Shown here: positions 1-64,000 of the stretch, piece by piece
Layout: each line of letters starts with the position of its first letter
Position numbering within the stretch: position 1 is the stretch's first letter
Assembly (NCBI RefSeq): GCF_002278925.1
Contig: NZ_NCJH01000018.1
Coordinates: forward strand, 1-64,000
Reading direction: 5' to 3'
DNA length: 64,000 nucleotides
DNA from: Polaromonas sp. 39-63-25
GTDB taxonomy: Bacteria; Pseudomonadota; Gammaproteobacteria; Burkholderiales; Burkholderiaceae_C
Position numbers and translations under genes: made by a program
Notes under the pieces: model-generated
The model's database searches: none
What the model saw: only the letters and a program-made list of their open reading frames with translations
What the model was told of the DNA's origin: nothing

Positions 1-1
1 A

Positions 2-98
2 ATCGTTTTTCTCCTCGTCCTGCCCACAGCAGTCCTGCTGCAAGGCTGCGGCAGCCCTGTTTCGACGACCGGGCCGTCCGACTGCCGAGGTCTTAGTG
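2..98 (+). pseudogene. 5' part of a lipoprotein-like ORF, cut by the transposon
   Basis: An open frame enters from the window edge and encodes a hydrophobic stretch followed by a lipobox-like Leu-Gln-Gly-Cys and then Gly-Ser-Pro, the pattern of a signal-peptidase-II lipoprotein. At position 99 it runs into the transposon end and stops inside it at 161-163. The start codon lies outside the window or is missing. Entry-exclusion and Rz1-like lysis lipoproteins have this shape, but there is too little sequence to identify a family. The fragment is not homologous to the ATPase remnant on the other side of the transposon. Confidence 0.35.
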
Positions 99-136
99 GG
101 GGTCGTCTCAGAAAACGGAAAAAATCGTACGCTAAG
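99..136 (+). repeat. Left terminal inverted repeat of the Tn3-family element
   Basis: This 38-bp sequence begins GGGGTCGTCTCAG and ends CGTACGCTAAG. It is the exact reverse complement of 6613-6650. It lies 1 bp outside the tnpA stop codon, as usual for the family. Confidence 0.95.
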
Positions 137-137
137 G

Positions 138-3104
138 CTAGGCCAGCGGTCGTAGTGGCCTGAACTTCCCCGCACCGACTTTGGCGCTGCTGCGCCAGAG
201 GTAATCGCCGGTCAGGTTGATGTGCTCCCAGCCCAGCGGCGACAGGTACTGCAACAGCGCGTCATCGACACCCTGGCCGTGATGACGCAATGCGTTCGCG
301 GCCCTTTCCAGATAGACGGTGTTCCACAGCACGATGGCTGCCGTCACAAGGTTGAGGCCACTGGCCCGATAGCGTTGCTGTTCAAAGCTGCGGTCGCGGA
401 TTTCGCCCAGTCGGTTGAAGAACACAGCCCTGGCCAGCGCGTTGCGTGCCTCCCCCTTGTTGAGTCCGGCCTGAACGCGGCGGCGCAACTCCACACTTTG
501 CAGCCAGTCCAGGATGAATAGTGTGCGCTCGATGCGCCCCAGCTCGCGCAGGGCGACGGCCAAGCCGTTTTGGCGCGGATAGCTGCCGAGCTTGCGCAAC
601 ATCAGCGAGGCCGTCACCGTGCCCTGCTTGATCGAAGTGGCCAGTCGTAGGATTTCATCCCAATGGGCGCGAATAGCCTTGATGTTCAGCCTGTCGCTGC
701 TAATCATCGGCTTGAGCGCATCGTAGGCAGTATCGCCCTTGGGAATGAACAGCTTCGTGTCGCCCAAGTCACGAATGCGCGGCGCAAACCGGAACCCCAG
801 CAAGTGCATAAGGCCAAACACATGATCGGTGAAGCCTGCCGTATCGGTGTAGTGTTCCTCGATACGCAAGTCAGACTCGTGGTACAGCAGGCCGTCGAGC
901 ACATAGGTCGAGTCACGCAAGCCAACGTTGACCACCTTGGCGCTGAAAGGAGCGTATTGGTCGGAGATATGGGTATAAAACGTCCGCCCAGGGCTGCTTC
1001 CATATTTCGGGTTGATATGCCCGGTGCTCTCTGCCTTGCTGCCGGTTCTGAAGTTCTGCCCGTCCGACGATGATGTGGTGCCGTCGCCCCAGTTTCCGGC
1101 GAAGGGTTGCCGGAACTGTGCGTTGACCAGTTCGGCCAACGCCGTTGAATAGGTTTCGTCGCGGACGTGCCAGGCTTGCAGCCAGGACAGTTTGGCGTAG
1201 GTCGTGCCGGGGCAGGACTCGGCCATTTTGGTCAAGCCCAGATTGATCGCATCGGCCAGAATCGTTGTCATCAGCAAGGTTTTGTCCTTGGCGGTGTCGC
1301 CGGTCTTCAGGTGCGTGAAGTGCCGCGTGAAGCCCGTCCATTCATCGACCTCCATCAGCAACTCGGTAATTTTGAGGTGTGGCAGGATCATGGCCGTCTG
1401 ATCGATCAGGGCCTGCGCAGCATCGGGCACCGCCGCGTCCAACGGCGTAATCTTCAGGCCCGACGCGGTGGTGATGATGGCGTCCGGCAGGTCATTGGCG
1501 GCCGCCATGCGATTGACGGTGGCAAGCTGTTCCTCCAACAATTCCAGCCTTTCACGCAGGTATTGATCGCAGTCGGTGGCCACGGCCAGCGGCAATTCGC
1601 TGGCCAGCTTCAGAGTGACGAACTTCTCGACCGGCACCAAGTATTCGTCGAAGTCTTTGAACTGGCGCGAGCCTTGCACCCACACGTCGCCCGAGCGCAG
1701 CGCGTTCTTCAGCTCCGACAGGGCGCAAAGCTCGTAGTAACGCCGGTCGATGCCCTCGTCGGTCAGAACCAGTTTGGCCCAGCGTGGCTTGATGAATGCG
1801 GTTGGCGCGTCGGCTGGCACCTTGCGGGCACTATCGCTGTTCATGCCGCGCAGAACGTTGATGGCATCGAGCACCCCCTTGGCGGCGGGCGCAGCTCGCA
1901 GCTTGAGTACGTCGAGGAACTGCGGCGCGTAGCGGCGCAAGGTGGCGTAGCTTTCTCCAATGTGATGCAAGAAATCAAAGTCAGCAGGCCGCGCCAGAGT
2001 TTGCGCCTCGGTGACACTGGCGGCGAAGGTGTCCCACGGCATGACTGCCTCGATGGCGGCAAACGGATCGCCGCCTTTTTGCTTGGCATCGATCAAGGCT
2101 TGTCCGATGCACCCATACAGCCGCACCTTGTCATTGATCGCCTTGCCGCTGGCCTGAAACTGCTGCTGATGCTTGTTCTTGGCCGCGTTGAACAGCTTGC
2201 CGATGATGCGGTCGTGCAGGTCGATAATTTCATCGGTGACGGTGGCCATGCCTTCGATGGCCAGCGCGACCAAAGTGGCGTAGCGCCGCTGCGGCTCGAA
2301 CTTGGCCAGGTCGGCGGGCGTCATCTGACCACCCTCGCGGGCGATCTTGAGCAAGCGATTTTGATGAACCTTCCGCTCGATGCCAGCGGGTAGGTCAAGC
2401 GCCTGCCAGGATTTTAGACGCTCAATGTGTTCGAGCATGTGGCGCGAGTTCGGTTTGGCAGGCGACTGGCGTAGCCAAGCCAGCCACGTCATTTTGCTGC
2501 CTTCCTTGCGCTTGAGTAGTTCATCCAGGCGCGGACGGTGGAGGGTTTCGAGGGAGTCGGTCAGCACAGCGTGAATGCGCCGGTTGGCGCGGGTTATCGC
2601 CTCGGCACAGACTCGTTCGATAACATCGAGCGCCGGAATAATGATGTGCCGGTGACGCAGTGTATCGAGTACGCTGCCAGCCAACACGATGCCCTTGTCT
2701 GTCTGCAAAGCCAGTTCGGTCGCGGCATGCACCGCTTGGCGGTAGTGCGCCAGAACGAAAGGTTCCATGCCCAGATAAGTGCGCAACTCCAGCAAATGCT
2801 CGCGGCGCGTGGTTTCCCGCTCGGCATACTGCGGCCAGCAGGCCGGATCGATGCGCAGTTGCCGCCCGATCCATCCCAGCAGCGATGCCGAGACGATGGT
2901 ATCTGTCAGCAAGCCTTGACCCGGAAAACGCAACAAGCACAACTGCACAGCCACCCCCAAGCGGTTGGCATCGCCGCGCCGTTGCCGAATTAATGACAGA
3001 TCGGTTTCGTTGAAGGTATAGTGACGGATCAGCTCATCTTTGTCGTCAGGCAGAACCAGCAGGCTGTCGCGTTCAGTGACGGAGAGGACCGACCGACGTG
3101 GCAT
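138..3104 (-). CDS. tnpA: Tn3-family transposase TnpA
   Basis: TnpA cuts and joins the 38-bp ends in replicative transposition. At 988 residues it has the full length of the family. The N-terminus ([16 protein letters not shown]...) is typical of the Tn21-like subgroup, with the DUF4158 DNA-binding part first and the DDE catalytic part in the C-terminal third (for example the [16 protein letters not shown] and [14 protein letters not shown] stretches). It starts 6 bp after the stop codon of the four-helix membrane gene, so it can be read from the cargo operon promoter at about 5880 as well as from any promoter of its own. It appears intact. Confidence 0.95.
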
Positions 3105-3110
3105 TTAGCG

Positions 3111-3605
3111 TCACCTCAATCCCGTTACACGCTCAGCCTTTGAGCCAAGAGGCGTCGCTGCCACGGACGCAGGTAAGCGCGCCACCCGTCTACGCCCAAG
3201 CCAAATGTGTGCTGGGATAGCCAAACAGGCGACGGTGCCGACACCTATATGCCCCCATCGCACCCAATCGCGCCATTCCTCGCCACCGTAATAGAGCAGC
3301 ATGCCTGTTGCACCGAGCAGGGCCATCAATGACAGCGCGACGAGGCCGGATGCCAAATTACGTTTGACACGCCACGCAAGCCGGATGTGCAACGGCAGTA
3401 AACCACCGACGATCACAAGTGCGATGGCAGCGGCCACACCATGAACTGTGAGTAGGCGGCGCTCAGCGAGCATCCAACCCCATTGCAGAACATCGTGGAG
3501 CAGGCTCCATATAAGCCCGCTGGCGGCGACTACGATCAGTGCCAGGTAAGTCGCCCAGCGTTGTGCCTTGGGCAAGCGGATGCTAAACATATGGTGCGTC
3601 GTCAT
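3111..3605 (-). CDS. Four-helix His-rich membrane protein (predicted b-type cytochrome-like)
   Basis: This 164-residue protein has four predicted membrane helices. Histidines lie near or in the helices (LTVHGVAA, PLHIRLAW, RWGHIGVG, IPAHIWLG), a layout compatible with binding two b hemes, as in DUF4405-type membrane cytochromes. It ends in a basic cytoplasmic tail (GRRRVARL). The start overlaps the apbE stop by 4 nt (ATGA), so translation is coupled. With the FMN-binding protein and ApbE it would form the membrane entry point for electrons passed to periplasmic flavin. Heme binding is an inference from the His positions; the family was not identified with certainty. Confidence 0.7.
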   Translation of the reverse strand: MTTHHMFSIRLPKAQRWATYLALIVVAASGLIWSLLHDVLQWGWMLAERRLLTVHGVAAAIALVIVGGLLPLHIRLAWRVKRNLASGLVALSLMALLGATGMLLYYGGEEWRDWVRWGHIGVGTVACLAIPAHIWLGRRRVARLPASVAATPLGSKAERVTGLR

Positions 3606-4441
3606 AGTGTCACGACCCTGGCTTGTGCATATCTGGCGAGGCGCATAGGCAGTCGCCCGTGAAGAATGGCGATCTTGGTCAAGCCATCGGCCAACAGGCA
3701 GTTGCGAGCGATCACCGATACACTATTGGTTATCGTGACGATTCGTTCTCGCCTAGCGTTCACAATCGCACTTGACGCAGCGCCACCTGGACGGTTTGTG
3801 TCGGTAAAGTACGATGCAGAGGTCGCTATCGCGCCATTGGTCAGCGTCCCGATTAGTTGAGCCTGATAAGGATCGTCTGGACAGCGTAGCCACACGGGCT
3901 GCGAGGCGGCACCAAAAGTGCGCAAATCACCACCAGCATTGACCAAGCCGCTTTTCATGCCATGCGCTTGCAGAACCTCGACCGCTTGATCGACAGCAAA
4001 ACCCTTGGCAATTCCACCAAGGTCAAGTGCTACGCGAGCATTCAGTTTGACCGAACGGTCGTTTCTCAAGCAAATGGCTTCCCCATAGGGAAAGCGGCGG
4101 ACTGATTTGCCAGGAGTATTCTTGGGTAGTTGGCCAAAGCGCATCAGAGATGCGCCGACATTGCAATCGAACACGCCACCGCTCCACTGCCAAAGCCGCA
4201 GCGCCTCACGCAACACCTGGTAAGTCCAGCCATGTACACGCAGGATCGATCCAGGCCGCGCACAATTCAAACGTCCAATATCGCTACTGCGCCGATGAAA
4301 ACTCATCAAGCCATCGACACGAGCAATGGCGCGAAAAGCAGATTCGACTGCCGACTCCACCTGGGCACTAGCCGCAGCACCTTCTGCCCGGATCGTCACG
4401 AATGTGCCCAGCAAAGGGCGCATGCGCTCAACGACCGACAC
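3602..4441 (-). CDS. apbE: FAD:protein FMN transferase (ApbE)
   Basis: ApbE attaches FMN covalently to a Ser/Thr of a target protein, using FAD and Mg2+. Family blocks are visible in order: LLGTFVTI near the N-terminus, MSFH, the DLGGIAKGFAVD block, NAGGDLR, GAIATSASYF and a C-terminal LLADGLTKIAIL. The 279-residue length is normal. Unlike most ApbE proteins it starts directly at the first domain block (MSVVERMRPLLGTF) with no signal peptide or lipobox, so as written it would stay in the cytoplasm. The first 14 nt overlap the end of the upstream FMN-binding gene, its obvious substrate. Confidence 0.9.
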   Translation of the reverse strand: MSVVERMRPLLGTFVTIRAEGAAASAQVESAVESAFRAIARVDGLMSFHRRSSDIGRLNCARPGSILRVHGWTYQVLREALRLWQWSGGVFDCNVGASLMRFGQLPKNTPGKSVRRFPYGEAICLRNDRSVKLNARVALDLGGIAKGFAVDQAVEVLQAHGMKSGLVNAGGDLRTFGAASQPVWLRCPDDPYQAQLIGTLTNGAIATSASYFTDTNRPGGAASSAIVNARRERIVTITNSVSVIARNCLLADGLTKIAILHGRLPMRLARYAQARVVTL

Positions 4442-4964
4442 CTGGCAACCCTTTCAACATCGTATCGTATACCGCCAACACGCGGCGTACGCCATCGGTG
4501 AGATGCTTGGAAGATAGCGTAGCGCCGGTGATATTAGTGATGTCTTTGTTCAGTTTGACAGGCGATGCGGCGGTCTTGCCGACAAACTGCTTACGCCAAG
4601 CCGGATCACGAATCTCATAGCCGTAGGTTTCCCGGTATTCGAGAATTTCAACTTGCTTCACGCTTCCATCGGCATTAAGACCCACCGCGTAGGTAATCAT
4701 TTCATGCTTACCCACAACTTGGTCGATGACGAAAAATCCTCGCCCCTCCACGGCCCATACGCGATTTTCCTGAAATGGCTCATAAACACCGGAACGGGCA
4801 CGCAACGCGTCGCGCTGATCCTGGGTTAGCGCCAAATTCATCTGAGTGAACTTAGCTCCTGGAAACATGGCCTGTTGAGCCTGCTCTGTTGAAAAATAGA
4901 CATTGCCCCAACTGGCTGTTGAAATTACAACAAGCGGGACAGCAAAGAAAGGTTCCCAGCGCAT
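4428..4964 (-). CDS. Exported FMN-binding-domain protein (ApbE substrate)
   Basis: This 178-residue protein has an N-terminal hydrophobic export segment (MRWEPFFAVPLVVISTASWG) and a C-terminal FMN-bind domain. The flavinylation signature is present as NITGATLSS at about residues 144-152, where the Thr of GAT would carry the phosphoester-linked FMN. It lies between the barrel gene (2-bp gap) and apbE (14-nt overlap). In similar modules such proteins relay electrons across the periplasm, for example to ferric iron. The acceptor here is not known. Confidence 0.85.
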   Translation of the reverse strand: MRWEPFFAVPLVVISTASWGNVYFSTEQAQQAMFPGAKFTQMNLALTQDQRDALRARSGVYEPFQENRVWAVEGRGFFVIDQVVGKHEMITYAVGLNADGSVKQVEILEYRETYGYEIRDPAWRKQFVGKTAASPVKLNKDITNITGATLSSKHLTDGVRRVLAVYDTMLKGLPGVGR

Positions 4965-4966
4965 GA

Positions 4967-5854
4967 TTAGAACGGCACTCCGACTTTGAGCATGAACTGG
5001 TTACGCGTATGCTCGTCGCCATAAATACGACTATTGCTGATGACCGCTTTTTGATCATCTTGAAAACCACTGGCTAGGGGTAGTTGCTGACGCCAAGCTA
5101 CGGTCACCCACCAGTTCTTGGTCGCGTAATGCAAATTCGGCCCTAAGAACCATGCCGAGTGATTGGCAACGCCATAACCATAACCTGTGAACTCGCGGTG
5201 GTTGCGCGCCTCAAAGCCAGCGGACCAGTTATTGGTAAAGCGGTAGGACAACCCAGTCAGAAAATCGACTTCAGTAGCTTTTTCCACACGGCTCCCTCGT
5301 TTGTTGTTTTCAAGAGCTGTAACTAGATTTGTTGCCCAGATCAAACGGTCGTCGAAGAAATTCTTTTGCAAGATGAGTTTGAACTCCAACTCCTTGTTTC
5401 GTGGCCCCCAAGTCGGTTCGACATAAAGCGCCAGACCAATCGGATCGACGAGAGGGTTCGATATCTGATAGACGTTCTCCCAGGACACGGACTCGAATCG
5501 GCTCAACTTGTAGCGAGAGGTTGGATCAAAATTGTCTGGGATGTCAGTGTTTGGGCCAGCAGTTGTGCCATCCATTTGATTTTGGTATGCGTTGATGTAC
5601 CGCGAATTTAAGTAAATTCCGGTTTGGTACTTTGATGTGATGCCGAATTCCATTTCCGAACGTAGTCTTACGTTCGTGTAATCGCCCAGGGTCTGTTTCG
5701 TCTGCACATCAACCCATTGCTGGAATTGGCGGGTCCCGGGTGGCTGAACATCAGCCGTGTAGATCCATCCAAAGGGCGACTCCCCGGCAGCGGCAGGTTG
5801 TGAAAATGCGCCTGCCAGTGCGGCGACGGCGACGAGGGACTTGGCAAGCTTCAA
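4967..5854 (-). CDS. Predicted outer-membrane beta-barrel protein (DUF6662-like)
   Basis: A 295-residue exported protein: a clear signal peptide (MKLAKSLVAVAALAGAFSQ, then PAAAGES) is followed by alternating aromatic/polar strands and a C-terminal Phe (LKVGVPF), as in outer-membrane barrels. It resembles proteins annotated DUF6662. The start is a TTG codon at 5854, chosen because GGAGAA lies 7 nt upstream and the signal peptide begins there. It is the first gene of the cargo operon, just downstream of a Fur-like box. A role as porin, or as outer-membrane partner of the flavin system, is inferred from context. Confidence 0.7.
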   Translation of the reverse strand: MKLAKSLVAVAALAGAFSQPAAAGESPFGWIYTADVQPPGTRQFQQWVDVQTKQTLGDYTNVRLRSEMEFGITSKYQTGIYLNSRYINAYQNQMDGTTAGPNTDIPDNFDPTSRYKLSRFESVSWENVYQISNPLVDPIGLALYVEPTWGPRNKELEFKLILQKNFFDDRLIWATNLVTALENNKRGSRVEKATEVDFLTGLSYRFTNNWSAGFEARNHREFTGYGYGVANHSAWFLGPNLHYATKNWWVTVAWRQQLPLASGFQDDQKAVISNSRIYGDEHTRNQFMLKVGVPF

Positions 5855-5879
5855 GGTGATTCTCCATACAATTGTTAAT

Positions 5880-5898
5880 GCGAATCGTTATTATTCTC
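5880..5898 (-). promoter_or_regulatory. Fur-box-like operator before the flavin operon
   Basis: Read on the minus strand this is GAGAATAATAACGATTCGC, which matches 13 of 19 positions of the Fur consensus GATAATGATAATCATTATC. It lies 25 bp upstream of the TTG start of the barrel gene in an AT-rich patch, where iron-repressed promoters usually sit. Repression by Fur-Fe2+ is an inference. Confidence 0.6.
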
Positions 5899-6042
5899 GT
5901 TTTAATGGCCTGTGTCAAATTCCAGGGTTATTGCGACAAGTAGAGGTCGCCGACTCATTGGCACAAAACAACGCTTGCAAGTGACGCAAAAATCGTCGCA
6001 TAATCAATGCTTCATAAACCTATGGAATGGATGATTTGAAAC
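5899..6042. promoter_or_regulatory. Probable resolution (res) site and tnpR promoter region
   Basis: This AT-rich non-coding stretch lies between the cargo promoter and tnpR, the usual place of res in Tn3-family elements with an outward-reading resolvase. It contains partial dyads such as TTGCAAGTGACGCAA near 5970. I cannot define the three subsites by eye, so the call rests on position. Confidence 0.35.
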
Positions 6043-6597
6043 ATGCGCATCGGCTATGCACGGGTATCAACCGACGACCAGACACTCGACTTGCAGCGCG
6101 ATGCGTTGAAGCTGATGAATTGCACCGAGATCTACGAGGAATACGCCAGCGGTCGAAGCGCGGCTCGCCCCCAACTAGAGGTGTGCTTGAGAGCGCTGCG
6201 TGCTGGCGATACGCTGGTGGTCTGGCGACTCGACCGCCTAGGACGCAGCTTGAAGGATTTGATCGAACTCACCGCCGCGCTACGGACGCGTCAAATCGAG
6301 TTCGAGTCGCTGACAGAACACATTGACACGAACTCACCTACCGGCAGACTGGTTTTTCATCTATTCGGTGCCCTGGCCGAGTTCGAGCGCAATCTGATTC
6401 GTGAACGGACAATGGCCGGACTGAAGGCTGCGCGGGCGCGAGGGCGCAGCGGTGGGCGTCCGAAGAAGCTGTCGGTGAAAGACTTGAGAACAATCCAGGC
6501 ACTGCTGAAATCCGGCGACGTACCCATCGTGACCATTGCTGAGCAGTTCGGCATTTCACGCTCGACGATCTACCGCAACGCGGGTAAGCCGTCCTGA
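6043..6597 (+). CDS. tnpR: Serine resolvase TnpR
   Basis: This small serine recombinase (184 residues) resolves Tn3 cointegrates at res. The N-terminal catalytic domain shows [15 protein letters not shown] with the nucleophile Ser at about residue 9 and the WRLDRLGRS and RERTMAGL arginine motifs. A C-terminal helix-turn-helix follows ([16 protein letters not shown]). It points toward the right transposon end, opposite to tnpA. Length is normal and no damage is seen. Confidence 0.95.
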
Positions 6598-6612
6598 GCG
6601 CTTGCAGTCGGC

Positions 6613-6650
6613 CTTAGCGTACGATTTTTTCCGTTTTCTGAGACGACCCC
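6613..6650 (-). repeat. Right terminal inverted repeat of the Tn3-family element
   Basis: A 38-bp sequence that is the exact reverse complement of 99-136. It starts 16 bp after the tnpR stop. Confidence 0.95.
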
Positions 6651-7045
6651 AAGAAATCAAGGCGCTCCGCGAGAAGCACGGCAAGGTGGCGATGGTAGGA
6701 GATGGCGTCAATGATGCCCCTGCCATGGCCAACGCTACCGTCGGCATTGCAATGGGTGCTGCAGGGTCCGATGTTGCGCTTGAAACCGCCGATGTGGCCC
6801 TCATGGCTGACGACCTGGCTCAACTTCCGTTTGCGGTTGGATTGTCCCGCAGCACGAGTCGCATCATTCGCCAGAACCTGTTTGTCAGCTTGGGCGTGGT
6901 TGCGGTGTTGATTCCGGCCACGATATTTGGTCTCAACATTGGAACTGCTGTGCTTTTCCATGAAGGATCCACTGTGATGGTTGTCGCGAATGCATTGCGT
7001 TTGCTTGCCTACAACTTCACGTCAAGCGCCAACAAAGAAGCATGA
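6651..7045 (+). pseudogene. 3' fragment of a heavy-metal P-type ATPase
   Basis: About 130 codons remain. They encode the hinge motif of the P domain ([18 protein letters not shown]), the following [13 protein letters not shown] segment and the last two membrane helices, ending [13 protein letters not shown]...KEA. This is the C-terminus of a P1B metal exporter of the Zn/Cd/Pb type. Everything before it, including the CPC and DKTGT motifs, is missing. The frame runs straight out of the transposon end at 6651, and no matching 5' part lies on the other side of the transposon. Confidence 0.9.
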
Positions 7046-7105
7046 ATGTCGGTCGAGTTCAAGGGCCGAAAGGCGACTGCGGTACCTCTCAGGGGCAAGA
7101 GATCA

Positions 7106-8815
7106 TCATCTTGTACCTGTGCAAGATGCATACACATCTAGTTGAGGCTGGTAGACAACGGTCTTAATACTGAGCAGCCCTAGTACCGAGTGAAAGTAAT
7201 TGTCGTGCGTAATCTTCTCCTCTTGTTTCTTGTGCAAACACTCAGGAGTGAGAGTTTTCTGGCTTGCAAAGCGGGGGGATAGCCAGGTAAACCAAGGCAC
7301 CCTCGTCTGCACATCAGGCGCGATAGCATACGGCAGGCCGTGGAGGTAAAGATTGTTCTCGCCGAGGGACTCTCCATGATCACCGACATACACCATGGCG
7401 GGAGCATAGGTGGCTTGCTGCGTTCTGAGCCAATGAATAGTTGAGTCGAGGAAATGGTCGGTGTAGATGATCGAGTTGTCGTACGCATTTAGCAGTTCAG
7501 CTTGGCTGCAGTTTTGCAAATCGTTGCTCGAACATTCAGGCCCAAATTGTTTAAACGCTTGGGGAGAGCGAAGGTAGTAGGCCGGGCCATGGCTACCCAT
7601 CGCGTGCAGTACCAAAACCACCCCGCGCGCACGCGCCTTTGCAGGCAGCGCTGCAATCCGTGCATCCAAATCCTCAAGCATGATGGCGTCGTAACACGCA
7701 CCCTCCGGACACAATTGAGGGTTCCTTAGTTTGGATGTATTGGCATAGCCAACGCGATCACATGCCCCTTTGCAACCTGACTGATTGTCCAACCAAAGCA
7801 CTGCCATCCCCGCGCGTTGGATCACGTCCAGAAGACCCTCAAAATTCTTGCTTCTCGCGTCGAATTGGGTTCGCCCAAGGTTTGAAAACATGCAGGGCAG
7901 GGCCGCCGCCGTACTGGTTCCACATGCTGAGACGTTCCGGAAGCTGGCGACTTCTTCGTGTCCCAGCTTGGGAGTCGTCGGACGAGGATAGCCATTTATG
8001 CTGAAATTGCCACTCCGCGCCGTCTCTCCAACCACCAAAATTATCAGCGGCGGAAGATCATTGGAAGCAACCTCAGGGGAGCGCGCATCCAGACCTATGG
8101 GCTCCAGGACTGATCGATCACGTTGTAGCGGCCCTGCAGCTAAATAGCCCAAGGCATACATCGAATTCAGCGGGTTCATCAAATACCGCACCTGCTTGTG
8201 GTTACGCATCGTGGACGCAAGCGGTTGATAGCTGAGTACAACCGACACTGCAAGCAGGATCACGGCAGCTATCGCCATCAGAAAATTCTGAAGCAGCCGT
8301 CGTGACCAAGGGCCGTAGCCAATAGGTAGGCGCCAGATTGCCCAGGATGGCAATACAGCCAATACAAGCACCGTAACGACTAATCGCGGACTGAACAGGT
8401 CTGCGGCCTCCCTCACGTCGGTTTGAAGCACATTGATCATCATGGTCGCATCAATCACAACGCGATAACTCCACATGAAGTAGGCCCCAAAAGCCGAGGC
8501 GAATAGCATCAGCGTAAGAACGGGTTTCAATGTCCAGCGCCATGCAAACAGGCTGAGCATGGCCATCAGTGTTGCAGCAATGATTAACATCATTGCCAAC
8601 GAAAAAGCAAGCCCTGCTGGGTCGCTAGTCAACGCAAGATGGGACAATTCGCGCCACAGAGGAAAATTGGCCGCGGTCGCCAGCCAAAGACTGCCGCCGG
8701 TTACCAGCCAAATGGGATTGTGATTCCTCGGAGCCTCACCTGCATGGTCGACGGAAGACGGAAACTTGCGTGAAAATGGCGCCGAATCGAGGCGCCAAGC
8801 ATGGAAAAATTTCAT
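7106..8815 (-). CDS. eptA: Lipid A phosphoethanolamine transferase (EptA/MCR family)
   Basis: An inner-membrane enzyme that transfers phosphoethanolamine to lipid A, which lowers binding of cationic peptides. Five N-terminal membrane helices are followed by a periplasmic sulfatase-fold domain. Visible motifs are VVGETARSGNFSINGY, the nucleophile region CGTSTAAALPCMFS, the Cys pairs of the catalytic domain, VLHAMGSHGP and VYVGDHGESLGENNLYLHG. I start at the ATG at 8815 (MKFFHAWRL), preceded by GAGG. An in-frame GTG at 8917 overlaps the upstream stop (GTGA) and would add 34 residues that do not look conserved. Whether it confers polymyxin tolerance cannot be told from sequence. Confidence 0.88.
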   Translation of the reverse strand: MKFFHAWRLDSAPFSRKFPSSVDHAGEAPRNHNPIWLVTGGSLWLATAANFPLWRELSHLALTSDPAGLAFSLAMMLIIAATLMAMLSLFAWRWTLKPVLTLMLFASAFGAYFMWSYRVVIDATMMINVLQTDVREAADLFSPRLVVTVLVLAVLPSWAIWRLPIGYGPWSRRLLQNFLMAIAAVILLAVSVVLSYQPLASTMRNHKQVRYLMNPLNSMYALGYLAAGPLQRDRSVLEPIGLDARSPEVASNDLPPLIILVVGETARSGNFSINGYPRPTTPKLGHEEVASFRNVSACGTSTAAALPCMFSNLGRTQFDARSKNFEGLLDVIQRAGMAVLWLDNQSGCKGACDRVGYANTSKLRNPQLCPEGACYDAIMLEDLDARIAALPAKARARGVVLVLHAMGSHGPAYYLRSPQAFKQFGPECSSNDLQNCSQAELLNAYDNSIIYTDHFLDSTIHWLRTQQATYAPAMVYVGDHGESLGENNLYLHGLPYAIAPDVQTRVPWFTWLSPRFASQKTLTPECLHKKQEEKITHDNYFHSVLGLLSIKTVVYQPQLDVYASCTGTR

Positions 8816-8913
8816 TGCATCGCCTCGATTCGCATTGGGGCATGAAACCGCGTTTTCATCTGGTTTCCCACTAAGCGTCAGTTCCTCTAAATTTTTCCCA
8901 CAAGCCACCTTCG

Positions 8914-9105
8914 TCACCTTCTTTTTCTTCTGGTTTTAGAAGGTAGCTTTTTTCGATATATCTCTGGTATTTTGAGCTTTTTGTCTCTCCACAAAAAGTA
9001 CAGAATGATCAATAAAAGGACAACCGAAATTCCACCGGCCGAAAGTAGTAGTGCACCGAGTGACTCACGAGATGCATTGACGGGGCTATGAAAGTTTGAG
9101 GGCAT
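8914..9105 (-). CDS. Small single-pass membrane protein with WRDKK motif
   Basis: 63 residues: a short exposed N-terminus, one membrane helix (LLLSAGGISVVLLLIILYFLW), then WRDKKLK and a strongly basic tail ending KTRRKRR. A similar protein lies at 28303-28497 (SYLLWRDRKKFK ... RRVRRKRPR), so this is a small paralogous family within the window. It directly precedes the phosphoethanolamine transferase gene and may be translationally coupled to it. Function unknown; small stress-induced membrane proteins are common in metal-resistance islands. Confidence 0.6.
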   Translation of the reverse strand: MPSNFHSPVNASRESLGALLLSAGGISVVLLLIILYFLWRDKKLKIPEIYRKKLPSKTRRKRR

Positions 9106-9218
9106 TTACGACTCCAAAACTCTCTCCGATGTGACCCTGTAACCCTGGTAACGGTGAGGTACAGCCTCTGCAATAAGGAAGGTTGAGTCAGGCCATACGC
9201 GTTCCGCAACGTGGTTTT

Positions 9219-9515
9219 TTAGACCTGCGACTTCCCGCAGTTCGCACAAAACTTCGCACCTGCCACCAATGGGGATTTACAGGCGTCACAGCTTGCCGGT
9301 GTCATTGATTTTCCGCACTGGGCGCAAAAGCGTGCGTTCGGCAAATTGGTGGCTGAACAAGCGGGACACGAAATTCCCGTGTTAGCCGGCGGCGTCGGCT
9401 GCGCAGGATAACCATAGGGCTCACCCTGGTAGCCATGTTTGTTCCCGCCATGACCGCCACGGTTGCCATGGTGTCCGCCACCCATGCTCGAAAGAAGCTT
9501 GTCAAAAAAACTCAT
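9219..9515 (-). CDS. Small Gly/His-rich protein with double zinc ribbon
   Basis: 98 residues: an N-terminal MSFFDKLLSS, a Gly/His-rich linker (GGGHHGNRGGHGGNKHG), then two zinc-ribbon modules each with paired CxxC knuckles (CPACS...CAQCG; CDACK...CANCG). The ATG at 9515 is chosen because GGAGAAAAGC precedes it; the frame stays open further upstream but that extension is non-coding in character. It is the last gene of the cad/czc operon. A zinc-binding role fits the motifs and the neighbours, but no function is known. Confidence 0.75.
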   Translation of the reverse strand: MSFFDKLLSSMGGGHHGNRGGHGGNKHGYQGEPYGYPAQPTPPANTGISCPACSATNLPNARFCAQCGKSMTPASCDACKSPLVAGAKFCANCGKSQV

Positions 9516-9532
9516 GCTTTTCTCCATAAAAG

Positions 9533-9763
9533 TTAAAAAAGCTCGCCCGAAATCATTGTCGAACTCATCGGCACCAGGCCTATAGGGGAGGCCTCCGCTA
9601 CAACCTTGCTTCCGCCGAGTTGTTTCCGTCCGTGCGGACAGTGAAGCGAGATCGCCATCAGCAGCAGCGCGCCCGACAGAACTACCGTCAAGAGCATTCC
9701 CAAAGCGCTGGCCATAAGGATTGCACCGTTGCCCAAGTGACGCTGCCGCCAGTCGACATCCAT
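9533..9763 (-). CDS. Possible small membrane protein
   Basis: A 76-codon frame filling the gap between the PII-like gene and the zinc-ribbon gene, ending 17 bp before the latter. It has one strong hydrophobic segment (ILMASALGMLLTVVLSGALL) followed by HCPHGRK. GGACC lies near the start. Its fit to the gap supports it, but no family is recognised and it may be spurious. Confidence 0.4.
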   Translation of the reverse strand: MDVDWRQRHLGNGAILMASALGMLLTVVLSGALLLMAISLHCPHGRKQLGGSKVVAEASPIGLVPMSSTMISGELF

Positions 9764-9816
9764 ACAGGTCCATTTCTATGTTGAACACCGGCTTAACGTA
9801 GAGGACGGATTGGTCA

Positions 9817-10152
9817 TCACAGAACAGGGACGGCAGTGACCACATCCATGACATAGACCCAACCCGAGTTGGCTTGCCCCGTGCGTGCTAATGCAACGAT
9901 GATCTTTACCAGTTCATCGACATGCTCTTCAGAACAATGGAGCTCCAGCTTGTATTCATTGATGACTTCATCGCCAAGCTCGACCGAGAAACGCCGCTCG
10001 CTCTCATCCAATGGGACCAGGGAACCCTTGACCATATAGGCCGTCAGATTGTGCTCATTGTTGCCGACTGCCGTCCATGCAGCTGAGCTCTTGAGGGCGC
10101 TGATAACTTCCGCAACCCGGTTGCGATGTATGTAAGCCTTAATTTCCTTCAT
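9817..10152 (-). CDS. PII-like signalling protein linked to metal RND efflux
   Basis: 111 residues with a PII/CutA-like ferredoxin fold pattern: MKEIKAYIHRNRVAEVISAL at the start, a T-loop-like region, and CSEEHVDELVKIIVALARTGQANSGWVYVMDV at the end. The classical uridylylated T-loop Tyr motif is not seen, which fits the divergent PII subgroup known next to heavy-metal RND genes. Its ATG overlaps the czcA stop by 4 nt, so the two are co-translated. A role in sensing nucleotide or metal state and modulating the pump is inferred. Confidence 0.8.
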   Translation of the reverse strand: MKEIKAYIHRNRVAEVISALKSSAAWTAVGNNEHNLTAYMVKGSLVPLDESERRFSVELGDEVINEYKLELHCSEEHVDELVKIIVALARTGQANSGWVYVMDVVTAVPVL

Positions 10153-13100
10153 GACGATGCTCCTTCGTTGGTGAGAAGTTTTTGCGCTTTGCGCTCAGCC
10201 CGAAGCTCAGACCATTCATAAAACAACGGCAATAACAGCAAGGTCAAGGCGGTTGAAGTGAACAAGCCGCCCACCACCACAGTGGCCAGCGGACGCTGAG
10301 TTTCAGCACCAACTCCGGTGGACAAAAGCATGGGGACGAGTCCCAGGATAGCCACGGAAGCGGTCATCAAAACCGGTCTCAAGCGCAGTTCAGCACCCTT
10401 GCGCACGGCATCTCGTATCGATAGGCCCTGTCCCCGCTGATCGTTCAGGAATGTGACCATCACAATGCCATTCAGCATGGCGACTCCGAACACAGCAATA
10501 AACCCGATGGCCGAGGGCACTGAGAGATATTGACCCGTGATAAACAGACCCACAATCCCGCCAATGATGGCAAACGGCACGTTGGCGATGATGAGGGTCG
10601 CGTGGCGTACCGAATTAAATGCCGTGTACAGCAGCATGAAGATCAGGCCAATGGTCAGGGGCACAATCACCGCCAGTCGGGCCATGGCACGCTGCTGGTT
10701 CTCAAACGCACCTCCCCACTGGAAGTAGTAGCCCGTCGGCAATTTGACCTGCTCAGCGATCTTGGCACTGGCTTCCTTCACAAAGCTGTCCACGTCACGG
10801 CCTTTCACGTCCATCTGCAGCACAGAGTAACGCTGCAAGGCCTCGCGGCGCACAAACGAATAGCCTTCATCCAGCTCAATGGTGGCAACCTGGGAAAACG
10901 GCACAAGCGCGCCCTCACCGGTGCGTATGGGAATGGCGCCGATGCTTGCCGGGCTGGCCCTGAAAGCATCAGGCAACCGTACCGTAATGTCGAACCGTTT
11001 GGTGCCGTCGATCAAGGTAGAAACAGCTTCCCCACCTATACCTGCCTTGACGACTTCGAGGACATCGTTCACGTTGATGCCGTAACGAGCTGCGGCCTCA
11101 CGATTGACCTTGATTACCAGTTGCGGCTTGCCCTTGTTCGCCTCGGCAGACAGGTCTGCCACGCCAGGGACTTTGCCCAACACGCCCTGTAGCTCCCCCG
11201 TTAACCGGTCAAGAGTACCGAGGTCTTCACCGTAAAGTTTAAGCGCGAGAGTGGCCCGTACACCGGAAATCAACTCTTCCACACGGGACTGAATAGGCTG
11301 GCTGGCTCCAATAACAGCAGTGGGAACGACCTTTTCCATGGCCTCCTGCATTTCTGATGCAAGCGCGGGATACGGCACCTTTTCTGGCCAATCCGACTGA
11401 GGTTTGGTCGCTATCAGTATTTCCATGTAGTTGACGTCGGTGGTTTCACCACCCTCAGCCCGGCCTATGGTTGCCAGGACAGATTCGACCTGCTTGGGGA
11501 ATTGCTTCTTGAGCTCTGTACTGATGACGTTGGACACGCGAATGGACTCGTCCAGGGACGTGGAAGGAATACCGGTTACCCGGAACAGTATGGTTCCCTC
11601 TTGAAGTTGCGGCATGAACTCCTTCCCAAGGAAAGGAAACAAAGCCAGCGACACTAGAAGCAGCCCTAGCGCCGTACTAACAACCAGCTTTTTGCGCTCC
11701 AGCGCCCAATCAAGTAGCGGCAGATAGGCCTGCTTGGCCCAGCGCACGATAAAGGTGTCCTTTTCTTCTTTGGGCTTCAGAATGAGTGCAGCCAATACCG
11801 GTACCAGCGTCATAGACAGCAGGAGTGAGCCTGCCATCGCAAACGAAATCGTGAATGCCATTGGCTTGAAAAGCTTGCCTTCCAACCCTGTGAGGGAGAA
11901 CAGCGGCATGAATACCACGATGATGATCAGGATAGCGAAGGCGATAGGGTTCATCACCTCGCGCGCGGCTTCAAGGATCAGGTGAGTTTTCTTGATCGGT
12001 TTACCGGATTCCTTGGCATGAGCTAGCAGCCGGAATGCGTTTTCGACCATCACGATGGCACCGTCCACCATCATTCCCGTCCCAATCGCTAGTCCAGCCA
12101 GTGACATCAGGTTGGCCGTTACCCCGAACTGCTGCATGAGGATGAACGCAATCAGCATGGCCATCGGCAACGTCACGATCACGACGATGGCGGAGCGGAA
12201 ATCCCCCAAGAATAGAAACAGGATGATCGCGACCAGAACCGCGCCCTCTATCAGCGAGTTCTGGGCGGTGCGCAGTGCCTTGTCTACGAGATCAGTACGG
12301 TCGTACACTGGGATCAGCGATACGCCCTTTGGAAGGGCTGCCTGCGCGAGCGCCAGCTTGGCCTTCACAGCCTCGACAACATTCTTCGCATTTTCATTCA
12401 CGCGCGATAGCGCCATTCCAAGAACGGCCTCCTGACCATTCCGCGTGACCGCGCCAAACCTGGGCGCTGCGGCTTCCTTCACGGCCGCGACATCACGGAC
12501 AAAGATCGGCGCACCATTGCGCTCGGCCACCACAATGCTTGCAATGTCGGTGGTACCTGTCACCAGGCCCAGTCCGCGAACCAGGTATTGCTCGGAGCCG
12601 AGATTGATGGATTGCCCGCCCACTTGCTTGTTGTTTGCAGCCAGGCGTTCCATCACTTGCTTAAACGTCAAGCCATACTTGATCAGTTTATTGGGGTCAA
12701 TCTGTACCTGGTACTGCTTCTGGTCGCCGCCCCATGAAATTACGTCATCCACCCCTGGAGCCGTCCGGAGGATCAGCCGCACGGTCCAGTCATGCAGCGT
12801 ACGCAGATCCATGGCGCTGAGCTTCTTGTCAGCCGATTCAATGGTGTACCAGAACACCTGACCAAGACCGGAGCTGTTGGGGCCAAGAACAGGTTCACCA
12901 TACCCCTCTGGCAATCGGCCTTTGACATCCTGCAGCTTTTCACCGACGAGGCGACGCGCGAAGTAAATGTCTACGTTGTCCTTGAAATAGATGCCAACAT
13001 AGGAAAGGCCAAACAGGGAAACCGAGCGAACTTCTTCCACATTGGGCAGGCCTGCCATCGCACCTTCGATGGGAGTCGTGAGTAGTCTTTCAACGTCCTC

Positions 13101-13274
13101 GGCGGCCAAACCAGGGGACTCCGTATAAATATTGACCTGGACAGGCGTAACGTCCGGGAAGGCATCCACAGGTACATTGCGATAAGCTTGGACGCCCAGG
13201 CCGACCAGAACCGCGAAGGCGACGAGAACAAGTACTTTGTAACGCAGTGAGGCGTCAACGATTGCATTAAGCAT
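10149..13274 (-). CDS. czcA: Heavy-metal RND efflux pump, inner-membrane subunit (CzcA/CusA family)
   Basis: A proton-driven trimeric pump of 1041 residues, full family length, with 12 membrane helices and two large periplasmic loops. Family landmarks include the start LRYKVLVLVAFAVLV, VDAFPDVTPVQVNIYTESPG, DDVISWGGDQKQYQV and WGGAFENQQRAMARL. The selectivity helix 4 reads AIGTGMMVDGAIVMVEN: the central Asp and Glu of the CzcA DFGxxxDGAxxxxEN signature are kept but the first Asp is replaced by Gly, as in monovalent-metal CusA types. Substrate is therefore uncertain, although gene order and CzcI point to Zn/Cd/Co. Preceded by czcB, overlapping the PII gene. Confidence 0.92.
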   Translation of the reverse strand: MLNAIVDASLRYKVLVLVAFAVLVGLGVQAYRNVPVDAFPDVTPVQVNIYTESPGLAAEDVERLLTTPIEGAMAGLPNVEEVRSVSLFGLSYVGIYFKDNVDIYFARRLVGEKLQDVKGRLPEGYGEPVLGPNSSGLGQVFWYTIESADKKLSAMDLRTLHDWTVRLILRTAPGVDDVISWGGDQKQYQVQIDPNKLIKYGLTFKQVMERLAANNKQVGGQSINLGSEQYLVRGLGLVTGTTDIASIVVAERNGAPIFVRDVAAVKEAAAPRFGAVTRNGQEAVLGMALSRVNENAKNVVEAVKAKLALAQAALPKGVSLIPVYDRTDLVDKALRTAQNSLIEGAVLVAIILFLFLGDFRSAIVVIVTLPMAMLIAFILMQQFGVTANLMSLAGLAIGTGMMVDGAIVMVENAFRLLAHAKESGKPIKKTHLILEAAREVMNPIAFAILIIIVVFMPLFSLTGLEGKLFKPMAFTISFAMAGSLLLSMTLVPVLAALILKPKEEKDTFIVRWAKQAYLPLLDWALERKKLVVSTALGLLLVSLALFPFLGKEFMPQLQEGTILFRVTGIPSTSLDESIRVSNVISTELKKQFPKQVESVLATIGRAEGGETTDVNYMEILIATKPQSDWPEKVPYPALASEMQEAMEKVVPTAVIGASQPIQSRVEELISGVRATLALKLYGEDLGTLDRLTGELQGVLGKVPGVADLSAEANKGKPQLVIKVNREAAARYGINVNDVLEVVKAGIGGEAVSTLIDGTKRFDITVRLPDAFRASPASIGAIPIRTGEGALVPFSQVATIELDEGYSFVRREALQRYSVLQMDVKGRDVDSFVKEASAKIAEQVKLPTGYYFQWGGAFENQQRAMARLAVIVPLTIGLIFMLLYTAFNSVRHATLIIANVPFAIIGGIVGLFITGQYLSVPSAIGFIAVFGVAMLNGIVMVTFLNDQRGQGLSIRDAVRKGAELRLRPVLMTASVAILGLVPMLLSTGVGAETQRPLATVVVGGLFTSTALTLLLLPLFYEWSELRAERKAQKLLTNEGASS

Positions 13275-13291
13275 GGTGTTCTATCCTTGGC

Positions 13292-14476
13292 TCAATGGGC
13301 ATCGCCGATTTGCGACTTCAGCATTCGTGCCTTCAATGCATATGCACCTGCTGCAACGACCTGTTCTTTCGGTTTTAGTCCCGACTTGATGACCGTGCGT
13401 CCGGATATTTTTTCACCTGTCTCAATGGCGCGTGGCTGAAAACTACCTCCTTCACTCACAAAAACGGTTGGTTGCCCCTGAAGCAACAAGATTGCGCCGT
13501 CTGGCACTGAAATCGCTTCCAGTTGCCCACCAGTTGCAATGTTGGCGGTGGCGAACATCTCCGGTTTGAGACGCCCGTCTTTGTTGGGCACTTCGATACG
13601 CGCTGCAATAGTGCGGCTGTCCTTGTCCAGGACATTGGCTATGTATGCCACCCGGCCGCTAAAGCGTTCGCCGGGATAAGCACCTACGGTCACAGTCGCT
13701 GCTGCACCGGTTTTCACTTTCGAGAGAAGTTCATCCGTAAGGTTGGCCTCAATCCATACCTTTGACAGGTCCGCAATGGTGAAAACTGCTTCGGCTGGCG
13801 AACCCAGCTCACCTATCGTGGCTTTTTTCTGAATAACCGTGCCTGCAAATGGCGCCGTCAGTGCAAACGTGGACTGTGCCCTCCCGCTGGCACTTGCAGA
13901 GCCTCCGAGCAGCCGCAAACGGTCACTTGCCGCGCGCGATTCCGCACTGGCGCGCTCAAGCTCGCCGCGCGATCTGAGCAACTCCTTTTGCGGGATAATT
14001 TCTTCGGCACTGAGCGACTCTGCACGCTTGAAGTCGGCCTGAGCAACACGCTCCGACGATTGCGCACGCAAAAGAGCAGATTGCGCCTCGCCAATCGCCA
14101 GACTGTCCATGATGGCCAATGATTGGCCGGCGCGGACGTTGTCCCCCAGATTTGCCGACACGCTCACAATCCGGCCTTCAACGCGCGGCGCAATTTTGGC
14201 AATTCGATCTTGATTGGGTCGAATGGTTGCGGTCACGCTTACGGAGTCCTCGAAAGTGCGAGAGGAGACTTCTTCAAATTTGATCCCTGCGAGAGCCTGT
14301 TCTTCTGCGGTGAGCTTCAGGCCTTTTTCTTCCTTGCCGGCTGCCTCCTGTTTAACAGGCTCTTCTCCTTTGGCCACTTTGTCACCACAGCCGCCCAACG
14401 CTAGGAATACAGCAAGAACGGAGGAGATGCCGAGGAGACGGCGTGACGCAGAAGTTTTGAATATGGTGGTGTTCAT
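13292..14476 (-). CDS. czcB: RND efflux periplasmic adaptor (CzcB-like)
   Basis: A membrane-fusion protein bridging the RND pump and the outer-membrane channel. It has an N-terminal lipoprotein-type signal (VLAVFLALGGCGDK), a barrel-sandwich hybrid split by a helical hairpin (RPNQDRIAKIAPRVEGRI ... TAPFAGTVIQKKATIGE) and beta-barrel/MP domains, about 394 residues. I take the ATG at 14476, preceded by GAGAG; a second ATG at 14488 adds four residues and overlaps the czcC stop. Lies between czcC and czcA, as in czcCBA. Confidence 0.9.
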   Translation of the reverse strand: MNTTIFKTSASRRLLGISSVLAVFLALGGCGDKVAKGEEPVKQEAAGKEEKGLKLTAEEQALAGIKFEEVSSRTFEDSVSVTATIRPNQDRIAKIAPRVEGRIVSVSANLGDNVRAGQSLAIMDSLAIGEAQSALLRAQSSERVAQADFKRAESLSAEEIIPQKELLRSRGELERASAESRAASDRLRLLGGSASASGRAQSTFALTAPFAGTVIQKKATIGELGSPAEAVFTIADLSKVWIEANLTDELLSKVKTGAAATVTVGAYPGERFSGRVAYIANVLDKDSRTIAARIEVPNKDGRLKPEMFATANIATGGQLEAISVPDGAILLLQGQPTVFVSEGGSFQPRAIETGEKISGRTVIKSGLKPKEQVVAAGAYALKARMLKSQIGDAH

Positions 14477-14484
14477 GATGACTC

Positions 14485-15771
14485 TCATTCTTTGGACCAG
14501 CCCGCTTCCAACTCAAGTGTGGCGCGGGTACTGTGGTATTCGGTAAGTGCTTCGATCAGGTCACGGCGAGCATCGAGTGCCTGACGGTTGACCACGATCA
14601 GTTCAAGTAAGCCGATCTGCCCCGCTTGGCGAGACTTAACCGAAAGGCTCAGGTTGTCGGTCAGCGCTGGCAAGACGACGTCCTGGAGCCGACGCACGCG
14701 CTGCTCCTGGCTTGTCAGCCTTGTCCAAAGCGACAGGACATTGGCTCTGGTGTCGCGCTGCGCGGCCTCCCTGTCAATTTGCGCCTGGGTTGCAGCGGTG
14801 GACGCTTGACCAATGCCGGTCGCATTGCGCTTGAAAATGGGGAGTGGAATCGAAACAGAAATGGTGGTGAGCCTTTCTCGCGCAACGCTTGGGCCTTCAC
14901 GCCCTACATTGAGTCCCACCGTCACGTCTGGACTGACGCTTGCGCGTTCCAGGCGATATCTTGCGTTTGCGCTCTTTTCACGGGCAGAAAGAGCCAGAAG
15001 ACGCGGCTGAGAATCGAGACTGCCAAGCAGGTCGTTCAAAGCAAACCCCATAGGTGCAGGTGTCAGTTCACCCTGAGCCAGAGGAAGGGCTGGGCCCACA
15101 AGCTGCAGGCGCGCCGCCAGATCGTTACGCTCTTCGTTAAGCTGTTCCCGCGCCAGTGCTAGTTGATTCCGTGCGCGCTCGGCCTCCACCAGCGCGACGT
15201 TGGCATCAAGCTTCGTATCCTCGCCCGCTACTCGCCGCTTTTGTACGGCTGCAGCAGCATCATCGAACAATTTCAGCGCCTGGCTCTCCAGTTCAACACG
15301 TTGCTGCAAAGCCAGCACACGATAAAAGCGCGTGGCTATCTCGCTTCGAATTTGCCGCTGCGCATCAACAATCTCGTAGCGCAATGCCTCCAGGGCAGAC
15401 GAGGCTGTCTCTCGCCTGTATCCTCCCTGCCCGCCGGTTTCAAAGGTCTGGGAGACTCCCCCAGTCCACTCGTTGCGGCGTTCAGTAGCCATGCCCGTCT
15501 GTGGCACGAGCCGCCGCGTCTTGTCAAAAGCCAGTTGGGGGTTGTTGAAAAGCAGCGACCTCGCGTCGCTATTGAACCCTTCTGCTGCGGCGAGCTCCGC
15601 CTGTTTGGAGCGCAACGCAGGATTGGCCTGAGCGGCCCGTGCCAGGGCTTCCTGCAGCGTGAGGGGAGCAAGTTCCGGCGTACTGGTTGCTACAGGACTG
15701 GTTGACTGCGCAAAGGCAGGTACCGATATAAAAAACAGTGTGCAGGCCAGCGCCAGCGTTTTCGGTCGCAT
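14485..15771 (-). CDS. czcC: RND efflux outer-membrane channel (CzcC-like)
   Basis: A TolC-family outer-membrane factor of 428 residues with a cleavable signal (LACTLFFISVPAFAQS) and two OEP repeats of long helices rich in Ala, Gln and Arg (TLQEALARAAQANPALRS; TRFYRVLALQQRVELES; second repeat from about residue 230). AGGAGA lies before the ATG at 15771. It completes the tripartite CBA pump with the downstream genes. Confidence 0.9.
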   Translation of the reverse strand: MRPKTLALACTLFFISVPAFAQSTSPVATSTPELAPLTLQEALARAAQANPALRSKQAELAAAEGFNSDARSLLFNNPQLAFDKTRRLVPQTGMATERRNEWTGGVSQTFETGGQGGYRRETASSALEALRYEIVDAQRQIRSEIATRFYRVLALQQRVELESQALKLFDDAAAAVQKRRVAGEDTKLDANVALVEAERARNQLALAREQLNEERNDLAARLQLVGPALPLAQGELTPAPMGFALNDLLGSLDSQPRLLALSAREKSANARYRLERASVSPDVTVGLNVGREGPSVARERLTTISVSIPLPIFKRNATGIGQASTAATQAQIDREAAQRDTRANVLSLWTRLTSQEQRVRRLQDVVLPALTDNLSLSVKSRQAGQIGLLELIVVNRQALDARRDLIEALTEYHSTRATLELEAGWSKE

Positions 15772-15867
15772 CGAATTCTCCTAGTTGCGAAAAACCAAGG
15801 GGGGAGAATCCGGCGGGAAGCCAGCTACCGAAGGGCAGCTAAAAAGAAAAGGAGCGTTCTCGCCGGA

Positions 15868-16218
15868 TTAAGCGGCGAGAGTCCAATTGGGTCGTTCGAT
15901 CGTGTCCGGAAGCCAATACTGGGTGGGCAAGGGATCCGGTGGTTCGAAAATTGCGGGAAAGACCGCGGAAAAATCCAAGACATTGCTCGGCAGCGGCTGA
16001 GCGCAACTTAGGTGGCAATAGTTGCAATCTGGATCATCTGTTCCGCCCAAATCACCGGTCAAAGCACTTTCGGGCACTGAAACCGTATGCACATGTGCGT
16101 GGTGCCCAAAATGACTGACCTTGTCCACCTTCTCGTGCACGCAATACCTCGCTGCAGCGCCCCAGGCGAACTGGAGCGGCAGAAATACAATAAAGAAAAT
16201 GATCAGATAACGGCGCAC
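15868..16218 (-). CDS. czcI: CzcI-like exported metal-response protein
   Basis: A short exported protein with a signal segment (RRYLIIFFIVFLPLQFAWGAAARYC), then HEKVDKVSHFGHHAHVHT and a CNYCHLSC cluster, the layout of CzcI proteins that precede czcC. Cys and His residues suggest periplasmic metal binding. The start is uncertain: GTG at 16218 gives the usual VRRYL beginning, while a TTG at 16233 adds five residues; neither has a clear ribosome binding site. It lies 25 bp after gmhA, so translation may be coupled to it. Confidence 0.8.
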   Translation of the reverse strand: MRRYLIIFFIVFLPLQFAWGAAARYCVHEKVDKVSHFGHHAHVHTVSVPESALTGDLGGTDDPDCNYCHLSCAQPLPSNVLDFSAVFPAIFEPPDPLPTQYWLPDTIERPNWTLAA

Positions 16219-16243
16219 GGCGAAAGTGTACAACGTATGTGTT

Positions 16244-16855
16244 TCAGGAGCTCACGGGCGTGGCCGTCACGACATAGTTTTCCGGGAAAAACCGCCGCTC
16301 GATCAACTCCAGCAAGATATGAATAACCTTGATATGCAGTTCCTGAACGCGGTCGGCAAAGTCTCCAGCGGGCGTAGCGATGCAAATATCTGCCAGAACG
16401 CCCAGTTGAGACATCTCCTGACCGGTCAATGCAATCACGCTCATACCGAGCTCTTTGGCTGCGACGGCAGCATTAACGACGTTGGTACTTTTGCCACTTG
16501 TGCTGATGGCCAGCAAACAGTCTCCAGCCCGGCCATGTGCATCCAGGTATCTTGAGAACACCTGTTCATACCCGAAGTCATTGGCGACACAGGTCAAATG
16601 ACCGACGTCGCTAATGGCCTGGGCTGGCAGTCCTTTACGGTTGTGACGAAAGCGTCCAGTCAGCTCCTCTGCAAAGTGCATGGCATCACTCATGGAACCG
16701 CCATTCCCACAAGCATAAACCCTTTCCCCGCCCTCGAATGTCTTCACCAGTAACGCCGCAGCGTTTTCGGTCGAAGCCAGTGCAGATTCGTCGCTGATAA
16801 GAGCGGTAAGCGCACTCTGCGCATCCTTGAGGGCGCTCAGAATAGTTTCACGCAT
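16244..16855 (-). CDS. gmhA: Sedoheptulose-7-phosphate isomerase (GmhA)
   Basis: A SIS-domain isomerase that makes D-glycero-D-manno-heptose 7-phosphate, the first step to LPS heptose. Seen in the 203 residues: VYACGNGGSMSDAMHFAEELTGRF (family GNGGSA-like site, here GNGGSM), the AISDVGHLTCVANDFGYEQVF block, LLAISTSGKSTNV and ELHIKVIHILLELIE. The gene sits inside a metal-resistance operon, between cadA (32-bp gap) and czcI (25-bp gap), in the same direction, which is unusual. No other LPS core gene is next to it. Confidence 0.9.
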   Translation of the reverse strand: MRETILSALKDAQSALTALISDESALASTENAAALLVKTFEGGERVYACGNGGSMSDAMHFAEELTGRFRHNRKGLPAQAISDVGHLTCVANDFGYEQVFSRYLDAHGRAGDCLLAISTSGKSTNVVNAAVAAKELGMSVIALTGQEMSQLGVLADICIATPAGDFADRVQELHIKVIHILLELIERRFFPENYVVTATPVSS

Positions 16856-16887
16856 GGCTGTAGGGTTGGGTGGTTCATTGGGCAGCT

Positions 16888-19230
16888 CTAAACTTTGGCG
16901 CTGGGAGTGGTGTTTTTCGCTCGGGGAAGCAAGCGAAGGCCATTACCCACAACCAGCAGGCTGGCACCCATATCTGCAAAAACAGCCATCCACATGGTTG
17001 CGGTTCCAAACACGGCCAAGACCAGAAAGACAGACTTGATACCCAACGCCAAGGTAATGTTCTGCCAAAGAATCGCATGTGTCCGCTTGGACAACTGCAC
17101 GGTTTCGGCAACGCGTTCGAGGTTGTCGTTCATGATCACAATATCGGCAGCTTCCATGGCTGTGTCTGTGCCCGCCCCACCCATGGCAAAGCCCACATCT
17201 GCTTGAGCCAGCGCCGGCGCGTCATTGATGCCGTCCCCCGTCATGCCTGTCGGGCCATAGCGCTTTTGCATATCCTTGATGGCATCGAGTTTGGCCTCTG
17301 GCAACAAGTCTCCGCGTGCGTCGTCAATGCCTGCCTCGCTGGCGATGGCTTTGGCTGTGGCACTGTTATCGCCCGTCAGCATGACGGTCGTGACACCCAA
17401 GACCTTCAGATCTGCAATGGCCTTGCGCGATGTTTCCTTGATCGTGTCGGCAACCGCGAACAGTGCAAGAACCACCTTGCTGTTGGCCAGCAAGGTCACG
17501 GTTCGGCCCTGATTTTCGTGAATAGCCAGCTCAGCCTTGAGTTCTGGAGATGACAGATTGTATTCTTCCATCAGGCGATGATTGCCCATCAGCAAGCTTT
17601 GACCATCCACAACGCCCTGAACGCCGCGGCCTGGAATTGCCTTGAAGTCCTCGACTTCGGCAACTTCCTGCTCCAAGCTGGCCGCGATAGCTTTTGAAAC
17701 CGGGTGATCCGACCGGACTGCCAGACTGCCAGCGGCACGCTTTGAGGACGCCTCCGCGGCATCGCCCCATACGCGCCAATCCACAAGCTTTGGCTTGCCC
17801 TCAGTGATTGTTCCGGTTTTGTCCAGTGCAATAGCCTTCAACAGTCGAGCCTCTTCGAGGTATGTACCGCCCTTGATTAGGATGCCCCTGCGCGCAGCCG
17901 CAGATAAACCGCTTACAACAGTCACAGGCGTGGAAATGACCAGCGCGCAGGGGCATGCGATCACCAAGAGAACCAACGCCTTGTACAGTGCTTCCATCCA
18001 GGTGAAGCTGGTGAGTACTGGCAGAAAAACTGCCACAGCAATGGCAATGGCGAAGACTGCAGGCGTATAAATGGCTGCAAATCGGTCCACAAATCGCTGG
18101 GTAGGAGCGCGAGTTCCCTGGGCTTCTTCGACCGCATGGATGATGCGCGCGAGCGTCGTGTCATTGGCACCTGCGGTGACGCGCATATCCAGTTCACCGG
18201 TTTCGTTGATGGTTCCTGCGAACAGCTGGTCTCCGGTGCTTTTGTCGACCGGAATACTTTCGCCCGTGATTGGCGCCTGGTTCACTGCGCTGCTGCCTTT
18301 GATCACCACGCCATCAAGAGGGATGCGTTCTCCAGGTTTGATGCGAACAGTGGCCTCCAGCGCGACGGATGCCACCGGCGTCTCCACCCACGACCCGTCG
18401 GGTGTGAGCATCAGCGCCTGTGCTGGAGCCATGTCCAGCAAGCCTTTGATGGCATTGCGGGCCCGATCGACGGCTTTCGCTTCAATTAGCTCGGCAATGG
18501 CGTAGAGCGCCATCACCATGGCCGCTTCGGGCCACTGTCCGATGAAGAATGCCCCCGTAACGGCGACCGCCATCAAGGCGTTGATGTTCAGCTTGCCGCG
18601 CAGCAGCGCTGCCATGCCCTTTTTATAGGTCTCCAGACCGGCAAGACCAATCGCCACGCCCGCCACGGCCATGCCACCTATCTTCCATGCCATCGTGTCA
18701 GGCGCGAGATACGAAAGAATCTCTGCACCGATCGCAAAAGCCAGGGCCAGCACCATCCGCCACACGCCCCCCGAAATGCCATGCTCATGGTCGTGCGCCG
18801 CTTCAGCGCCTTCCAAAGCTGGCTCAGAGCCAGCCGCTGGCAGCGGCTCGGGGTCGAAACCTGCCTTGCGAATAGCCGCTAGCGCCAGCGGGTACGCCTC
18901 CGAAGTCGCATCAATGCGCAAGGTGCGCGCTCCGAGCTGGAATCCCAAGGAGCGTATCCCCGAAATAGGCTCAAGCGCTTGACGAATTTCGGACTCTTCG
19001 ACGGCGCAGTCCATGGTGGGAATACGAAAGAACTGTCCGGAACCCCTTGCTTTGGGCGCGGGAGCTGTCGAAGCTGGTGTGGAGATTTCTCTTGGAGTAC
19101 AACAGTCGTCGGACTGAGTCGCTGGTAGCGGTTTCGCCGCGGCGATGGGAGCCGTCTCGGCGGGCGCGCAAGATTGACCCGCATTGCAGCAGGTATCGGA
19201 TTGGGTGTTTGGCAAGTTTTCTGATTTCAT
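16888..19230 (-). CDS. cadA: Cd/Zn/Pb-translocating P-type ATPase (CadA/ZntA type)
   Basis: Exports divalent soft metals from the cytoplasm. The N-terminus carries two Cys pairs (DTCC at 12-15, DDCC at 41-44), then an HMA-like domain with MDCAVEE at about 73-79 and an HDHEHG segment before helix 1. CPC is at about 426-428, the phosphorylated Asp (DKTGT) at about 470, then [18 protein letters not shown]. The ATG at 19230 is chosen because the in-frame start at 19266 lies upstream of the promoter. The predicted transcription start falls at or within a few bases of this ATG. First gene of the cad/gmhA/czc operon, divergent from cadR. Confidence 0.93.
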   Translation of the reverse strand: MKSENLPNTQSDTCCNAGQSCAPAETAPIAAAKPLPATQSDDCCTPREISTPASTAPAPKARGSGQFFRIPTMDCAVEESEIRQALEPISGIRSLGFQLGARTLRIDATSEAYPLALAAIRKAGFDPEPLPAAGSEPALEGAEAAHDHEHGISGGVWRMVLALAFAIGAEILSYLAPDTMAWKIGGMAVAGVAIGLAGLETYKKGMAALLRGKLNINALMAVAVTGAFFIGQWPEAAMVMALYAIAELIEAKAVDRARNAIKGLLDMAPAQALMLTPDGSWVETPVASVALEATVRIKPGERIPLDGVVIKGSSAVNQAPITGESIPVDKSTGDQLFAGTINETGELDMRVTAGANDTTLARIIHAVEEAQGTRAPTQRFVDRFAAIYTPAVFAIAIAVAVFLPVLTSFTWMEALYKALVLLVIACPCALVISTPVTVVSGLSAAARRGILIKGGTYLEEARLLKAIALDKTGTITEGKPKLVDWRVWGDAAEASSKRAAGSLAVRSDHPVSKAIAASLEQEVAEVEDFKAIPGRGVQGVVDGQSLLMGNHRLMEEYNLSSPELKAELAIHENQGRTVTLLANSKVVLALFAVADTIKETSRKAIADLKVLGVTTVMLTGDNSATAKAIASEAGIDDARGDLLPEAKLDAIKDMQKRYGPTGMTGDGINDAPALAQADVGFAMGGAGTDTAMEAADIVIMNDNLERVAETVQLSKRTHAILWQNITLALGIKSVFLVLAVFGTATMWMAVFADMGASLLVVGNGLRLLPRAKNTTPSAKV

Positions 19231-19235
19231 GCCTA

Positions 19236-19266
19236 ATTGGAAACCCTGTAGCGGCCTTAAGGTCAA
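19236..19266 (-). promoter_or_regulatory. CadR-type (MerR family) operator and cadA promoter
   Basis: On the minus strand: -35 TTGACC (19261-19266), a 19-bp spacer, -10 TCCAAT (19236-19241). The overlong spacer is the hallmark of MerR-activated promoters. Overlapping it at 19243-19263 is an imperfect inverted repeat, ACCCTGTAG-cgg-CCTTAAGGT read on the plus strand, close to the known CadR operator ACCCTATAG...ACAGGGT. Confidence 0.8.
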
Positions 19267-19325
19267 GTGCTGATAAACCGAACTTTGTCAGCCGTATTGC
19301 CTTTGGTTTGAAGGAGGATTTCCCC

Positions 19326-19832
19326 ATGAAGATCGGAGAATTGGCCAAGCTGGCCCAAACACAATCGGAAACCATTCGTTTCTACGAGCGAGAGGGCTTG
19401 CTACCTGAGGCCAACAGGAATCAGGCGAACTATCGCGTCTATGACGAGAGTCACATCCAACGGCTTGCCTTTATTCGCCACTGTCGATCTTTGGACATGA
19501 CTTTGGGTGAGATTCGAACCCTGCTTCATTTCAAGGATGCCCCGGAGGAGAACTGCGACGAGGTCAATGCACTACTTGATGCGCACATTGACCATGTTGC
19601 TACACGCATTCGCGAGCTTCGTATTCTTGAGAAAGAGTTGAAGTCGCTGCGCCTGCAATGCCAGGCAGGCAATGCGTCAGCCGATTGCGGCATTCTCTCC
19701 GGTCTGGAAAAAGCCTCCCGGAATACAAAGCATCACAACACCCGGAATCTGGGGCATGCAGCGCATATTCAGAGAACCCACCAGCAAATTGCGCCGTCCC
19801 CACACAGTAGCGCCCCGAAGCTTCGCAAATAG
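19326..19832 (+). CDS. cadR: MerR-family Cd/Pb-responsive activator (CadR/PbrR)
   Basis: A dimeric activator that twists the 19-bp-spaced cadA promoter on binding metal. The N-terminal winged helix reads MKIGELAKLAQTQSETIRFYERE. A long dimer helix follows, and the sensing Cys residues are in ENCDEVNALLDAH, LQCQAGNASADCGILSGL. The start at 19326 has a strong GGAGGA 8 nt upstream; the frame is open upstream but that part overlaps the promoter. The C-terminal tail after the last Cys is long (about 40 residues, with several His). Divergent from cadA. Confidence 0.92.
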   Translation: MKIGELAKLAQTQSETIRFYEREGLLPEANRNQANYRVYDESHIQRLAFIRHCRSLDMTLGEIRTLLHFKDAPEENCDEVNALLDAHIDHVATRIRELRILEKELKSLRLQCQAGNASADCGILSGLEKASRNTKHHNTRNLGHAAHIQRTHQQIAPSPHSSAPKLRK

Positions 19833-20032
19833 TCTAAGTGGTCACCCTACGGAGCCGTTGCATGGATTTCCTTGTACGGATCGGCACTGCTTCGGATATT
19901 GCTTTTAATTGTTGATGCTTTAGAGATTACTGCATTTAAAGCCTTTTGATTACACGATTTTCGGGTTCGCAAACTAATCTCTGAATGTAGGAGCCAATGT
20001 CGGCCCAAACAAATTCACGTTAGGAGTTAGAT

Positions 20033-20368
20033 ATGCCACACCAAATTCATGCCGCCTGCATAGAGGCCTGTAACGCTTGCGTCATCGCCTGTAATCACTG
20101 CGCCGCTTCATGCCTGCAGGAGCCCGATGTAAAGATGATGATCCGGTGCATTGCGCTGGACATGGATTGCGCTCAGATTTGTGCGGTCGCGGCTGCGGCT
20201 ATGGCACGAGGCAGCGAAAACGCCAAAGCGATCTGCAAAGCGTGCGCAGACGTCTGCCAAGCCTGCGGTGACGAGTGCGCCAAGCATGACATGGACCATT
20301 GCCAAGTCTGCGCCAAGGCCTGCCATGCCTGCGCCCAAGAGTGCCGCAACATGGCGACGATGGCTTAA
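20033..20368 (+). CDS. Four-helix-bundle copper-storage protein (Csp family)
   Basis: 111 residues with 14 or more Cys in CxxxC spacings lining predicted helices (CIEACNACVIACNHCAASC; CKACADVCQACGDECAKH; CQVCAKACHACAQEC), the pattern of Csp-type proteins that fill a four-helix bundle with Cu(I). There is no signal peptide, so it is the cytosolic (Csp3-like) kind. AGGAG precedes the ATG. Followed after 23 bp by the DUF305 gene. It would buffer cytosolic copper alongside CopZ and CopA. Confidence 0.88.
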   Translation: MPHQIHAACIEACNACVIACNHCAASCLQEPDVKMMIRCIALDMDCAQICAVAAAAMARGSENAKAICKACADVCQACGDECAKHDMDHCQVCAKACHACAQECRNMATMA

Positions 20369-20391
20369 AACAATTCAATAAAGGAACAATC

Positions 20392-20808
20392 ATGATTTCA
20401 AAGTTCACTCTTTTAAACACTTGCCGCCTCGGTGCAATGACCTTGGCAGTATCTTTAGTTTGGCCTGTCGCGCATGCACAATCGTCTGGATCCACTGGCG
20501 GCGCCATGCCAGGGATGCCAGCAGCCGCCGCTCAAATGCAAGGCGGCATGGATATGAAGGCAATGATGAAGGACAACAACGACAAGATGGCCGGGATGAA
20601 TATGACCGGCAATGCCGACGCAGATTTCGCCATGATGATGCGGATGCACCACCAGGGTGCCATCGACATGGCGGAGGCTCAACTGCGCAGCGGCAAAGAT
20701 CCTGAAATGCTCAAAATGGCCAAAAAAATCATTGCCGACCAGAAAAAAGAAATTGCCCAGTTTGATAAATACCTGGCAAAGCATCCTCACGAAGGCGCCA
20801 AAAAGTAA
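20392..20808 (+). CDS. Exported Met/His-rich DUF305 protein
   Basis: 138 residues with a signal peptide (ending WPVAHAQS), a Met-rich linker (MPGMPAAAAQMQGGMDM), and a DUF305 ferritin-like helical domain with MMRMHHQGAIDMAEAQLRSG. Members of this family bind copper in the periplasm. AAGGA lies before the ATG at 20392. It forms a pair with the upstream storage protein. Met/His content supports metal binding; the exact role is unknown. Confidence 0.85.
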   Translation: MISKFTLLNTCRLGAMTLAVSLVWPVAHAQSSGSTGGAMPGMPAAAAQMQGGMDMKAMMKDNNDKMAGMNMTGNADADFAMMMRMHHQGAIDMAEAQLRSGKDPEMLKMAKKIIADQKKEIAQFDKYLAKHPHEGAKK

Positions 20809-20833
20809 GGTCCTGCCAAATAAACCTGATGGA

Positions 20834-21289
20834 TCAGTCGCTGCGTCGAGCCTTAACGCTGGCCGGCACGTTGTGAACTTGACCCAACTGGTCAAGGATT
20901 GGACAGTCAGGCCGGTGATCGCCATGGCAGCAATGAATTAAGGTCTCCAAGGCCCGCTTCATTGCCTCCATCTCTGACATCCTCTCGTTGAGATCAGCCA
21001 CTTGCTTGAGCGCGATCTTTCGAACATCGCTGCTTGAGCGTCGTTGGTTTTGCCAAAGTTTGAGCAGCTCCGCAATTTCGGCCATGCTGAAGCCCAAGGC
21101 CCGGGAACGCTTGATAAAGCGAAGGGTGTGAACCTCTTTATCAGAGTACTGGCGGTACCCTGAGTCAGTTCGATCAACGCTGGGCAGCAGACCCAGCGAC
21201 TCGTAATGCCGCACCATTTTTGCGGAGACATCGGATTGGCGAGCGGCTTCGCCGATGTTGAATGGCCCCCCCATATTCGATTGGTTCAT
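20834..21289 (-). CDS. cueR: MerR-family Cu(I)-responsive regulator (CueR-like)
   Basis: 151 residues: an N-terminal HTH ([26 protein letters not shown]), a dimerisation helix, and a C-terminal metal loop [13 protein letters not shown] whose two Cys match the CueR Cu(I) site. The first ATG (21289) overlaps the copA stop by 4 nt, so it is translated as the second gene of a copA-cueR operon; an ATG five codons later is also possible. It should bind the two CueR-type sites at 23757-23777 and 23835-23855, giving feedback on its own expression. Confidence 0.9.
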
Positions 21290-23715
21290 GTGTTGCTTCC
21301 TTTCCAGCGGCGCAGCATCAAGGCATTCGTCACCACGCTGACGCTGCTAAAAGCCATGGCCGCGCCAGCAACCATGGGACTCAGCAGACCGAAGGCTGCC
21401 AGCGGCACACCCACCACGTTGTAGATAAATGCCCAAAACAGGTTCTGGCGGATTTTCGCGTAAGTACGGCGCGAGATGTCGATTGCATCAGCTACCAGGG
21501 CCGGATTGCCGCGCATGAGCGTCACGCCCGCAGCATGCATCGCGACATCTGTTCCCGTGGACATGGCGATTCCGACGTCCGCAGCTGCCAGCGCCGGCGC
21601 GTCGTTGATGCCATCCCCAACCATGGCGACGATGACGCCCCCGGCTTTCAGTTCACCCACGATCCTGGCTTTGTCTTCCGGCAGCACTTCGGCACGGATT
21701 TCATCAATGCCGAGTTGCTTGCCCACCGCCTGGGCACTGCCGCGGTTGTCGCCAGTCACCAGTACGGACCTGACACCTTGTTCGTGGAGCTTAGCGATGG
21801 CTAGTGCCGCCGTCGGTTTGACAGCATCGCCAAACGCCAGCAAGCCCAAAAGCACCGGTTGGTCTGTGATGTCAGCCACCCACGACACCGTCCGGCCTTG
21901 GGCCTGGAGCTCGGCGGCACGTCCCGATAAGGGCCCAAGGCCCACTCCCAGTTCGTCCATGAAACGTGAACTGCCAAGGCGCAGGTCACGCTGCGCCACT
22001 ACGGCAGCCATGCCGCGGCCGGCAATAGCGCGAACTTTGGACGCCGATGTCAGTTGAGCGCCCTCTTGAACAGCGGCATCCATGACGGCGCGTGCCAGAG
22101 GGTGTTCGCTGCCCGCCTGGATAGAGGCACTTGCCGCAAGAAAAGCCAGACGATTGCCATCGACGGCATCGGCTGCTACCAGCTCTGGTTTGCCTTCGGT
22201 AAGCGTACCGGTTTTGTCGAACGCAACCACTTTGACGCTATGTGCAATTTCGAGTGCTTCGGCGTCCTTGATCAAGATGCCATGCCGGGCAGCAACCCCG
22301 GTACCAGCCATGATCGCTGTGGGAGTGGCCAGGCCCAGAGCACAGGGGCAGGCAATAACCAGCACCGCTACAGCGTTGAGAATGGCGTTTTCCCAATTGC
22401 CAGTGGTGAGGCCCCAGCCCAGCAAGGTGACCAGTGCAATCCCAATCACCACCGGTACAAAGACCTCGCTGACCTTGTCGACCAAGCGCTGGATGGGCGC
22501 TTTCTTCGCCTGGGCGGACTCGACCAGCCGCACGATGCGCGCCAAGGTCGATTCGGCGCCAATAGCGGTGGTTTTTACCAGCAGCAAGCCCTCCGCATTC
22601 ACGGAACCTCCGGTGACCTGGTCACCCTCGTGTTTGGCCACTGGCAGGCTTTCGCCAGTGATCAGGGATTCATCGATCTGGCTGGCCCCTTCGACCACCA
22701 CGCCGTCTACCGGTACACGCTCACCCGGCCGAATGACCACGAGATCTCCCGTAAGCACCTGGCTGATCGGCATTTCCTGATCCTGTCCGTCCCGGCGCAC
22801 CCGGGCTGTTTCCGGCCGCAACGCATTGAGCGCGCGAATGGCTTCGGTCGTCTGGCGTTTGGCGCGGGTTTCCAGCCATTTGCCGAGCAGCACCAAGGTG
22901 ATCACTACTGCTGAGGCCTCAAAGTAGAGGTGTGCCATTCCATGGTCACCGTGGACCAGCAATTGGTACACGCTCAGACCGTAACCAGCTGAGGTCCCAA
23001 GGGCTACCAGCAGATCCATGTTGCCGGCGCGCGCTTTGAGTGCTTTCCAGCCAGAGCGGTAAAACCGGGCGCCCAGCCAGAACTGCACTGGCGTTGCCAA
23101 GGCAAATTGCACCCAGCCAGGAAGCATCCATTCGATGCCGAACAGCATGGCGGCCATGGGGATGACCAGCGGAATCGACAGCACGGCCGCGACAGCCACC
23201 GGCCACCATTCGTTGCCACCCTTGACCGCCTCCCCCTGTCTCTTCCCCTCGGCGATCGCGCGCGCGGCATAGCCGGCCTTGGCCACCGCCGCAGTCAGAG
23301 CGCTGACGTCCAGATCACGGCTCGCAAGCTTAACCTCGGCGGTTTCGGTGGCCAGGTTGACTTGGGCGGATGTCACGCCGGGCACTTTGAGCAAGGCTTT
23401 TTCGACGCGAGCAACGCAGGATGCGCAGGTCATGCCCTCGATACTCAATTGCACCGTTTGTTCGCCCACCGTGTATCCGGCCTTCTCGACGGCTGCGCGC
23501 AACGCATTCAGGGCCACGCCCTGATCGGCCCGGACGGTGGCCGCCTCGGTTGCCAGGTTCACGCTCGCCTCGCTGACACCGGGAATAGCCGAAAGGGCCT
23601 TCTCGACGCGGCTGACGCAGGACGCGCAAGTCATTCCCTCGACTGGTAAGGTCCAGTCGATTTGGCCTGGCGCGCTGGGTTGGAGTGCTGTTGCTGTGTT
23701 CACGGTGTTCCTCAT
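21286..23715 (-). CDS. copA: Cu(I)-exporting P-type ATPase (CopA)
   Basis: Pumps Cu(I) out of the cytoplasm. It has two N-terminal HMA domains with GMTCASC at residues 27-33 and 93-99, eight membrane helices, [18 protein letters not shown] in helix 6, [12 protein letters not shown], a SEHPLA motif and [18 protein letters not shown]. The NALMLRR end is normal. At 809 residues it is full length. Its promoter is MerR-type with a CueR operator. The cueR gene follows with a 4-nt overlap. Confidence 0.95.
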
Positions 23716-23749
23716 CTGCTTTTAGGCCGGCATGGCGGCGATGAGGGAA

Positions 23750-23780
23750 ATTCTGAACCTTCCCACCATGGAAGGGTCAA
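23750..23780 (-). promoter_or_regulatory. CueR operator and copA promoter
   Basis: On the minus strand: -35 TTGACC (23775-23780), 19-bp spacer, -10 CAGAAT (23750-23755). The spacer holds a near-perfect dyad, ACCTTCC-N6-GGAAGGGT at 23757-23777, matching the CueR box. The expected transcript starts about 28 nt before the copA ATG. Confidence 0.85.
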
Positions 23781-23831
23781 GCCGGTAGAAGTTAATTCCC
23801 TGCCCTGCATGTGGGTATGTGACGAAACCTT

Positions 23832-23862
23832 TTGACCTTGCCACGGTGGCAAGGTCTAAATT
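23832..23862 (+). promoter_or_regulatory. CueR operator and copZ promoter
   Basis: On the plus strand: -35 TTGACC (23832-23837), 19-bp spacer, -10 TAAATT (23857-23862). A dyad, ACCTTGCC-N5-GGCAAGGT at 23835-23855, fills the spacer. Together with the copA site it forms a divergent pair of MerR-type promoters about 80 bp apart. Confidence 0.85.
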
Positions 23863-23890
23863 CAGGCATTCCAATTTTTAGGAGCCTCCC

Positions 23891-24085
23891 ATGCTTGAAT
23901 TCAACCTGCCAGACATGAGCTGCGGCCATTGCGCCAGTACCGTCGCCAAGACCGCCAAGCTCGTCGATCCCAACTCCAAGGTGGATGTCGACATAAACAC
24001 CAAAACGGTCAAGATCGAATCGACCGAAGACCGGTCGGATTTCGTCGAGGCATTGACCGAAGCTGGTTACCCGCCGGCACTTTGA
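23891..24085 (+). CDS. copZ: Copper chaperone (CopZ, HMA domain)
   Basis: 64 residues forming a single HMA domain with MSCGHC at about residues 9-14, carrying Cu(I) to CopA. The rest (VDVDINTKTVKIESTE ... LTEAGYPPAL) fits the fold. AGGAG precedes the ATG. Transcribed away from copA under its own CueR-type promoter. Confidence 0.93.
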   Translation: MLEFNLPDMSCGHCASTVAKTAKLVDPNSKVDVDINTKTVKIESTEDRSDFVEALTEAGYPPAL

Positions 24086-24523
24086 GGTCCGGTTGATCGC
24101 ACACCACCCCGCGTTTGGGAGGCGATATCTCTGGATGACATATCAGCTGTGTCGCTGCCCCGGTGGATGAGCACTACGAAACACAGGCGCCAGAGCTGAA
24201 AGCTGTGCCGATGCCACCCGCCACGGTTCCGCTATACACCGGCGCAAAGCCTTCGCCCAAGGTGCGAAAGTTGGTGGTTTGTCCCTGATACAACCTGGTG
24301 GCGAACCACATAGCGGAACCTTCGTAGGTATAAGCACGCATATCGAATTTCATGACTGCCCGGGATCACCCTTGCTGACCTTGCGCTCACCTGGAGTTAC
24401 GAACTCCTGCGCGACATACCCGGACGTGAGCCTCAAACTCCAGATGAACCGGTGGTTTGGATGGGTGGACGAGCTGGAAATGCTTGCCGAAATGCGGCAT
24501 GCGGCGCCGCAGATCTAGCGACC
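24086..24523. other. 438-bp stretch with no recognised gene
   Basis: Frames here are short and have no recognisable motif, codon pattern or ribosome binding site. No clear terminator, repeat or insertion end was seen. It is the junction between the copper block and the hydrolase/oxidoreductase block, so it may be scar sequence from an insertion. Confidence 0.5.
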
Positions 24524-25423
24524 TCAGGACGGTGCGGTAATCTCTGCGCGATGAGGAACCTGCCCGGCCACGAACCTGCGAATCGCAGCCGCCACGGCAG
24601 CGGGTTGGTCTTCCGTCACGAATGGCCCCGAATCCTCGATGATCTCGACTCTGGCATCCGGAAATATCGCCGCCAGCCGATGCGCGTGATCAAGCGGAAA
24701 AAAACGTCGCCGCTCCCGAGCCCACACCAGGAGCACAGGCCGGCGGTAGCTCGCCAAGCGCGGTGCCACGTCGATTGTGTAGCGTGGGTGGATCTGCCGG
24801 ACCAGCGCCGCGAAGTCGCGCCGTGTGCTCGCATAGTCCCGCAGCGGACCTGTGTACGAACGCATGATGGCAGCGGGAATAGGTCGCTCGGTCAGCAGAC
24901 CAAACGCGATCGGCAGCCGTTGCACAAAGCGCCAGCGCAGTGTCTGGGCCAGTAGCCACAGGCCCCAAGTAGTGCGTCCGAAGAGGCGCAGGTGTCGGAT
25001 CGGCGGCGGCGGAAAATTGTCGAATGCGTCACAGGGGGTTAGCACGAGCCCGGCGATCCGTTGCGGGTGAGCGGCGGCGACGTATTGGGCCACGGCGCCG
25101 CCCGTGTCATTGGCCACCAGAACGACTTGGTCGAGTCCCGCCGCGACAAGGAATCGCTCGACCATGCGTGCGATCCCGGGTAACGAGAAGTCCGTGCCGG
25201 GGCGCATCCCGAGCCGGTGCCCACCGAGTGGCCAGTCCGGTGCCACGCAGCGGTGGTCGGATGCGAGATCCGACACGACTCCGCGCCAGACATCTGCGTT
25301 GGCGATGATGCCGTGGAGGAAGACCACGGCGGGGCCCGGGCCACCCCCGCGGATGCGGTATTCGATGCAGCCGTCCTCGATCTCGAGGGTGCGCAGGTCG
25401 CCGAGCGAATCGGAGATGGCCAT
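24524..25423 (-). CDS. Alpha/beta hydrolase (haloalkane-dehalogenase-like)
   Basis: About 299 residues with the fold landmarks VVFLHGIIANADVW (oxyanion loop), APDWPLGGH, and a nucleophile elbow VLVANDTGGAVAQ where the nucleophile is Asp rather than Ser, as in haloalkane dehalogenases and some epoxide hydrolases. A later acid region is LLVWARERRRFFP. The likely catalytic His is replaced or displaced: the expected region reads EDSGPFVTEDQP. This leaves activity uncertain. The ATG at 25423 has AGGAG 7 nt upstream and lies 8 bp after the oxidoreductase stop, so they are co-transcribed. Confidence 0.8.
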   Translation of the reverse strand: MAISDSLGDLRTLEIEDGCIEYRIRGGGPGPAVVFLHGIIANADVWRGVVSDLASDHRCVAPDWPLGGHRLGMRPGTDFSLPGIARMVERFLVAAGLDQVVLVANDTGGAVAQYVAAAHPQRIAGLVLTPCDAFDNFPPPPIRHLRLFGRTTWGLWLLAQTLRWRFVQRLPIAFGLLTERPIPAAIMRSYTGPLRDYASTRRDFAALVRQIHPRYTIDVAPRLASYRRPVLLVWARERRRFFPLDHAHRLAAIFPDARVEIIEDSGPFVTEDQPAAVAAAIRRFVAGQVPHRAEITAPS

Positions 25424-25431
25424 GTCGTCTC

Positions 25432-27018
25432 CTATGGATTTGTCGTTCCGCTGCGGCGTTTCGGCGCCGCACCCGGCCGATCTCGGCGCCAAGCCTGCAG
25501 GCCCAACCACGCCAGTTGCAAGCGGCCGCGCACATGATCGGCGAACCACCAGACAAACTGGCGGGTACGTGGCGGGTGTCGCTCGTCGACGACGATCTCC
25601 ACGCGGTGGTATCCGCCGGCCCCGCCGGGGTATGGCGCAGCGATGGTTTCGCTCTGCACACCATCACGGCCCCAGGCCCGTGCTTCGACGATGTGGCGAC
25701 CCGAAGTGGCCTGCCAGCGGACGGACCAATGACGCCATGCGCGTGGTCCCAAGGCGTCCGCCAGTGTGCAGACCTGCCAGGCGCCGCCATCAACTCGCAA
25801 TTCGACCCGCATAACCCCGTGGGGTGGACTCCAGGCCACACCAGCGGCCACCTGCTCACCTGGCAACAGGCTCGCCGAGGTGACTGGTACATCGATTCGG
25901 CATTGCGGCCCCATGCGCGACGGCACGCGCGGCCAGCCCTTGCGCTCCGCATAGTCAATAGCGTGCTCGAAACGTGTCACCTCGATCGTTTGCAACCACT
26001 TGATGTTGGAGTCGTAGCCGTGAATACCCGGCACCAGCAACCGCAATGGTGCACCGTGCGCTCGCCTCAGAGGCACACCATTCATCGCGTAGGCGAGCAG
26101 TGGTTCGTAGCCTTGTTCGATCAGCGCCAGGCTGAAGCCGGCGGTAAAGCCGTCAACCGAATGCAGACGAGTGTGATCGGCGCTCTCTGATACGCCGGCG
26201 CTGGCAAGCAGGTCGGTAAGCCGGACGCCCTGCCAGCGGGCGTTGCCGATGAACGGACCGCCCACCGGGTTGTGCACGCACATCAGCACGGCATCGATCT
26301 CCACCGAGGGCAAAGCAAGTAACTGGTCGTAAGTCAGCGAAAGAGGACGGTCGACGAGGCCGACGACTGTAAGCGTCCAACGGTGCCGATCAACCATGGG
26401 GGTCGGAAACGTCACATCGGTCACATAGAACCGTTCGGGCGCCGTAAACAATGGGGAGATGCCCGGAATGTCCAGCGTGGCGCCAGAAGAGGCGGTCGGC
26501 AAAGGCTGCTGCGGCAACGGCAACACCGGCTGATGGCGCTGGGAACGGAATCGCGCCGCGGCGCGCAGCCCGGCCACCCCCAGCGCCAGCGCAAAAGTGA
26601 TCGCCAAGACCCCCGTGGGCGACAACCACATGCCGCCAACCCCACCGGCAAGCGCTGCGAGGCCGATGCCGCACGCAGCGACACGACTCAGTTCGTCACG
26701 CCGCCACAGCGCCGCCAGCCCGATGATCCCGAGTAGCACGAGCGTCACGACGAGCGCCGCTCGGCTGGCGAGCGCGGCCAGCGCCGGCACACTCAATGAC
26801 AGCAGCAGCAACGTCGCGGCAATGACAGGTTTATCCGCCCGGCGCAACAGCGCCACCCCGAGATCGATGAGCGGTGTCGGAATGACGTCGATCAACCAGC
26901 GGCCGGTTGCGCGCAAGGGCGAGGTCTGCGTGCCGTGTACCGCGGCGGCGAACTCGCCTGCCGCTACCTGCACCAGGGCCGCGCCCAATCCTCCGAGCCA
27001 GAGTTCCGAATAAATCAT
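25432..27018 (-). CDS. Membrane-anchored molybdopterin oxidoreductase (sulfite-oxidase fold)
   Basis: 528 residues. Residues 1-150 form about four to five membrane helices. A sulfite-oxidase-type Moco domain follows, with the Mo-ligand Cys in LMCVHNPVGGPFIGN, RWQGVRLTDLLASAGV, the GVPLRRAHGAPLRLLVPG block and NIKWLQTIEVT. The C-terminal part is the Mo-co dimerisation domain (PPHGVMRVELRVDGGAW). No heme or twin-Arg signal is seen; the N-terminal helices would place the catalytic domain outside the membrane. Substrate unknown. It is the first gene of a pair with the hydrolase and is divergent from an AraC-type regulator. Confidence 0.85.
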   Translation of the reverse strand: MIYSELWLGGLGAALVQVAAGEFAAAVHGTQTSPLRATGRWLIDVIPTPLIDLGVALLRRADKPVIAATLLLLSLSVPALAALASRAALVVTLVLLGIIGLAALWRRDELSRVAACGIGLAALAGGVGGMWLSPTGVLAITFALALGVAGLRAAARFRSQRHQPVLPLPQQPLPTASSGATLDIPGISPLFTAPERFYVTDVTFPTPMVDRHRWTLTVVGLVDRPLSLTYDQLLALPSVEIDAVLMCVHNPVGGPFIGNARWQGVRLTDLLASAGVSESADHTRLHSVDGFTAGFSLALIEQGYEPLLAYAMNGVPLRRAHGAPLRLLVPGIHGYDSNIKWLQTIEVTRFEHAIDYAERKGWPRVPSRMGPQCRIDVPVTSASLLPGEQVAAGVAWSPPHGVMRVELRVDGGAWQVCTLADALGPRAWRHWSVRWQATSGRHIVEARAWGRDGVQSETIAAPYPGGAGGYHRVEIVVDERHPPRTRQFVWWFADHVRGRLQLAWLGLQAWRRDRPGAAPKRRSGTTNP

Positions 27019-27135
27019 AGAGTTTCGCTTCGCGTCAAAGATTTGACCGGTTGGCGGTAGGGGAACCCCACGGCCTCCATATGTCAGCAGTCTCGCCCCC
27101 TTGGCCCCGCCGGGCTAGAATAAACTGGCAAACAA

Positions 27136-27906
27136 GTGACCAACGAACTACCGACGATCCGCCTCTATCTCTGGCCGCACCGCTTGCTCTATCTCGGGCC
27201 TGGCATGGACGCGGGCATGCATCATCATCATGCGGCTCAACTTTGCGTGGGGCTCGACGGGCCGCTGCGCTTACGCTCCGGAGAGGATCTGAAGTGGGGT
27301 GAGCACCAAGGGTTCTACGTTCCGCCAGACGAACCGCATGAGTTCATCGCCACCGCCACGTCGACAGCCATCGTCTATGTGGAAGCCGAGAGCGCCGAGT
27401 TCGCGGCGCTGCAAGCACCATCGCAAGGCGCGGCCGCCCCCCGGTCCTCTACCATCGAGGCGTTGCGGCAGCTCGCTGCCACCGGGGGCTCCGCCGAACA
27501 AGCTGATGCAATCTGTCTCGCATGGTTGGGATTGACCGAAGCTGCGCAACAACGCCGCATACTCGACCCGCGCATCGTGGACGGCCTGGCGTTGATCCGC
27601 ACCCAACTCGATCAACCGTTGCGCCTGTCTTCTCTCGCCGCCGCGCTGAACATGTCGCCGAGTTGGCTGAGCCATCAGTTCACCGAACAGATCGGCATGC
27701 CCCTGCGCCGCTATGTGTTGTGGCAGCGGCTGTGGCGGGCGGTGGAGTCGGCGCTGATGGGGAGTACATTGACCGAGGCCGCGCACGCGGCCGGTTTCAG
27801 CGATTCGTCCCATCTCTCGCGCACCTTCCGGGGGACCTTCGGTGTTGCCCCGTCCTTCTTGTTCGGACGCCGGGATCAGGTATTCGTCTGCTTCGCGAAC
27901 GATTGA
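27136..27906 (+). CDS. AraC-family transcriptional regulator
   Basis: 256 residues with an N-terminal cupin-like sensor (HHHHAAQLCVGLDGPLRLRSG; PPDEPHEFIA) and a C-terminal double HTH (LRLSSLAAALNMSPSWLSHQF; TLTEAAHAAGFSDSSHLSRTFR). The start is GTG at 27136. It is divergent from the molybdopterin oxidoreductase gene with a 117-bp shared control region, so it most likely controls that operon. The inducer is unknown. Confidence 0.88.
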   Translation: MTNELPTIRLYLWPHRLLYLGPGMDAGMHHHHAAQLCVGLDGPLRLRSGEDLKWGEHQGFYVPPDEPHEFIATATSTAIVYVEAESAEFAALQAPSQGAAAPRSSTIEALRQLAATGGSAEQADAICLAWLGLTEAAQQRRILDPRIVDGLALIRTQLDQPLRLSSLAAALNMSPSWLSHQFTEQIGMPLRRYVLWQRLWRAVESALMGSTLTEAAHAAGFSDSSHLSRTFRGTFGVAPSFLFGRRDQVFVCFAND

Positions 27907-28019
27907 TATGTTTGATGCCTGTCGGCAGCTTATCGACCCTACCGGCGTCTGAACAGTTTTGCATTTCGCAGTAGATCAACACCACGCTTGCCATCGCCGC
28001 GCATGCCAGGCACTACCCC

Positions 28020-28268
28020 GGCGCAAGCGGTGCCGTGCCACGCGGTACACAAAAGCGGCCGCCGTCACCAAACCGACTAGGGTCCACATGTACGGGCTTT
28101 GACGATGGGTAGCGACAGCACCAGTTCAACCCAGCTCTGTGTGCTCATTCCAAACCAGCCAAATATGTGCCCGAACATGGCGAGCACTGGGGCTGTTGCC
28201 GTTAAAGGCAACGACCACCAGAACCGTCGCTGAAAATCTTTCGCTGCCTTTCTGGGCCTGCAGTGCAC
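28020..28268 (-). pseudogene. Remnant of a CopF-like copper P-type ATPase
   Basis: The frame from 28268 encodes KDFQRRFWWSLPLT...MFGHIFGWFGMSTQSWVELVLSLPIV, the first-helix region of CopF/CopB-like copper ATPases. After a break of about 20 codons the reading shifts frame and resumes from 28089 with MWTLVGLVTAAAFVYRVA, which matches the next conserved block of these pumps. The 5' part, all catalytic motifs and the 3' part are lost. It marks the downstream end of the periplasmic copper cluster, where an intact ATPase gene would be expected. Confidence 0.75.
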
Positions 28269-28302
28269 AAGCCAATTTAATGCAATCTCGATTTCCTTGA
28301 CC

Positions 28303-28497
28303 CTACCTCGGCCTCTTCCTTCGAACCCGGCGCGGGTGCCCGCGCGCTGCCTTTCCTGCCTTGAATTTCTTTCTGTCGCGCCACAGCAGATAGCTTATTA
28401 GCGCAAAAATCATCAGCGCCGCCACGGCACTGGCCACCAGTGCGGTGGTCAGTGTTTCGTGCGAAACATTCGGCAAGTTACGAAATTCGTGTGGCAT
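28303..28497 (-). CDS. Small single-pass membrane protein with WRDRKK motif
   Basis: A short N-terminus, one membrane helix (VASAVAALMIFALISYLLW) and a WRDRKKFK motif with a basic tail ending RRVRRKRPR. It is a paralogue of the small protein at 8914-9105. ATG at 28497 gives a 64-residue protein that aligns best with that paralogue; an ATG at 28527 adds ten residues. No strong ribosome binding site marks either. Last intact gene of the copper cluster. Function unknown. Confidence 0.6.
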   Translation of the reverse strand: MPHEFRNLPNVSHETLTTALVASAVAALMIFALISYLLWRDRKKFKAGKAARGHPRRVRRKRPR

Positions 28498-28549
28498 CAG
28501 AACATTCCACTGGATCCGCCGGCGCATCAGCCCGGCAGATCGATAGCCA

Positions 28550-28906
28550 CTATTTCGCCGGTTGGATGTCGGTCACGACAATGGCGCCGCCGGCCTTCTC
28601 GGCGGTGAAACGCACCTTGTCGCCTGCTTTCACCTTGTCCAGCATGGCTGGATCCTTGACCTGGAACACCATGGTCATACTTGGCATGTCCAGATTTTTG
28701 ATCTCGCCATGCTTCATGGTGATCTTCTTGGCTTCTTTGTCCACTTTGCGCACTTCACCATCGGCCATGCTGGCCTCGGGTGCAGCGGCCTCTTTCTTTG
28801 CTTCACCCATCGGCATAGCACCGCTACCGTGGTTCATGGTCGATTGCGCGTGAGCTGCACCGGCAAACAGGGCACCGAGGATCAGAACGGTTTTAAGGGA
28901 TTTCAT
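28550..28906 (-). CDS. Periplasmic copper-binding protein (CusF-like)
   Basis: 118 residues: a signal peptide (MKSLKTVLILGALFAGAAHA), a Met/His-containing linker (STMNHGSGAMPMG), then a CusF-type small barrel (ADGEVRKVDKEAKKITMKHGEI and LDMPSMTMVFQVKDP). His in KHG and the Met pair in MPSMTM match the CusF copper site, including the MTM spacing. AAGGAAG lies before the ATG at 28906. In other systems CusF hands Cu(I) to the RND pump; no CusA is adjacent here. Confidence 0.9.
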   Translation of the reverse strand: MKSLKTVLILGALFAGAAHAQSTMNHGSGAMPMGEAKKEAAAPEASMADGEVRKVDKEAKKITMKHGEIKNLDMPSMTMVFQVKDPAMLDKVKAGDKVRFTAEKAGGAIVVTDIQPAK

Positions 28907-28919
28907 GGTTAACTTCCTT

Positions 28920-29411
28920 TCAGGAAATAGTGGAAAAAAAGTTTGAAAAGTAGGATTTAAATATGCTGGTGCTGCCATCGGCTTTGACCAGCAGCACGTC
29001 GTAAGCGTCTTTGCGCTTTCCATAGATGGGGCCGTCCATGCCCGGGGAGCCCACAGGCATGCCGGGCACGCCCAATCCGATCGCTTTCGGACGTTTCGCC
29101 AACAGGCTCTGAATGTCACGCGCCGGTACATGGCCTTCAACGGCATAGCCGCCGACCTCTGCGGTGTGGCATGAGCCCAACTTGGCAGGAATACCGAGCC
29201 GGGCCCTTGCCGCCGTGTTGCCGCTGTCGTGGACCCGCACATCAAAGCCGCTGTCCTCCAAGTGTTTCACCCAGTCTTTGCAGCAGCCGCACTCCGGGTC
29301 TTTCCAGACGTCGACGAGGGGACGGGCTTTGGCGAACGCGCCGCTACCAAGACTGAGCTGCGCGCCGGCTACAAATACCGGGAGAATTTTGAGGAACGAG
29401 CGTTTTTTCAT
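28920..29411 (-). CDS. Exported DUF411 metal-binding protein
   Basis: 163 residues: an N-terminal signal (KKRSFLKILPVFVAGAQLSLGSGAFA), then the DUF411 core with VWKDPECGCCKDWVKHL, the SCHTAEVGGYAVEGHVP block and GLGVPGMPVGSPGMD. The CGCC cluster and Met residues suggest copper binding. DUF411 proteins are common in copper clusters. It lies between the cupredoxin and the CusF-like gene in the same direction. Confidence 0.88.
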   Translation of the reverse strand: MKKRSFLKILPVFVAGAQLSLGSGAFAKARPLVDVWKDPECGCCKDWVKHLEDSGFDVRVHDSGNTAARARLGIPAKLGSCHTAEVGGYAVEGHVPARDIQSLLAKRPKAIGLGVPGMPVGSPGMDGPIYGKRKDAYDVLLVKADGSTSIFKSYFSNFFSTIS

Positions 29412-29435
29412 GAGGCCTCCGCAGGGCTCAGGTGA

Positions 29436-29933
29436 TTACTTGGAGGCCATCACAGTGACTTTGCCCACCATCCCGGCCTGATAGTGGCCAGCGATCAGGC
29501 AGGCATAGTCAAAAGTGCCTGGCTTGTTAAAGGTCCAGATGATCTCGCCTGTCTTGCCGGGGCCGACATGGGCCATGTAGGGCTCCTCGTGCTCCATGCC
29601 GGGAAACTTCATCATCAGTGCAGCATGCTCGTCCAGGTCTGTCTTGGTGCCGATCACCATTTCGTGCATGACTTTCCCGCCGTTTTTTATGATGAATTTG
29701 ATCGTTTCGCCTTGTTTGACTTCCAGCTTGTCAGGGTTGAAGCGCATGTTATCGGTCATGGTGAAAGTCACCGTGCGGATAACGCTTTTGGCATCGCCCG
29801 CGATGCCCCACGCTTTTTGTTCCTTTTTGACGGGACCGGCTTTTTTGACGTGAGTTTCGTCGCCATGCGCCAGCGCCAGAGCGCCTGTGGTGGCAATCAG
29901 GGTACCCAAAACAATGGAGGTCAGTTTTTTCAT
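29436..29933 (-). CDS. Periplasmic cupredoxin (CopI-like)
   Basis: 165 residues with a signal peptide (KLTSIVLGTLIATTGALALA) and a single cupredoxin domain. Type-1 copper ligands are visible as His in KVMHEMVIG and Cys, His and Met in YACLIAGHYQAGM. It is similar to the cupredoxin at 58584-59084. Such proteins are needed for copper tolerance in some betaproteobacteria. It lies just after the multicopper oxidase and may pass electrons or copper to or from it. Confidence 0.9.
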   Translation of the reverse strand: MKKLTSIVLGTLIATTGALALAHGDETHVKKAGPVKKEQKAWGIAGDAKSVIRTVTFTMTDNMRFNPDKLEVKQGETIKFIIKNGGKVMHEMVIGTKTDLDEHAALMMKFPGMEHEEPYMAHVGPGKTGEIIWTFNKPGTFDYACLIAGHYQAGMVGKVTVMASK

Positions 29934-29986
29934 GAAAATTCCTACTAATGGAAGGTTGAGGGAAAGTCGATGGAGGAAAAAAAGGA

Positions 29987-31399
29987 TCAGTGCTTCATGT
30001 TGCCCATGGGTTTGCGCACCTGGACTTCAACTTCTTTGGCAGGCATGTTTTGGACCGGCATCGATTTGCCACCTTCTGCGGCGAAGCGCGCAGGGTTGGG
30101 CAGTGAGCCCGTCCACTCATAGGCGATCTCGCCGGCGGGATGCTTGTACCAGCCCGGATCTTTGTAATCACCTGCCTTCTGGTCCTTCCGTACCTTCACC
30201 ATTGAAAACATGCCGCCCATTTCGACCGAGCCGAACGGGCCGGTGCCCGTCATCATGGGCGCGGTGTTGTCCGGCAATGGCATTTCCATCTCGGCCATGT
30301 CGGCCATGCCGCGCTCGCCCATCACCATGTAGTCGGGAACCAGGTTGGTGATTTGCTTGGCAATGCCGCGGTGCTCGACGCCGATCATGGTTGGGACGTC
30401 ATGGCCCATGGCGTTCATGGTGTGGTGGCTTTTATGGCAATGGAACGCCCAGTCGCCCTCTTCGTCGGCCAGGAACTCGATCTGCCGCATCTGGCCTACA
30501 GCGACGTCGGTCGTGACCTCGTACCAGCGGGTGGATTTTGGGGTCGGCCCGCCGTCGGTACCAGTCACAAGGAACTCGTGCCCATGCAAGTGCATGGGGT
30601 GATTGGTCATCGTCAAATTACCGATGCGGATCCGGACCTTGTCGTTCTTGCGAACCACCAGCGGATCGATGCCAGGGAAGATACGGCTGTTCCAACTCCA
30701 CAGGTTGAAGTCCAGCATGGTCATGATTTTCGGCGTGTAGGCACCAGGGTCGATATCGTAGGCATTGAGCAAAAATACGAAGTCCCGGTCCACGTCATCA
30801 ATCAGTGGGTGCTTGGCCTTGGGATGAGTGATCCAGAATCCCATCATTCCCATGGCCATTTGCGTCATCTCGTCGGCATGCGGGTGGTACATGAACGTGC
30901 CCGGCCGTCTTGCCACAAACTCGTACACAAACGTCTTGCCCACCGGAATGGCCGGCTGGTTCAATCCGGCAACGCCGTCCATACCGTTTGGAAGGCGTTG
31001 ACCATGCCAATGGATGCTGGTGTGTTCGGGCAGCTTGTTGGTGACAAAAATGCGGACACGGTCGCCTTCGACCACCTCGATGGTTGGCCCGGGGGACTGG
31101 CCGTTGTATCCCCAGAGATGGGCCTTGAAGCCCGGTGCCATTTCACGCACCACAGGTTCGGCCACCAGATGGAACTCCTTGACGCCGGCATTCATACGCC
31201 AGGGCAGCGTCCAACCATTCAAGGTCACAACGGGGTTGTACGGGCGGCCAGTGCTGGGCATCAACGGCGCCATGGTGTCGGGCTTGGTTTGCAGGACCGG
31301 CTCAGGCAGCGCAGCCATGGCGACCCTGCTGACGGCCGCGGCAGCGACTGCCGTAGTTATTGCCCCAGCGCCTGTCAGAAAATTTCTTCGATTTGTCAT
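29987..31399 (-). CDS. Tat-exported multicopper oxidase
   Basis: 470 residues with a twin-Arg signal (TNRRNFLTGAGAITTAVAAAA) and the four copper motifs: HWHGQRLP, MYHPHADEM, HPMHLHGHEF and HCHKSHHTMNAMG. The last carries the type-1 Cys and ligand Met. The C-terminal tail is Met-rich (MGERGMADMAEMEMPLP; MGGMFSMV; MGNMKH). It probably oxidises Cu(I) to Cu(II) in the periplasm. The middle cupredoxin domain is reduced compared with CueO, as in shorter CopA-type oxidases. It follows the TolC-like gene. Confidence 0.92.
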   Translation of the reverse strand: MTNRRNFLTGAGAITTAVAAAAVSRVAMAALPEPVLQTKPDTMAPLMPSTGRPYNPVVTLNGWTLPWRMNAGVKEFHLVAEPVVREMAPGFKAHLWGYNGQSPGPTIEVVEGDRVRIFVTNKLPEHTSIHWHGQRLPNGMDGVAGLNQPAIPVGKTFVYEFVARRPGTFMYHPHADEMTQMAMGMMGFWITHPKAKHPLIDDVDRDFVFLLNAYDIDPGAYTPKIMTMLDFNLWSWNSRIFPGIDPLVVRKNDKVRIRIGNLTMTNHPMHLHGHEFLVTGTDGGPTPKSTRWYEVTTDVAVGQMRQIEFLADEEGDWAFHCHKSHHTMNAMGHDVPTMIGVEHRGIAKQITNLVPDYMVMGERGMADMAEMEMPLPDNTAPMMTGTGPFGSVEMGGMFSMVKVRKDQKAGDYKDPGWYKHPAGEIAYEWTGSLPNPARFAAEGGKSMPVQNMPAKEVEVQVRKPMGNMKH

Positions 31400-31426
31400 G
31401 TCAATTCCGTAAATAGTTGATCAGGT

Positions 31427-32845
31427 CTAGTGGCCGGCATCGGCGCCGCCGCTGGTGGCACCCCCTGCGGCCATGGCCATGGAGGTCGGCTTGCCCGTCA
31501 TCGACGCGGCAAGCGCGGCATCGGCGAGCCAGAACTGCTGGTAGGCGTTGATCGCCGCAGTCACGCTGGAGATCTGGTCTCGCGTGTCGGCCAGCAATTC
31601 GAAGACGCCGATCAGCATGCCGTTGTAGCGAAGGATGTTTTCTTCAGCCATTGTTTTGCGAAGCGGAACGATTTCGTCGCGGTAGTGCTTGGCAACGTCA
31701 TAAGCAGTCCTGTAGGCGGAGTAGCTTTCGCGAAGCTGTGATGACGCGCCGCGCACCGTGCTTTCGTAGCGGCTGGCGGCGGCCAGGGACTGGGCGTTCA
31801 TGACACCACGTTGTGCGCTACCCCAGTCAAAGATCGGCAGCCGGATCCCCAGCTCGAACCCCCGCCTGGGCGTGCTGGTGCCGGCCGAATTGTCAAAAAC
31901 GGTGTCCCTGCGAATGCCCAACTCCACATCCACCAGGCTGTTGAGCAGGTTCAGGCCTTGTGACTTGCCAGCGATATCGAGCTGGCTACGCGCCATCTGC
32001 ACATCCAGGCGCTGCTGCATGGCATTGGCATTGACCACCTCGGGTTGACGCGGCGCTTTGGGCAGATCGGGCAGGCGCTCGGGGAGCTTCAGCTCTTTGG
32101 CCTGGGCGTCAGTCAAACCCAATTGACGGATCAACTCCTCCCGCGCAGCAGTCGCGGCGTGCTGGCTGGATGCCAGCTGCGCCGTGGCATCCGCGTAAAA
32201 GGCCTGCTGGCGCGTCCGCTGCAGCTTGGTGAAATTGCCCACCTGCTGCATGCGTTTGGCCAGCTCGGCGCTCGCTTGCGCGGTGCGATTGACCTGTTCA
32301 GCGTATTGCAGCGTCTGCTGAGCGGTGACTGCCCTGACCCAGCCCTGACGCACCTGTGTGACCTGCTCGACCACATTGGCACTGAGCTGGACTTTGGCCT
32401 GGTCGGTTTGCCCGCGCGCAATGATCCGGCGCTGCGGCAGCGTCAACAGGTCCAGCAAGCCGAACGATAGCAAGCGGCCCAGTTCCAGCTCATCCGCAAA
32501 GCGGATCCGTTCAAACGTAAAAACAGGGTTGCTGATCCGCCCTGCCTGGTTGGCCTGAGCCAGTTCGGACCAGCTTTGCGCCAGCAAGGTCTGCACAGCC
32601 GGACTGTTCGCCAGCGCCAGCTGGACGGCGTCGTCCATCGACAAAGGTTTGCCCAGCAGCTCGTTGGTCAGCTTGGTCCTGGCTTGCTGCTGTTGTGCGG
32701 TACGGCTGAACTCAAGCTTGCCGCCAGTAAATGTGGTAGTCGAGTCGTTGGCGTCCTGAACAGCCTGATCAATGTTGACGGAAGCGCAGCCTGCCAGCAC
32801 AAGGACGGCGGCGGTCAGTGCGCCCAGTCGAAAAATTCTTTTCAT
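31427..32845 (-). CDS. TolC-family outer-membrane lipoprotein
   Basis: About 472 residues with a lipoprotein signal (FRLGALTAAVLVLAGCAS) and TolC-type helical repeats (LSMDDAVQLALANSPAVQTLL; QQRLDVQMARSQLDIAGKS). The C-terminus carries a short Met/His tail (MAMAAGGATSGGADAGH). ATG at 32845 is preceded by AGGA; an upstream in-frame start is less likely. No adaptor or RND gene is adjacent, so its pump partner is unknown. It is co-transcribed with the oxidase and the small exported gene upstream (which it overlaps only if the upstream start is used). Confidence 0.87.
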   Translation of the reverse strand: MKRIFRLGALTAAVLVLAGCASVNIDQAVQDANDSTTTFTGGKLEFSRTAQQQQARTKLTNELLGKPLSMDDAVQLALANSPAVQTLLAQSWSELAQANQAGRISNPVFTFERIRFADELELGRLLSFGLLDLLTLPQRRIIARGQTDQAKVQLSANVVEQVTQVRQGWVRAVTAQQTLQYAEQVNRTAQASAELAKRMQQVGNFTKLQRTRQQAFYADATAQLASSQHAATAAREELIRQLGLTDAQAKELKLPERLPDLPKAPRQPEVVNANAMQQRLDVQMARSQLDIAGKSQGLNLLNSLVDVELGIRRDTVFDNSAGTSTPRRGFELGIRLPIFDWGSAQRGVMNAQSLAAASRYESTVRGASSQLRESYSAYRTAYDVAKHYRDEIVPLRKTMAEENILRYNGMLIGVFELLADTRDQISSVTAAINAYQQFWLADAALAASMTGKPTSMAMAAGGATSGGADAGH

Positions 32846-32856
32846 GGGTCGTCCTG

Positions 32857-33180
32857 TCACTGTTTGGAATGCCCGGCATGCGGGTCGGGTTTAGCTGAGG
32901 CGCCTGGGGCCGAGGGCTCTTGTGCTTCTTTGGCGTATACGCGCCATCCGCCGATGCTGCCAACGCGATCATTTGCCTCCTTCCAGGAGAGCGTTTTTTC
33001 GTCGGTGTACGGCTGATAGCCTTCGAATGCTGAGCGGTACTCTGGCGGCGTGGGTGATGATGCCGCCGCCGGATTGGCTGGCGCGGCTGATGGAGCACTT
33101 GCGGGAGCGGCTTGTGCTAACGCAAGCGCCGGCAAGGCGGATAGCAGGACCAGCGAACTGGTCAACAAAGATTTAAACAT
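32857..33180 (-). CDS. Small exported protein of the copper cluster
   Basis: 107 residues: a signal peptide (SLLTSSLVLLSALPALALAQ), an Ala/Pro-rich linker, then a short conserved-looking part (FEGYQPYTDEKTLSWKEAN; GGWRVYAKEAQ) and a His-containing end (DPHAGHSKQ). I recall similar small proteins in betaproteobacterial copper clusters but cannot name a function. It ends 11 bp before the TolC-like ATG. Confidence 0.7.
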   Translation of the reverse strand: MFKSLLTSSLVLLSALPALALAQAAPASAPSAAPANPAAASSPTPPEYRSAFEGYQPYTDEKTLSWKEANDRVGSIGGWRVYAKEAQEPSAPGASAKPDPHAGHSKQ

Positions 33181-33301
33181 GAATTCCTCGCGTTTTCAAA
33201 GGGCGGCGAACACGAAGTCATCCCGCAAGGGATTCTTCGAGGGCGAGCAGATGAAAAGTGCCTGCTACTGCGGCGCGAACGGCCGCAGCTCTACAGGCGC
33301 G

Positions 33302-33712
33302 TCAGGCGCGAGGTGGTTTCTCGGGCTGGCGCGAGGGAACGGTATCGATCAGCACGAAAGGCTCGGCCAGATCAGCATGGGGGGAAGGCGAGATTGCGAC
33401 CGTACGGGGCAAATCAGCGATGGCCACGACGCTGCAGCAAGAAGCGCATACGCCGCACTTGTGAGTGGCGTCCGGTAATTGTGATTGGACGTCGGATGCT
33501 TTGTCGACCTGTTGCACCAGCAGTGCAGCCTGTGTGGGCTCATGCTGCAAGACAATGCCATCCGCAAGATGAGGTGCGACGGCGATCATCTGACTTTGCG
33601 CGGTCTCGTGGCCTGGACTCGAGCTGCAATAAAGCATGGATGCCGCAGCAAAACCCTGCAGGGGCAAGGCCAGCATCATCAAGCAAAGCAACAAGTGGCG
33701 AAAGCGCAACAT
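33302..33712 (-). CDS. Small exported Cys/His protein (CzcI-like layout)
   Basis: 136 residues with a signal peptide (LLLCLMMLALPLQGFAAAS), a YC soon after it and a HKCGVCASCC cluster in the middle. This is the same plan as the CzcI-like protein at 15868-16218 and it occupies the same place, before the outer-membrane factor. Probably a periplasmic metal-responsive protein and the first gene of the copper cluster. No regulator such as CopRS is found beside it. Confidence 0.65.
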   Translation of the reverse strand: MLRFRHLLLCLMMLALPLQGFAAASMLYCSSSPGHETAQSQMIAVAPHLADGIVLQHEPTQAALLVQQVDKASDVQSQLPDATHKCGVCASCCSVVAIADLPRTVAISPSPHADLAEPFVLIDTVPSRQPEKPPRA

Positions 33713-33929
33713 AGTGGTCGGATTCTACCCGGTGTTTTTAGTCCTGCTGTGTCACAAGGGTAAAGATCAGTTTTGCGCTGACCACTGCCGCCAAGGCTTG
33801 GAATTCACGAACCTTCCGGAGTTTGAAAATGTTCTATTGCTCTACGCCAGGCACGGTATCTCCCACCGCCACGGAATAACGATGAACGCAAACCCGGAGG
33901 CCCATATGAATGTGAATCGCCTCAACGGC

Positions 33930-34385
33930 TTAGTCACGCTGCTTCCGGTCAAGCCACCATGTCGAAAACTTGAATATGACGGGTGGCAATACCAGCATTT
34001 GCAGCACTGGCGAAAGGCCGACACCCAAGCCTGGTAAGCGTGGCATGCGCGCCGTGTAACTCCAGCGGTCTAAGACATACACAGCGCCCCATTCAATAGC
34101 CAGGGCAATAGCGAATCCGGTAAAGATCATCAGAGCGTAACCGCCGAGTCCCGGCTGGCTAAACCAGTCCGTCCGGCCCAGCACAATGACGCCGACGCCA
34201 AAGATAATCAGTACGATTAGGCCGTCCCCTAGGCTGGGGACGACGCAATGTACTGCAAACTCCAACAAGTCACCGTCCTCCACATATAGCGGCATCTGCG
34301 CCACCTCCCACAGAAAATTGAGCGGTACGCTAACCACGAATAAGGTTGCAGCTATTAATAATAGTTTTGCCATGGTGTGCCCCAT
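33930..34385 (-). CDS. Hypothetical membrane protein
   Basis: 151 residues with four predicted helices (KLLLIAATLFVVSVPLNFLWE; LIVLIIFGVGVIVLG; YALMIFTGFAIALAIEW; SPVLQMLVLPPVIF). Loop motifs are NFLWEVAQMPLY and HCVVPSLGDG; no enzyme family is recognised. The start at 34385 lies 6 bp after the MFS stop, so they are coupled; an ATG at 34373 is also possible. The function is probably linked to the MFS transporter or to lipid modification. Confidence 0.65.
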   Translation of the reverse strand: MGHTMAKLLLIAATLFVVSVPLNFLWEVAQMPLYVEDGDLLEFAVHCVVPSLGDGLIVLIIFGVGVIVLGRTDWFSQPGLGGYALMIFTGFAIALAIEWGAVYVLDRWSYTARMPRLPGLGVGLSPVLQMLVLPPVIFKFSTWWLDRKQRD

Positions 34386-34391
34386 GATTAC

Positions 34392-35687
34392 TCAGTCACG
34401 CGGTTCTGGCAAAGCCGGATGAATGGTCGGCGACGCGTAGACGGCCGACAACCATCGCGGGCACATCAGCAAGAGCACGAGCATCACCGCCAAAGGAAGA
34501 GCTAGCCATGCGAAGCTGTCACGGGCGAAAGCACCGAAGATCCATCCGCCGGCGGACGATCCGAGCGTCTGCCCGAAACTAGCCGCCGCGGCAAGCCCAC
34601 CCATCGTAACGCTGAGCATCTGTCGCGAAACACTCGCGCCCAAGTAGGCGATGACTGGGAGAACCAAACCGGTTCCAGCGGCTGTAAGACTGATGCCCAC
34701 ATACATCCAAATGTCTGATCGATGGCGAGCGAGCACCAGCAGCCCTGCCATCGCAAAAAGCAACCCTACGCCGATCAACCATCTGCTTTGAACTCTTTCA
34801 AGCATATTCGTGAAAAACAGCAGGGCGTTGACACCAAGCATCACAAGGCTGCACTCGGCGAACATCAATCCGATCTCGCGCGAAGAGACGCCAGGGTGTT
34901 GCTGTCCTTGCAGGAGTATCCCCAACTCAAAACCCGCGAGCACGAGCATGACAACTCCATTCATCCACCACAACGCGAGATGGCGTCCTTCAGTGGAAGC
35001 ACCCGGACTTATCTGCGCCGCTGCGTTGGCAGGCTGCGTCGTAGGCAGTGTCACCGTGAGTCCCGCCATCATGGTCGCACCGAGCACAGCGGAAAGAACA
35101 ATAACAAGACGTGCCGAGAGCGAGGGGGAAACCACCCCTGAAATCAACAATGCGCCGATCCCGTCTGCTATGACTCCCATCCCAGGTCCGAAGAGAAATC
35201 CGAGTAGCGACATAGCACTGAGCCAAGCGAAGCGCCGCGCGCGCTGCTGCCTGGGAGTGTGTTCAGCAACCAGTGCGGCAACAACCGGAACCACCGCCGC
35301 CACGAAGAAGCCAGTTGCACCGCGTAGCCCATACATTCCCCACAGGCTGCTCAATGTAGGAACCAGCAAAAGAAGCAGGCTAGCAACGTAGCCAACGAGT
35401 CCAACAACCAGTATCCGGCTCCGCCCGGCGCGGTCCGACATCACACCCCACAGAGGGGCGCCGACCAGTACGCCGCCAGCGTACGTGCCGCTTAGAAAGC
35501 CGACGTGGCGTGCAATTTCAGCCTCAGTCGCACCTGGCGTCAACTCAGACAGCCATCCCGGCAAGAGAGGCATGAGCGCCCCATAACCGGCCGACACAAC
35601 AAACACCGCCGCAGCCAGCCACCCCAACTGCACAGGCTGCAATCCGGGGAGATCAGCCGCTGCAGTTAACGGAGAGACAGAAGTCAT
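34392..35687 (-). CDS. Major facilitator superfamily transporter
   Basis: 431 residues with 12 predicted helices and the MFS motif A between helices 2 and 3 (APLWGVMSDRAGRSRILVVG). It resembles drug/solute efflux members of the family; substrate unknown. No clear ribosome binding site precedes the ATG. It ends with a short proline-containing tail and is followed by a membrane-protein gene. Confidence 0.85.
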   Translation of the reverse strand: MTSVSPLTAAADLPGLQPVQLGWLAAAVFVVSAGYGALMPLLPGWLSELTPGATEAEIARHVGFLSGTYAGGVLVGAPLWGVMSDRAGRSRILVVGLVGYVASLLLLLVPTLSSLWGMYGLRGATGFFVAAVVPVVAALVAEHTPRQQRARRFAWLSAMSLLGFLFGPGMGVIADGIGALLISGVVSPSLSARLVIVLSAVLGATMMAGLTVTLPTTQPANAAAQISPGASTEGRHLALWWMNGVVMLVLAGFELGILLQGQQHPGVSSREIGLMFAECSLVMLGVNALLFFTNMLERVQSRWLIGVGLLFAMAGLLVLARHRSDIWMYVGISLTAAGTGLVLPVIAYLGASVSRQMLSVTMGGLAAAASFGQTLGSSAGGWIFGAFARDSFAWLALPLAVMLVLLLMCPRWLSAVYASPTIHPALPEPRD

Positions 35688-35761
35688 TGCAGTAATAAAA
35701 TTTCAATGCTGAAAACCTTAGCTCGCCATTGCTGCCCTGTTGCCGCATAGCCCTACCATGG

Positions 35762-36796
35762 TCAAGGGGTCACGCTGACACCATTGGGCAGACGGCCGAC
35801 AGGGATGGTGGCGATCACCTTGCGCTGCAAGATATCGATAACGGAGACTGTGTCCTCGTAAAGGTTAGTCACAAAGGCATGGAGTCCCTTGCGATCAATT
35901 GCCACGCCGTGAGCACCCTTTCCGGCCTTGATCGTCGATACGACCTTGAAGCTACGAAGATCAATGATGCTGACAGTGCTACCTGGGTTTTGCCGTGTTC
36001 CCTGATTCGCCACCAACAATAGCTGGCTGTCAGGTGTCGCGTACAACTGAATCGGAACTGTACCCACAGCTATCCTGCTGATAACCTTTCGACTCACAGG
36101 GTCAATCACGGCGACCCGGTTTTCCCCAGACAGCGACACGAACCCCAGCCGACCATCGGGCGTAAAACCCACCTGCGCGGGACCCCTGCCGACAGCGATT
36201 TGCAAAGTTTCCTTTCGTACCGCCGTGTCAATGACCGAGATGGTTCCGCCCTTGAGGTTGGCGACCCAGGCTTGTTTGCCGTCCGAACTGATCCGCATGC
36301 CGTGTGGGGATGCGCCGACCGGAATTGTGTCAACAACCCGTTTCGCAGAAATATCCACCACGCTAACGGTGTTCTCGCCGCCGTTTGCGACGTAAGCAAA
36401 ACGGCCATCGGGCGTCACGACCACGTGTGCGGGATGCATGCCGACTGGCACCTTAGCCGCCACCGCATCGGTGGTGGTGTCAATGGCCCAAATTTCTCCG
36501 CTGCCAGCCATTGCGCCATGCTCGGACTTGGGCATGTTGTGGACCGCCTTTGCCGGTTGACCGTTGTTGGTCACCCAGACCTGCCTGCCATCAGGCGCGA
36601 CCTGGACGTTGTGCGGGCCTTGACCGACCGGGATGCTGCCGATCCTCTTGAAGGATGTCGCGTCGATGACGCTGACAGTGTTCCCCTCTTCATCCGCGAC
36701 ATAGACCTTCTCCGCCGCGGCGTAGGACGCCCCGGCAGCCAACAGCGCACTGATCTGCACAACTGAGACCAACCATTTCATTGAGCTTTTTCGCAT
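35762..36796 (-). CDS. Exported YVTN-type beta-propeller protein
   Basis: 344 residues: a signal peptide (SVVQISALLAAGASYAAA) and seven repeats of the VYVADEEGNTVSVIDA / VPVGxxPxxV type, which form a YVTN beta-propeller. A Met/His insert (KAVHNMPKSEHGAMAGSGE) in an early blade could bind metal. AGGAG precedes the ATG at 36796. Periplasmic binding or scaffold role; no enzymatic residues are evident. Confidence 0.85.
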   Translation of the reverse strand: MRKSSMKWLVSVVQISALLAAGASYAAAEKVYVADEEGNTVSVIDATSFKRIGSIPVGQGPHNVQVAPDGRQVWVTNNGQPAKAVHNMPKSEHGAMAGSGEIWAIDTTTDAVAAKVPVGMHPAHVVVTPDGRFAYVANGGENTVSVVDISAKRVVDTIPVGASPHGMRISSDGKQAWVANLKGGTISVIDTAVRKETLQIAVGRGPAQVGFTPDGRLGFVSLSGENRVAVIDPVSRKVISRIAVGTVPIQLYATPDSQLLLVANQGTRQNPGSTVSIIDLRSFKVVSTIKAGKGAHGVAIDRKGLHAFVTNLYEDTVSVIDILQRKVIATIPVGRLPNGVSVTP

Positions 36797-36831
36797 AGTA
36801 ATGACACTCCTAAGTTTGAAATCGACCAGCC

Positions 36832-37329
36832 TTAAAGGATTACCGGCTTGTCCGGCAGTTCATCAACACTGCGACCATTGGCGGGAAAATTCTCCACCAG
36901 ATGCAGCGTCACAGCCTGCACGCCTTTGAGCGCACCGCTCTCATAGTTCGATTGTTTGAAGGCCGTTTCCATCTGGCGGCAAACCTTGCTCCATTCCTGT
37001 GATCCCACTTTTGCGTGAATCCCGCGGTCGGCAACAATTTCTACCGCCCGATCAGCGAGCAGCAAGTAGATCAGCAAACCACTGTTGTCTTCGGTATCCC
37101 AAACGCGGAGTTGCGAGAAAACTTCAACGGCTCGTTCTTTGGCCGTCTGCCCCTTAAACAGCGGCATGCCGTCTAGCCCGCCCTCCACGACAAATCGGAT
37201 TTCTCCGACATGTGCGGTCTCGCTTGCTTTGATAGCTTTTTCGATAGCGCTCAAAGTACTGCGCGGAAAGGCTCGCCTGACCCGCCCTTCGGTGAGCAGT
37301 AAATGCGTCAAGATGCGTTTGATATTCAT
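36832..37329 (-). CDS. TPM-domain protein (short, cytosolic)
   Basis: 165 residues covering a TPM domain without a signal peptide (IEKAIKASETAHVGEIRFVVEGGL; FSQLRVWDTEDNSGLLIYLLLADRAVEIVADRGIH). The ATG at 37329 is preceded by GGGGAG at a good distance; the ATG at 37338 is too close to it. The gene follows a second TPM gene and lemA in one operon. This trio is widespread and linked to membrane-protein quality control, but the mechanism is unknown. Confidence 0.82.
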   Translation of the reverse strand: MNIKRILTHLLLTEGRVRRAFPRSTLSAIEKAIKASETAHVGEIRFVVEGGLDGMPLFKGQTAKERAVEVFSQLRVWDTEDNSGLLIYLLLADRAVEIVADRGIHAKVGSQEWSKVCRQMETAFKQSNYESGALKGVQAVTLHLVENFPANGRSVDELPDKPVIL

Positions 37330-37331
37330 GA

Positions 37332-38183
37332 TTACCATCTCCCCGACGCGCCGCCGCCACCGAAGCCACCACCTCCTCCTCTGAAGCCACCGCCACCAAA
37401 GCCGCCTCGCCCGAATCCTCCGTAGTGCCCGCCGTGTCCATGCCCGCCCATGCCTCCACCTAACAACGTGATGAACAGCGCGATCACTCCAGCGAGCAAC
37501 GCCACGGATAAGGCGCCAGCGATAAGCCAGGCAACTACTGCAACTGCCCCACCTGTGACCAGCGAGCCGGGTACTTTGCCCAACGTTGCCCGCAACACGC
37601 CGCCCACTGCGAGAGCGACAATGAAAAGGATAGGGGCGTACTGCCGGACGTCTCCGGTACTGGTGGCAGGTTGCCGGATGGGTGCCGGCAAAGGCTCACC
37701 GTCAACGACGCGGATGATCTGCTCGACCCCGGCCGTGATGCCACCGTAGAAGTCTTGCTGCCTGAAGCGAGGCAGAATGGTTTCGCTGATGATGCGTTTG
37801 CTGGTGGCGTCATTGAGCGGCCCTTCCAGGCCATATCCCACCTCAATACGTAGCGTGCGATCGTTTTTGGCAACAACCAGGATAGCACCGTCATCAACTT
37901 TCTTGCGTCCGAGCTTCCATTGCTCTGCAACCCGCAAGGAAAATTGCTCGATTTCTTCCGGCGCTGATGACGGGACTATCAGGACAGCAAGCTGACTGCC
38001 CTTCCTTGTCTCAAACGCTGTCAACGTTTTCTCCAGTGAGGCCTTCTGCTCTGCGGCAAGCGTGCCGGTTAGATCAATGACATGCCCAGTCAAAGGCGGG
38101 ACCGGTGCTTGCGCTATAGAGAATGCAGCCCAGCCAAGTGCGAATGCAAGGAATAAGGCCCTGCCTGCGCTTCTCGCAATCAT
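37332..38183 (-). CDS. YgcG-type TPM-domain membrane protein
   Basis: 283 residues: a signal peptide, a TPM domain (VIDLTGTLAAEQKASLEKTLTAF; VAKNDRTLRIEVGYGLEGPL), two membrane helices and a Gly-rich C-terminus (repeats of GGGGFGGGG type, ending SGRW). The domain faces the periplasm. Start overlaps the lemA stop by 4 nt. Confidence 0.88.
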   Translation of the reverse strand: MIARSAGRALFLAFALGWAAFSIAQAPVPPLTGHVIDLTGTLAAEQKASLEKTLTAFETRKGSQLAVLIVPSSAPEEIEQFSLRVAEQWKLGRKKVDDGAILVVAKNDRTLRIEVGYGLEGPLNDATSKRIISETILPRFRQQDFYGGITAGVEQIIRVVDGEPLPAPIRQPATSTGDVRQYAPILFIVALAVGGVLRATLGKVPGSLVTGGAVAVVAWLIAGALSVALLAGVIALFITLLGGGMGGHGHGGHYGGFGRGGFGGGGFRGGGGGFGGGGASGRW

Positions 38184-38812
38184 TTGGCCACACCTGAAGC
38201 ACCGACTTTGGGATTGGCAGGTGCGGAGTCAAAACCGACACTGGGCGGCTTGGAAATTTCCTTTTCGTTCTCGACGGTGAAGTTGGACTTTTGCTTGTAG
38301 CCGAGCACCATCGCCGTCAGATTGGTGGGAAAGGTCCGCACCGTCACGTTGTAGTCCTGCACCGATTTTATATAGCGGTTGCGTGCAACCGTAATGCGAT
38401 TCTCGGTCCCTTCCAGCTGCGCTTGCAGGTCCCGGAAACCCTGGTTGGCCCGTAAGTTCGGGTAGTTCTCTGAAACAGCCAACAGCCTCGACAATGCACC
38501 AGTCAATTCACCTTGAGCCTGCTGAAATTTTCGAAATGCCACGGGGTCATTGACAAGCTCCGGGGTAGCCTGGATTGATGTAGCCTTTGAACGCGCATCA
38601 ATCACCCTCGCCAGGGTGTCCTGCTCGAACTTTGCTTCGCCCTTCACGGTATTGACGAGATTGGGAACCAGATCCGCACGGCGCTGGTATTGGTTGACGA
38701 CCTCCGACCAACTCGCCTTGACTTGCTCGTCATTTGTCTGAAATGTGTTGTACCCACAGCCCGTTAGGCTCAGCGCCAATGCTGCGGTCAGGACAGCCAA
38801 TAGTTTTCCCAT
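38180..38812 (-). CDS. lemA: LemA family protein
   Basis: 210 residues with a lipoprotein-type signal (AVLTAALALSLTGCGYN), then the helical LemA core: VNQYQRRADLVPNLVNTVKGEA, RLLAVSENYPNLRANQGFRDLQ and TENRITVARNRYI. First gene of the lemA-TPM-TPM operon. LemA with TPM proteins is a recurring envelope module of unclear function. Confidence 0.9.
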   Translation of the reverse strand: MGKLLAVLTAALALSLTGCGYNTFQTNDEQVKASWSEVVNQYQRRADLVPNLVNTVKGEAKFEQDTLARVIDARSKATSIQATPELVNDPVAFRKFQQAQGELTGALSRLLAVSENYPNLRANQGFRDLQAQLEGTENRITVARNRYIKSVQDYNVTVRTFPTNLTAMVLGYKQKSNFTVENEKEISKPPSVGFDSAPANPKVGASGVAK

Positions 38813-38988
38813 ACTCTTTTCTCCAAAATGTTTAATTCGACTGTTGTCTCAAAAAGCAAAGGCCAGTCAGATTGACTACAACCCTCACAACCACGCAGCA
38901 GCAGTTCAAGCAGATTTCCCCAACCGCTTGACAGTGCAACGGTGCCCGACGACGATGCGGGTCTTCACCATGTCTAGTGTTTGTACTC

Positions 38989-39699
38989 CTATGAAAAGTG
39001 ATCAGGCGGGCTGCGTTCGGATAGTCGATCCAACGCCGGATGCCCGCACATGCGCTTCGGCTTGTGATGTCCGTCTCTAAGCAAAAGAAAGTGAAGAGAA
39101 ACGACAACGCTCAACAGCGCGGCAAAGAAGCACCATACCGAAATAAACCAGGTTGTATAGAACCAATAGGCCAAGCCAAAGGACAACAGCGCAAGGACTC
39201 CGTAGGCTTTCACCGTTCTATGCGTTGACAGCAAAAGACTGACGGTGGTTGACATCAGGTAAAGCGTCATGGCCACCGCAGCATAGAAATGCGGTGAAAC
39301 GTACTCGATGTGCTGGCCGATGGGTCGCGAGACGATGGGGAATGCGACCAGGAAGTAAAGCAGGTACGCTCCCACCGCGATGCCAGCGGCGGAAAAAACG
39401 ACAAGCGCTTGCCGTCGGCGTCCGGGTGGTTCTATCAGCAACACGGCGACCGGCACGTAGACTGGCCACAATACATGTGAAAAGAAGGAATACACATGTG
39501 TCATCACCGTATTGAGCAAGGGCGCCTCGTGGCTAAACGTCAGCCAAATCACACCCTCGCTCAGCTGCTGGATTGCGAACAACAGCGGTATTGCGGCGAA
39601 CGGCAATTCGCGTCGACACCGCGCCGACCGCAGCGTCAGCGTACCCAGGCCAAGCAAAAAGGCACCCGCGGTGAAACTGGCCGTGGCGGAAAAGCACAT
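38989..39699 (-). CDS. DUF6629 multi-pass membrane protein
   Basis: 236 residues beginning MCFSATASFTAGAFLLGLG, the signature start of DUF6629 proteins, with seven predicted helices and the motif QQLSEGVIWL. Function unknown. Its ATG abuts the stop of the cyclopropane-fatty-acid synthase gene, so they are translated together. Confidence 0.8.
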   Translation of the reverse strand: MCFSATASFTAGAFLLGLGTLTLRSARCRRELPFAAIPLLFAIQQLSEGVIWLTFSHEAPLLNTVMTHVYSFFSHVLWPVYVPVAVLLIEPPGRRRQALVVFSAAGIAVGAYLLYFLVAFPIVSRPIGQHIEYVSPHFYAAVAMTLYLMSTTVSLLLSTHRTVKAYGVLALLSFGLAYWFYTTWFISVWCFFAALLSVVVSLHFLLLRDGHHKPKRMCGHPALDRLSERSPPDHFS

Positions 39700-41049
39700 T
39701 CAATTCACTCCTGAATTTAGGCCACTGCAGTCTGCGTAGAGGTCGCGCCGCGATAGTGGAACCGGCCATTCGCCAAGGTTGCGCCTGGAGGCGAGAATTT
39801 GGTAAATCCCTGTTCCACCAGACTCGAACTCTAGCGCGCAGGCTGCCATGTACAAGCGCCACACACGATAGGTCGCCTCGCCAACTTCGCGCAGCGCAGC
39901 GTCGCGGTTGGCCTCCAGTCGTTGCACCCAATGGCGCAACGTCAGCGCGTAGTGCGGCCGCAGACCCTCAACATCGTGGATTTCGAATCCCGCGCGCTCC
40001 ATCCCGAGTTGAATGTTGCTGACACAATCGAGTTCGCCATCCGGGAAGACATAGCGGTTGATGAACTCAGTGGCCACCGTCTTGTTCCAGCCCTCTTCGT
40101 CGTGCGTGATGCCGTGATTGAGGAACAGTCCGCCAGGACGCAGCAGGCGCATGACGGTCGACAGATAGGTCGGCAGGTTGCTCAAGCCGACATGCTCGAA
40201 CATGCCGACGCTCGACACCTTGTCGTAGACGCGTTCGCCGGCCATGTCCCGATAGTCGCGCAGCTCCACAGTTACCAGTTCCTGCAACCCGTCTGCCTTG
40301 ATACGCTGCTGGGCGTACTCGAACTGCTGCTGGCTAAGCGTGATGCCGTGGGCCCGCACGCCATGATGCCTGGCAGCCCAGCACACCAGGGCCCCCCAGC
40401 CGCAGCCGATGTCAAGCAGCCGCTCGCCGGGCTGAAGTCGAAGCTTGCGGCAGATATGCTCCAGCTTGTTGCGCTGCGCCTGATCCAGCGATTCGTCAAG
40501 GCTAGTGAAATAGGCGCATGAGTACACGCGCTCCGTGTCTAGCCACAAGCGATAAAACTCGTTGGAGACGTCGTAGTGAAACTGGATCGCGGCACGGTCA
40601 CTGTCTTTCGAGTGGCGATGGGAGAAACGCCGGGCGATCCGGGAAGCCAAGGTATCACCCGGCTTGAGATTGGGATCCGTCATGGCGGGCAGGCGCCAGG
40701 CATCGCGCAGCAGAGCAAGCTTGTCGTGCCAAGTAAGGGATAGGCGCTCGAAATGCGTCTTTAGTGAGAGTGCGCTGTACAGGTCACCCTCGAAATCAAT
40801 CACACCCCGGAAGTAGGCATCGGCCAATAACAGCGGACTACGCTCAAGAATCAGACGACGCAGGATGGCGGGATCGCGCAGCACCAGCGTGAAGGATGGC
40901 AACTGATCACCGGGCGCATGCAGGATGTTGTTCCACAGCCGCAGGGAAGCTGATCCAGCGTAGCCTCGCATCAAACGATCGAAGATTCTGACAGCCGTTA
41001 AGTCTGCAGTGGCTGCATCTGACGCGCTGGCTGGAGTGTTACTTGTCAC
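39700..41049 (-). CDS. cfa: Cyclopropane-fatty-acyl-phospholipid synthase
   Basis: Adds a methylene from SAM to unsaturated phospholipid acyl chains, usually under stress. An N-terminal lipid-binding part is followed by the SAM domain: HYDVSNEFYRLWLD, YSCAYF, LLDIGCGWGALVCWAA, SVGMFEHVGLSNLP and GLFLNHGI. GTG at 41049 is preceded by AAAGG and gives about 449 residues; an in-frame TTG at 41073 lacks a site. The bicarbonate-binding Cys/Glu/His/Tyr set appears present. Part of the long leftward block. Confidence 0.92.
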   Translation of the reverse strand: MTSNTPASASDAATADLTAVRIFDRLMRGYAGSASLRLWNNILHAPGDQLPSFTLVLRDPAILRRLILERSPLLLADAYFRGVIDFEGDLYSALSLKTHFERLSLTWHDKLALLRDAWRLPAMTDPNLKPGDTLASRIARRFSHRHSKDSDRAAIQFHYDVSNEFYRLWLDTERVYSCAYFTSLDESLDQAQRNKLEHICRKLRLQPGERLLDIGCGWGALVCWAARHHGVRAHGITLSQQQFEYAQQRIKADGLQELVTVELRDYRDMAGERVYDKVSSVGMFEHVGLSNLPTYLSTVMRLLRPGGLFLNHGITHDEEGWNKTVATEFINRYVFPDGELDCVSNIQLGMERAGFEIHDVEGLRPHYALTLRHWVQRLEANRDAALREVGEATYRVWRLYMAACALEFESGGTGIYQILASRRNLGEWPVPLSRRDLYADCSGLNSGVN

Positions 41050-41094
41050 TGTGGGCCTTTGAAGGTTGACCAACGGGTTCTTGGGCGGGATAGC

Positions 41095-41565
41095 TTATCG
41101 GACTTCGCGATGAGGCGACCAGGCCGACACAGCGAACTCGATCTCGGTGGCTCGGCTGGCCAGCTTGACCATGACGCGGAAGCGGTACGGCCCGCTCCTG
41201 GCGGTCGAGAACAACTGGCCGTAGGTCATTTGGCCGTTGACACTCATCGGCGTCAGGTACTTTGGCGGTGCATCGACAATCCCGGTTTCGCTGAGCTGGG
41301 CGCGCACCACGGCGTCCCCGATACGCGCGCCGCTACTTGTGAACAGGGCAACGACGAGGTGGTGGACTTGGCTACCGTCCTGCGGCACGACACCATGCAT
41401 GTCTTCCAAAGCGTGTTTCTCTGACACGACTGCGGCGGGCACGAGACCCCAGTAGAGAACCACACCGTCGCGTTCGAGGCGCGCCTGTGCCAGAACGGCG
41501 GACGACCCAAGTGCGAGGATGAGCAGCACAAAAAGTGCAGCCAGTTTTGACAACACGAACGACAT
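41095..41565 (-). CDS. Exported hypothetical protein
   Basis: 156 residues: a signal peptide (LSKLAALFVLLILALGSSAVLAQA), then one compact beta-rich domain with LYWGLVPAAVVSEKHALEDMHG and GPYRFRVMVKLASR. The start at 41565 has GGGAGG upstream; an earlier in-frame ATG overlaps the preceding gene. No family recognised. A resemblance to small periplasmic beta-sandwich metal proteins is a guess from shape only. Confidence 0.6.
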   Translation of the reverse strand: MSFVLSKLAALFVLLILALGSSAVLAQARLERDGVVLYWGLVPAAVVSEKHALEDMHGVVPQDGSQVHHLVVALFTSSGARIGDAVVRAQLSETGIVDAPPKYLTPMSVNGQMTYGQLFSTARSGPYRFRVMVKLASRATEIEFAVSAWSPHREVR

Positions 41566-41594
41566 GGCGGCCTCCCGGATAGTCTGGTTCGGAT

Positions 41595-42482
41595 TCATGG
41601 AAGAAACTCGCGCACGCTGGCTGCAATGGCGAAGGCCAGTGCGATGCGATTGGACGGGTGAGAAATCGTGTCGCAGCTCACTATGTCAGCCGCACCGGCC
41701 GCATGCAGATCCTCAAAAGCCGTTTGTGCGAACACAGCATGCACGGCCACGCACACGGGTGCGGCCAGACCGATACGGCGTAGATGGCCAACGGTTTCGA
41801 TCATGGTCCGTGCGGTCGAAACGATGTCGTCCACCAGCACTGGCGTGTGCGAGCGCCAGCGATCAACCTCAGGGACGGACACTTCGACATCACGATCGCC
41901 TCGCCGGTTCTTTGCCAATATGATGAAAGGCACTTCCGCGCGCTGCGCCACATCCCTTACCCACTGGCCGCTTTCCTCGTCAGGCCCAATCAAAAGCGGT
42001 TGGCTTACATTCAGCCGTACCCAGCTTGCGACGCCGTCTGCCGCATGGGCCACCCGCGAAGGAATACTGTAAACCTGCGATAGATCCGCAATGCGGTGCA
42101 AATGAGGATCTACAGTGACCAACCAGTCCACATGGCGTGAGATCCACGCCGCTACATGCTGGGCGCTGATCGTCTCACCCGCGTGAAACTGCCGATCCTG
42201 ACGCATGTAGGCCAGGTATGGAGCCACCAAGCCGACCGATGCCGCACCAGCTTCGCGGATGGCGCTTGCCAGAAGCAGGAGCGGCACCAGTTTGTCATCC
42301 GGCCGGTCAAGCGTGCACACGATGAACACATGTCGCCCTTCGACCGAGGTTTCAGCCCTCACATGAGATTCTCCGTCGGGGAAACGGCGAACCGTTGCAA
42401 GTCCGCGCTCGAAATCAAAATGAGCAGCCAGATCGTCGGTAAGGCGCTCATTGCCTGGCATGGCGATCCCCACAGGCTTCAT
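41595..42482 (-). CDS. Ribose-phosphate pyrophosphokinase-like protein (archaeal-type, short)
   Basis: 295 residues, with the PRPP-binding loop [17 protein letters not shown], the flexible-loop region and [17 protein letters not shown]. It is shorter and more divergent than a housekeeping Prs. Normally it would make PRPP from ribose 5-phosphate and ATP, or run in reverse. Start overlaps the phosphorylase stop by 4 nt, which suggests one pathway: phosphorylase releases a ribose phosphate that is passed to or from PRPP. Confidence 0.85.
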
Positions 42483-43987
42483 GATTTTGCCACCTCGCCC
42501 AGTGTCAAAATCGGGTGCGTCGCGAGATAGCGCTTAGCGTAGGCCAGTTCTCCCGGTGCCTCCGCGTGCAATGTGAACAAGGGCTGACCAAGCTGCACAG
42601 GATCGCCCAACTTCACATGTAAAGAGAGCCCGGCAGTGGGAGCGCCAGGCGCACCGGCGAGTTTCGCAACCCGCGCGAGCCGTCGACTGTCGATGCCGGA
42701 GACATAGCCGGTACGTTCGGCTGTCACCGCTTCAAGCAAAGGGGCGACACCGGGCTCGCGCAACCCACCTTGCGCCTCGCAGATAGCCTGAAACTTGTCC
42801 CAGGCCGCGCCGCTGTCAAGTAGTCGCCAAGCCTCCGATTTGCCAGCGCCTGGAATGCTATGCCCGCAGAACTCCAGAAGATCTCCCGCGAGCACCAGCG
42901 ACCGCATGCGAAGATCCACAGGGGCCGCAGCCGCACCGCGCAACACCGCCAGGACATCATGCGCTTCCAGTGCGGGGCCAACGCCACGCCCAACGGGCTG
43001 TGCACCGTTCGTGCGGACAACCCGCAAGTGGATTCCATGTGCAGCAGCTACCTGTTCAAGCAGGACCTGAAGGCGATGCGCATCTTCATTGGTCCGAACC
43101 TTGGCGGTGGGACCAACGGGAATGTCGATCACCGCGTGCGTCGCCCCGGCGGCAATCTTCTTGGACAACACGGACGCGACCAGCTGGGCGTCGCTATCGA
43201 GGTCCAGTGGACGCTCAACACGGATCAGCAAGTCATCCGCCGGACTCAGGGTCAGCGCCCCTCCCCATACAAAACAGCCGCCCTCGCGCTCGACGACGCG
43301 GCGCATTGCAGGTAGATCCAGATCAACACGGGTCACCGTTTCCATCACATCGGCGGTACCAGCAGGTGAAGTGATCGCGCGGGATGAAGTCTTTGGCATT
43401 GTCAGCCCAGCTGCAGCGGCAATGGCAACCACGATGGGAGTTGTCCGGTTGCCAGGCAAACCTCCTATGCAGTGCTTGTCCGCAATGGGGGTTCGCCCCC
43501 AATCAATACGCTCCCCCACGTCAACCATTGCTCGCGTCAGATCGATTGTTTCCTGGAGGTCCATACGCCCACCCGCGCAGGCACTCAGGAAGGCGGCGAT
43601 GTGCAAATCCGAATATCGGCCCGCAGCGACGTCCGTCACGATGGCCTTGAGCGCAGGGGCATCAAGCCGATGACCGTAGATCTTGGCACGCATGGCACTC
43701 AGAGAGTCGAGTGTCGGCGCATGCGCCACGCCGACGATGTCTCCCAAAATGGCATTCAACGCTTTCCAGGCGCTGGTTGAAAGACTGACCTCCCCCTCCG
43801 CCAGCAGATCTGAATCGACGACGTTGATTGTCGCTATGATGCGACGGTCGTGCAGGTCTACCTCGACGCGTGTTTGCGCTTCGAACCCTTCAGCGCGGCA
43901 GACGTGGCAATCACGCCGCATGTAGATCACGAATTCCTGGTGTGTGTCTATCCCCAGGGGACGCAGCCGCAATCCAACTCCGTTCAT
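42479..43987 (-). CDS. AMP/thymidine phosphorylase (archaeal-type DeoA)
   Basis: 502 residues, the length of AMP phosphorylase with its extra N-terminal domain, not of classical DeoA (about 440). Motifs are [20 protein letters not shown] and [19 protein letters not shown], the family signature, and a biotinyl-like C-terminal domain ([20 protein letters not shown]). AMP phosphorylases convert a nucleoside 5'-monophosphate and Pi to base and ribose 1,5-bisphosphate. Overlaps both neighbours by 4 nt. Confidence 0.88.
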
Positions 43988-45345
43988 CGTGCAATCTCCA
44001 AGGTCTGGCCCAGCCGCGGGACGGTCACAGACCAGCCGAGTTCACGCTCTATGCGTTGCCGGAGCGCATCTGCCGGAGCCGGTTCGCCATGATTGAGGAA
44101 AACACCCCGAGGTGCCTTCGGAGAAGTTTTGAGCCAATCGACGATCTGGCGCGCGTCGGCGTGGGCGGACATGCCTGGCAAAGACACCACTTCGGCATTG
44201 ACGGCGACATCCTCCCCGTGAATGCGAATGCTTTTCTCGCCGGCAACTATCCTGCCGCCGCGTGTGCCCCCAGCCTGGAATCCGGCGAACAAGATGGTGT
44301 TGCGTCTATCCGGCGCCAGCGCCTTCAGGTGATGCAGCACCCGCCCACCAGTGGCCATGCCACTAGCCGATACGATAACGGCCGGGTAATGTTGGGCGAC
44401 CAGCGCACGCGACTCCTCTACTGTACGAACCATTTTCGCGACCTGACACATCCCGATGCACTCCTCCGGCGACAGCCGGTGCTCTGCGCGATAGCGGTGA
44501 TAGATATCGGTCATGTCGATTGCCATCGGGCTGTTCAGGTAAACGGGCATGTCAGGGATTTCCGAACGCTCTTTTAAGCGGTAAATCGAATACAAAAGCG
44601 ATTGGGCTCGCCCGACTGCAAACGCGGGAATTACTACGACACCTCCCCGTGCGGCCGTGCGCCTGATCACCTCGCCCAGCAGAGTTTCGGCATCTGCCCC
44701 GTCATGAAGGCGGTCACCGTACGTCGATTCGGCGACGATATAGTCAGCCCGCTCGATAGGCGCAGGCGCCCGCATGACGAGATCGTCCGGGCGGCCCAGG
44801 TCGCCTGAGAACAAGATGGTGGTCTCGCCCGCCGTCACCTCGACCGAACCGGCGCCCAGAATATGCCCCGCTGGCCGTAGGCGGAGATGCATACCGGCGA
44901 CGCCTCTGGCGGGGGCATCAAAAGGCAACGGCTCCAGACGACGCAAGGCCCGGAAAGCATCCTCTTCGGTGTACAGCGGCAGGGCTGGTGTGTGTTTAGA
45001 CCGCTGGCGGCGGTTGGCATACTCCGCGTCTTCTTCCTGCAACCTTCCGCTGTCGGGCAGCAGAACTCCGCAGACTTCAATCGTGGATGGCGTGGCAAAT
45101 ACCGGACCACGAAAACCCTGCTTGACGAGCAATGGCAAGGCCCCGGAATGATCGAGGTGCGCATGCGTCAGGATGACGGCATCGAGTTGCTTCGGATCGA
45201 ATGGGAATTCCTCCCAGTTCATCGAGCGTAAATTTTTGTAGCCTTGAAACAGACCACAATCGACGAGCAGCTGTTTCCCTTCATGGGTGACGAGTGTCTT
45301 GGAACCGGTGACAGTGCCCGCGGCACCGAGAAATGCGAGTTTCAT
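43984..45345 (-). CDS. MBL-fold RNA exonuclease / beta-CASP ribonuclease
   Basis: 453 residues: an N-terminal metallo-beta-lactamase core with the zinc motif [13 protein letters not shown] and VAESTYGDR, then a beta-CASP domain ([34 protein letters not shown]) and the final [11 protein letters not shown] with [11 protein letters not shown]. It is of the CPSF/YSH1 type that cuts RNA. Stop overlaps the phosphorylase start, so RNA breakdown and nucleotide phosphorolysis are genetically linked. Confidence 0.92.
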
Positions 45346-45452
45346 GTGGGAACTTTCAGGAAAGTGATTGAAAATACGGTTTCGGATGACACAAACACTG
45401 GTTTAGCCATTGCAGTACGGCAACCACCGGTCGTATACGAAGAACCTCTCTC

Positions 45453-46508
45453 TCATGACGAAGGCCATTTTTTTGATGCGAACGGTGCGCCCACGCCTAA
45501 AGAGGCGTCTGTCATGGCAATGGATTCGCTTGCCGGCACACCCCTTATCCCCAGCGCACGGATGGCGTCTATCGTCTCTGGAATAACGATGGCCTGGTTG
45601 TCTACCATGTAGGCATAGAACAACTCCGCGCCTTCCACGTGCAGCATGTCGGACCAAAGTCCTACTTCGTACAGGCTGTCGTGCGGCCGGCCGCTGTCGG
45701 CCATCAACTCCTTGACCACGTTTGGGGCAGTGAGGCCGGTACTGCCTTTGATTAGGGCGATCCGGCTGGAGCGGGAAAAGGTCTCCAGAACTTCCTCTTT
45801 GCTCGCTGAACGGGTCATATCAACCGCCCAATAATGGACGTGCGCAATCGTCGTCGGAACAGCGACCGCCATCGTCACCACGTCGAGATCGGGGTCAACG
45901 CTGCGCGCATCGGGCCCCTGGTGGCTCGGAATCGAAGGTTCGGGAAGCACCGTGTTCATGATGCCGCCCAGATGACTTTCCCATGGGTCGGTGGCGCGCC
46001 GCAGCAGTGTGCCGCGCGCGCGTTTGAGCAAGCCGGCGCGTTTGAGGGCACCCAGGGTGCGAACGATCGATGTGGTATTGCAAGACACCACACGGGTCGC
46101 TCGGCGACCGACCGCCGAGGCGTAGTTCGCCTCAGCCACGAAGGAATGCCCAGTTACTTCATGTTTTTCGCCGCCGTGAAGAATAAATGCCTTTCCGGCG
46201 GCGCGATAGCGCTCCGCATTGCTGGCACCAACGCGCTTGGGCGTACAGTCCACGACGATGTCGCTGATGCCCAAGAGATCATCAAGCGACCCGCTGAGAT
46301 GAAAACCCGCCTCTCGCATGCGCTGGCTTGCCGACGCGTCCGCGGCATAGAGGGGTATTTGTTGCGTCACGGCGCCCAGAATGCGCCAGTCTGCGGCAAC
46401 ATCGGCTACGCCCGCTAATGCCATATCCGGCTGATTTTTGATGGCTTCGGCAACACGCTTGCCGATCACCCCGTAGCCGACGATGCCTACCTGGATCATG
46501 TTGTTCAT
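45453..46508 (-). CDS. Type II (archaeal-type) glyceraldehyde-3-phosphate dehydrogenase
   Basis: 351 residues with a Rossmann start (VGIVGYGVIGKRVAEAI), the catalytic Cys in VVSCNTTSIVRTL, HYWAVDMT and a C-terminal VIPETIDAIRALGI. This form is typical of archaea and rare in bacteria, and works with NAD(P). AAGGAG precedes the ATG at 46508. A decayed copy of its C-terminal region lies at about 62275-62400. Lies 107 bp upstream of the MBL-fold gene, same direction. Confidence 0.9.
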   Translation of the reverse strand: MNNMIQVGIVGYGVIGKRVAEAIKNQPDMALAGVADVAADWRILGAVTQQIPLYAADASASQRMREAGFHLSGSLDDLLGISDIVVDCTPKRVGASNAERYRAAGKAFILHGGEKHEVTGHSFVAEANYASAVGRRATRVVSCNTTSIVRTLGALKRAGLLKRARGTLLRRATDPWESHLGGIMNTVLPEPSIPSHQGPDARSVDPDLDVVTMAVAVPTTIAHVHYWAVDMTRSASKEEVLETFSRSSRIALIKGSTGLTAPNVVKELMADSGRPHDSLYEVGLWSDMLHVEGAELFYAYMVDNQAIVIPETIDAIRALGIRGVPASESIAMTDASLGVGAPFASKKWPSS

Positions 46509-46656
46509 TCGTTCTCCTTTATCAATCGATACTGGGCTACCGCGAGATCTGGGGTGTCACGCCTCTGGACGCCTGTGAGGTCGGGCTCAGCGAGCCATAT
46601 CGCTGCCGACGCGCCCTTCGCTTTCGTCCTTCCGGCACGGCCGCACGAGTCTCTTT

Positions 46657-47403
46657 TCACGTAACACCTCTTCCGGCACTTACGACTCGGCGAATCCGCG
46701 CCATGTCCCGCTGCCGCCAGGTGAGATGCTCATAAACACTGCTCCAGTACATGCCGAAAGCGAAGCCAAACAAGAGCTCCTCTATAGGCAAACCACCCGG
46801 ACGCCAGGCAAGCAAAGCGCCCAGGTTCCAGACGGCCTCAACGTAACCGGGCCAAAACCACTTCAACCCGAGCAGAAAGACCGCATACAGCGCCAGAAAA
46901 ACGCCTCCGCCGAAGAGTGTGTTTCGCCAGAGGTCCGGCCGGCAAAAGAGTGTTGCCATTGCCCCTGAAAACATCGCCAGAATTCCGGGATAAATTGGAT
47001 TCCAACGCATCACCATCAGGCCACCGAAGACGAAAATTGGACTGGCTAGCGCCAACAGGTGCCAGCGATGCTGTGGCATCGATCTCGCTCGGTGATCCAT
47101 GCTTCTGAGTGGTAATGAAGTTAGAGCGCGATAGCCGGCCACGCCTAGGCCACCGATCGCGAAACAGAAGATCAGGCTTTCAATATCAAAGCCTGTTCGT
47201 TGGGCCAGATCAAACAGACTGGGTGGATTCCAGTAGGCGGGCACGAAAAGCGGCTCTGTCAGACCGAAGGGTGTGGTCAGCGTGCTGGCCCAAAGCATGG
47301 GACGGCGCTGTTCGGGGCGGAAGTAGAACAGCAGTGCCCACGGCACCATAAATGCCGAGGCCCAGATTAACCATGCATAGCGGAAAGATGGATCGTCGGT
47401 CAT
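46657..47403 (-). CDS. Membrane protein with lycopene-cyclase-like domain
   Basis: About 248 residues and seven to eight helices, ending with GGLPIEELLFGFAFGMYWSSVYEH, the PxE(E)xLF motif of lycopene-cyclase-domain proteins. No carotenoid genes are nearby, so the substrate may be another isoprenoid or it may have no such activity. The ATG at 47403 is preferred over a TTG at 47418. Confidence 0.7.
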   Translation of the reverse strand: MTDDPSFRYAWLIWASAFMVPWALLFYFRPEQRRPMLWASTLTTPFGLTEPLFVPAYWNPPSLFDLAQRTGFDIESLIFCFAIGGLGVAGYRALTSLPLRSMDHRARSMPQHRWHLLALASPIFVFGGLMVMRWNPIYPGILAMFSGAMATLFCRPDLWRNTLFGGGVFLALYAVFLLGLKWFWPGYVEAVWNLGALLAWRPGGLPIEELLFGFAFGMYWSSVYEHLTWRQRDMARIRRVVSAGRGVT

Positions 47404-47448
47404 GTCGTAGCGCCCCAAGTGAGATGATTTCCAATGCCCAGCGACGTG

Positions 47449-48111
47449 TTAAGTGGGGTGTTGCGTCGAAGGTGATCCGCCAAAGTTCGGAATAAATCGA
47501 GGTGTTCGGCTCGCGTAGCGATCCCATTCATCCCCAAAACGCTGTGCCGATTCGCGCTCCTCCGTATAGGAAAGCCGCACGTACATCACACACAAGACTG
47601 GGAACATCACCAGCGTCAGTACCGTTGGCCACTGCAGCAGGAAGCCGAACATGATCATCACAAACGCCACGTACTGGGGATGCCGAACCCTTGCATATGC
47701 GCCACTTTGAGCAAGTGTTCCTGCACGCTGGTTCGCGTACAACACCGACCAAGCTGCGGACAGCAGCCAAAAGCCGCCGCCGATGAATAAGGCGCTAAGC
47801 AGATGAAACGGACCGAAGTGGGGATTAGCACGCCAGCCGAACATCACTTCCAACAAATGACCGGCATCGTGCGAGAGGAAGTCCACACCCGGGAACTTGG
47901 TGCTCAACCATCCCGACATCAGGTAGATGGTTAGCGGGAAGCCATACATCTCGGCAAAAAGCGCCACCAGAAACCCGGAGAAGGCACTGAACGAGCGCCA
48001 GTCCCTTGGGCTCTGCGGCTTGGCGAAACTAAAAGCGAAAATAATGAACACCAGTGAATTGATGACTACCAGCGTCCACAGCCCATAGGCTGGTGCAGAA
48101 GATTGGTCCAT
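47449..48111 (-). CDS. Isoprenylcysteine carboxyl-methyltransferase-like membrane protein
   Basis: 220 residues with six helices and the ICMT/PEMT motif VRHPQYVAFVMIMFGFLLQWPT, then YTEERESAQRFGDEWDRYASRTPRFIP. These enzymes methylate lipids or isoprenyl groups with SAM. Lies between DUF2933 and the lycopene-cyclase-like gene. Confidence 0.82.
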   Translation of the reverse strand: MDQSSAPAYGLWTLVVINSLVFIIFAFSFAKPQSPRDWRSFSAFSGFLVALFAEMYGFPLTIYLMSGWLSTKFPGVDFLSHDAGHLLEVMFGWRANPHFGPFHLLSALFIGGGFWLLSAAWSVLYANQRAGTLAQSGAYARVRHPQYVAFVMIMFGFLLQWPTVLTLVMFPVLCVMYVRLSYTEERESAQRFGDEWDRYASRTPRFIPNFGGSPSTQHPT

Positions 48112-48132
48112 GTCCTTGACTCCGAAATAGGT

Positions 48133-48435
48133 TCAGTGGTGGTGGGTGCCAGATGACGCTGATGCGCCCGGCTTCGGGGTAACCTCTCCGGGTGCTGCGT
48201 CTTGGTCGCGGCGGCCGGGCGTATCGTCAGATCGATGTTGACCGTGGCCCCCATGACCACCGTGGAACATATGCATCAACACGCAGCCCCCCAAGAGCAG
48301 GAAGGGCAGCCAGCCGAAAAGATGAGCGCGATGTTCTGTCAAAAGGAAGAACAGCGCGACCGCCGCAAAACCAGCGAATATCCAGGTCGAGACCTTGCCG
48401 CGTTGGCGGCGGCGTAAGGAAAGTAAGCGTTTCAT
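48133..48435 (-). CDS. DUF2933 small membrane protein
   Basis: 100 residues with two short helices (VSTWIFAGFAAVALFFLLTEH; FGWLPFLLLGGCVLMHMFHG), then HGGHGGHGQH and a His-ended tail (SGTHHH). DUF2933 proteins occur in copper/silver resistance clusters. The His-rich tail suggests metal binding. First gene of the run toward the GAPDH. Confidence 0.85.
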   Translation of the reverse strand: MKRLLSLRRRQRGKVSTWIFAGFAAVALFFLLTEHRAHLFGWLPFLLLGGCVLMHMFHGGHGGHGQHRSDDTPGRRDQDAAPGEVTPKPGASASSGTHHH

Positions 48436-48516
48436 GTGAAAGTCCTTTCGAGGATCGTGGTTGGAGAAAATACAGGGCTCAAGGGCCGTGTACGGAATGT
48501 CAAAATGCGCGGTTCT

Positions 48517-48615
48517 TCATTCATGGCTAAGTTCCTCAGAGACCGGTGCTATGGACACGGATGCGGTATGAGCTGTCATCATCGAATGGCGTCGATCGCG
48601 ATAGGAGTACTTCAT
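48517..48615 (-). CDS. Possible 32-residue peptide coupled to the DUF3141 gene
   Basis: An ATG at 48615 overlaps the DUF3141 stop (ATGA) and has GGAAG 5 nt upstream. It encodes a short peptide beginning MKYSYRDRRHSMM and ending SEELSHE. The coupling and binding site are the only support; no family is recognised. Confidence 0.3.
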   Translation of the reverse strand: MKYSYRDRRHSMMTAHTASVSIAPVSEELSHE

Positions 48616-50441
48616 GATCTTCCGTATAAGGTTGTGAACAGATGCTCCTCTGCAGCATCGCGCTGTACACGCCACTGTTCCAGCGTGGCGGAAATAAATT
48701 TCCCCGCCTCCTCTTCCCGTAACCGCCACGGGTTATCTTTGGATGCAGCCTGTCGGTTCCGCCGGACCCACTCCGCGGCGAAGGTCACCCAAGCCATCGC
48801 TGGCGTCACCTGCGGCGAGAACAGGTAGCGCCGCAGACGCATCGGGTGGCCCCACTTTTGCGTGAATGCAGACACCGGGTTGGCACTCCACTTGATCCAG
48901 GGGCTGGCCCAGGTGCGATATGCCAACTCGTTCCACTGCGACACTACTGCCACTTTCTCGAAGGCCTTTCGTGGATAGTTGAACTGCAAGTCCTCGATAC
49001 GCCGCTCCTCGAACCAGACTTTATGCCTTGGCAATGACGTATCACCGCCAGCTGGTTTTTCAGCTCCGCGCACTGCCCGGCTTTTGACCGGCTCTCCGAG
49101 CTTCATCTCATACAGCCCGGGTGCCAGATTCTTGAAGGTTTCGATGTTTTCCAGAATGGCCCGGTGTTCATGTTGTGCAACGCTGGCTGACACGAAAATT
49201 CCCAGGTGCCCGACATGCGGATTGAGAAGGTACACGATGCGCTGTCCCGCGGCTTTGAGCGCGGCTGTGTCAGGGTAGATCGCGGGAAGCCAGGCCAGCG
49301 CCTGATGCGGTGGTGTGATGTTGTCGCCGCTGGAGGCGAAGATCACCATCGGATTGCGGATGCGCTTCAGGTCTACGACACAGGGATCGGCCATATCGCA
49401 CGAGTCGAGTTGGACCTGGCCTTGCTCTAACCGGTTTCCGATGAACAGGTTCTCAACGGTGGCGAGGATTTCTTCGCGGCTGAGGAAAAAGTAGCTTGAC
49501 CACCAGCGTTCGAATTCAAGGAAACGTTCGCGTTCGGTATCCACATGGGCGTAAAGGTTGTAGTTCTTCTCCCACCAGGTATTGGCCGGATTTAGACCCT
49601 CGAAGTTTTGCACCAGCCAGGCGCCATCGAGCCGCCCACCGCCAAGATCGGCCATCAGGTGCGTGAGCCACTCGCCGCCCAGCAGGCCGCCAGCAAGGCG
49701 CATCGGGTTCACTTTTTCGGCACCGGCCCAGTACGACAGCGGCGAACCATTGAGCACTGCCGGACCGTCGAGACCCTCACATTCGGCGGCCAGCAGCGCC
49801 ACAGCCCAACCGCCCTGACAGTTGCCGTAAAGAGCCGGTGCCACGCCGTGGCGACGTACGATCTCTTCTACGAACGCGCGCAGTGCATGGATCACGTTAC
49901 TGAGCGTCTGGCCCGGGCAAGGCTCGGAGAAGAAGCTGGCGAAATAGGTCGGGTGCCCCTCGTGCAGTGCCACGCCAACCTCGGAGTCGTGCTTGAAACC
50001 GCCGATACCTGGACCGTGACCGGCACGCGGATCAATCACCAGAACCGGCCTCAGGTCTTGCCGCTCGAAATCGCTGGCATGTGTGGGGCCACAGCGTGTG
50101 ATGCGCAGCAGCGCGTAGTTGGCGGATTTTGCGAAAGTGCGGGCATCCAGCACCAGTTCATGCTCAAAGTCGAGCAAAGGCGGCTGGCCAGCGCGCTCGT
50201 GGGCAAGCATGTTGTCGCCGCGTTCGCGTAGCACGTCGAAGAACAGCACGCCGCGCTGCACGGAATCGATGTAATAGCGCCACGCGGCATCCAACGCCCC
50301 CAAACTGTCTGTCGCGGCTTGCACCTTTGGCGCGGCAGACTCGCCGGGTGAGGCGTCTGAAACCGGCTTGGCTGAAGACCTGGCCTGTGTTGCGGTAACT
50401 CGCCCAGGTCTTCCCTTAGGACGATGTGTGCTCGTGCTCAT
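48612..50441 (-). CDS. DUF3141 protein (polyhydroxyalkanoate-synthase-like)
   Basis: 609 residues: a variable basic N-terminus, then an a/b-hydrolase domain with the lipase-like box LYGNCQGGWAVAL, where Cys replaces Ser as in PhaC, and later NPMVIFASSGDNITPPHQALAW (acid region) and LNPHVGHLGIFVS (His). The DUF3141 part continues (KVWFEERRIEDLQFNYPRKAF; GHPMRLRRYLFSP). It ends early at LFTTLYGRS; I recall family members that extend further, so the C-terminus may be shortened. May act on hydroxyalkanoyl-CoA or a polyester. Confidence 0.85.
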   Translation of the reverse strand: MSTSTHRPKGRPGRVTATQARSSAKPVSDASPGESAAPKVQAATDSLGALDAAWRYYIDSVQRGVLFFDVLRERGDNMLAHERAGQPPLLDFEHELVLDARTFAKSANYALLRITRCGPTHASDFERQDLRPVLVIDPRAGHGPGIGGFKHDSEVGVALHEGHPTYFASFFSEPCPGQTLSNVIHALRAFVEEIVRRHGVAPALYGNCQGGWAVALLAAECEGLDGPAVLNGSPLSYWAGAEKVNPMRLAGGLLGGEWLTHLMADLGGGRLDGAWLVQNFEGLNPANTWWEKNYNLYAHVDTERERFLEFERWWSSYFFLSREEILATVENLFIGNRLEQGQVQLDSCDMADPCVVDLKRIRNPMVIFASSGDNITPPHQALAWLPAIYPDTAALKAAGQRIVYLLNPHVGHLGIFVSASVAQHEHRAILENIETFKNLAPGLYEMKLGEPVKSRAVRGAEKPAGGDTSLPRHKVWFEERRIEDLQFNYPRKAFEKVAVVSQWNELAYRTWASPWIKWSANPVSAFTQKWGHPMRLRRYLFSPQVTPAMAWVTFAAEWVRRNRQAASKDNPWRLREEEAGKFISATLEQWRVQRDAAEEHLFTTLYGRS

Positions 50442-50503
50442 GGTCTACCTTCTATGTTTCGAACAATCTGAGTCCATGTCGCTTGGAACCGAGTACCGCT
50501 TTA

Positions 50504-52951
50504 TCATGATGAAACCCCTGCGGCCGTTGTCGTTGAAGCTTGCGGCTTCTGGTGTCTAATACCAGCGAGCTTGGTGCGTTTGAGTAGCAATGCATTGATT
50601 GCTACCAGGGCCGAGCTGCCGGACATCGACAGTGCTGCGACCTCGGGCGACAGGGTGAATGGGTAAAAGACGCCGGCCGCCAGAGGAAAGGCAATTACGT
50701 TGTAGCCGACAGCCCACCACAGGTTCTGGTGCATCTTGCGCAGCGTGGCGCGTGACAGCTCGATGGCACCGACCACGTCATAGGGATCGCTCTTCATCAA
50801 AATGACTTGGGCGCTCTCCATCGCCACGTCAGTGCCCGCGCCAATTGCGAAGCCCACATCAGCCTGTGTCAGGGCCGGAGCGTCGTTAATGCCGTCGCCG
50901 ACCATGCCGACCTTATGGCCCTGGGCCTGCAGTTCTTTGATCTTGGAGGCCTTCTGGCCAGGCAACACATCGGCTAGAACGATGTCGATGCCGAGTTCTT
51001 TCCCAATCCGATCCGCTGTGGACTGATTGTCCCCGGTGATCATCGCGACCTTCACGCCACGCTCCTGCAGCTTGGCGATCGTCGCCATGGAGGTTGGCCG
51101 GACGGCGTCGGCGATGGCAATCAGGCCTATCAGCTTGCCAGCCCGAGCGACATACACCACGGTGCGGCCGCCGCCCTGAAGACGGGAGGCTTGCGACGAG
51201 AGCTCCTCCAAGGCGACGTTTTCAGATTCCATCAGCTGACGATTGCCGAGCAAGACGTTTTCACCGTTGATAGCTGCGCGAGCGCCCTGCCCATCAATAT
51301 TGGTAAAACCCGTCGCGACCTCAGTCGGCGTGGTGCCGGCTCGCTTGAGTATTGCAAGCGCCAAAGGATGCTCGGAGAACTTCTCCACAGCCGCTGCCGT
51401 GGCCAGCAGCTGCGCGTCGTTGACACCTGGCGCGGTGACCATTTCCACGACGTCTGGCTGCCCGAGCGTGAGCGTGCCCGTCTTGTCGAAGACGATGACT
51501 GTCAACTTGGTGGCGTTTTCCAGCGCGGCAGCGTTCTTGAAGAGGATGCCGTTCATGGCCCCAAGTCCGGTCCCGACCATGATGGCCATCGGGGTGGCCA
51601 GCCCCAGGGCGTCGGGGCAGGCAATCACGAATACCGTGATCGTTAAAGTCAGGGCGAACAGCAAAGGCTGGCCCAAGACCCAGAACCAGACGCTGAAGGT
51701 GAGCAGCCCGATAACAATGGCAGCCAGCACCAGCCACTGCGAGGCCCTATCCGCCAGCAACTGGCCCGGGGCCTTTGAGTTCTGCGCTTCCTGGACTAAC
51801 TTGACAATCTGCGCGAGCGCGGTGTCTGCGCCGACTTTGGTAGCCTTGTAGCGGAAGCTGCCGCTTTTGTTGATCGTAGCGCCGATGACCGCATCGCCAA
51901 CGACCTTTTTTACTGGCATGGACTCGCCGGTCAGCATGGATTCATCGACCTGCGAACCGCCCTCAAAAATTTCGCCATCCACCGGAATCTTGTCTCCCGG
52001 TTTGATGACAACTGTCTCCCCGACCAATACCTCGGCAGTAGGGACCTTGACCTCGACGCCACCACGCAGCACTGTGGCCATGGGTGGGGCCAGATCCATC
52101 AAGGAGCGGATCGCGTCCGAAGCTCCGGCGCGCGCGCGCATCTCCAACCAATGCCCCAACAAGATGAAGACCAGCAACACGGCTGCCGCTTCGTAAAACA
52201 CCTCACCTTCATAAAGGAAAGTGGCGCCGACACTGAAGACGTACCCCGTGCCTACCGACAGGACGACCAGGGTCGCCATGTTCGCAACCTTGTTGCGCGC
52301 AGCACGCCAAGCAGCGATGAAGAAGGGCCAGCCCGGATAGGCAATGGCACCTGTCGCGACGACGAACAGAAACAGCTTGCGGTCGATGCCAAACGGAGTA
52401 GCAAAGTCGCCAAACATCTGCCCCATCGGTGAATACAGAAACACTGGAATTGCGAACAACAGTGCTACAAGGAAGCGGTTGCGCATGTCCTTGGCCATGT
52501 CCTCCATCGACATACCCGGTGCGTGCCCCATGTCATGCATCATGTCGGCCTTCCCGTTAGCGGAAGGGTCGCCGTGACCACCGTGAGAACCATGGTCGCC
52601 ACGCGCCGCTGGCGCAGCTTTCACCGCGGCTCGCAGCTCAGTCCCCGAATCGCCGCCAGGCATGGTGTGCCCGGCATGTCCGGCATGTGCATCTCCTGCC
52701 GTCTTATGCTGCTCCGGAGCGCAAACATAGGCTGGGAGGAGTTGGCCGCGGCAGTGATAGCCGCAGTCGATCACGCGTTGCCGGATAGTTTCAAGCTCGA
52801 TCCGCGATTCATCATAGTGCACGGTCGCGCTGCCGGCGACGTAGTTCACGTCTACGTGATGGACACCCGGAAGCGTAGAGAGCTGCTTCTCAACGCCTGT
52901 GGCGCTCAGTGTGGAGACCAGATCGCCAACCTCGATGGTTTTTGTTTTCAT
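50504..52951 (-). CDS. CPD-type heavy-metal P-type ATPase with His-rich N-terminus
   Basis: 815 residues. Residues 1-70 look like an HMA domain but the CxxC is gone (the loop reads LSATGVEK), followed by [24 protein letters not shown] and [16 protein letters not shown]. Helix 6 carries CPD at 445-447 ([15 protein letters not shown]) instead of CPC. DKTGT is at 489-493 and [20 protein letters not shown] is present. So it is a P1B exporter of a CPx subtype distinct from CopA. The HMA protein after it may supply metal. Substrate unknown; copper and silver fit the context. Confidence 0.92.
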
Positions 52952-53097
52952 GCATTTACCAATACAAATAATTCAGCGGGCCCGCAGCCTGGCGTCGCTT
53001 GGAGTAGAGACATCCGAGTCGCGACCATGGTCACGGGGAGTGCCGTGTGGCCATCTCTGCTGGGCTTGTTTGCGGCTCTTCCTGCTCATGGCCGGGC

Positions 53098-53328
53098 CTA
53101 TTGACCTTGATCTGCCGGGCGCGCCTTAGCCGGGTAGCCAAGGCTGGTGATCGCCAATTCAATTTGCGCGGGCGACACCCGGGCGGGATCAGTCACAACG
53201 GTAGCGACGCCCGGATTCAAAGTCACTTCGGCGTGACTGACTCCGTCAATTTTTTTCAGAGTTCGCTGCACGCTACCCGTGCAACCGCCGCAAGTCATTC
53301 CGCTGATATCAAATTTAAGTGTGTTCAT
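53098..53328 (-). CDS. HMA-domain metal chaperone
   Basis: 76 residues forming a single HMA domain, KFDISGMTCGGCTGSVQRTL with CxxC at about 13-16, then ITSLGYPAKA. GGGAAAAC lies before the ATG. It sits just upstream of the ATPase whose own HMA lacks CxxC, so it may replace that missing site in trans. Distinct from copZ at 23891. Confidence 0.9.
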   Translation of the reverse strand: MNTLKFDISGMTCGGCTGSVQRTLKKIDGVSHAEVTLNPGVATVVTDPARVSPAQIELAITSLGYPAKARPADQGQ

Positions 53329-53379
53329 GGTAAGTTTTCCCGTGAGTTGAATTGCCTAAGCCCGTGTATAGATTCGCCT

Positions 53380-55035
53380 TCACGCCTTGACGCGAAAATT
53401 GATCATCATCCCGCCGTCTTCGTGTTCCAGGTTGTGGCAATGGAATACATAGGTCTGGTCGCCGGGGTAATCGTGGGCGAAGTCGATTGCCACCCGCACC
53501 GTTTCACCGGGCCAAACCAGCACGGTGTCTTTCCAGCCGAGGTCGCTTACGGTGCGGCCCTGACCGAACCGCGCCATGGCCGCTATCTGAGGCGGGCTGC
53601 CAATGCGTTCGAGCACCTGGAACGAAAAGCCGTGGATGTGCATCGGATGCGGCATGCCCAGCGCCGGGTTGCTGATGCTCCAGATCTCCACTGCACCGCG
53701 TTTAACGTCGAATGCGATTTCGTCCATCCGAAAGGTGTATCCGTTGATCAGGAAGCGCATTTGCCCCATCGACAGTTCGATCTTGCGCTGCGTGGCGCCC
53801 TCGGTGGGAATCGGCTTGACCTGAGACAGCGTGGCCGGCAGTTTGGCGACGACGCGCTCGCCGGCCGTGACAGACAGTTTCAAGATATTGAACTCCAGGC
53901 CCAGCGGCAATCGTGACGAGGACATGCTGGCCATCATCTGGCCCATGCCCATGCCGCTCATGCCCGGCATGCCGCCCGGGCCGGCAGCAGGTCCTTCGTT
54001 TTCCATCGCGTCGAAGGTCAGACTTCTGAGGAAGATGTCCTCACCGGGCCGCGCCTGGCCTGCGTCGAACAGCACGTCAAGGCGTTCGCCCGGCGCGAGA
54101 AAGGCTTCGCTCACCGTTTCCGGCCGTTCGATCAGGCCGCCGTCGGTGCCGATGACGGTGAAGTCAAGCGCCTTGTTTCCCTTGACGAAGGCGAGCCGGT
54201 AAATGCGCGCGTTCGACCCGTTGAGCAGCCGCAGGCGGTAGGTGCGCGGTGTGACGGCCTGCACCGCATTGGGTGTCAGGTTGGCGAGCATGATGTCGCC
54301 CAGCCAGCCCATCATGGCTTCATGGGCACCAGGCTTGTACAACAGCTTGCCCTGCGCGTCGAACTGCTTGTCCTGAATGACCAGGGGCAAATCGGTGACG
54401 CCGAGCTGCAGATCAAGTGCCTTGCTGACTCTGCGCTGGTCATCGTCGTCCACCAGGAAGAAACTCGCCAGGCCGTGATAGGCCTGTTCGGCGGTCAATT
54501 CATGCGCGTGCGTGTGGTACCAATAGGTGCCGCCGCGGTTGTTCACCTTGAAGTCATACGCATAGCGCCCGCCCGGACCGATGGTGCTGGCCGGGTGGCC
54601 GTCCATGGCGGCGGGTGTGTGCAGCCCGTGCCAGTGGATGATCGTCGGCTCCTGGAGCGCGTTGTCCAGGCTGGCCGTGAAACGCGCGCCGCTCTCAATG
54701 CGCAAAATAGGGTTCTGGTAGGCCTTGCCCGCCTGCTCGGTCTGGTACAGCAAGAAGGGGGATTCGCGGCCGGGCAGCAACGGGAAGCTCGCCGCCGTAG
54801 CGCGGATTTTGAGCGGCCCGGCGACATCGAGTACCCCAAACGGCCCGCTGCCGACAGGAATGAACAGCTTCTGCTGGAAATTGTCTGCAGCCACCGGATC
54901 GAAGGGATAGTGGCGAAACGGCCCGCCCGCCAACGCCTCGGAACGAGGCGATCCGTAATACATCCAGGCGGCGCCCCCGGCGGCGGCCACGGCCGCCACA
55001 CCGGCAAACTGAAACAGCTGTCTTCTCTTCAACAT
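53380..55035 (-). CDS. Tat-exported multicopper oxidase, CueO/bilirubin-oxidase type
   Basis: 551 residues: a twin-Arg signal (KRRQLFQFAGVAAVAAAGGAA), then IIHWHGLHTPAAMDG, YHTHAHELTAEQ, HPMHIHGFSFQ and HCHNLEHEDGGMM. All four copper motifs are complete. A Met-rich insert (GGMPGMSGMGMGQMMASM) lies at about residues 355-375, like the Cu(I)-binding insert of CueO. AAAGG precedes the ATG. Second copper oxidase of the window, with a different domain plan from the one at 29987. Confidence 0.93.
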   Translation of the reverse strand: MLKRRQLFQFAGVAAVAAAGGAAWMYYGSPRSEALAGGPFRHYPFDPVAADNFQQKLFIPVGSGPFGVLDVAGPLKIRATAASFPLLPGRESPFLLYQTEQAGKAYQNPILRIESGARFTASLDNALQEPTIIHWHGLHTPAAMDGHPASTIGPGGRYAYDFKVNNRGGTYWYHTHAHELTAEQAYHGLASFFLVDDDDQRRVSKALDLQLGVTDLPLVIQDKQFDAQGKLLYKPGAHEAMMGWLGDIMLANLTPNAVQAVTPRTYRLRLLNGSNARIYRLAFVKGNKALDFTVIGTDGGLIERPETVSEAFLAPGERLDVLFDAGQARPGEDIFLRSLTFDAMENEGPAAGPGGMPGMSGMGMGQMMASMSSSRLPLGLEFNILKLSVTAGERVVAKLPATLSQVKPIPTEGATQRKIELSMGQMRFLINGYTFRMDEIAFDVKRGAVEIWSISNPALGMPHPMHIHGFSFQVLERIGSPPQIAAMARFGQGRTVSDLGWKDTVLVWPGETVRVAIDFAHDYPGDQTYVFHCHNLEHEDGGMMINFRVKA

Positions 55036-55088
55036 ATAACTTACCTTTACAAGCTTTAACTACCCCGCCAGCGCGCTAGAGCCGGCAA

Positions 55089-55349
55089 TCAACGCGTCAT
55101 TCGATTGAGCAGCCAGGCGAAAAAAGCCCCTGCCAATAGCGCCCAGGTGCTCAGTACGAGCAGCGCCGTCAAGAAACCTTGCCACCCGAATGGCCGAGGC
55201 TGAACCATGCTGTTGAAGTTCATGCCATGGAAGAGGTTATTCATGAAACCCAAAAAAGGCCCTGGGGCAAGAGCCCAGACCAGCGCGCACAGGGCATAAA
55301 ACACCCCGACGGTGACAGCCAGAGCAATACCTGTACGAAACGGTGTCAT
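55089..55349 (-). CDS. DUF5676 small membrane protein
   Basis: 86 residues with two helices (GIALAVTVGVFYALCALVWAL; GFLTALLVLSTWALLAGAFFAWL) joined by a loop FLGFMNNLFHGMNFNSM rich in Asn, Met and Phe. AAGGGG precedes the ATG at 55349. DUF5676 proteins are found in copper-resistance clusters; function unknown. Confidence 0.82.
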   Translation of the reverse strand: MTPFRTGIALAVTVGVFYALCALVWALAPGPFLGFMNNLFHGMNFNSMVQPRPFGWQGFLTALLVLSTWALLAGAFFAWLLNRMTR

Positions 55350-55360
55350 GACCACACCCC

Positions 55361-55783
55361 TTACTTCGCCGGCGTGGCAGGCATCCGGTCCATCATCATT
55401 TTCATCATGGTCTGCATCATTTCCATGCGCTTTTCCATCATCTGATGGCGCGCGCCCATATCGCCCGTCATGCCTTGCATGCCTTTCATATCACCCATAC
55501 CGGCGCCGGACATGCCGCCCATCATGGCCATGCCGTCCTGCATGGTTTTCATGTGCTCGGCCATCAGCTTGCTGCGCTCTTCCGGGGTTTTGGCGCTCAT
55601 CATCTTTTCGTGCATGCCCTGCATGGTCTTCATCTGCGCGTCCATCTTGGCCATATGGTCGGGTGGGGCCATGCTGCCCGCAGTTGCCGAGCCCATGGGC
55701 ATCGTTGGAGCGGTAGTGCAAGCAGCTAACGTGAGAGTGGCAGCAAGAGCAATGACAAGGGAAATTGAACGGAGATGGGTCAT
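55361..55783 (-). CDS. Met-rich periplasmic lipoprotein
   Basis: 140 residues: a lipoprotein signal (LVIALAATLTLAACTT) and a helical region with very many Met (MAKMDAQMKTMQGMHEKMM; MEKRMEMMQTMMKMMMDRM). Such Met-rich segments bind Cu(I). AGGAG lies before the ATG at 55783; the frame is open upstream but that part has no coding signs. Just upstream of the DUF5676 gene. Confidence 0.82.
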   Translation of the reverse strand: MTHLRSISLVIALAATLTLAACTTAPTMPMGSATAGSMAPPDHMAKMDAQMKTMQGMHEKMMSAKTPEERSKLMAEHMKTMQDGMAMMGGMSGAGMGDMKGMQGMTGDMGARHQMMEKRMEMMQTMMKMMMDRMPATPAK

Positions 55784-56038
55784 GACAGACTCCTGGTTAG
55801 TTGACGGAAGGGAAATACAGTGTGTATGCGCGCACGCGCAGGTACCGGCGTGATGTCCGACTTTGCCCGCTATACCAAGAGGACCAAGAGCCAAAATCGG
55901 CGGAAAAATGTGGAAGCGGCGAAGATCACAGAGCGCGAGGCTCTGGAACACGCGGCAGCAGACGGCTAGAGTGCTAGTCGCGAGTAGCGAACCCGAAGGG
56001 GTCGCTCAGATGTCGTGGGCCGCATTTCGTCGATTCGA

Positions 56039-56368
56039 CTAAACGGGAAAGGGCGCCGCAGCAAGATCGATCTGGACAGACCGCAATTTCTGCGGGGACA
56101 CAGAGGACTCGCCATCGGCGCAAGCCTTAAGGCACGGTGCCTTGGAAGCACGGGAGTCATCGCCGTGGTCGGCAATGACCCCAGCATGACCAGTTGATAT
56201 GGCGGGTGCATGCGTTGCATCGGCCAATCCGGCTGCTACGTGGAGATGGGTTCCGCGAGCCTCCAGAAGACAAGCATTAGCGACGCCTGAAGCCAAGGCA
56301 AACACCCAAAACAGCAGCGCTACGAATGCGATGCTGCGTTTTGAGCGGATGTTGGAAAAGAGCTTCAT
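56039..56368 (-). CDS. Small exported Cys/His protein, possibly frameshifted
   Basis: 109 residues: a signal segment ([20 protein letters not shown]), a [11 protein letters not shown] block, and PCLKACAD. A second frame, one base shifted, continues from where this one stops and ends at 55966 with a plausible tail (RIDEMRPTTSERPLRVRYSRLAL-like). A single base difference near 56045 would join the two. This may therefore be a frameshifted gene of about 130 residues. Similar proteins occur near copper genes; function unknown. Confidence 0.5.
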
Positions 56369-56418
56369 GCTGGTACAGATTTATGCTTTTAATGTTATCT
56401 CGCCAACGCGATAGCTGA

Positions 56419-56432
56419 TTGACATACATCAA
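56419..56432. promoter_or_regulatory. FNR/Anr-like box between the exported-protein and MgtC-like genes
   Basis: TTGAC-ATAC-ATCAA matches 9 of 10 consensus bases of the FNR site TTGAT-N4-ATCAA. It lies 51 bp upstream of the 56368 start (minus) and 92 bp upstream of the 56524 ATG (plus), so it could serve either gene, and is best placed for the minus-strand one. Confidence 0.5.
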
Positions 56433-56523
56433 GTGGAAGTTAAGCCAGATCACAAAACCGGTCAGTCTGCCGCCTGCATTGACAAAGAAGACGAGGCATT
56501 TGCTCGATCTCCTTGAAGATAAT

Positions 56524-57837
56524 ATGGGCTCTGATTTGAAAATTGGAGATCTTTTCCTGAACCTCTTATCCGCCTCCATCACGTCCACGGTGTCTGCTCT
56601 TGCCGCAGCACTTGCCGTCGGCATTTTGATCGGCCTCGAACGCGGGTGGCGTGAACGCGAGGGCGCTGATGGGAGCCGGGTCGCGGGATTGCGGACGTTT
56701 GCATTGTTCGGCTTGTTGGGCGGCGTGCTCGGCGTCCTAAGCCAGACACTGGGGCCTTGGCCACTGGCTGCAGGGCTTGCCGGCTTGTCCTTGCTCGCCA
56801 CAGTGTCTTATCGGGAAAGTGTGCGTGCCCATGGCAGCCTGAGTGCAACTACCGCTGTCGCTGCACTGCTGACGTACGCCCTGGGCGCACTGGCGGGCAT
56901 CGGCCATGCTGCCGTTGCTATCGGCGCATCTGTCATCGTCGCAATGTTGCTGGACCTCAAACCCACCCTGCACCGCTGGCTACGGCTGGTGGAGCACCGC
57001 GAACTCAGCGCTGCGCTGCAGCTGCTAGTCTTGTCGCTGGTCATCCTGCCCTTGCTGCCGGATGCCGGCTACGGCCCCTACAAGGCATTGAATCCTTATC
57101 GTCTTTGGTGGGCGGTCGTCCTGATCGCCGGCCTGTCTCTGTGCGGCCATATCGCAATACGCTTCACCGGACCCCAGCGGGGCATTTTCTGGACCGGTCT
57201 GCTGGGAGGGCTCGCCTCTTCGACCGCCGCCACATTGACGCTCGCCAGACGTGCTCGAGCTGAACCGGGGATGGCCAATGCCGCGGCAGCCGGTACTTTG
57301 GCCGCCTGCGGAATGATGTTCCTGCGCATGGCGGTGATCGTCGTCTCACTTCAGCCTGCGCTAGGCAGGCCGCTAGGAGTTCCAATGGTCGCTGCGGGTA
57401 TCGCGCTACTCGGCCTGGGCGCATTGCAGTGGAAGCGACACTCATCAGTCGACATCGCACCCGAGGGAGATCCCGTCGCGCCGTTCGATCTGAGTACTGC
57501 GCTGGGCTTCGGCGCGTTTCTCGCCGTGATGATGGTACTGACTCAGGCCGGCAGAGAGTGGCTGGGTAATCCGGGCCTGTATGTGGTGGCGACACTCTCC
57601 GGGCTGGCAGATGTCGATGCAATCATGGTCACCGTGCTTCAAATGCAGGCTGCAGGCAGCTTGACGGTGACCCCCACCGCGACGGCTGTTGGCATCGCAG
57701 TAGCGGCCAACATGGTAATGAAGGCGTTGATAGCCGCGGTGATCGGCGGTCGATCCCTAGGCCGCCGTGTCGCAGCCGGCTACGGTGTTTCAATCGCTGT
57801 CGGTACGGCGGCTGCAACCATCATGATGCTTGTCTAA
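56524..57837 (+). CDS. MgtC/SapB family DUF4010 membrane protein
   Basis: 437 residues from the ATG at 56524. An MgtC-like N-terminus (ALAVGILIGLERGWRERE) is followed by about eleven helices and the DUF4010 C-terminal part (YVVATLSGLADVDAIMV). Predicted inner-membrane protein, often linked to low-Mg2+ or stress survival. The ORF could start upstream at a TTG (56419) that overlaps the FNR-like box, which is unlikely. Confidence 0.85.
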   Translation: MGSDLKIGDLFLNLLSASITSTVSALAAALAVGILIGLERGWREREGADGSRVAGLRTFALFGLLGGVLGVLSQTLGPWPLAAGLAGLSLLATVSYRESVRAHGSLSATTAVAALLTYALGALAGIGHAAVAIGASVIVAMLLDLKPTLHRWLRLVEHRELSAALQLLVLSLVILPLLPDAGYGPYKALNPYRLWWAVVLIAGLSLCGHIAIRFTGPQRGIFWTGLLGGLASSTAATLTLARRARAEPGMANAAAAGTLAACGMMFLRMAVIVVSLQPALGRPLGVPMVAAGIALLGLGALQWKRHSSVDIAPEGDPVAPFDLSTALGFGAFLAVMMVLTQAGREWLGNPGLYVVATLSGLADVDAIMVTVLQMQAAGSLTVTPTATAVGIAVAANMVMKALIAAVIGGRSLGRRVAAGYGVSIAVGTAAATIMMLV

Positions 57838-57898
57838 AAGTTCCGTCAGCGCATTTCAAGGCATCCAGGTCGCTGCACGCTGTCAGGCGTCAAATTTG

Positions 57899-58339
57899 TC
57901 AAAACTTCCAGCGAAAGACGCGTGATTCTGCCTCGCCCGGACGCTCCAGCCTGAGCTCAACGGCACTGGGCGGAGGTGCGGTCATGACAAACTCAAGCAC
58001 GCCTTCGCGATGGTGCCCGCCCGGCGCGGCACCCGTCCACGCAACCGGTTTGATCTCGCGACCATCGGCAGTCATCAGCGTTGCGGTCTTGAGCAGATCA
58101 TCGCTGAGGTCGCTGCTGTGGGTGTCAAACACGACGGCAAATTGCCAGCGCAAAATGCTGGCACCGACCGCCTTGGGTGTCACCTTCACCGTGACCCCTT
58201 GCTGGACCGATACTTGGGGTGAAGCCTGCGCGCCATCCTGCGCCTGCACGCCGAAAGTCGCGACCGTCAAAGGCAGAAAAAGCGATAGGGCAACCAGAAC
58301 CTTCTTGGGTGCGCCGCGAAACGCCATGGAAATTGGCAT
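57899..58339 (-). CDS. Exported protein of unknown function
   Basis: 146 residues: a signal peptide (KKVLVALSLFLPLTVATFGVQ) and a beta-rich domain with VTVKVTPKAVGASILRWQFAV and FDTHSSDLSDDLLKTATL. Several residues could bind metal (GGHHREG). ATG at 58339 has AAGGAG. An FNR-like box lies 57 bp upstream, in a position suited to activation. Confidence 0.65.
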   Translation of the reverse strand: MPISMAFRGAPKKVLVALSLFLPLTVATFGVQAQDGAQASPQVSVQQGVTVKVTPKAVGASILRWQFAVVFDTHSSDLSDDLLKTATLMTADGREIKPVAWTGAAPGGHHREGVLEFVMTAPPPSAVELRLERPGEAESRVFRWKF

Positions 58340-58395
58340 ACTGAACTCCTTGTTTGTAAAGGATCTGATCCTAGAAAATTTGAGCACCGATGCGA

Positions 58396-58409
58396 TTGAG
58401 ATGCATCAA
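58396..58409. promoter_or_regulatory. FNR/Anr-like box before the exported-protein gene
   Basis: TTGAG-ATGC-ATCAA matches 9 of 10 consensus bases. Centred 63 bp upstream of the start at 58339; if centred at -41.5 it would give a start site near 58361 and a leader of about 20 nt. Confidence 0.5.
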
Positions 58410-58583
58410 CTGTAGCCCATGCCAAAGAAAGCTTAGGTGCCGCGGTTACTACTCGGCCAATTGCAGACCTCAAGAGCAAACCGAACGCTCAAAAATCGCT
58501 GTTTTCGCGGATTTCCATTCCGGCCTAATCCATGGACATACCGAACTCGCCAACCTGACTATCGCCAGTTGCATCCGTAAATG

Positions 58584-59084
58584 TCAGTGTTTGTGATCGT
58601 TATGGCCGTCACTCTTTGGCGGTAGTTTGTCGGCTGCCACATTCACTAGCCCTTTCATACCGGCGTCAAAGTGGCCCGGCTGCAGGCAGGCGAAGTCAAC
58701 CCTGCCCGCCCTCGTGAACTGCCAGATGATCTCGCCGCTTTTACCCGGTGCTACGGTGACCATATTGTCGTCGGCGTGTTCCATCTCCGGGTTTTTCTTC
58801 ATCACCTCATAGTGGTCCTTGAGATCCTTTTCGGTACCCAATACCATTTCGTGCTTGACCTTACCGGAATTCTTGGCGACGAAGCGAATGGTTTCACCTT
58901 GTTTGACGTTGAAATTTGAAGAGTGGAAGCGCATATCGTCTTTCATGTCGACGGTGACTGTGCGCGTCACTTTGGAAGCGACGCCAGGCTTGCCGATCGC
59001 GCTATCGTCGTGATTCCCTGCCGCCATCGCGGACAAAGAAAGCAAGGCGAAAGGCAGCGCGAGCAGGATGTTTCGTGATTTCAT
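58584..59084 (-). CDS. Periplasmic cupredoxin, paralogue of the 29436 protein
   Basis: 166 residues with a signal peptide (MKSRNILLALPFALLSLSAMA) and cupredoxin ligands His (KVKHEMVLG) and Cys/His/Met (FACLQPGHFDAGM). It shares about half its residues with the CopI-like protein at 29436. The C-terminus is His-rich (SDGHNDHKH). AAAGG precedes the ATG at 59084. The IS21-type element ends 22 bp upstream, so its promoter lies in or beyond that element. Confidence 0.9.
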   Translation of the reverse strand: MKSRNILLALPFALLSLSAMAAGNHDDSAIGKPGVASKVTRTVTVDMKDDMRFHSSNFNVKQGETIRFVAKNSGKVKHEMVLGTEKDLKDHYEVMKKNPEMEHADDNMVTVAPGKSGEIIWQFTRAGRVDFACLQPGHFDAGMKGLVNVAADKLPPKSDGHNDHKH

Positions 59085-59105
59085 GGAATACCTTTCAAGA
59101 GTGGG

Positions 59106-59131
59106 TGTTGAATTGCGTTGAAGTCTGACCC
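59106..59131 (+). repeat. Left inverted repeat of the IS21-type element
   Basis: The 26-bp left end, TGTTGAATTGCGTTGAAGTC then TGACCC. It pairs with 59566-59591 with 3 mismatches. Confidence 0.85.
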
Positions 59132-59159
59132 GAGTTTTCCATCGAATATTGACCCACAC

Positions 59160-59486
59160 TCTTTGTGAGCAGAAGCTGCTCACGATGTGGATAAGTTCTT
59201 GGTTTTCTCCTTTTTGGGCTGAGTCTGTGTGGATCTGCCTCAAAGTGCGCCGCTGTTTCCGCGATTTTGTTGCCTCGACTCCCAGCCAGGTAGCCAGCTT
59301 CTCGGCGTACGGATCGAGCTTGCTTGAGCTGACCCGCCTTTCGTAGCTGGGCTCCGTCTCATCTGATCGCAGGTACTTCTTCACTGTGTTGCGAGCCAGG
59401 CCTGTCCGCCTTGAGATCTCGCGGATGGACATCTGATCTCGCAATGCCCATCGCCTGATGACATTCAATGTCGCCACGTCTATCAC
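59160..59486 (-). pseudogene. istA: 5' fragment of an IS21-type istA transposase
   Basis: The frame from 59486 starts MIDVATLNVIRRWALRDQMS and IREISRRTGLARNTVKKYLRSD, the N-terminal HTH of IstA. The matching part ends near QIHTDS and what follows is not transposase. No catalytic DDE domain remains. The frame then runs open into the downstream cupredoxin, which starts at its own ATG. Confidence 0.85.
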
Positions 59487-59551
59487 TCCTAATTTCTCCT
59501 GCTTTTAAAACAAGCAGGGTAGTGCCTACGTGGGTCAGTTTTGGATGGAAA

Positions 59552-60355
59552 TTACTGCGCTAAGTGGGTCAGATTTCGACGGAATTCAACAGACAAGGCT
59601 GCGCTTAGCAGCCCCACATAGGTCGCTACCTTCAGTGGAGCGGTAGAAAATGAGGTGATTCCTTCAATCGCAAAATTAAAAAGGCGCCAGTACCGCCATT
59701 TGCTAGATCCCGCTGCGCGCGGCGCCCGATCGTAGTCGAGCGTCACTTGCCGAAAGCCCACCCAAGCAAACAAGCCCTTCATGAATCGCCCTCTTTCCGA
59801 CAACAGGTTCAGTGCGGCAACCACTCGCCTGTCCAAAAGTCTGAAGTCGCCCACATCGGGAGGCACGGGTACTTCGCTCAACATGTTCATTACGCGATAG
59901 AAGGCGTAGGCTGTTGCCATCTTGAACCAGGATTCACCAGCGCGTGAGCGACGCCTCATATTGACAATGTCAGCACCGTCGCGCCACGCCACGACCATTG
60001 AAGCAATCAGCTCGGGCGGGTCCTGCAGATCGACATCGATCAAAATGACAGCATCGCCTTGAGCCAAACGCAGACCGGCGCTCATGGCCTGCTCTTTCCC
60101 GAAATTGCGGCTCAGTCGAACAACACTGACTTGTTTTTCCAGCGCCTGCAGGTTCTGTAGTATCAGGAATGTTCCGTCAGAGCTTCCGTCGTCGACGTAG
60201 AGCACCTCTACTTTTTCGTCCAATTTTGCGAGGACCTCTTTAAGACGTTGATGGAAGGCCGCAAGCACCGCTTCTTCGTTAAAGACTGGAACAACCACAC
60301 TCATGGAGCAAAGTGAAGCGGTGGGGGTATCAAACCCCAGTGGATATCGAATCAT
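59552..60355 (-). CDS. Polyprenyl-phosphate glycosyltransferase (GT2, DPM1-like), 3' truncated
   Basis: 267 residues: an N-terminal GT2 domain with SVVVPVFNEE, VEVLYVDDGSSDGTF, DVDLQDPPELI and DVGDFRLLDRRVV. The final part should be two membrane helices; here it stops after TYVGLLSAAL and the last 13 codons come from the IS21-type element. The ATG at 60355 overlaps the gtrA stop by 4 nt. An upstream ORF extension overlaps gtrA and is not real. Together with GtrA it would transfer sugars to or across the membrane lipid carrier. Confidence 0.85.
   Translation of the reverse strand: MIRYPLGFDTPTASLCSMSVVVPVFNEEAVLAAFHQRLKEVLAKLDEKVEVLYVDDGSSDGTFLILQNLQALEKQVSVVRLSRNFGKEQAMSAGLRLAQGDAVILIDVDLQDPPELIASMVVAWRDGADIVNMRRRSRAGESWFKMATAYAFYRVMNMLSEVPVPPDVGDFRLLDRRVVAALNLLSERGRFMKGLFAWVGFRQVTLDYDRAPRAAGSSKWRYWRLFNFAIEGITSFSTAPLKVATYVGLLSAALSVEFRRNLTHLAQ
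59566..59591 (-). repeat. Right inverted repeat of the IS21-type element
   Basis: The 26-bp right end, read outward on the minus strand as TGTTGAATTCCGTCGAAATC then TGACCC. It pairs with 59106-59131. Confidence 0.85.
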
Positions 60356-60765
60356 TTGAAAGACCAATTGCGATTGATGGGATATGCGATGCACAGAAAA
60401 AAAACTGTCGCGACCAGCTGAGCGACAAGGTAGTGCGTGGCGAGCAGGTGCACGCCGACCCACACGATGCCCCCATTGCCAATGGCCGAAAGCATCGCGA
60501 TCATTGCGTATCGCGGCAGCACGACGCAGTGCAGGTTCGGGGTCTGAAAGGTAAACATCCGGTTGCCCACGTACGCGATCATGAATCCGGTAACTGCACC
60601 GATGAAAGCTGAGAATGCTGGGGGAACACCGGCCACCTTTGAAAAAAAAATCAATACCAGGTAATGGACTGCGGTAGCACATCCGCCAACAAAGCCATAC
60701 CGGGCAATTCGTCGCGCTTGGGGCCTGTGACTGGGTATTTGCGGCTGGATCTCGAGCACAGGCAT
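60352..60765 (-). CDS. GtrA-family membrane protein
   Basis: 137 residues from the ATG at 60765 (an ATG at 60819 is also in frame). Four helices with YGFVGGCATAVHYLVLIFF, GFMIAYVGNRMFTF and YPINRNWSFK, which match GtrA flippase-like proteins. It overlaps the glycosyltransferase start by 4 nt. Confidence 0.87.
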   Translation of the reverse strand: MPVLEIQPQIPSHRPQARRIARYGFVGGCATAVHYLVLIFFSKVAGVPPAFSAFIGAVTGFMIAYVGNRMFTFQTPNLHCVVLPRYAMIAMLSAIGNGGIVWVGVHLLATHYLVAQLVATVFFLCIAYPINRNWSFK

Positions 60766-61172
60766 AGGTGAGCCTGTACGTGTTTTGTTGGTGAGGGAAT
60801 TTGGTAATGCCACATGCAAGGAGTGTTAGTTGCGACCGATCAACGACCGGCACCGAAGACGACTTTATGGCTGAGAAGTGTATGCAGCAGTGGCACGTCG
60901 GGCAATGACTACCAGATTACTTTTTAGTAATCTTGGTCAACGGAGCTGCGCGCGTAATTATTGATAGCAAGCTCGCAGAAGACCATATCGTATTTGCCAT
61001 CGCAGTCCAGCCAGTTGTTGGTTTGTAAGCACATTTTTAGCAAAACAAGTAGGACTTGCGCGTCAGGGTTCGCTGGTTTTCGCTTTCCGCGCGGCCTCTT
61101 GGTGCTTCCTTGTTAAACCGATATTTCAGCCCGTCGGGTTGATGAAATATCTGGCAACACAAAAGAGGACCT
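60766..61172. other. Intergenic region between gtrA and the porin gene
   Basis: About 400 bp of AT-richer sequence with no supported gene. It holds the promoters of both divergent genes. A 28-bp stretch at 61005-61032 recurs with 3 mismatches at 63292-63319, next to the relict porin. A weak FNR-like dyad (8 of 10) is at 60830-60843. Confidence 0.5.
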
Positions 61173-62195
61173 ATGAGAAACATTCTTATCGCAGCGGCAT
61201 TGGCTGCCTGCACCATAAGTGGTGCGTATGCTCAGAGCACGGCGCAACTCGCCGGTGCTGTGGACGTCTACGCGGGAAGGATGCAGATGGCCGGCGATGC
61301 CCAGCGCACCAGTGTTGTCAACAGTGGCGGCTTGACCACCTCATGGTTCGGTGTCAAGGGTTCGGAAGACCTGGGCGGCGGCCTGAAGGCGAATTTCGCG
61401 TTGTCTTCATTTTTTCGAGCTGATACGGGTGTGCAGGGGCGCTTTACCGGTGATACCTTCTTCTCGCGCGAGGCCTCTGTTGGCTTGTTTGGCGGTTTCG
61501 GCAGCTTGACACTCGGGCGCGGGCTGGCGCCCAACTTCCTGCCGACGGTCGTCCTGAATCCCTTTGGCGACTCCTTCACGTTCTCGCCGCTCATGCTTCA
61601 CAAGAATGTGCCCCTGTTCAATGGGACCGGATGGGCCGCTACCACGCCTTCCGACACGGGGTGGAGCAACCAGGCGACCTACAGCACGCCGGACATCGGC
61701 GGCTTGCGTGCTAACCTGCACTATCAGTTCGGGGAGATCGCTGGGCAATCCGGCAAGAAGAATGTTGGCGTTAACGCGCTGTATTTCAGCGGCCCCATGG
61801 CACTGGGCGCCTACTACGAGAGAAATCAGGTGACCAATCCCGTGCCGGTCGCCTTCGCGTTGGGTGACACAAGGACGGACTGGATGCTGGGCGGCTCATA
61901 CGACTTCACGGCCGTCAAAACGTTCGCAACGTACGGACAGAGCAAGGCGGCTATTTCCACGACGCGAGCCAAGTCCTATTCGCTGGGCTTGTCCAGCCCG
62001 CTTGGCAGCGGCAAGATTCTGGCTGGCTTGGCCGGGACACGAGTGGTCGCAGGCAATACGCGCAACACCCTTTCGTTGGGCTACGACTACAACCTGTCCA
62101 AGAGAACCGATGTCTACGTGATTGCCATGCTTGATCGCATCACGACATTTAATAGCGGCTCCAGCTTGGCCACGGGCATTCGACACAGGTTCTGA
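61173..62195 (+). CDS. Gram-negative general porin (Burkholderiales type)
   Basis: 340 residues: a signal peptide (LIAAALAACTISGAYAQS), then a 16-strand porin pattern with WFGVKGSEDLGGGLKANF, FSREASVGLFGGFGSLTLGR and a C-terminal Phe (TGIRHRF). GAGGA precedes the ATG at 61173. A 3' copy of the gene is repeated at 63340-63425. Confidence 0.92.
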   Translation: MRNILIAAALAACTISGAYAQSTAQLAGAVDVYAGRMQMAGDAQRTSVVNSGGLTTSWFGVKGSEDLGGGLKANFALSSFFRADTGVQGRFTGDTFFSREASVGLFGGFGSLTLGRGLAPNFLPTVVLNPFGDSFTFSPLMLHKNVPLFNGTGWAATTPSDTGWSNQATYSTPDIGGLRANLHYQFGEIAGQSGKKNVGVNALYFSGPMALGAYYERNQVTNPVPVAFALGDTRTDWMLGGSYDFTAVKTFATYGQSKAAISTTRAKSYSLGLSSPLGSGKILAGLAGTRVVAGNTRNTLSLGYDYNLSKRTDVYVIAMLDRITTFNSGSSLATGIRHRF

Positions 62196-62274
62196 TTCTG
62201 ATTTTTCGAGCTCGCGGGGCCGGACAGCCACAGAGCTTGCGATCGGTGCTCACCTTGCCCATGGCTGCATGACA

Positions 62275-62400
62275 GCGCGGGTTGAGAAGTTCGCGATCCC
62301 GGAAACTATCGATGCGATTCAGGCTCTAACCGCTTGGTCGGTGTCCGCAGGGGATCCGATCAAACCTGCCGACCTTGCTCTGGGTATCAGTTTGCCACTC
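62275..62400 (+). pseudogene. Relic of a type II GAPDH C-terminus
   Basis: A frame encodes EKFAIPETIDAIQALTAWSVSA, then GDPIKPADLALGIS, which aligns with the end of the intact gene at 45453 (VIPETIDAIRALGI...SIAMTDASLGVG). The upstream four fifths of the gene is absent. It lies between the porin and Rieske genes, on the plus strand. Confidence 0.7.
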
Positions 62401-62478
62401 ACATGGTCTGGCCTATTGGGACCCTCATGACCTGAGGCCGCGGCGTCGAGATCAGAAGCCCTGCTGAAAGGATTTCCC

Positions 62479-63096
62479 ATGACTGACGCCTTGAAAGCCT
62501 GCACGTGTGCGCCCGATGCGTATCGCCGTCAACTCACCTTCGCCACAGTGGGTGTCGGCGGCGCCGGCATCGTCGCCGCTGCGGTTCCCTTCGTGTCGTC
62601 CTTTGCCCCCAGCGAGCGCGCCAAGGCGCTTGGCGCGGCGGTGACGGTGTCGATCGAGGATTTGCCGGAAGAGCGGCTCATGACCGTCGAATGGCGTGGC
62701 AAACCCGTCTGGATTTTGCGGCGCAGCGCGGCTCAGCAGCAGCGCTTGCAGTCGCCCGATCTGCTAAGCGCCTTGGCGGATCCGGCTTCGCTGCGACGCG
62801 AGCAGCAACCCGACTACGCCAAAAATTCGCAGCGCTCGATCCGACCCGAGATCGGCGTGTTTGTCGCGTTGTGCACGCACCTCGGTTGTATACCGGCGTA
62901 TCGCCCCGATGCCGGTGCGACCGACTTGCGTGCCGGGTGGCCGGGTGGCTTTTTTTGTCCCTGCCATGGGTCGGCTTTCGACCTGGCAGGTCGTGTGTTC
63001 CGCAACGTTCCGGCGCCCAGCAACCTTGAAGTGCCGCCGCATCGCTATGTCTCTGACTCCCTCATAGAGGTTGGCACTGACAAAAACGCCAACTGA
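62479..63096 (+). CDS. petA: Rieske iron-sulfur protein (PetA-like), orphan
   Basis: 205 residues: an N-terminal membrane anchor (FATVGVGGAGIVAAAVPFVSS) and the C-terminal Rieske fold with CTHLGC and CPCHGSAFD, the two cluster-binding boxes. This is the bc1-complex subunit. No cytochrome b or c1 gene follows within 900 bp, so it is a lone copy, in a region with other fragments. It appears intact. Confidence 0.9.
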   Translation: MTDALKACTCAPDAYRRQLTFATVGVGGAGIVAAAVPFVSSFAPSERAKALGAAVTVSIEDLPEERLMTVEWRGKPVWILRRSAAQQQRLQSPDLLSALADPASLRREQQPDYAKNSQRSIRPEIGVFVALCTHLGCIPAYRPDAGATDLRAGWPGGFFCPCHGSAFDLAGRVFRNVPAPSNLEVPPHRYVSDSLIEVGTDKNAN

Positions 63097-63291
63097 AGTC
63101 CTGCCTGTGAACTAGATTTTCAGGTGTCGCGGGCACTGCCACAGGCTCCAAGCCGCACGTCATGCAGGACTTCAGCGCAGTTTTGACCGATCAGCATCAG
63201 CTATCCCGCCGCGCTCCAGCATCTTCGCCTCTACGGTGTCCGGCATCGGTTGATTGCGCTCGTCAAGCGCTGCGCACTGCTTGCCCTCGTG

Positions 63292-63425
63292 GTCCAGTCA
63301 GTTGTTGTTTTGCAAGCACGACAAGGTGGGCCTGCAAGCATGTCTACGTCATCGCCATGCGTGATCGCATCACGACATTCATAGCTGCTCCAGCCTGGCC
63401 ACGGGCATTCGACACAGGTTCTGAT
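63292..63425 (+). pseudogene. Relict copy of the porin locus with internal deletion
   Basis: 63292-63319 matches the porin upstream region 61005-61032 (25 of 28), and 63340-63425 matches the porin 3' end 62110-62196 (about 90%, with one indel that shifts the frame). In the intact copy these parts are over 1 kb apart, here 20 bp, so the porin body was deleted. The surrounding 63097-63550 holds no supported gene. Confidence 0.7.
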
Positions 63426-63550
63426 GCGCGTAAGTCGTGTATTGGGTCCCGGTTGTTATTTTCCGCTAGATGTAATTTCCCAAGAGATTGTTCACCCGAG
63501 GTGAAGGAAGATGGAGGCTCTTACATCCCAACTTTTTCAGGACTCCCCGG

Positions 63551-64000
63551 ATGAACATCCACAAGAATGCCTCAATGGCGCCCAAAGGTCGAGCCCATTT
63601 GGTTAAAGAAATAGACCGGATGGGTCTGAAGCCAGCGGCTGCAGCCGCTGGTTTGAGTGCCCGCACGGCCCGCAAGTGGCAGCAACGCTACGCCCAGGAG
63701 GGCAGCGCTGGACCGCAGCTCCCGACCTCTGATTTGCCCACAGCGCAGTTACGCCCGCAAAGTCGAGCGGGCCGTGCGCTTGCGCAAGACTCAGCGCCTG
63801 ACCTATTAGATTGCCGATCGGGTGGGACTGTTGCGAAGCGCTATTGCCCGGGCCTGCAAGGCCGCCGGCGCAGCCAAGCTGACAGCCTTGCAGGATGCGC
63901 CACCGGTGGTGCGCTATGAGCGCGCCAGCCCCGGTGAGTTGCTGCACCTGGACACCAAGAAGCTGCACCGCCTTGATCGGCCGGGCCACCGGGTGACGGG
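63551..64000 (+). pseudogene. Decayed IS481-type transposase, cut by the window edge
   Basis: Begins MNIHKNASMAPKGRAHLVKE with an HTH (GLKPAAAAAGLSARTARKWQQRY), as in IS481 transposases. After QEGSAGPQ the frame shifts: the homologous continuation (KVERAVRLRKTQRLTY ... IADRVGLLRSAIARACKAAG) is in another frame, with a TAG in place of a Gln codon. It then reads RYERASPGELLHLDTKKLHRL up to the edge. Inactive as written. Confidence 0.8.

Follow-up and report, generated by a model that had tools for sequence, protein, structure and literature searches.

Among flavin-based electron-transfer systems, the DUF4405/FezC flavinylation clusters place apbE beside a small four-His membrane cytochrome and are linked to iron through ferrosomes; in the available part of their description, the substrate is Flavodoxin_4 and the cytochrome has six helices (PMC11334425). 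The PepSY/DUF2271/ApbE iron-reduction clusters and four other transmembrane classes combine a flavinylated exported domain with ApbE and a membrane electron-transfer protein, and Fur repression of PepSY-type clusters is reported for two species (PMC8238504, available part). An FMN_bind domain with a flavinylation motif also occurs in RnfG and NqrC, as part of ion-pumping complexes. Transposons of the Tn21 subgroup typically carry mercury or antibiotic resistance.

Here, we analyzed a four-gene cassette within a 64,000-nucleotide stretch of DNA (the window). Compared with flavin-based electron-transfer gene sets, as an earlier note on this DNA had suggested, the cassette resembles the DUF4405/FezC and PepSY-type clusters but is built differently. 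Unlike the former, as far as the available part of PMC11334425 describes them, it has an FMN_bind protein rather than Flavodoxin_4 as substrate, a cytochrome of four helices instead of six with weak DUF4405 similarity, and a leaderless ApbE, and the unit includes an outer-membrane barrel and a Fur-like operator. From the classes outlined in the available part of PMC8238504 it differs in having no PepSY, NapH, MsrQ, DsbD or NQR/RNF membrane protein, and in its substrate, its cytochrome and its DUF6662 barrel. Unlike RnfG and NqrC, its FMN protein is exported and stands alone, outside any ion-pumping complex. Two marks of ApbE-dependent extracytosolic flavin transfer, an exported [ST]GA[ST] substrate and a linked apbE, are present; an exported ApbE, a usual but not universal mark of such systems, is missing. 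The cassette looks like an uncharacterised, unusually built form of known flavin electron-transfer systems, and the sequence evidence supports the earlier reading of it as iron-regulated flavin electron transfer.

The transposon

The cargo is carried by a Tn3-family transposon (Table 1). The element had been described as complete, and we indeed found intact TnpA and TnpR and identical ends, whose 40 bp fall within the ~38–40 bp set for Tn3-family ends. No further copy of the left terminal repeat was found in the genome. The flanks (tagtg and aagaa; the left one comprises 98 bp to the contig start) show no 5-bp target duplication, a feature that marks an unrearranged insertion and not the identity of an element. 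TnpA is ~90% identical over its full length to the plasmid copies ranked best among the matches listed, and related GGGGTCGTCTCAGAAAACGG inverted-repeat ends occur in several relatives. By similarity, we take tnpA to be Tn21-subgroup-like. The element departs from that subgroup in its tnpR, which is divergent from tnpA, separated from it by the cargo and placed at the opposite end, and in carrying an iron/flavin cargo in place of resistance genes. The tnpR product is 65% identical to its closest plasmid resolvase among the matches listed and only 38–40% to those adjoining the nearest TnpA relatives, which indicates another lineage. A search for res between 5840 and 6060 returned two 13-nt imperfect inverted repeats without clear subsites.

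Table 1. Features of the element and its cargo operon (window coordinates)
Feature	Position	Strand	Basis
Tn3-family element	99-6650		bounded by identical 40-bp inverted repeats
Left terminal inverted repeat, 40 bp	99-138	+	100% complementary to 6611-6650
tnpA, Tn3-family transposase, intact, 988 aa	138-3104	-	DDE_Tnp_Tn3 E 5e-158; NF033527 1275 bits, full-length
TM4, four-helix membrane protein, putative di-heme b cytochrome	3111-3605	-	H55, H73, H119, H133 conserved
ApbE, FAD:protein FMN transferase	3602-4441	-	PF02424 E 1e-41; leaderless
Exported FMN_bind protein	4428-4964	-	PF04205 E 2e-12; signal-peptide-like N-terminus; TGATLS
Outer-membrane beta-barrel, DUF6662, TTG start	4967-5854	-	PF20367 E 7e-14
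Putative Fur-box-like operator	5877-5895	-	15/19 vs AATGATAATCATTATCATT; overlaps -10
Sigma-70-type promoter TTGACA-17-AATAAT, 11/12	5890-5918	-	sequence match
tnpR, serine resolvase, intact, 184 aa	6043-6597	+	Resolvase E 6e-46; divergent from tnpA
Right terminal inverted repeat, 40 bp	6611-6650	-	100% complementary to 99-138

The cargo proteins

The four-gene cargo proposed earlier was borne out: a DUF6662 barrel, an exported FMN_bind protein with TGAT, ApbE and a four-helix His protein. The PF20367 score of the barrel (52.4 bits) lies well above the cut-off of 27, and its structural model (12 predicted strands, mean pLDDT 76.5) matches the FapF / COG4313-channel / NanC fold, with 5o67 (E 8e-10) and 4rl8 (E 4e-6) as best matches. 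Its sequence identity to the 12-strand FapF / COG4313 channels is ~10%, a likeness of fold alone.

The closest solved relative of the FMN_bind protein is 7zc6 (RnfG; E 1.2e-8). Covalent FMN is predicted at Thr149 (codon 4518-4520), and G147, T149 and S151 are invariant among 15 aligned sequences; [ST]GAT is present in 77 of the 79 loci matched by motif search, out of 91 loci. No export signal was found in the module ApbE, where just 7 residues precede the conserved motif, although the threshold applied to it is passed by 19 of 23 other ApbEs; in 15, a lipobox was recognised by eye. The host's two ApbEs both lack a leader, and cytosolic ApbEs are known (PMC12052999, available part). Since the module ApbE is leaderless while its substrate is exported, FMN attachment may precede Sec export. 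We consider it possible, though doubtful, that this cytosolic enzyme adds FMN before or during Sec export, such that the holo-flavoprotein reaches the periplasm with no need for a periplasmic FAD supply. Such a cassette, being self-sufficient, could work in whatever host it transposes into, and this may explain its carriage by a Tn3 element. With a leaderless transferase next to an exported substrate, it becomes testable whether covalent flavin attached in the cytosol passes Sec.

TM4 is a putative minimal four-helix b cytochrome, with two bis-His hemes predicted from four conserved His in a four-helix bundle. H55 and H73 are present in 12/12 aligned sequences, and H119 and H133 are conserved at 90% or above; with L015 dropped, all four are invariant in 9 sequences. 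At E up to 0.1, DUF4405 was matched by 6/12 TM4 proteins (best 4.7e-4) and cytochrome b561 by 4/12 (best 1.1e-6). In the two proteins compared with the Pfam gathering cut-offs, the scores fall below them (13.7 vs 26.7 for the window TM4, 20.6 vs 30.1 for that of L028).

Promoter and operator

The operon is apparently iron-switched. The region searched contains 2 promoter-like sites, against 0.5 expected, and the Fur-box-like site reported earlier, 13/19 by hand count in its original register, rises to 15/19 in the register of Table 1; only two sites in the window reach at least 15/19. This site is judged to be beyond chance because like sites recur in relatives: matches of at least 13/19 precede 24/39 dereplicated first genes, compared with 18/217 control upstream regions (p 8e-13), and matches of at least 14/19 precede 19/39, compared with 5/217. 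The 15/39 first genes without a Fur-like site of at least 13/19 count against an iron function.

Conservation and neighbourhood

In relatives, the module forms a conserved operon, with the FMN gene in 61/399 genomes of the order. ApbE accompanies it in 80/91 loci (by clustering and also by profile), TM4 in 79/91 by clustering and 81/91 by profile, and a DUF6662-type barrel in 45/91. The earlier note would have been refuted by a barrel or His protein of an unrelated family in all homologues; instead, the His protein and a barrel accompany the FMN/ApbE pair in many relatives.

The association with iron genes on which the iron interpretation depended was also found, with FeoAB, Bfd and Bfr genes near some copies of the module. 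In L005, feoA and feoB come after the module in the same orientation, and L144 has the same offset. In 4/52 FeoB-bearing relatives, FeoB_C is found no more than 7 kb from the FMN gene, where 0.31 would be expected within 8 kb (P 3e-4, uncorrected for kinship), and 13 genomes have a stand-alone Bfd at a distance of up to 7 kb (genome relatedness uncorrected). Against an iron function, only 10/91 fetched regions contained a member of the FeoB, Bfr or Bfd clusters; this clustering missed short Bfd genes, and four further genomes have one.

Proposed function and alternatives

Genes, domains, flavinylation motif, His set, promoter and operator matches, conservation and the feoAB/bfd/bfr association are established at the level of sequence. 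We think it fairly probable that they describe a Fur-repressed, transposon-borne operon for assimilatory metal reduction, in which Fe(III) reduction feeds Fe(II) uptake; the cassette probably sends electrons outward via heme and flavin, easing iron uptake. Under low iron, release of Fur from the operator that overlaps the -10 would allow expression of the operon. TM4 would receive electrons, presumably from the inner-membrane quinol pool, and pass them through its predicted hemes to the periplasmic FMN protein, on which the co-encoded ApbE is predicted to bind FMN covalently at Thr149. Fe(III) or small Fe(III) chelates may enter through the DUF6662 barrel and be reduced by the flavoprotein, and the resulting Fe(II) would be taken up by a host importer such as FeoB, for which the host genome has one FeoB_C match (contig C52). 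The earlier statement that all necessary parts are there was too strong, because the cassette has neither an Fe(II) importer nor an export signal on its ApbE, and both points count against the iron reading. If true, the reading would mean that flavin-based electron-transfer systems include a compact class under Fur control, that DUF6662 and a family of tiny b cytochromes can be given functions, and that iron-reduction machinery can move on a transposon type known for resistance genes.

Fur control also fits an iron-sparing carrier, in which covalent flavin would replace an iron-containing periplasmic carrier in respiration or repair when iron is low and iron would not be the substrate. An interchange of flavin and cytochrome is described for respiratory systems (PMC8238504, available part), and CCP_MauG di-heme proteins are encoded upstream of the barrel in 9 loci. 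We nevertheless regard this as unlikely: with two hemes predicted in TM4 itself, the saving of iron would be small; co-localisation with feoAB and bfd suggests iron handling; and visual inspection of the 45 largest neighbour clusters, many of them unannotated, revealed no recognisable respiratory oxidoreductase.

The metal-resistance surroundings of the mobile copies count against assimilatory Fe(III) reduction and agree with a copper- or metal-resistance accessory that reduces periplasmic Cu(II) (or another metal) for CusCBA/CopA-type export and is spread among metal islands by the transposon. A CadA-type ATPase fragment adjoins the window element, and a CzcA-like RND is encoded 8 kb away from its FMN gene; copper-oxidase genes surround the plasmid relative L028. 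CusA-type RND genes (63–100% identical to that of L006) lie near the module in L006-L008, which represent one nearly identical island with a P-type ATPase upstream of the module, in L162 and in L118, where the best Fur-like match is 11/19, short of 13/19. However, the L006-L008 copper island retains a Fur-like site (16/19), and CusA-type neighbours are limited to 5/91 loci in three independent places. Metal islands are, moreover, frequent homes of Tn21-type elements in general, and we consider a copper role quite improbable.

The cassette could also be a passenger without selected function, captured by chance and decaying, with any iron role confined to chromosomal copies. Two other genomes share the cargo::tnpA junction, and their copies are both broken: L009 has lost the FMN N-terminus and the barrel, and in L162 the barrel gene is split and TnpA truncated. 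Nineteen other genomes of the order with TnpA matches have no cargo in the 1.5-kb flanks seen. Yet the copy in the window keeps four open genes together with promoter-like and operator-like sites, which makes a mere passenger very unlikely.

Cargo proteins and their conservation

Read from its promoter, the cargo of the Tn3-family element encodes an outer-membrane barrel of the DUF6662 family (PF20367, E 7e-14), an FMN_bind protein with one such domain (E 2e-12), an ApbE (E 1e-41) and TM4, a membrane protein of 164 aa. The barrel was modelled with 12 strands (mean pLDDT 76.5), with FapF, a COG4313 channel and NanC as Foldseek neighbours, and the nearest solved relative of the FMN protein was RnfG (E 1.2e-8). 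The TM4 model has four helices (mean pLDDT 74). Across an alignment of 12 relatives, H55 and H73 were invariant and H119 and H133 were conserved at 90% or above; once the aberrant L015 was omitted, all four were invariant in nine sequences. On the simplest reading, these histidines would serve as heme ligands, with one pair close to either face of the membrane. DUF4405 was matched by 6/12 relatives and cytochrome b561 by 4/12 (E up to 0.1), and both of the scores that were compared with Pfam cut-offs fell under them. Heme b binding has been demonstrated for a DUF4405 protein (PMC11334425, accessible text).

Within the order, 61 of 399 genomes matched a profile of the FMN protein, as did 8 of 369 across the class (both counts include the own genome; E up to 1e-25). 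We compared 91 loci, comprising 73 fetched regions, 12 genomic-contig loci, five plasmid loci and the window. Single-linkage clustering, which misses genes shorter than 70 aa, placed ApbE in 80 and TM4 in 79 of them, and a profile recount gave 80 and 81, respectively. The DUF6662-type barrel was found in 45/91 loci, and 27/91 had a second type of barrel (weak Porin_O_P), which in some of these is located downstream of TM4. Further cluster members were CCP_MauG (9 loci), ferritin-like Bfr (7), Bfd (6) and FeoB (5). A CCP_MauG di-heme gene precedes the second barrel type in L027, L102, L132, L133, L139, L143, L146, L159 and L160, an arrangement that is a second form of the operon; in several of these nine loci, a Fur-like site lies upstream of the CCP_MauG gene.

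A Fur-like operator at the module promoter

The cargo is preceded by a sigma-70-type promoter (11/12) whose −10 element is covered by a Fur-box-like 19-mer, one of only two sites reaching 15/19 in the whole 64 kb window.

Features of the element and its surroundings
Feature	Position	Strand	Description
Left flank	1-98		Seemed unrelated (by eye)
Tn3-family element	99-6650		Bounded by two identical 40-bp inverted repeats
Fur-box-like site	5877-5895		15/19
Promoter −10	5890-5895	minus	sigma-70-type
Right flank	6651-7045		Last ~120 codons of CadA-type heavy-metal P-type ATPase gene, beginning inside its last quarter
Adjoining gene	7106-8917		EptA/EptB-type phosphoethanolamine transferase (PF00884, PF08019)
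Second Fur-box-like site	34200		15/19

At a threshold of ≥13/19, a first test returned sites at 28/60 module first genes versus 38/490 control upstream regions. Because several of the best "control" sites sat upstream of the CCP_MauG gene that heads the alternative operon form, we repeated the test after dereplication, clustering the FMN proteins at 75% identity and keeping a single locus from each cluster (57 of the 91 loci; the first gene was measurable in 39). Here CCP was scored as the first gene, and controls that overlapped the module's upstream region were dropped. Sites were then present at 24/39 first genes versus 18/217 controls at ≥13/19 (p 8e-13), 19/39 versus 5/217 at ≥14/19 (p 8e-14) and 11/39 versus 3/217 at ≥15/19. 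Since 15 of the 39 dereplicated first genes had no Fur-like site of ≥13/19, Fur control of the module looks common, not universal.

Iron genes near the module and proposed mechanism

FeoA and FeoB directly follow TM4 on the same strand in L005, and they occur at the same offset from the module in L144. FeoB_C was matched in 53 of 68 genomes searched and lay ≤7 kb from the FMN gene in 4 of 52 non-own genomes (G094, G327, G410 and G316), whereas chance would place it within 8 kb in 0.31 (Poisson P 3e-4, a statistic that ignores kinship); two further genomes had it at 10 and 12 kb. Stand-alone Bfd was found ≤7 kb from the FMN gene in at least 13 genomes of nine genera, kinship again ignored, against an expectation of 0.9 that generously assumes three Bfd per genome. 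Against the iron reading, members of the FeoB, Bfr or Bfd clusters were present in the fetched region of only 10/91 loci, the module has CusA-type efflux genes nearby in L006-L008, L118 and L162, and one plasmid relative is located among copper oxidases.

At the level of sequence, the genes, their conservation, the Fur-like operator and the gene association are established. In the mechanism that we propose, quinol would reduce the TM4 hemes, these would pass electrons to the FMN protein and the latter to Fe(III), with the barrel admitting chelates and Feo importing the resulting Fe(II); we regard this chain as a whole as moderately probable. The module works like known ApbE-based electron-transfer systems. 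Its own genes fall outside the five membrane classes described in the accessible text of eLife 2021, and the nearest known class is DUF4405/FezC (PMC11334425, accessible text), which the module does not match in its substrate, its number of helices, its barrel or the missing leader of its ApbE. It is therefore a variant of a kind of system already known. It may already be in the supplementary tables of eLife 2021 or PMC11334425, without discussion.

The module ApbE is leaderless

The module ApbE has ≤20 residues before the conserved [RQK]P-LGT motif in 50 of 65 scored loci (26 of the 91 were unscored), and in 34/65 fewer than 12 residues precede it, so that no signal peptide is possible in those 34. 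With a plain Kyte-Doolittle window as threshold, and no trained predictor, a hydrophobic ApbE N-terminus was detected in one locus only (L113), and the FMN protein had a signal-peptide-like N-terminus in 67/67 measurable loci. The FMN proteins left unmeasured were 12 with a [ST]GA/GG motif but without an N-terminal anchor and 12 without a motif-search match; two of the latter, L004 and L015, align with AGAT and GGAT, respectively.

As a control set we used 30 ApbE loci, drawn from 30 genomes that carry the module, together with the second ApbE of the host. Non-module ApbEs exceeded the threshold in 19/23 cases; judged by eye, 15 of the 19 end like a lipobox, and the remaining four (L174, L176, L183 and L185) are unlike true signal peptides. 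Of the module ApbEs, 1/8 exceeded it (L189, an over-extended frame). Among the four unsignalled controls, two (L192 and L193) look by eye like the module type. A third, L169, is the one further ApbE of the host; both ApbEs of the host genome are thus leaderless. L169 (G000:C18) adjoins an ORF resembling, by eye, a PepSY-type membrane protein fused to flavodoxin/NADP reductase. According to the accessible text of a 2025 review, most ApbEs are apparently secreted, cytosolic ones exist, and that of K. pneumoniae serves a soluble fumarate reductase (PMC12052999). Flavinylation, if it occurs in this module, probably precedes export.

Transposon structure and mobility

Contig C3, one of 54 in a draft assembly, begins with the window, and a genome search found the element once. 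Both tnpA (988 aa) and tnpR are intact, with tnpR at the end opposite tnpA, in divergent orientation, and the cargo in between. Given ~90% full-length identity to the best-ranked plasmid Tn3-family transposases among the matches listed, we place TnpA near the Tn21 subgroup; the best plasmid match of TnpR was only 65% identical. No target-site duplication was found at the element ends and the right flank starts within the ATPase gene, so the insertion site was either rearranged, which is probable, or cut by assembly.

A cargo::tnpA junction, with 6-12 bp from the TM4 stop to the tnpA start, occurs in three genomes (window, L009 and L162). L009 has a TnpA 88% identical, one inverted repeat and a truncated FMN protein, and has lost the barrel. 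Its cargo identities to the window are 61-84%, suggesting that the cargo-transposon association is probably old. In L162, TnpA ends after ~35 residues and the barrel is split, its 5′ part and the promoter region lying 5 kb away (L162:2028-7133, genome G759). Another Tn3-type transposase ORF was seen by eye between these barrel parts.

An 11-kb module-bearing stretch of L006 (Roseateles puraquae), with P-type ATPase and CusA-type efflux genes beside the module, is 99.6-99.8% identical to L007 (Burkholderiales MAG) and L008 (Pelomonas aquatica), which suggests recent transfer of a metal island by a vehicle other than the Tn3 element. TnpA was also matched in 19 other genomes of the order, and none of these has the cargo in the flanks seen. 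One TnpA-bearing locus, L036, holds an element whose divergent tnpA and tnpR are separated by only ~0.7 kb; L036 and L049, both in G196, share the same TnpA score and represent two copies of this Tn3-family arrangement.
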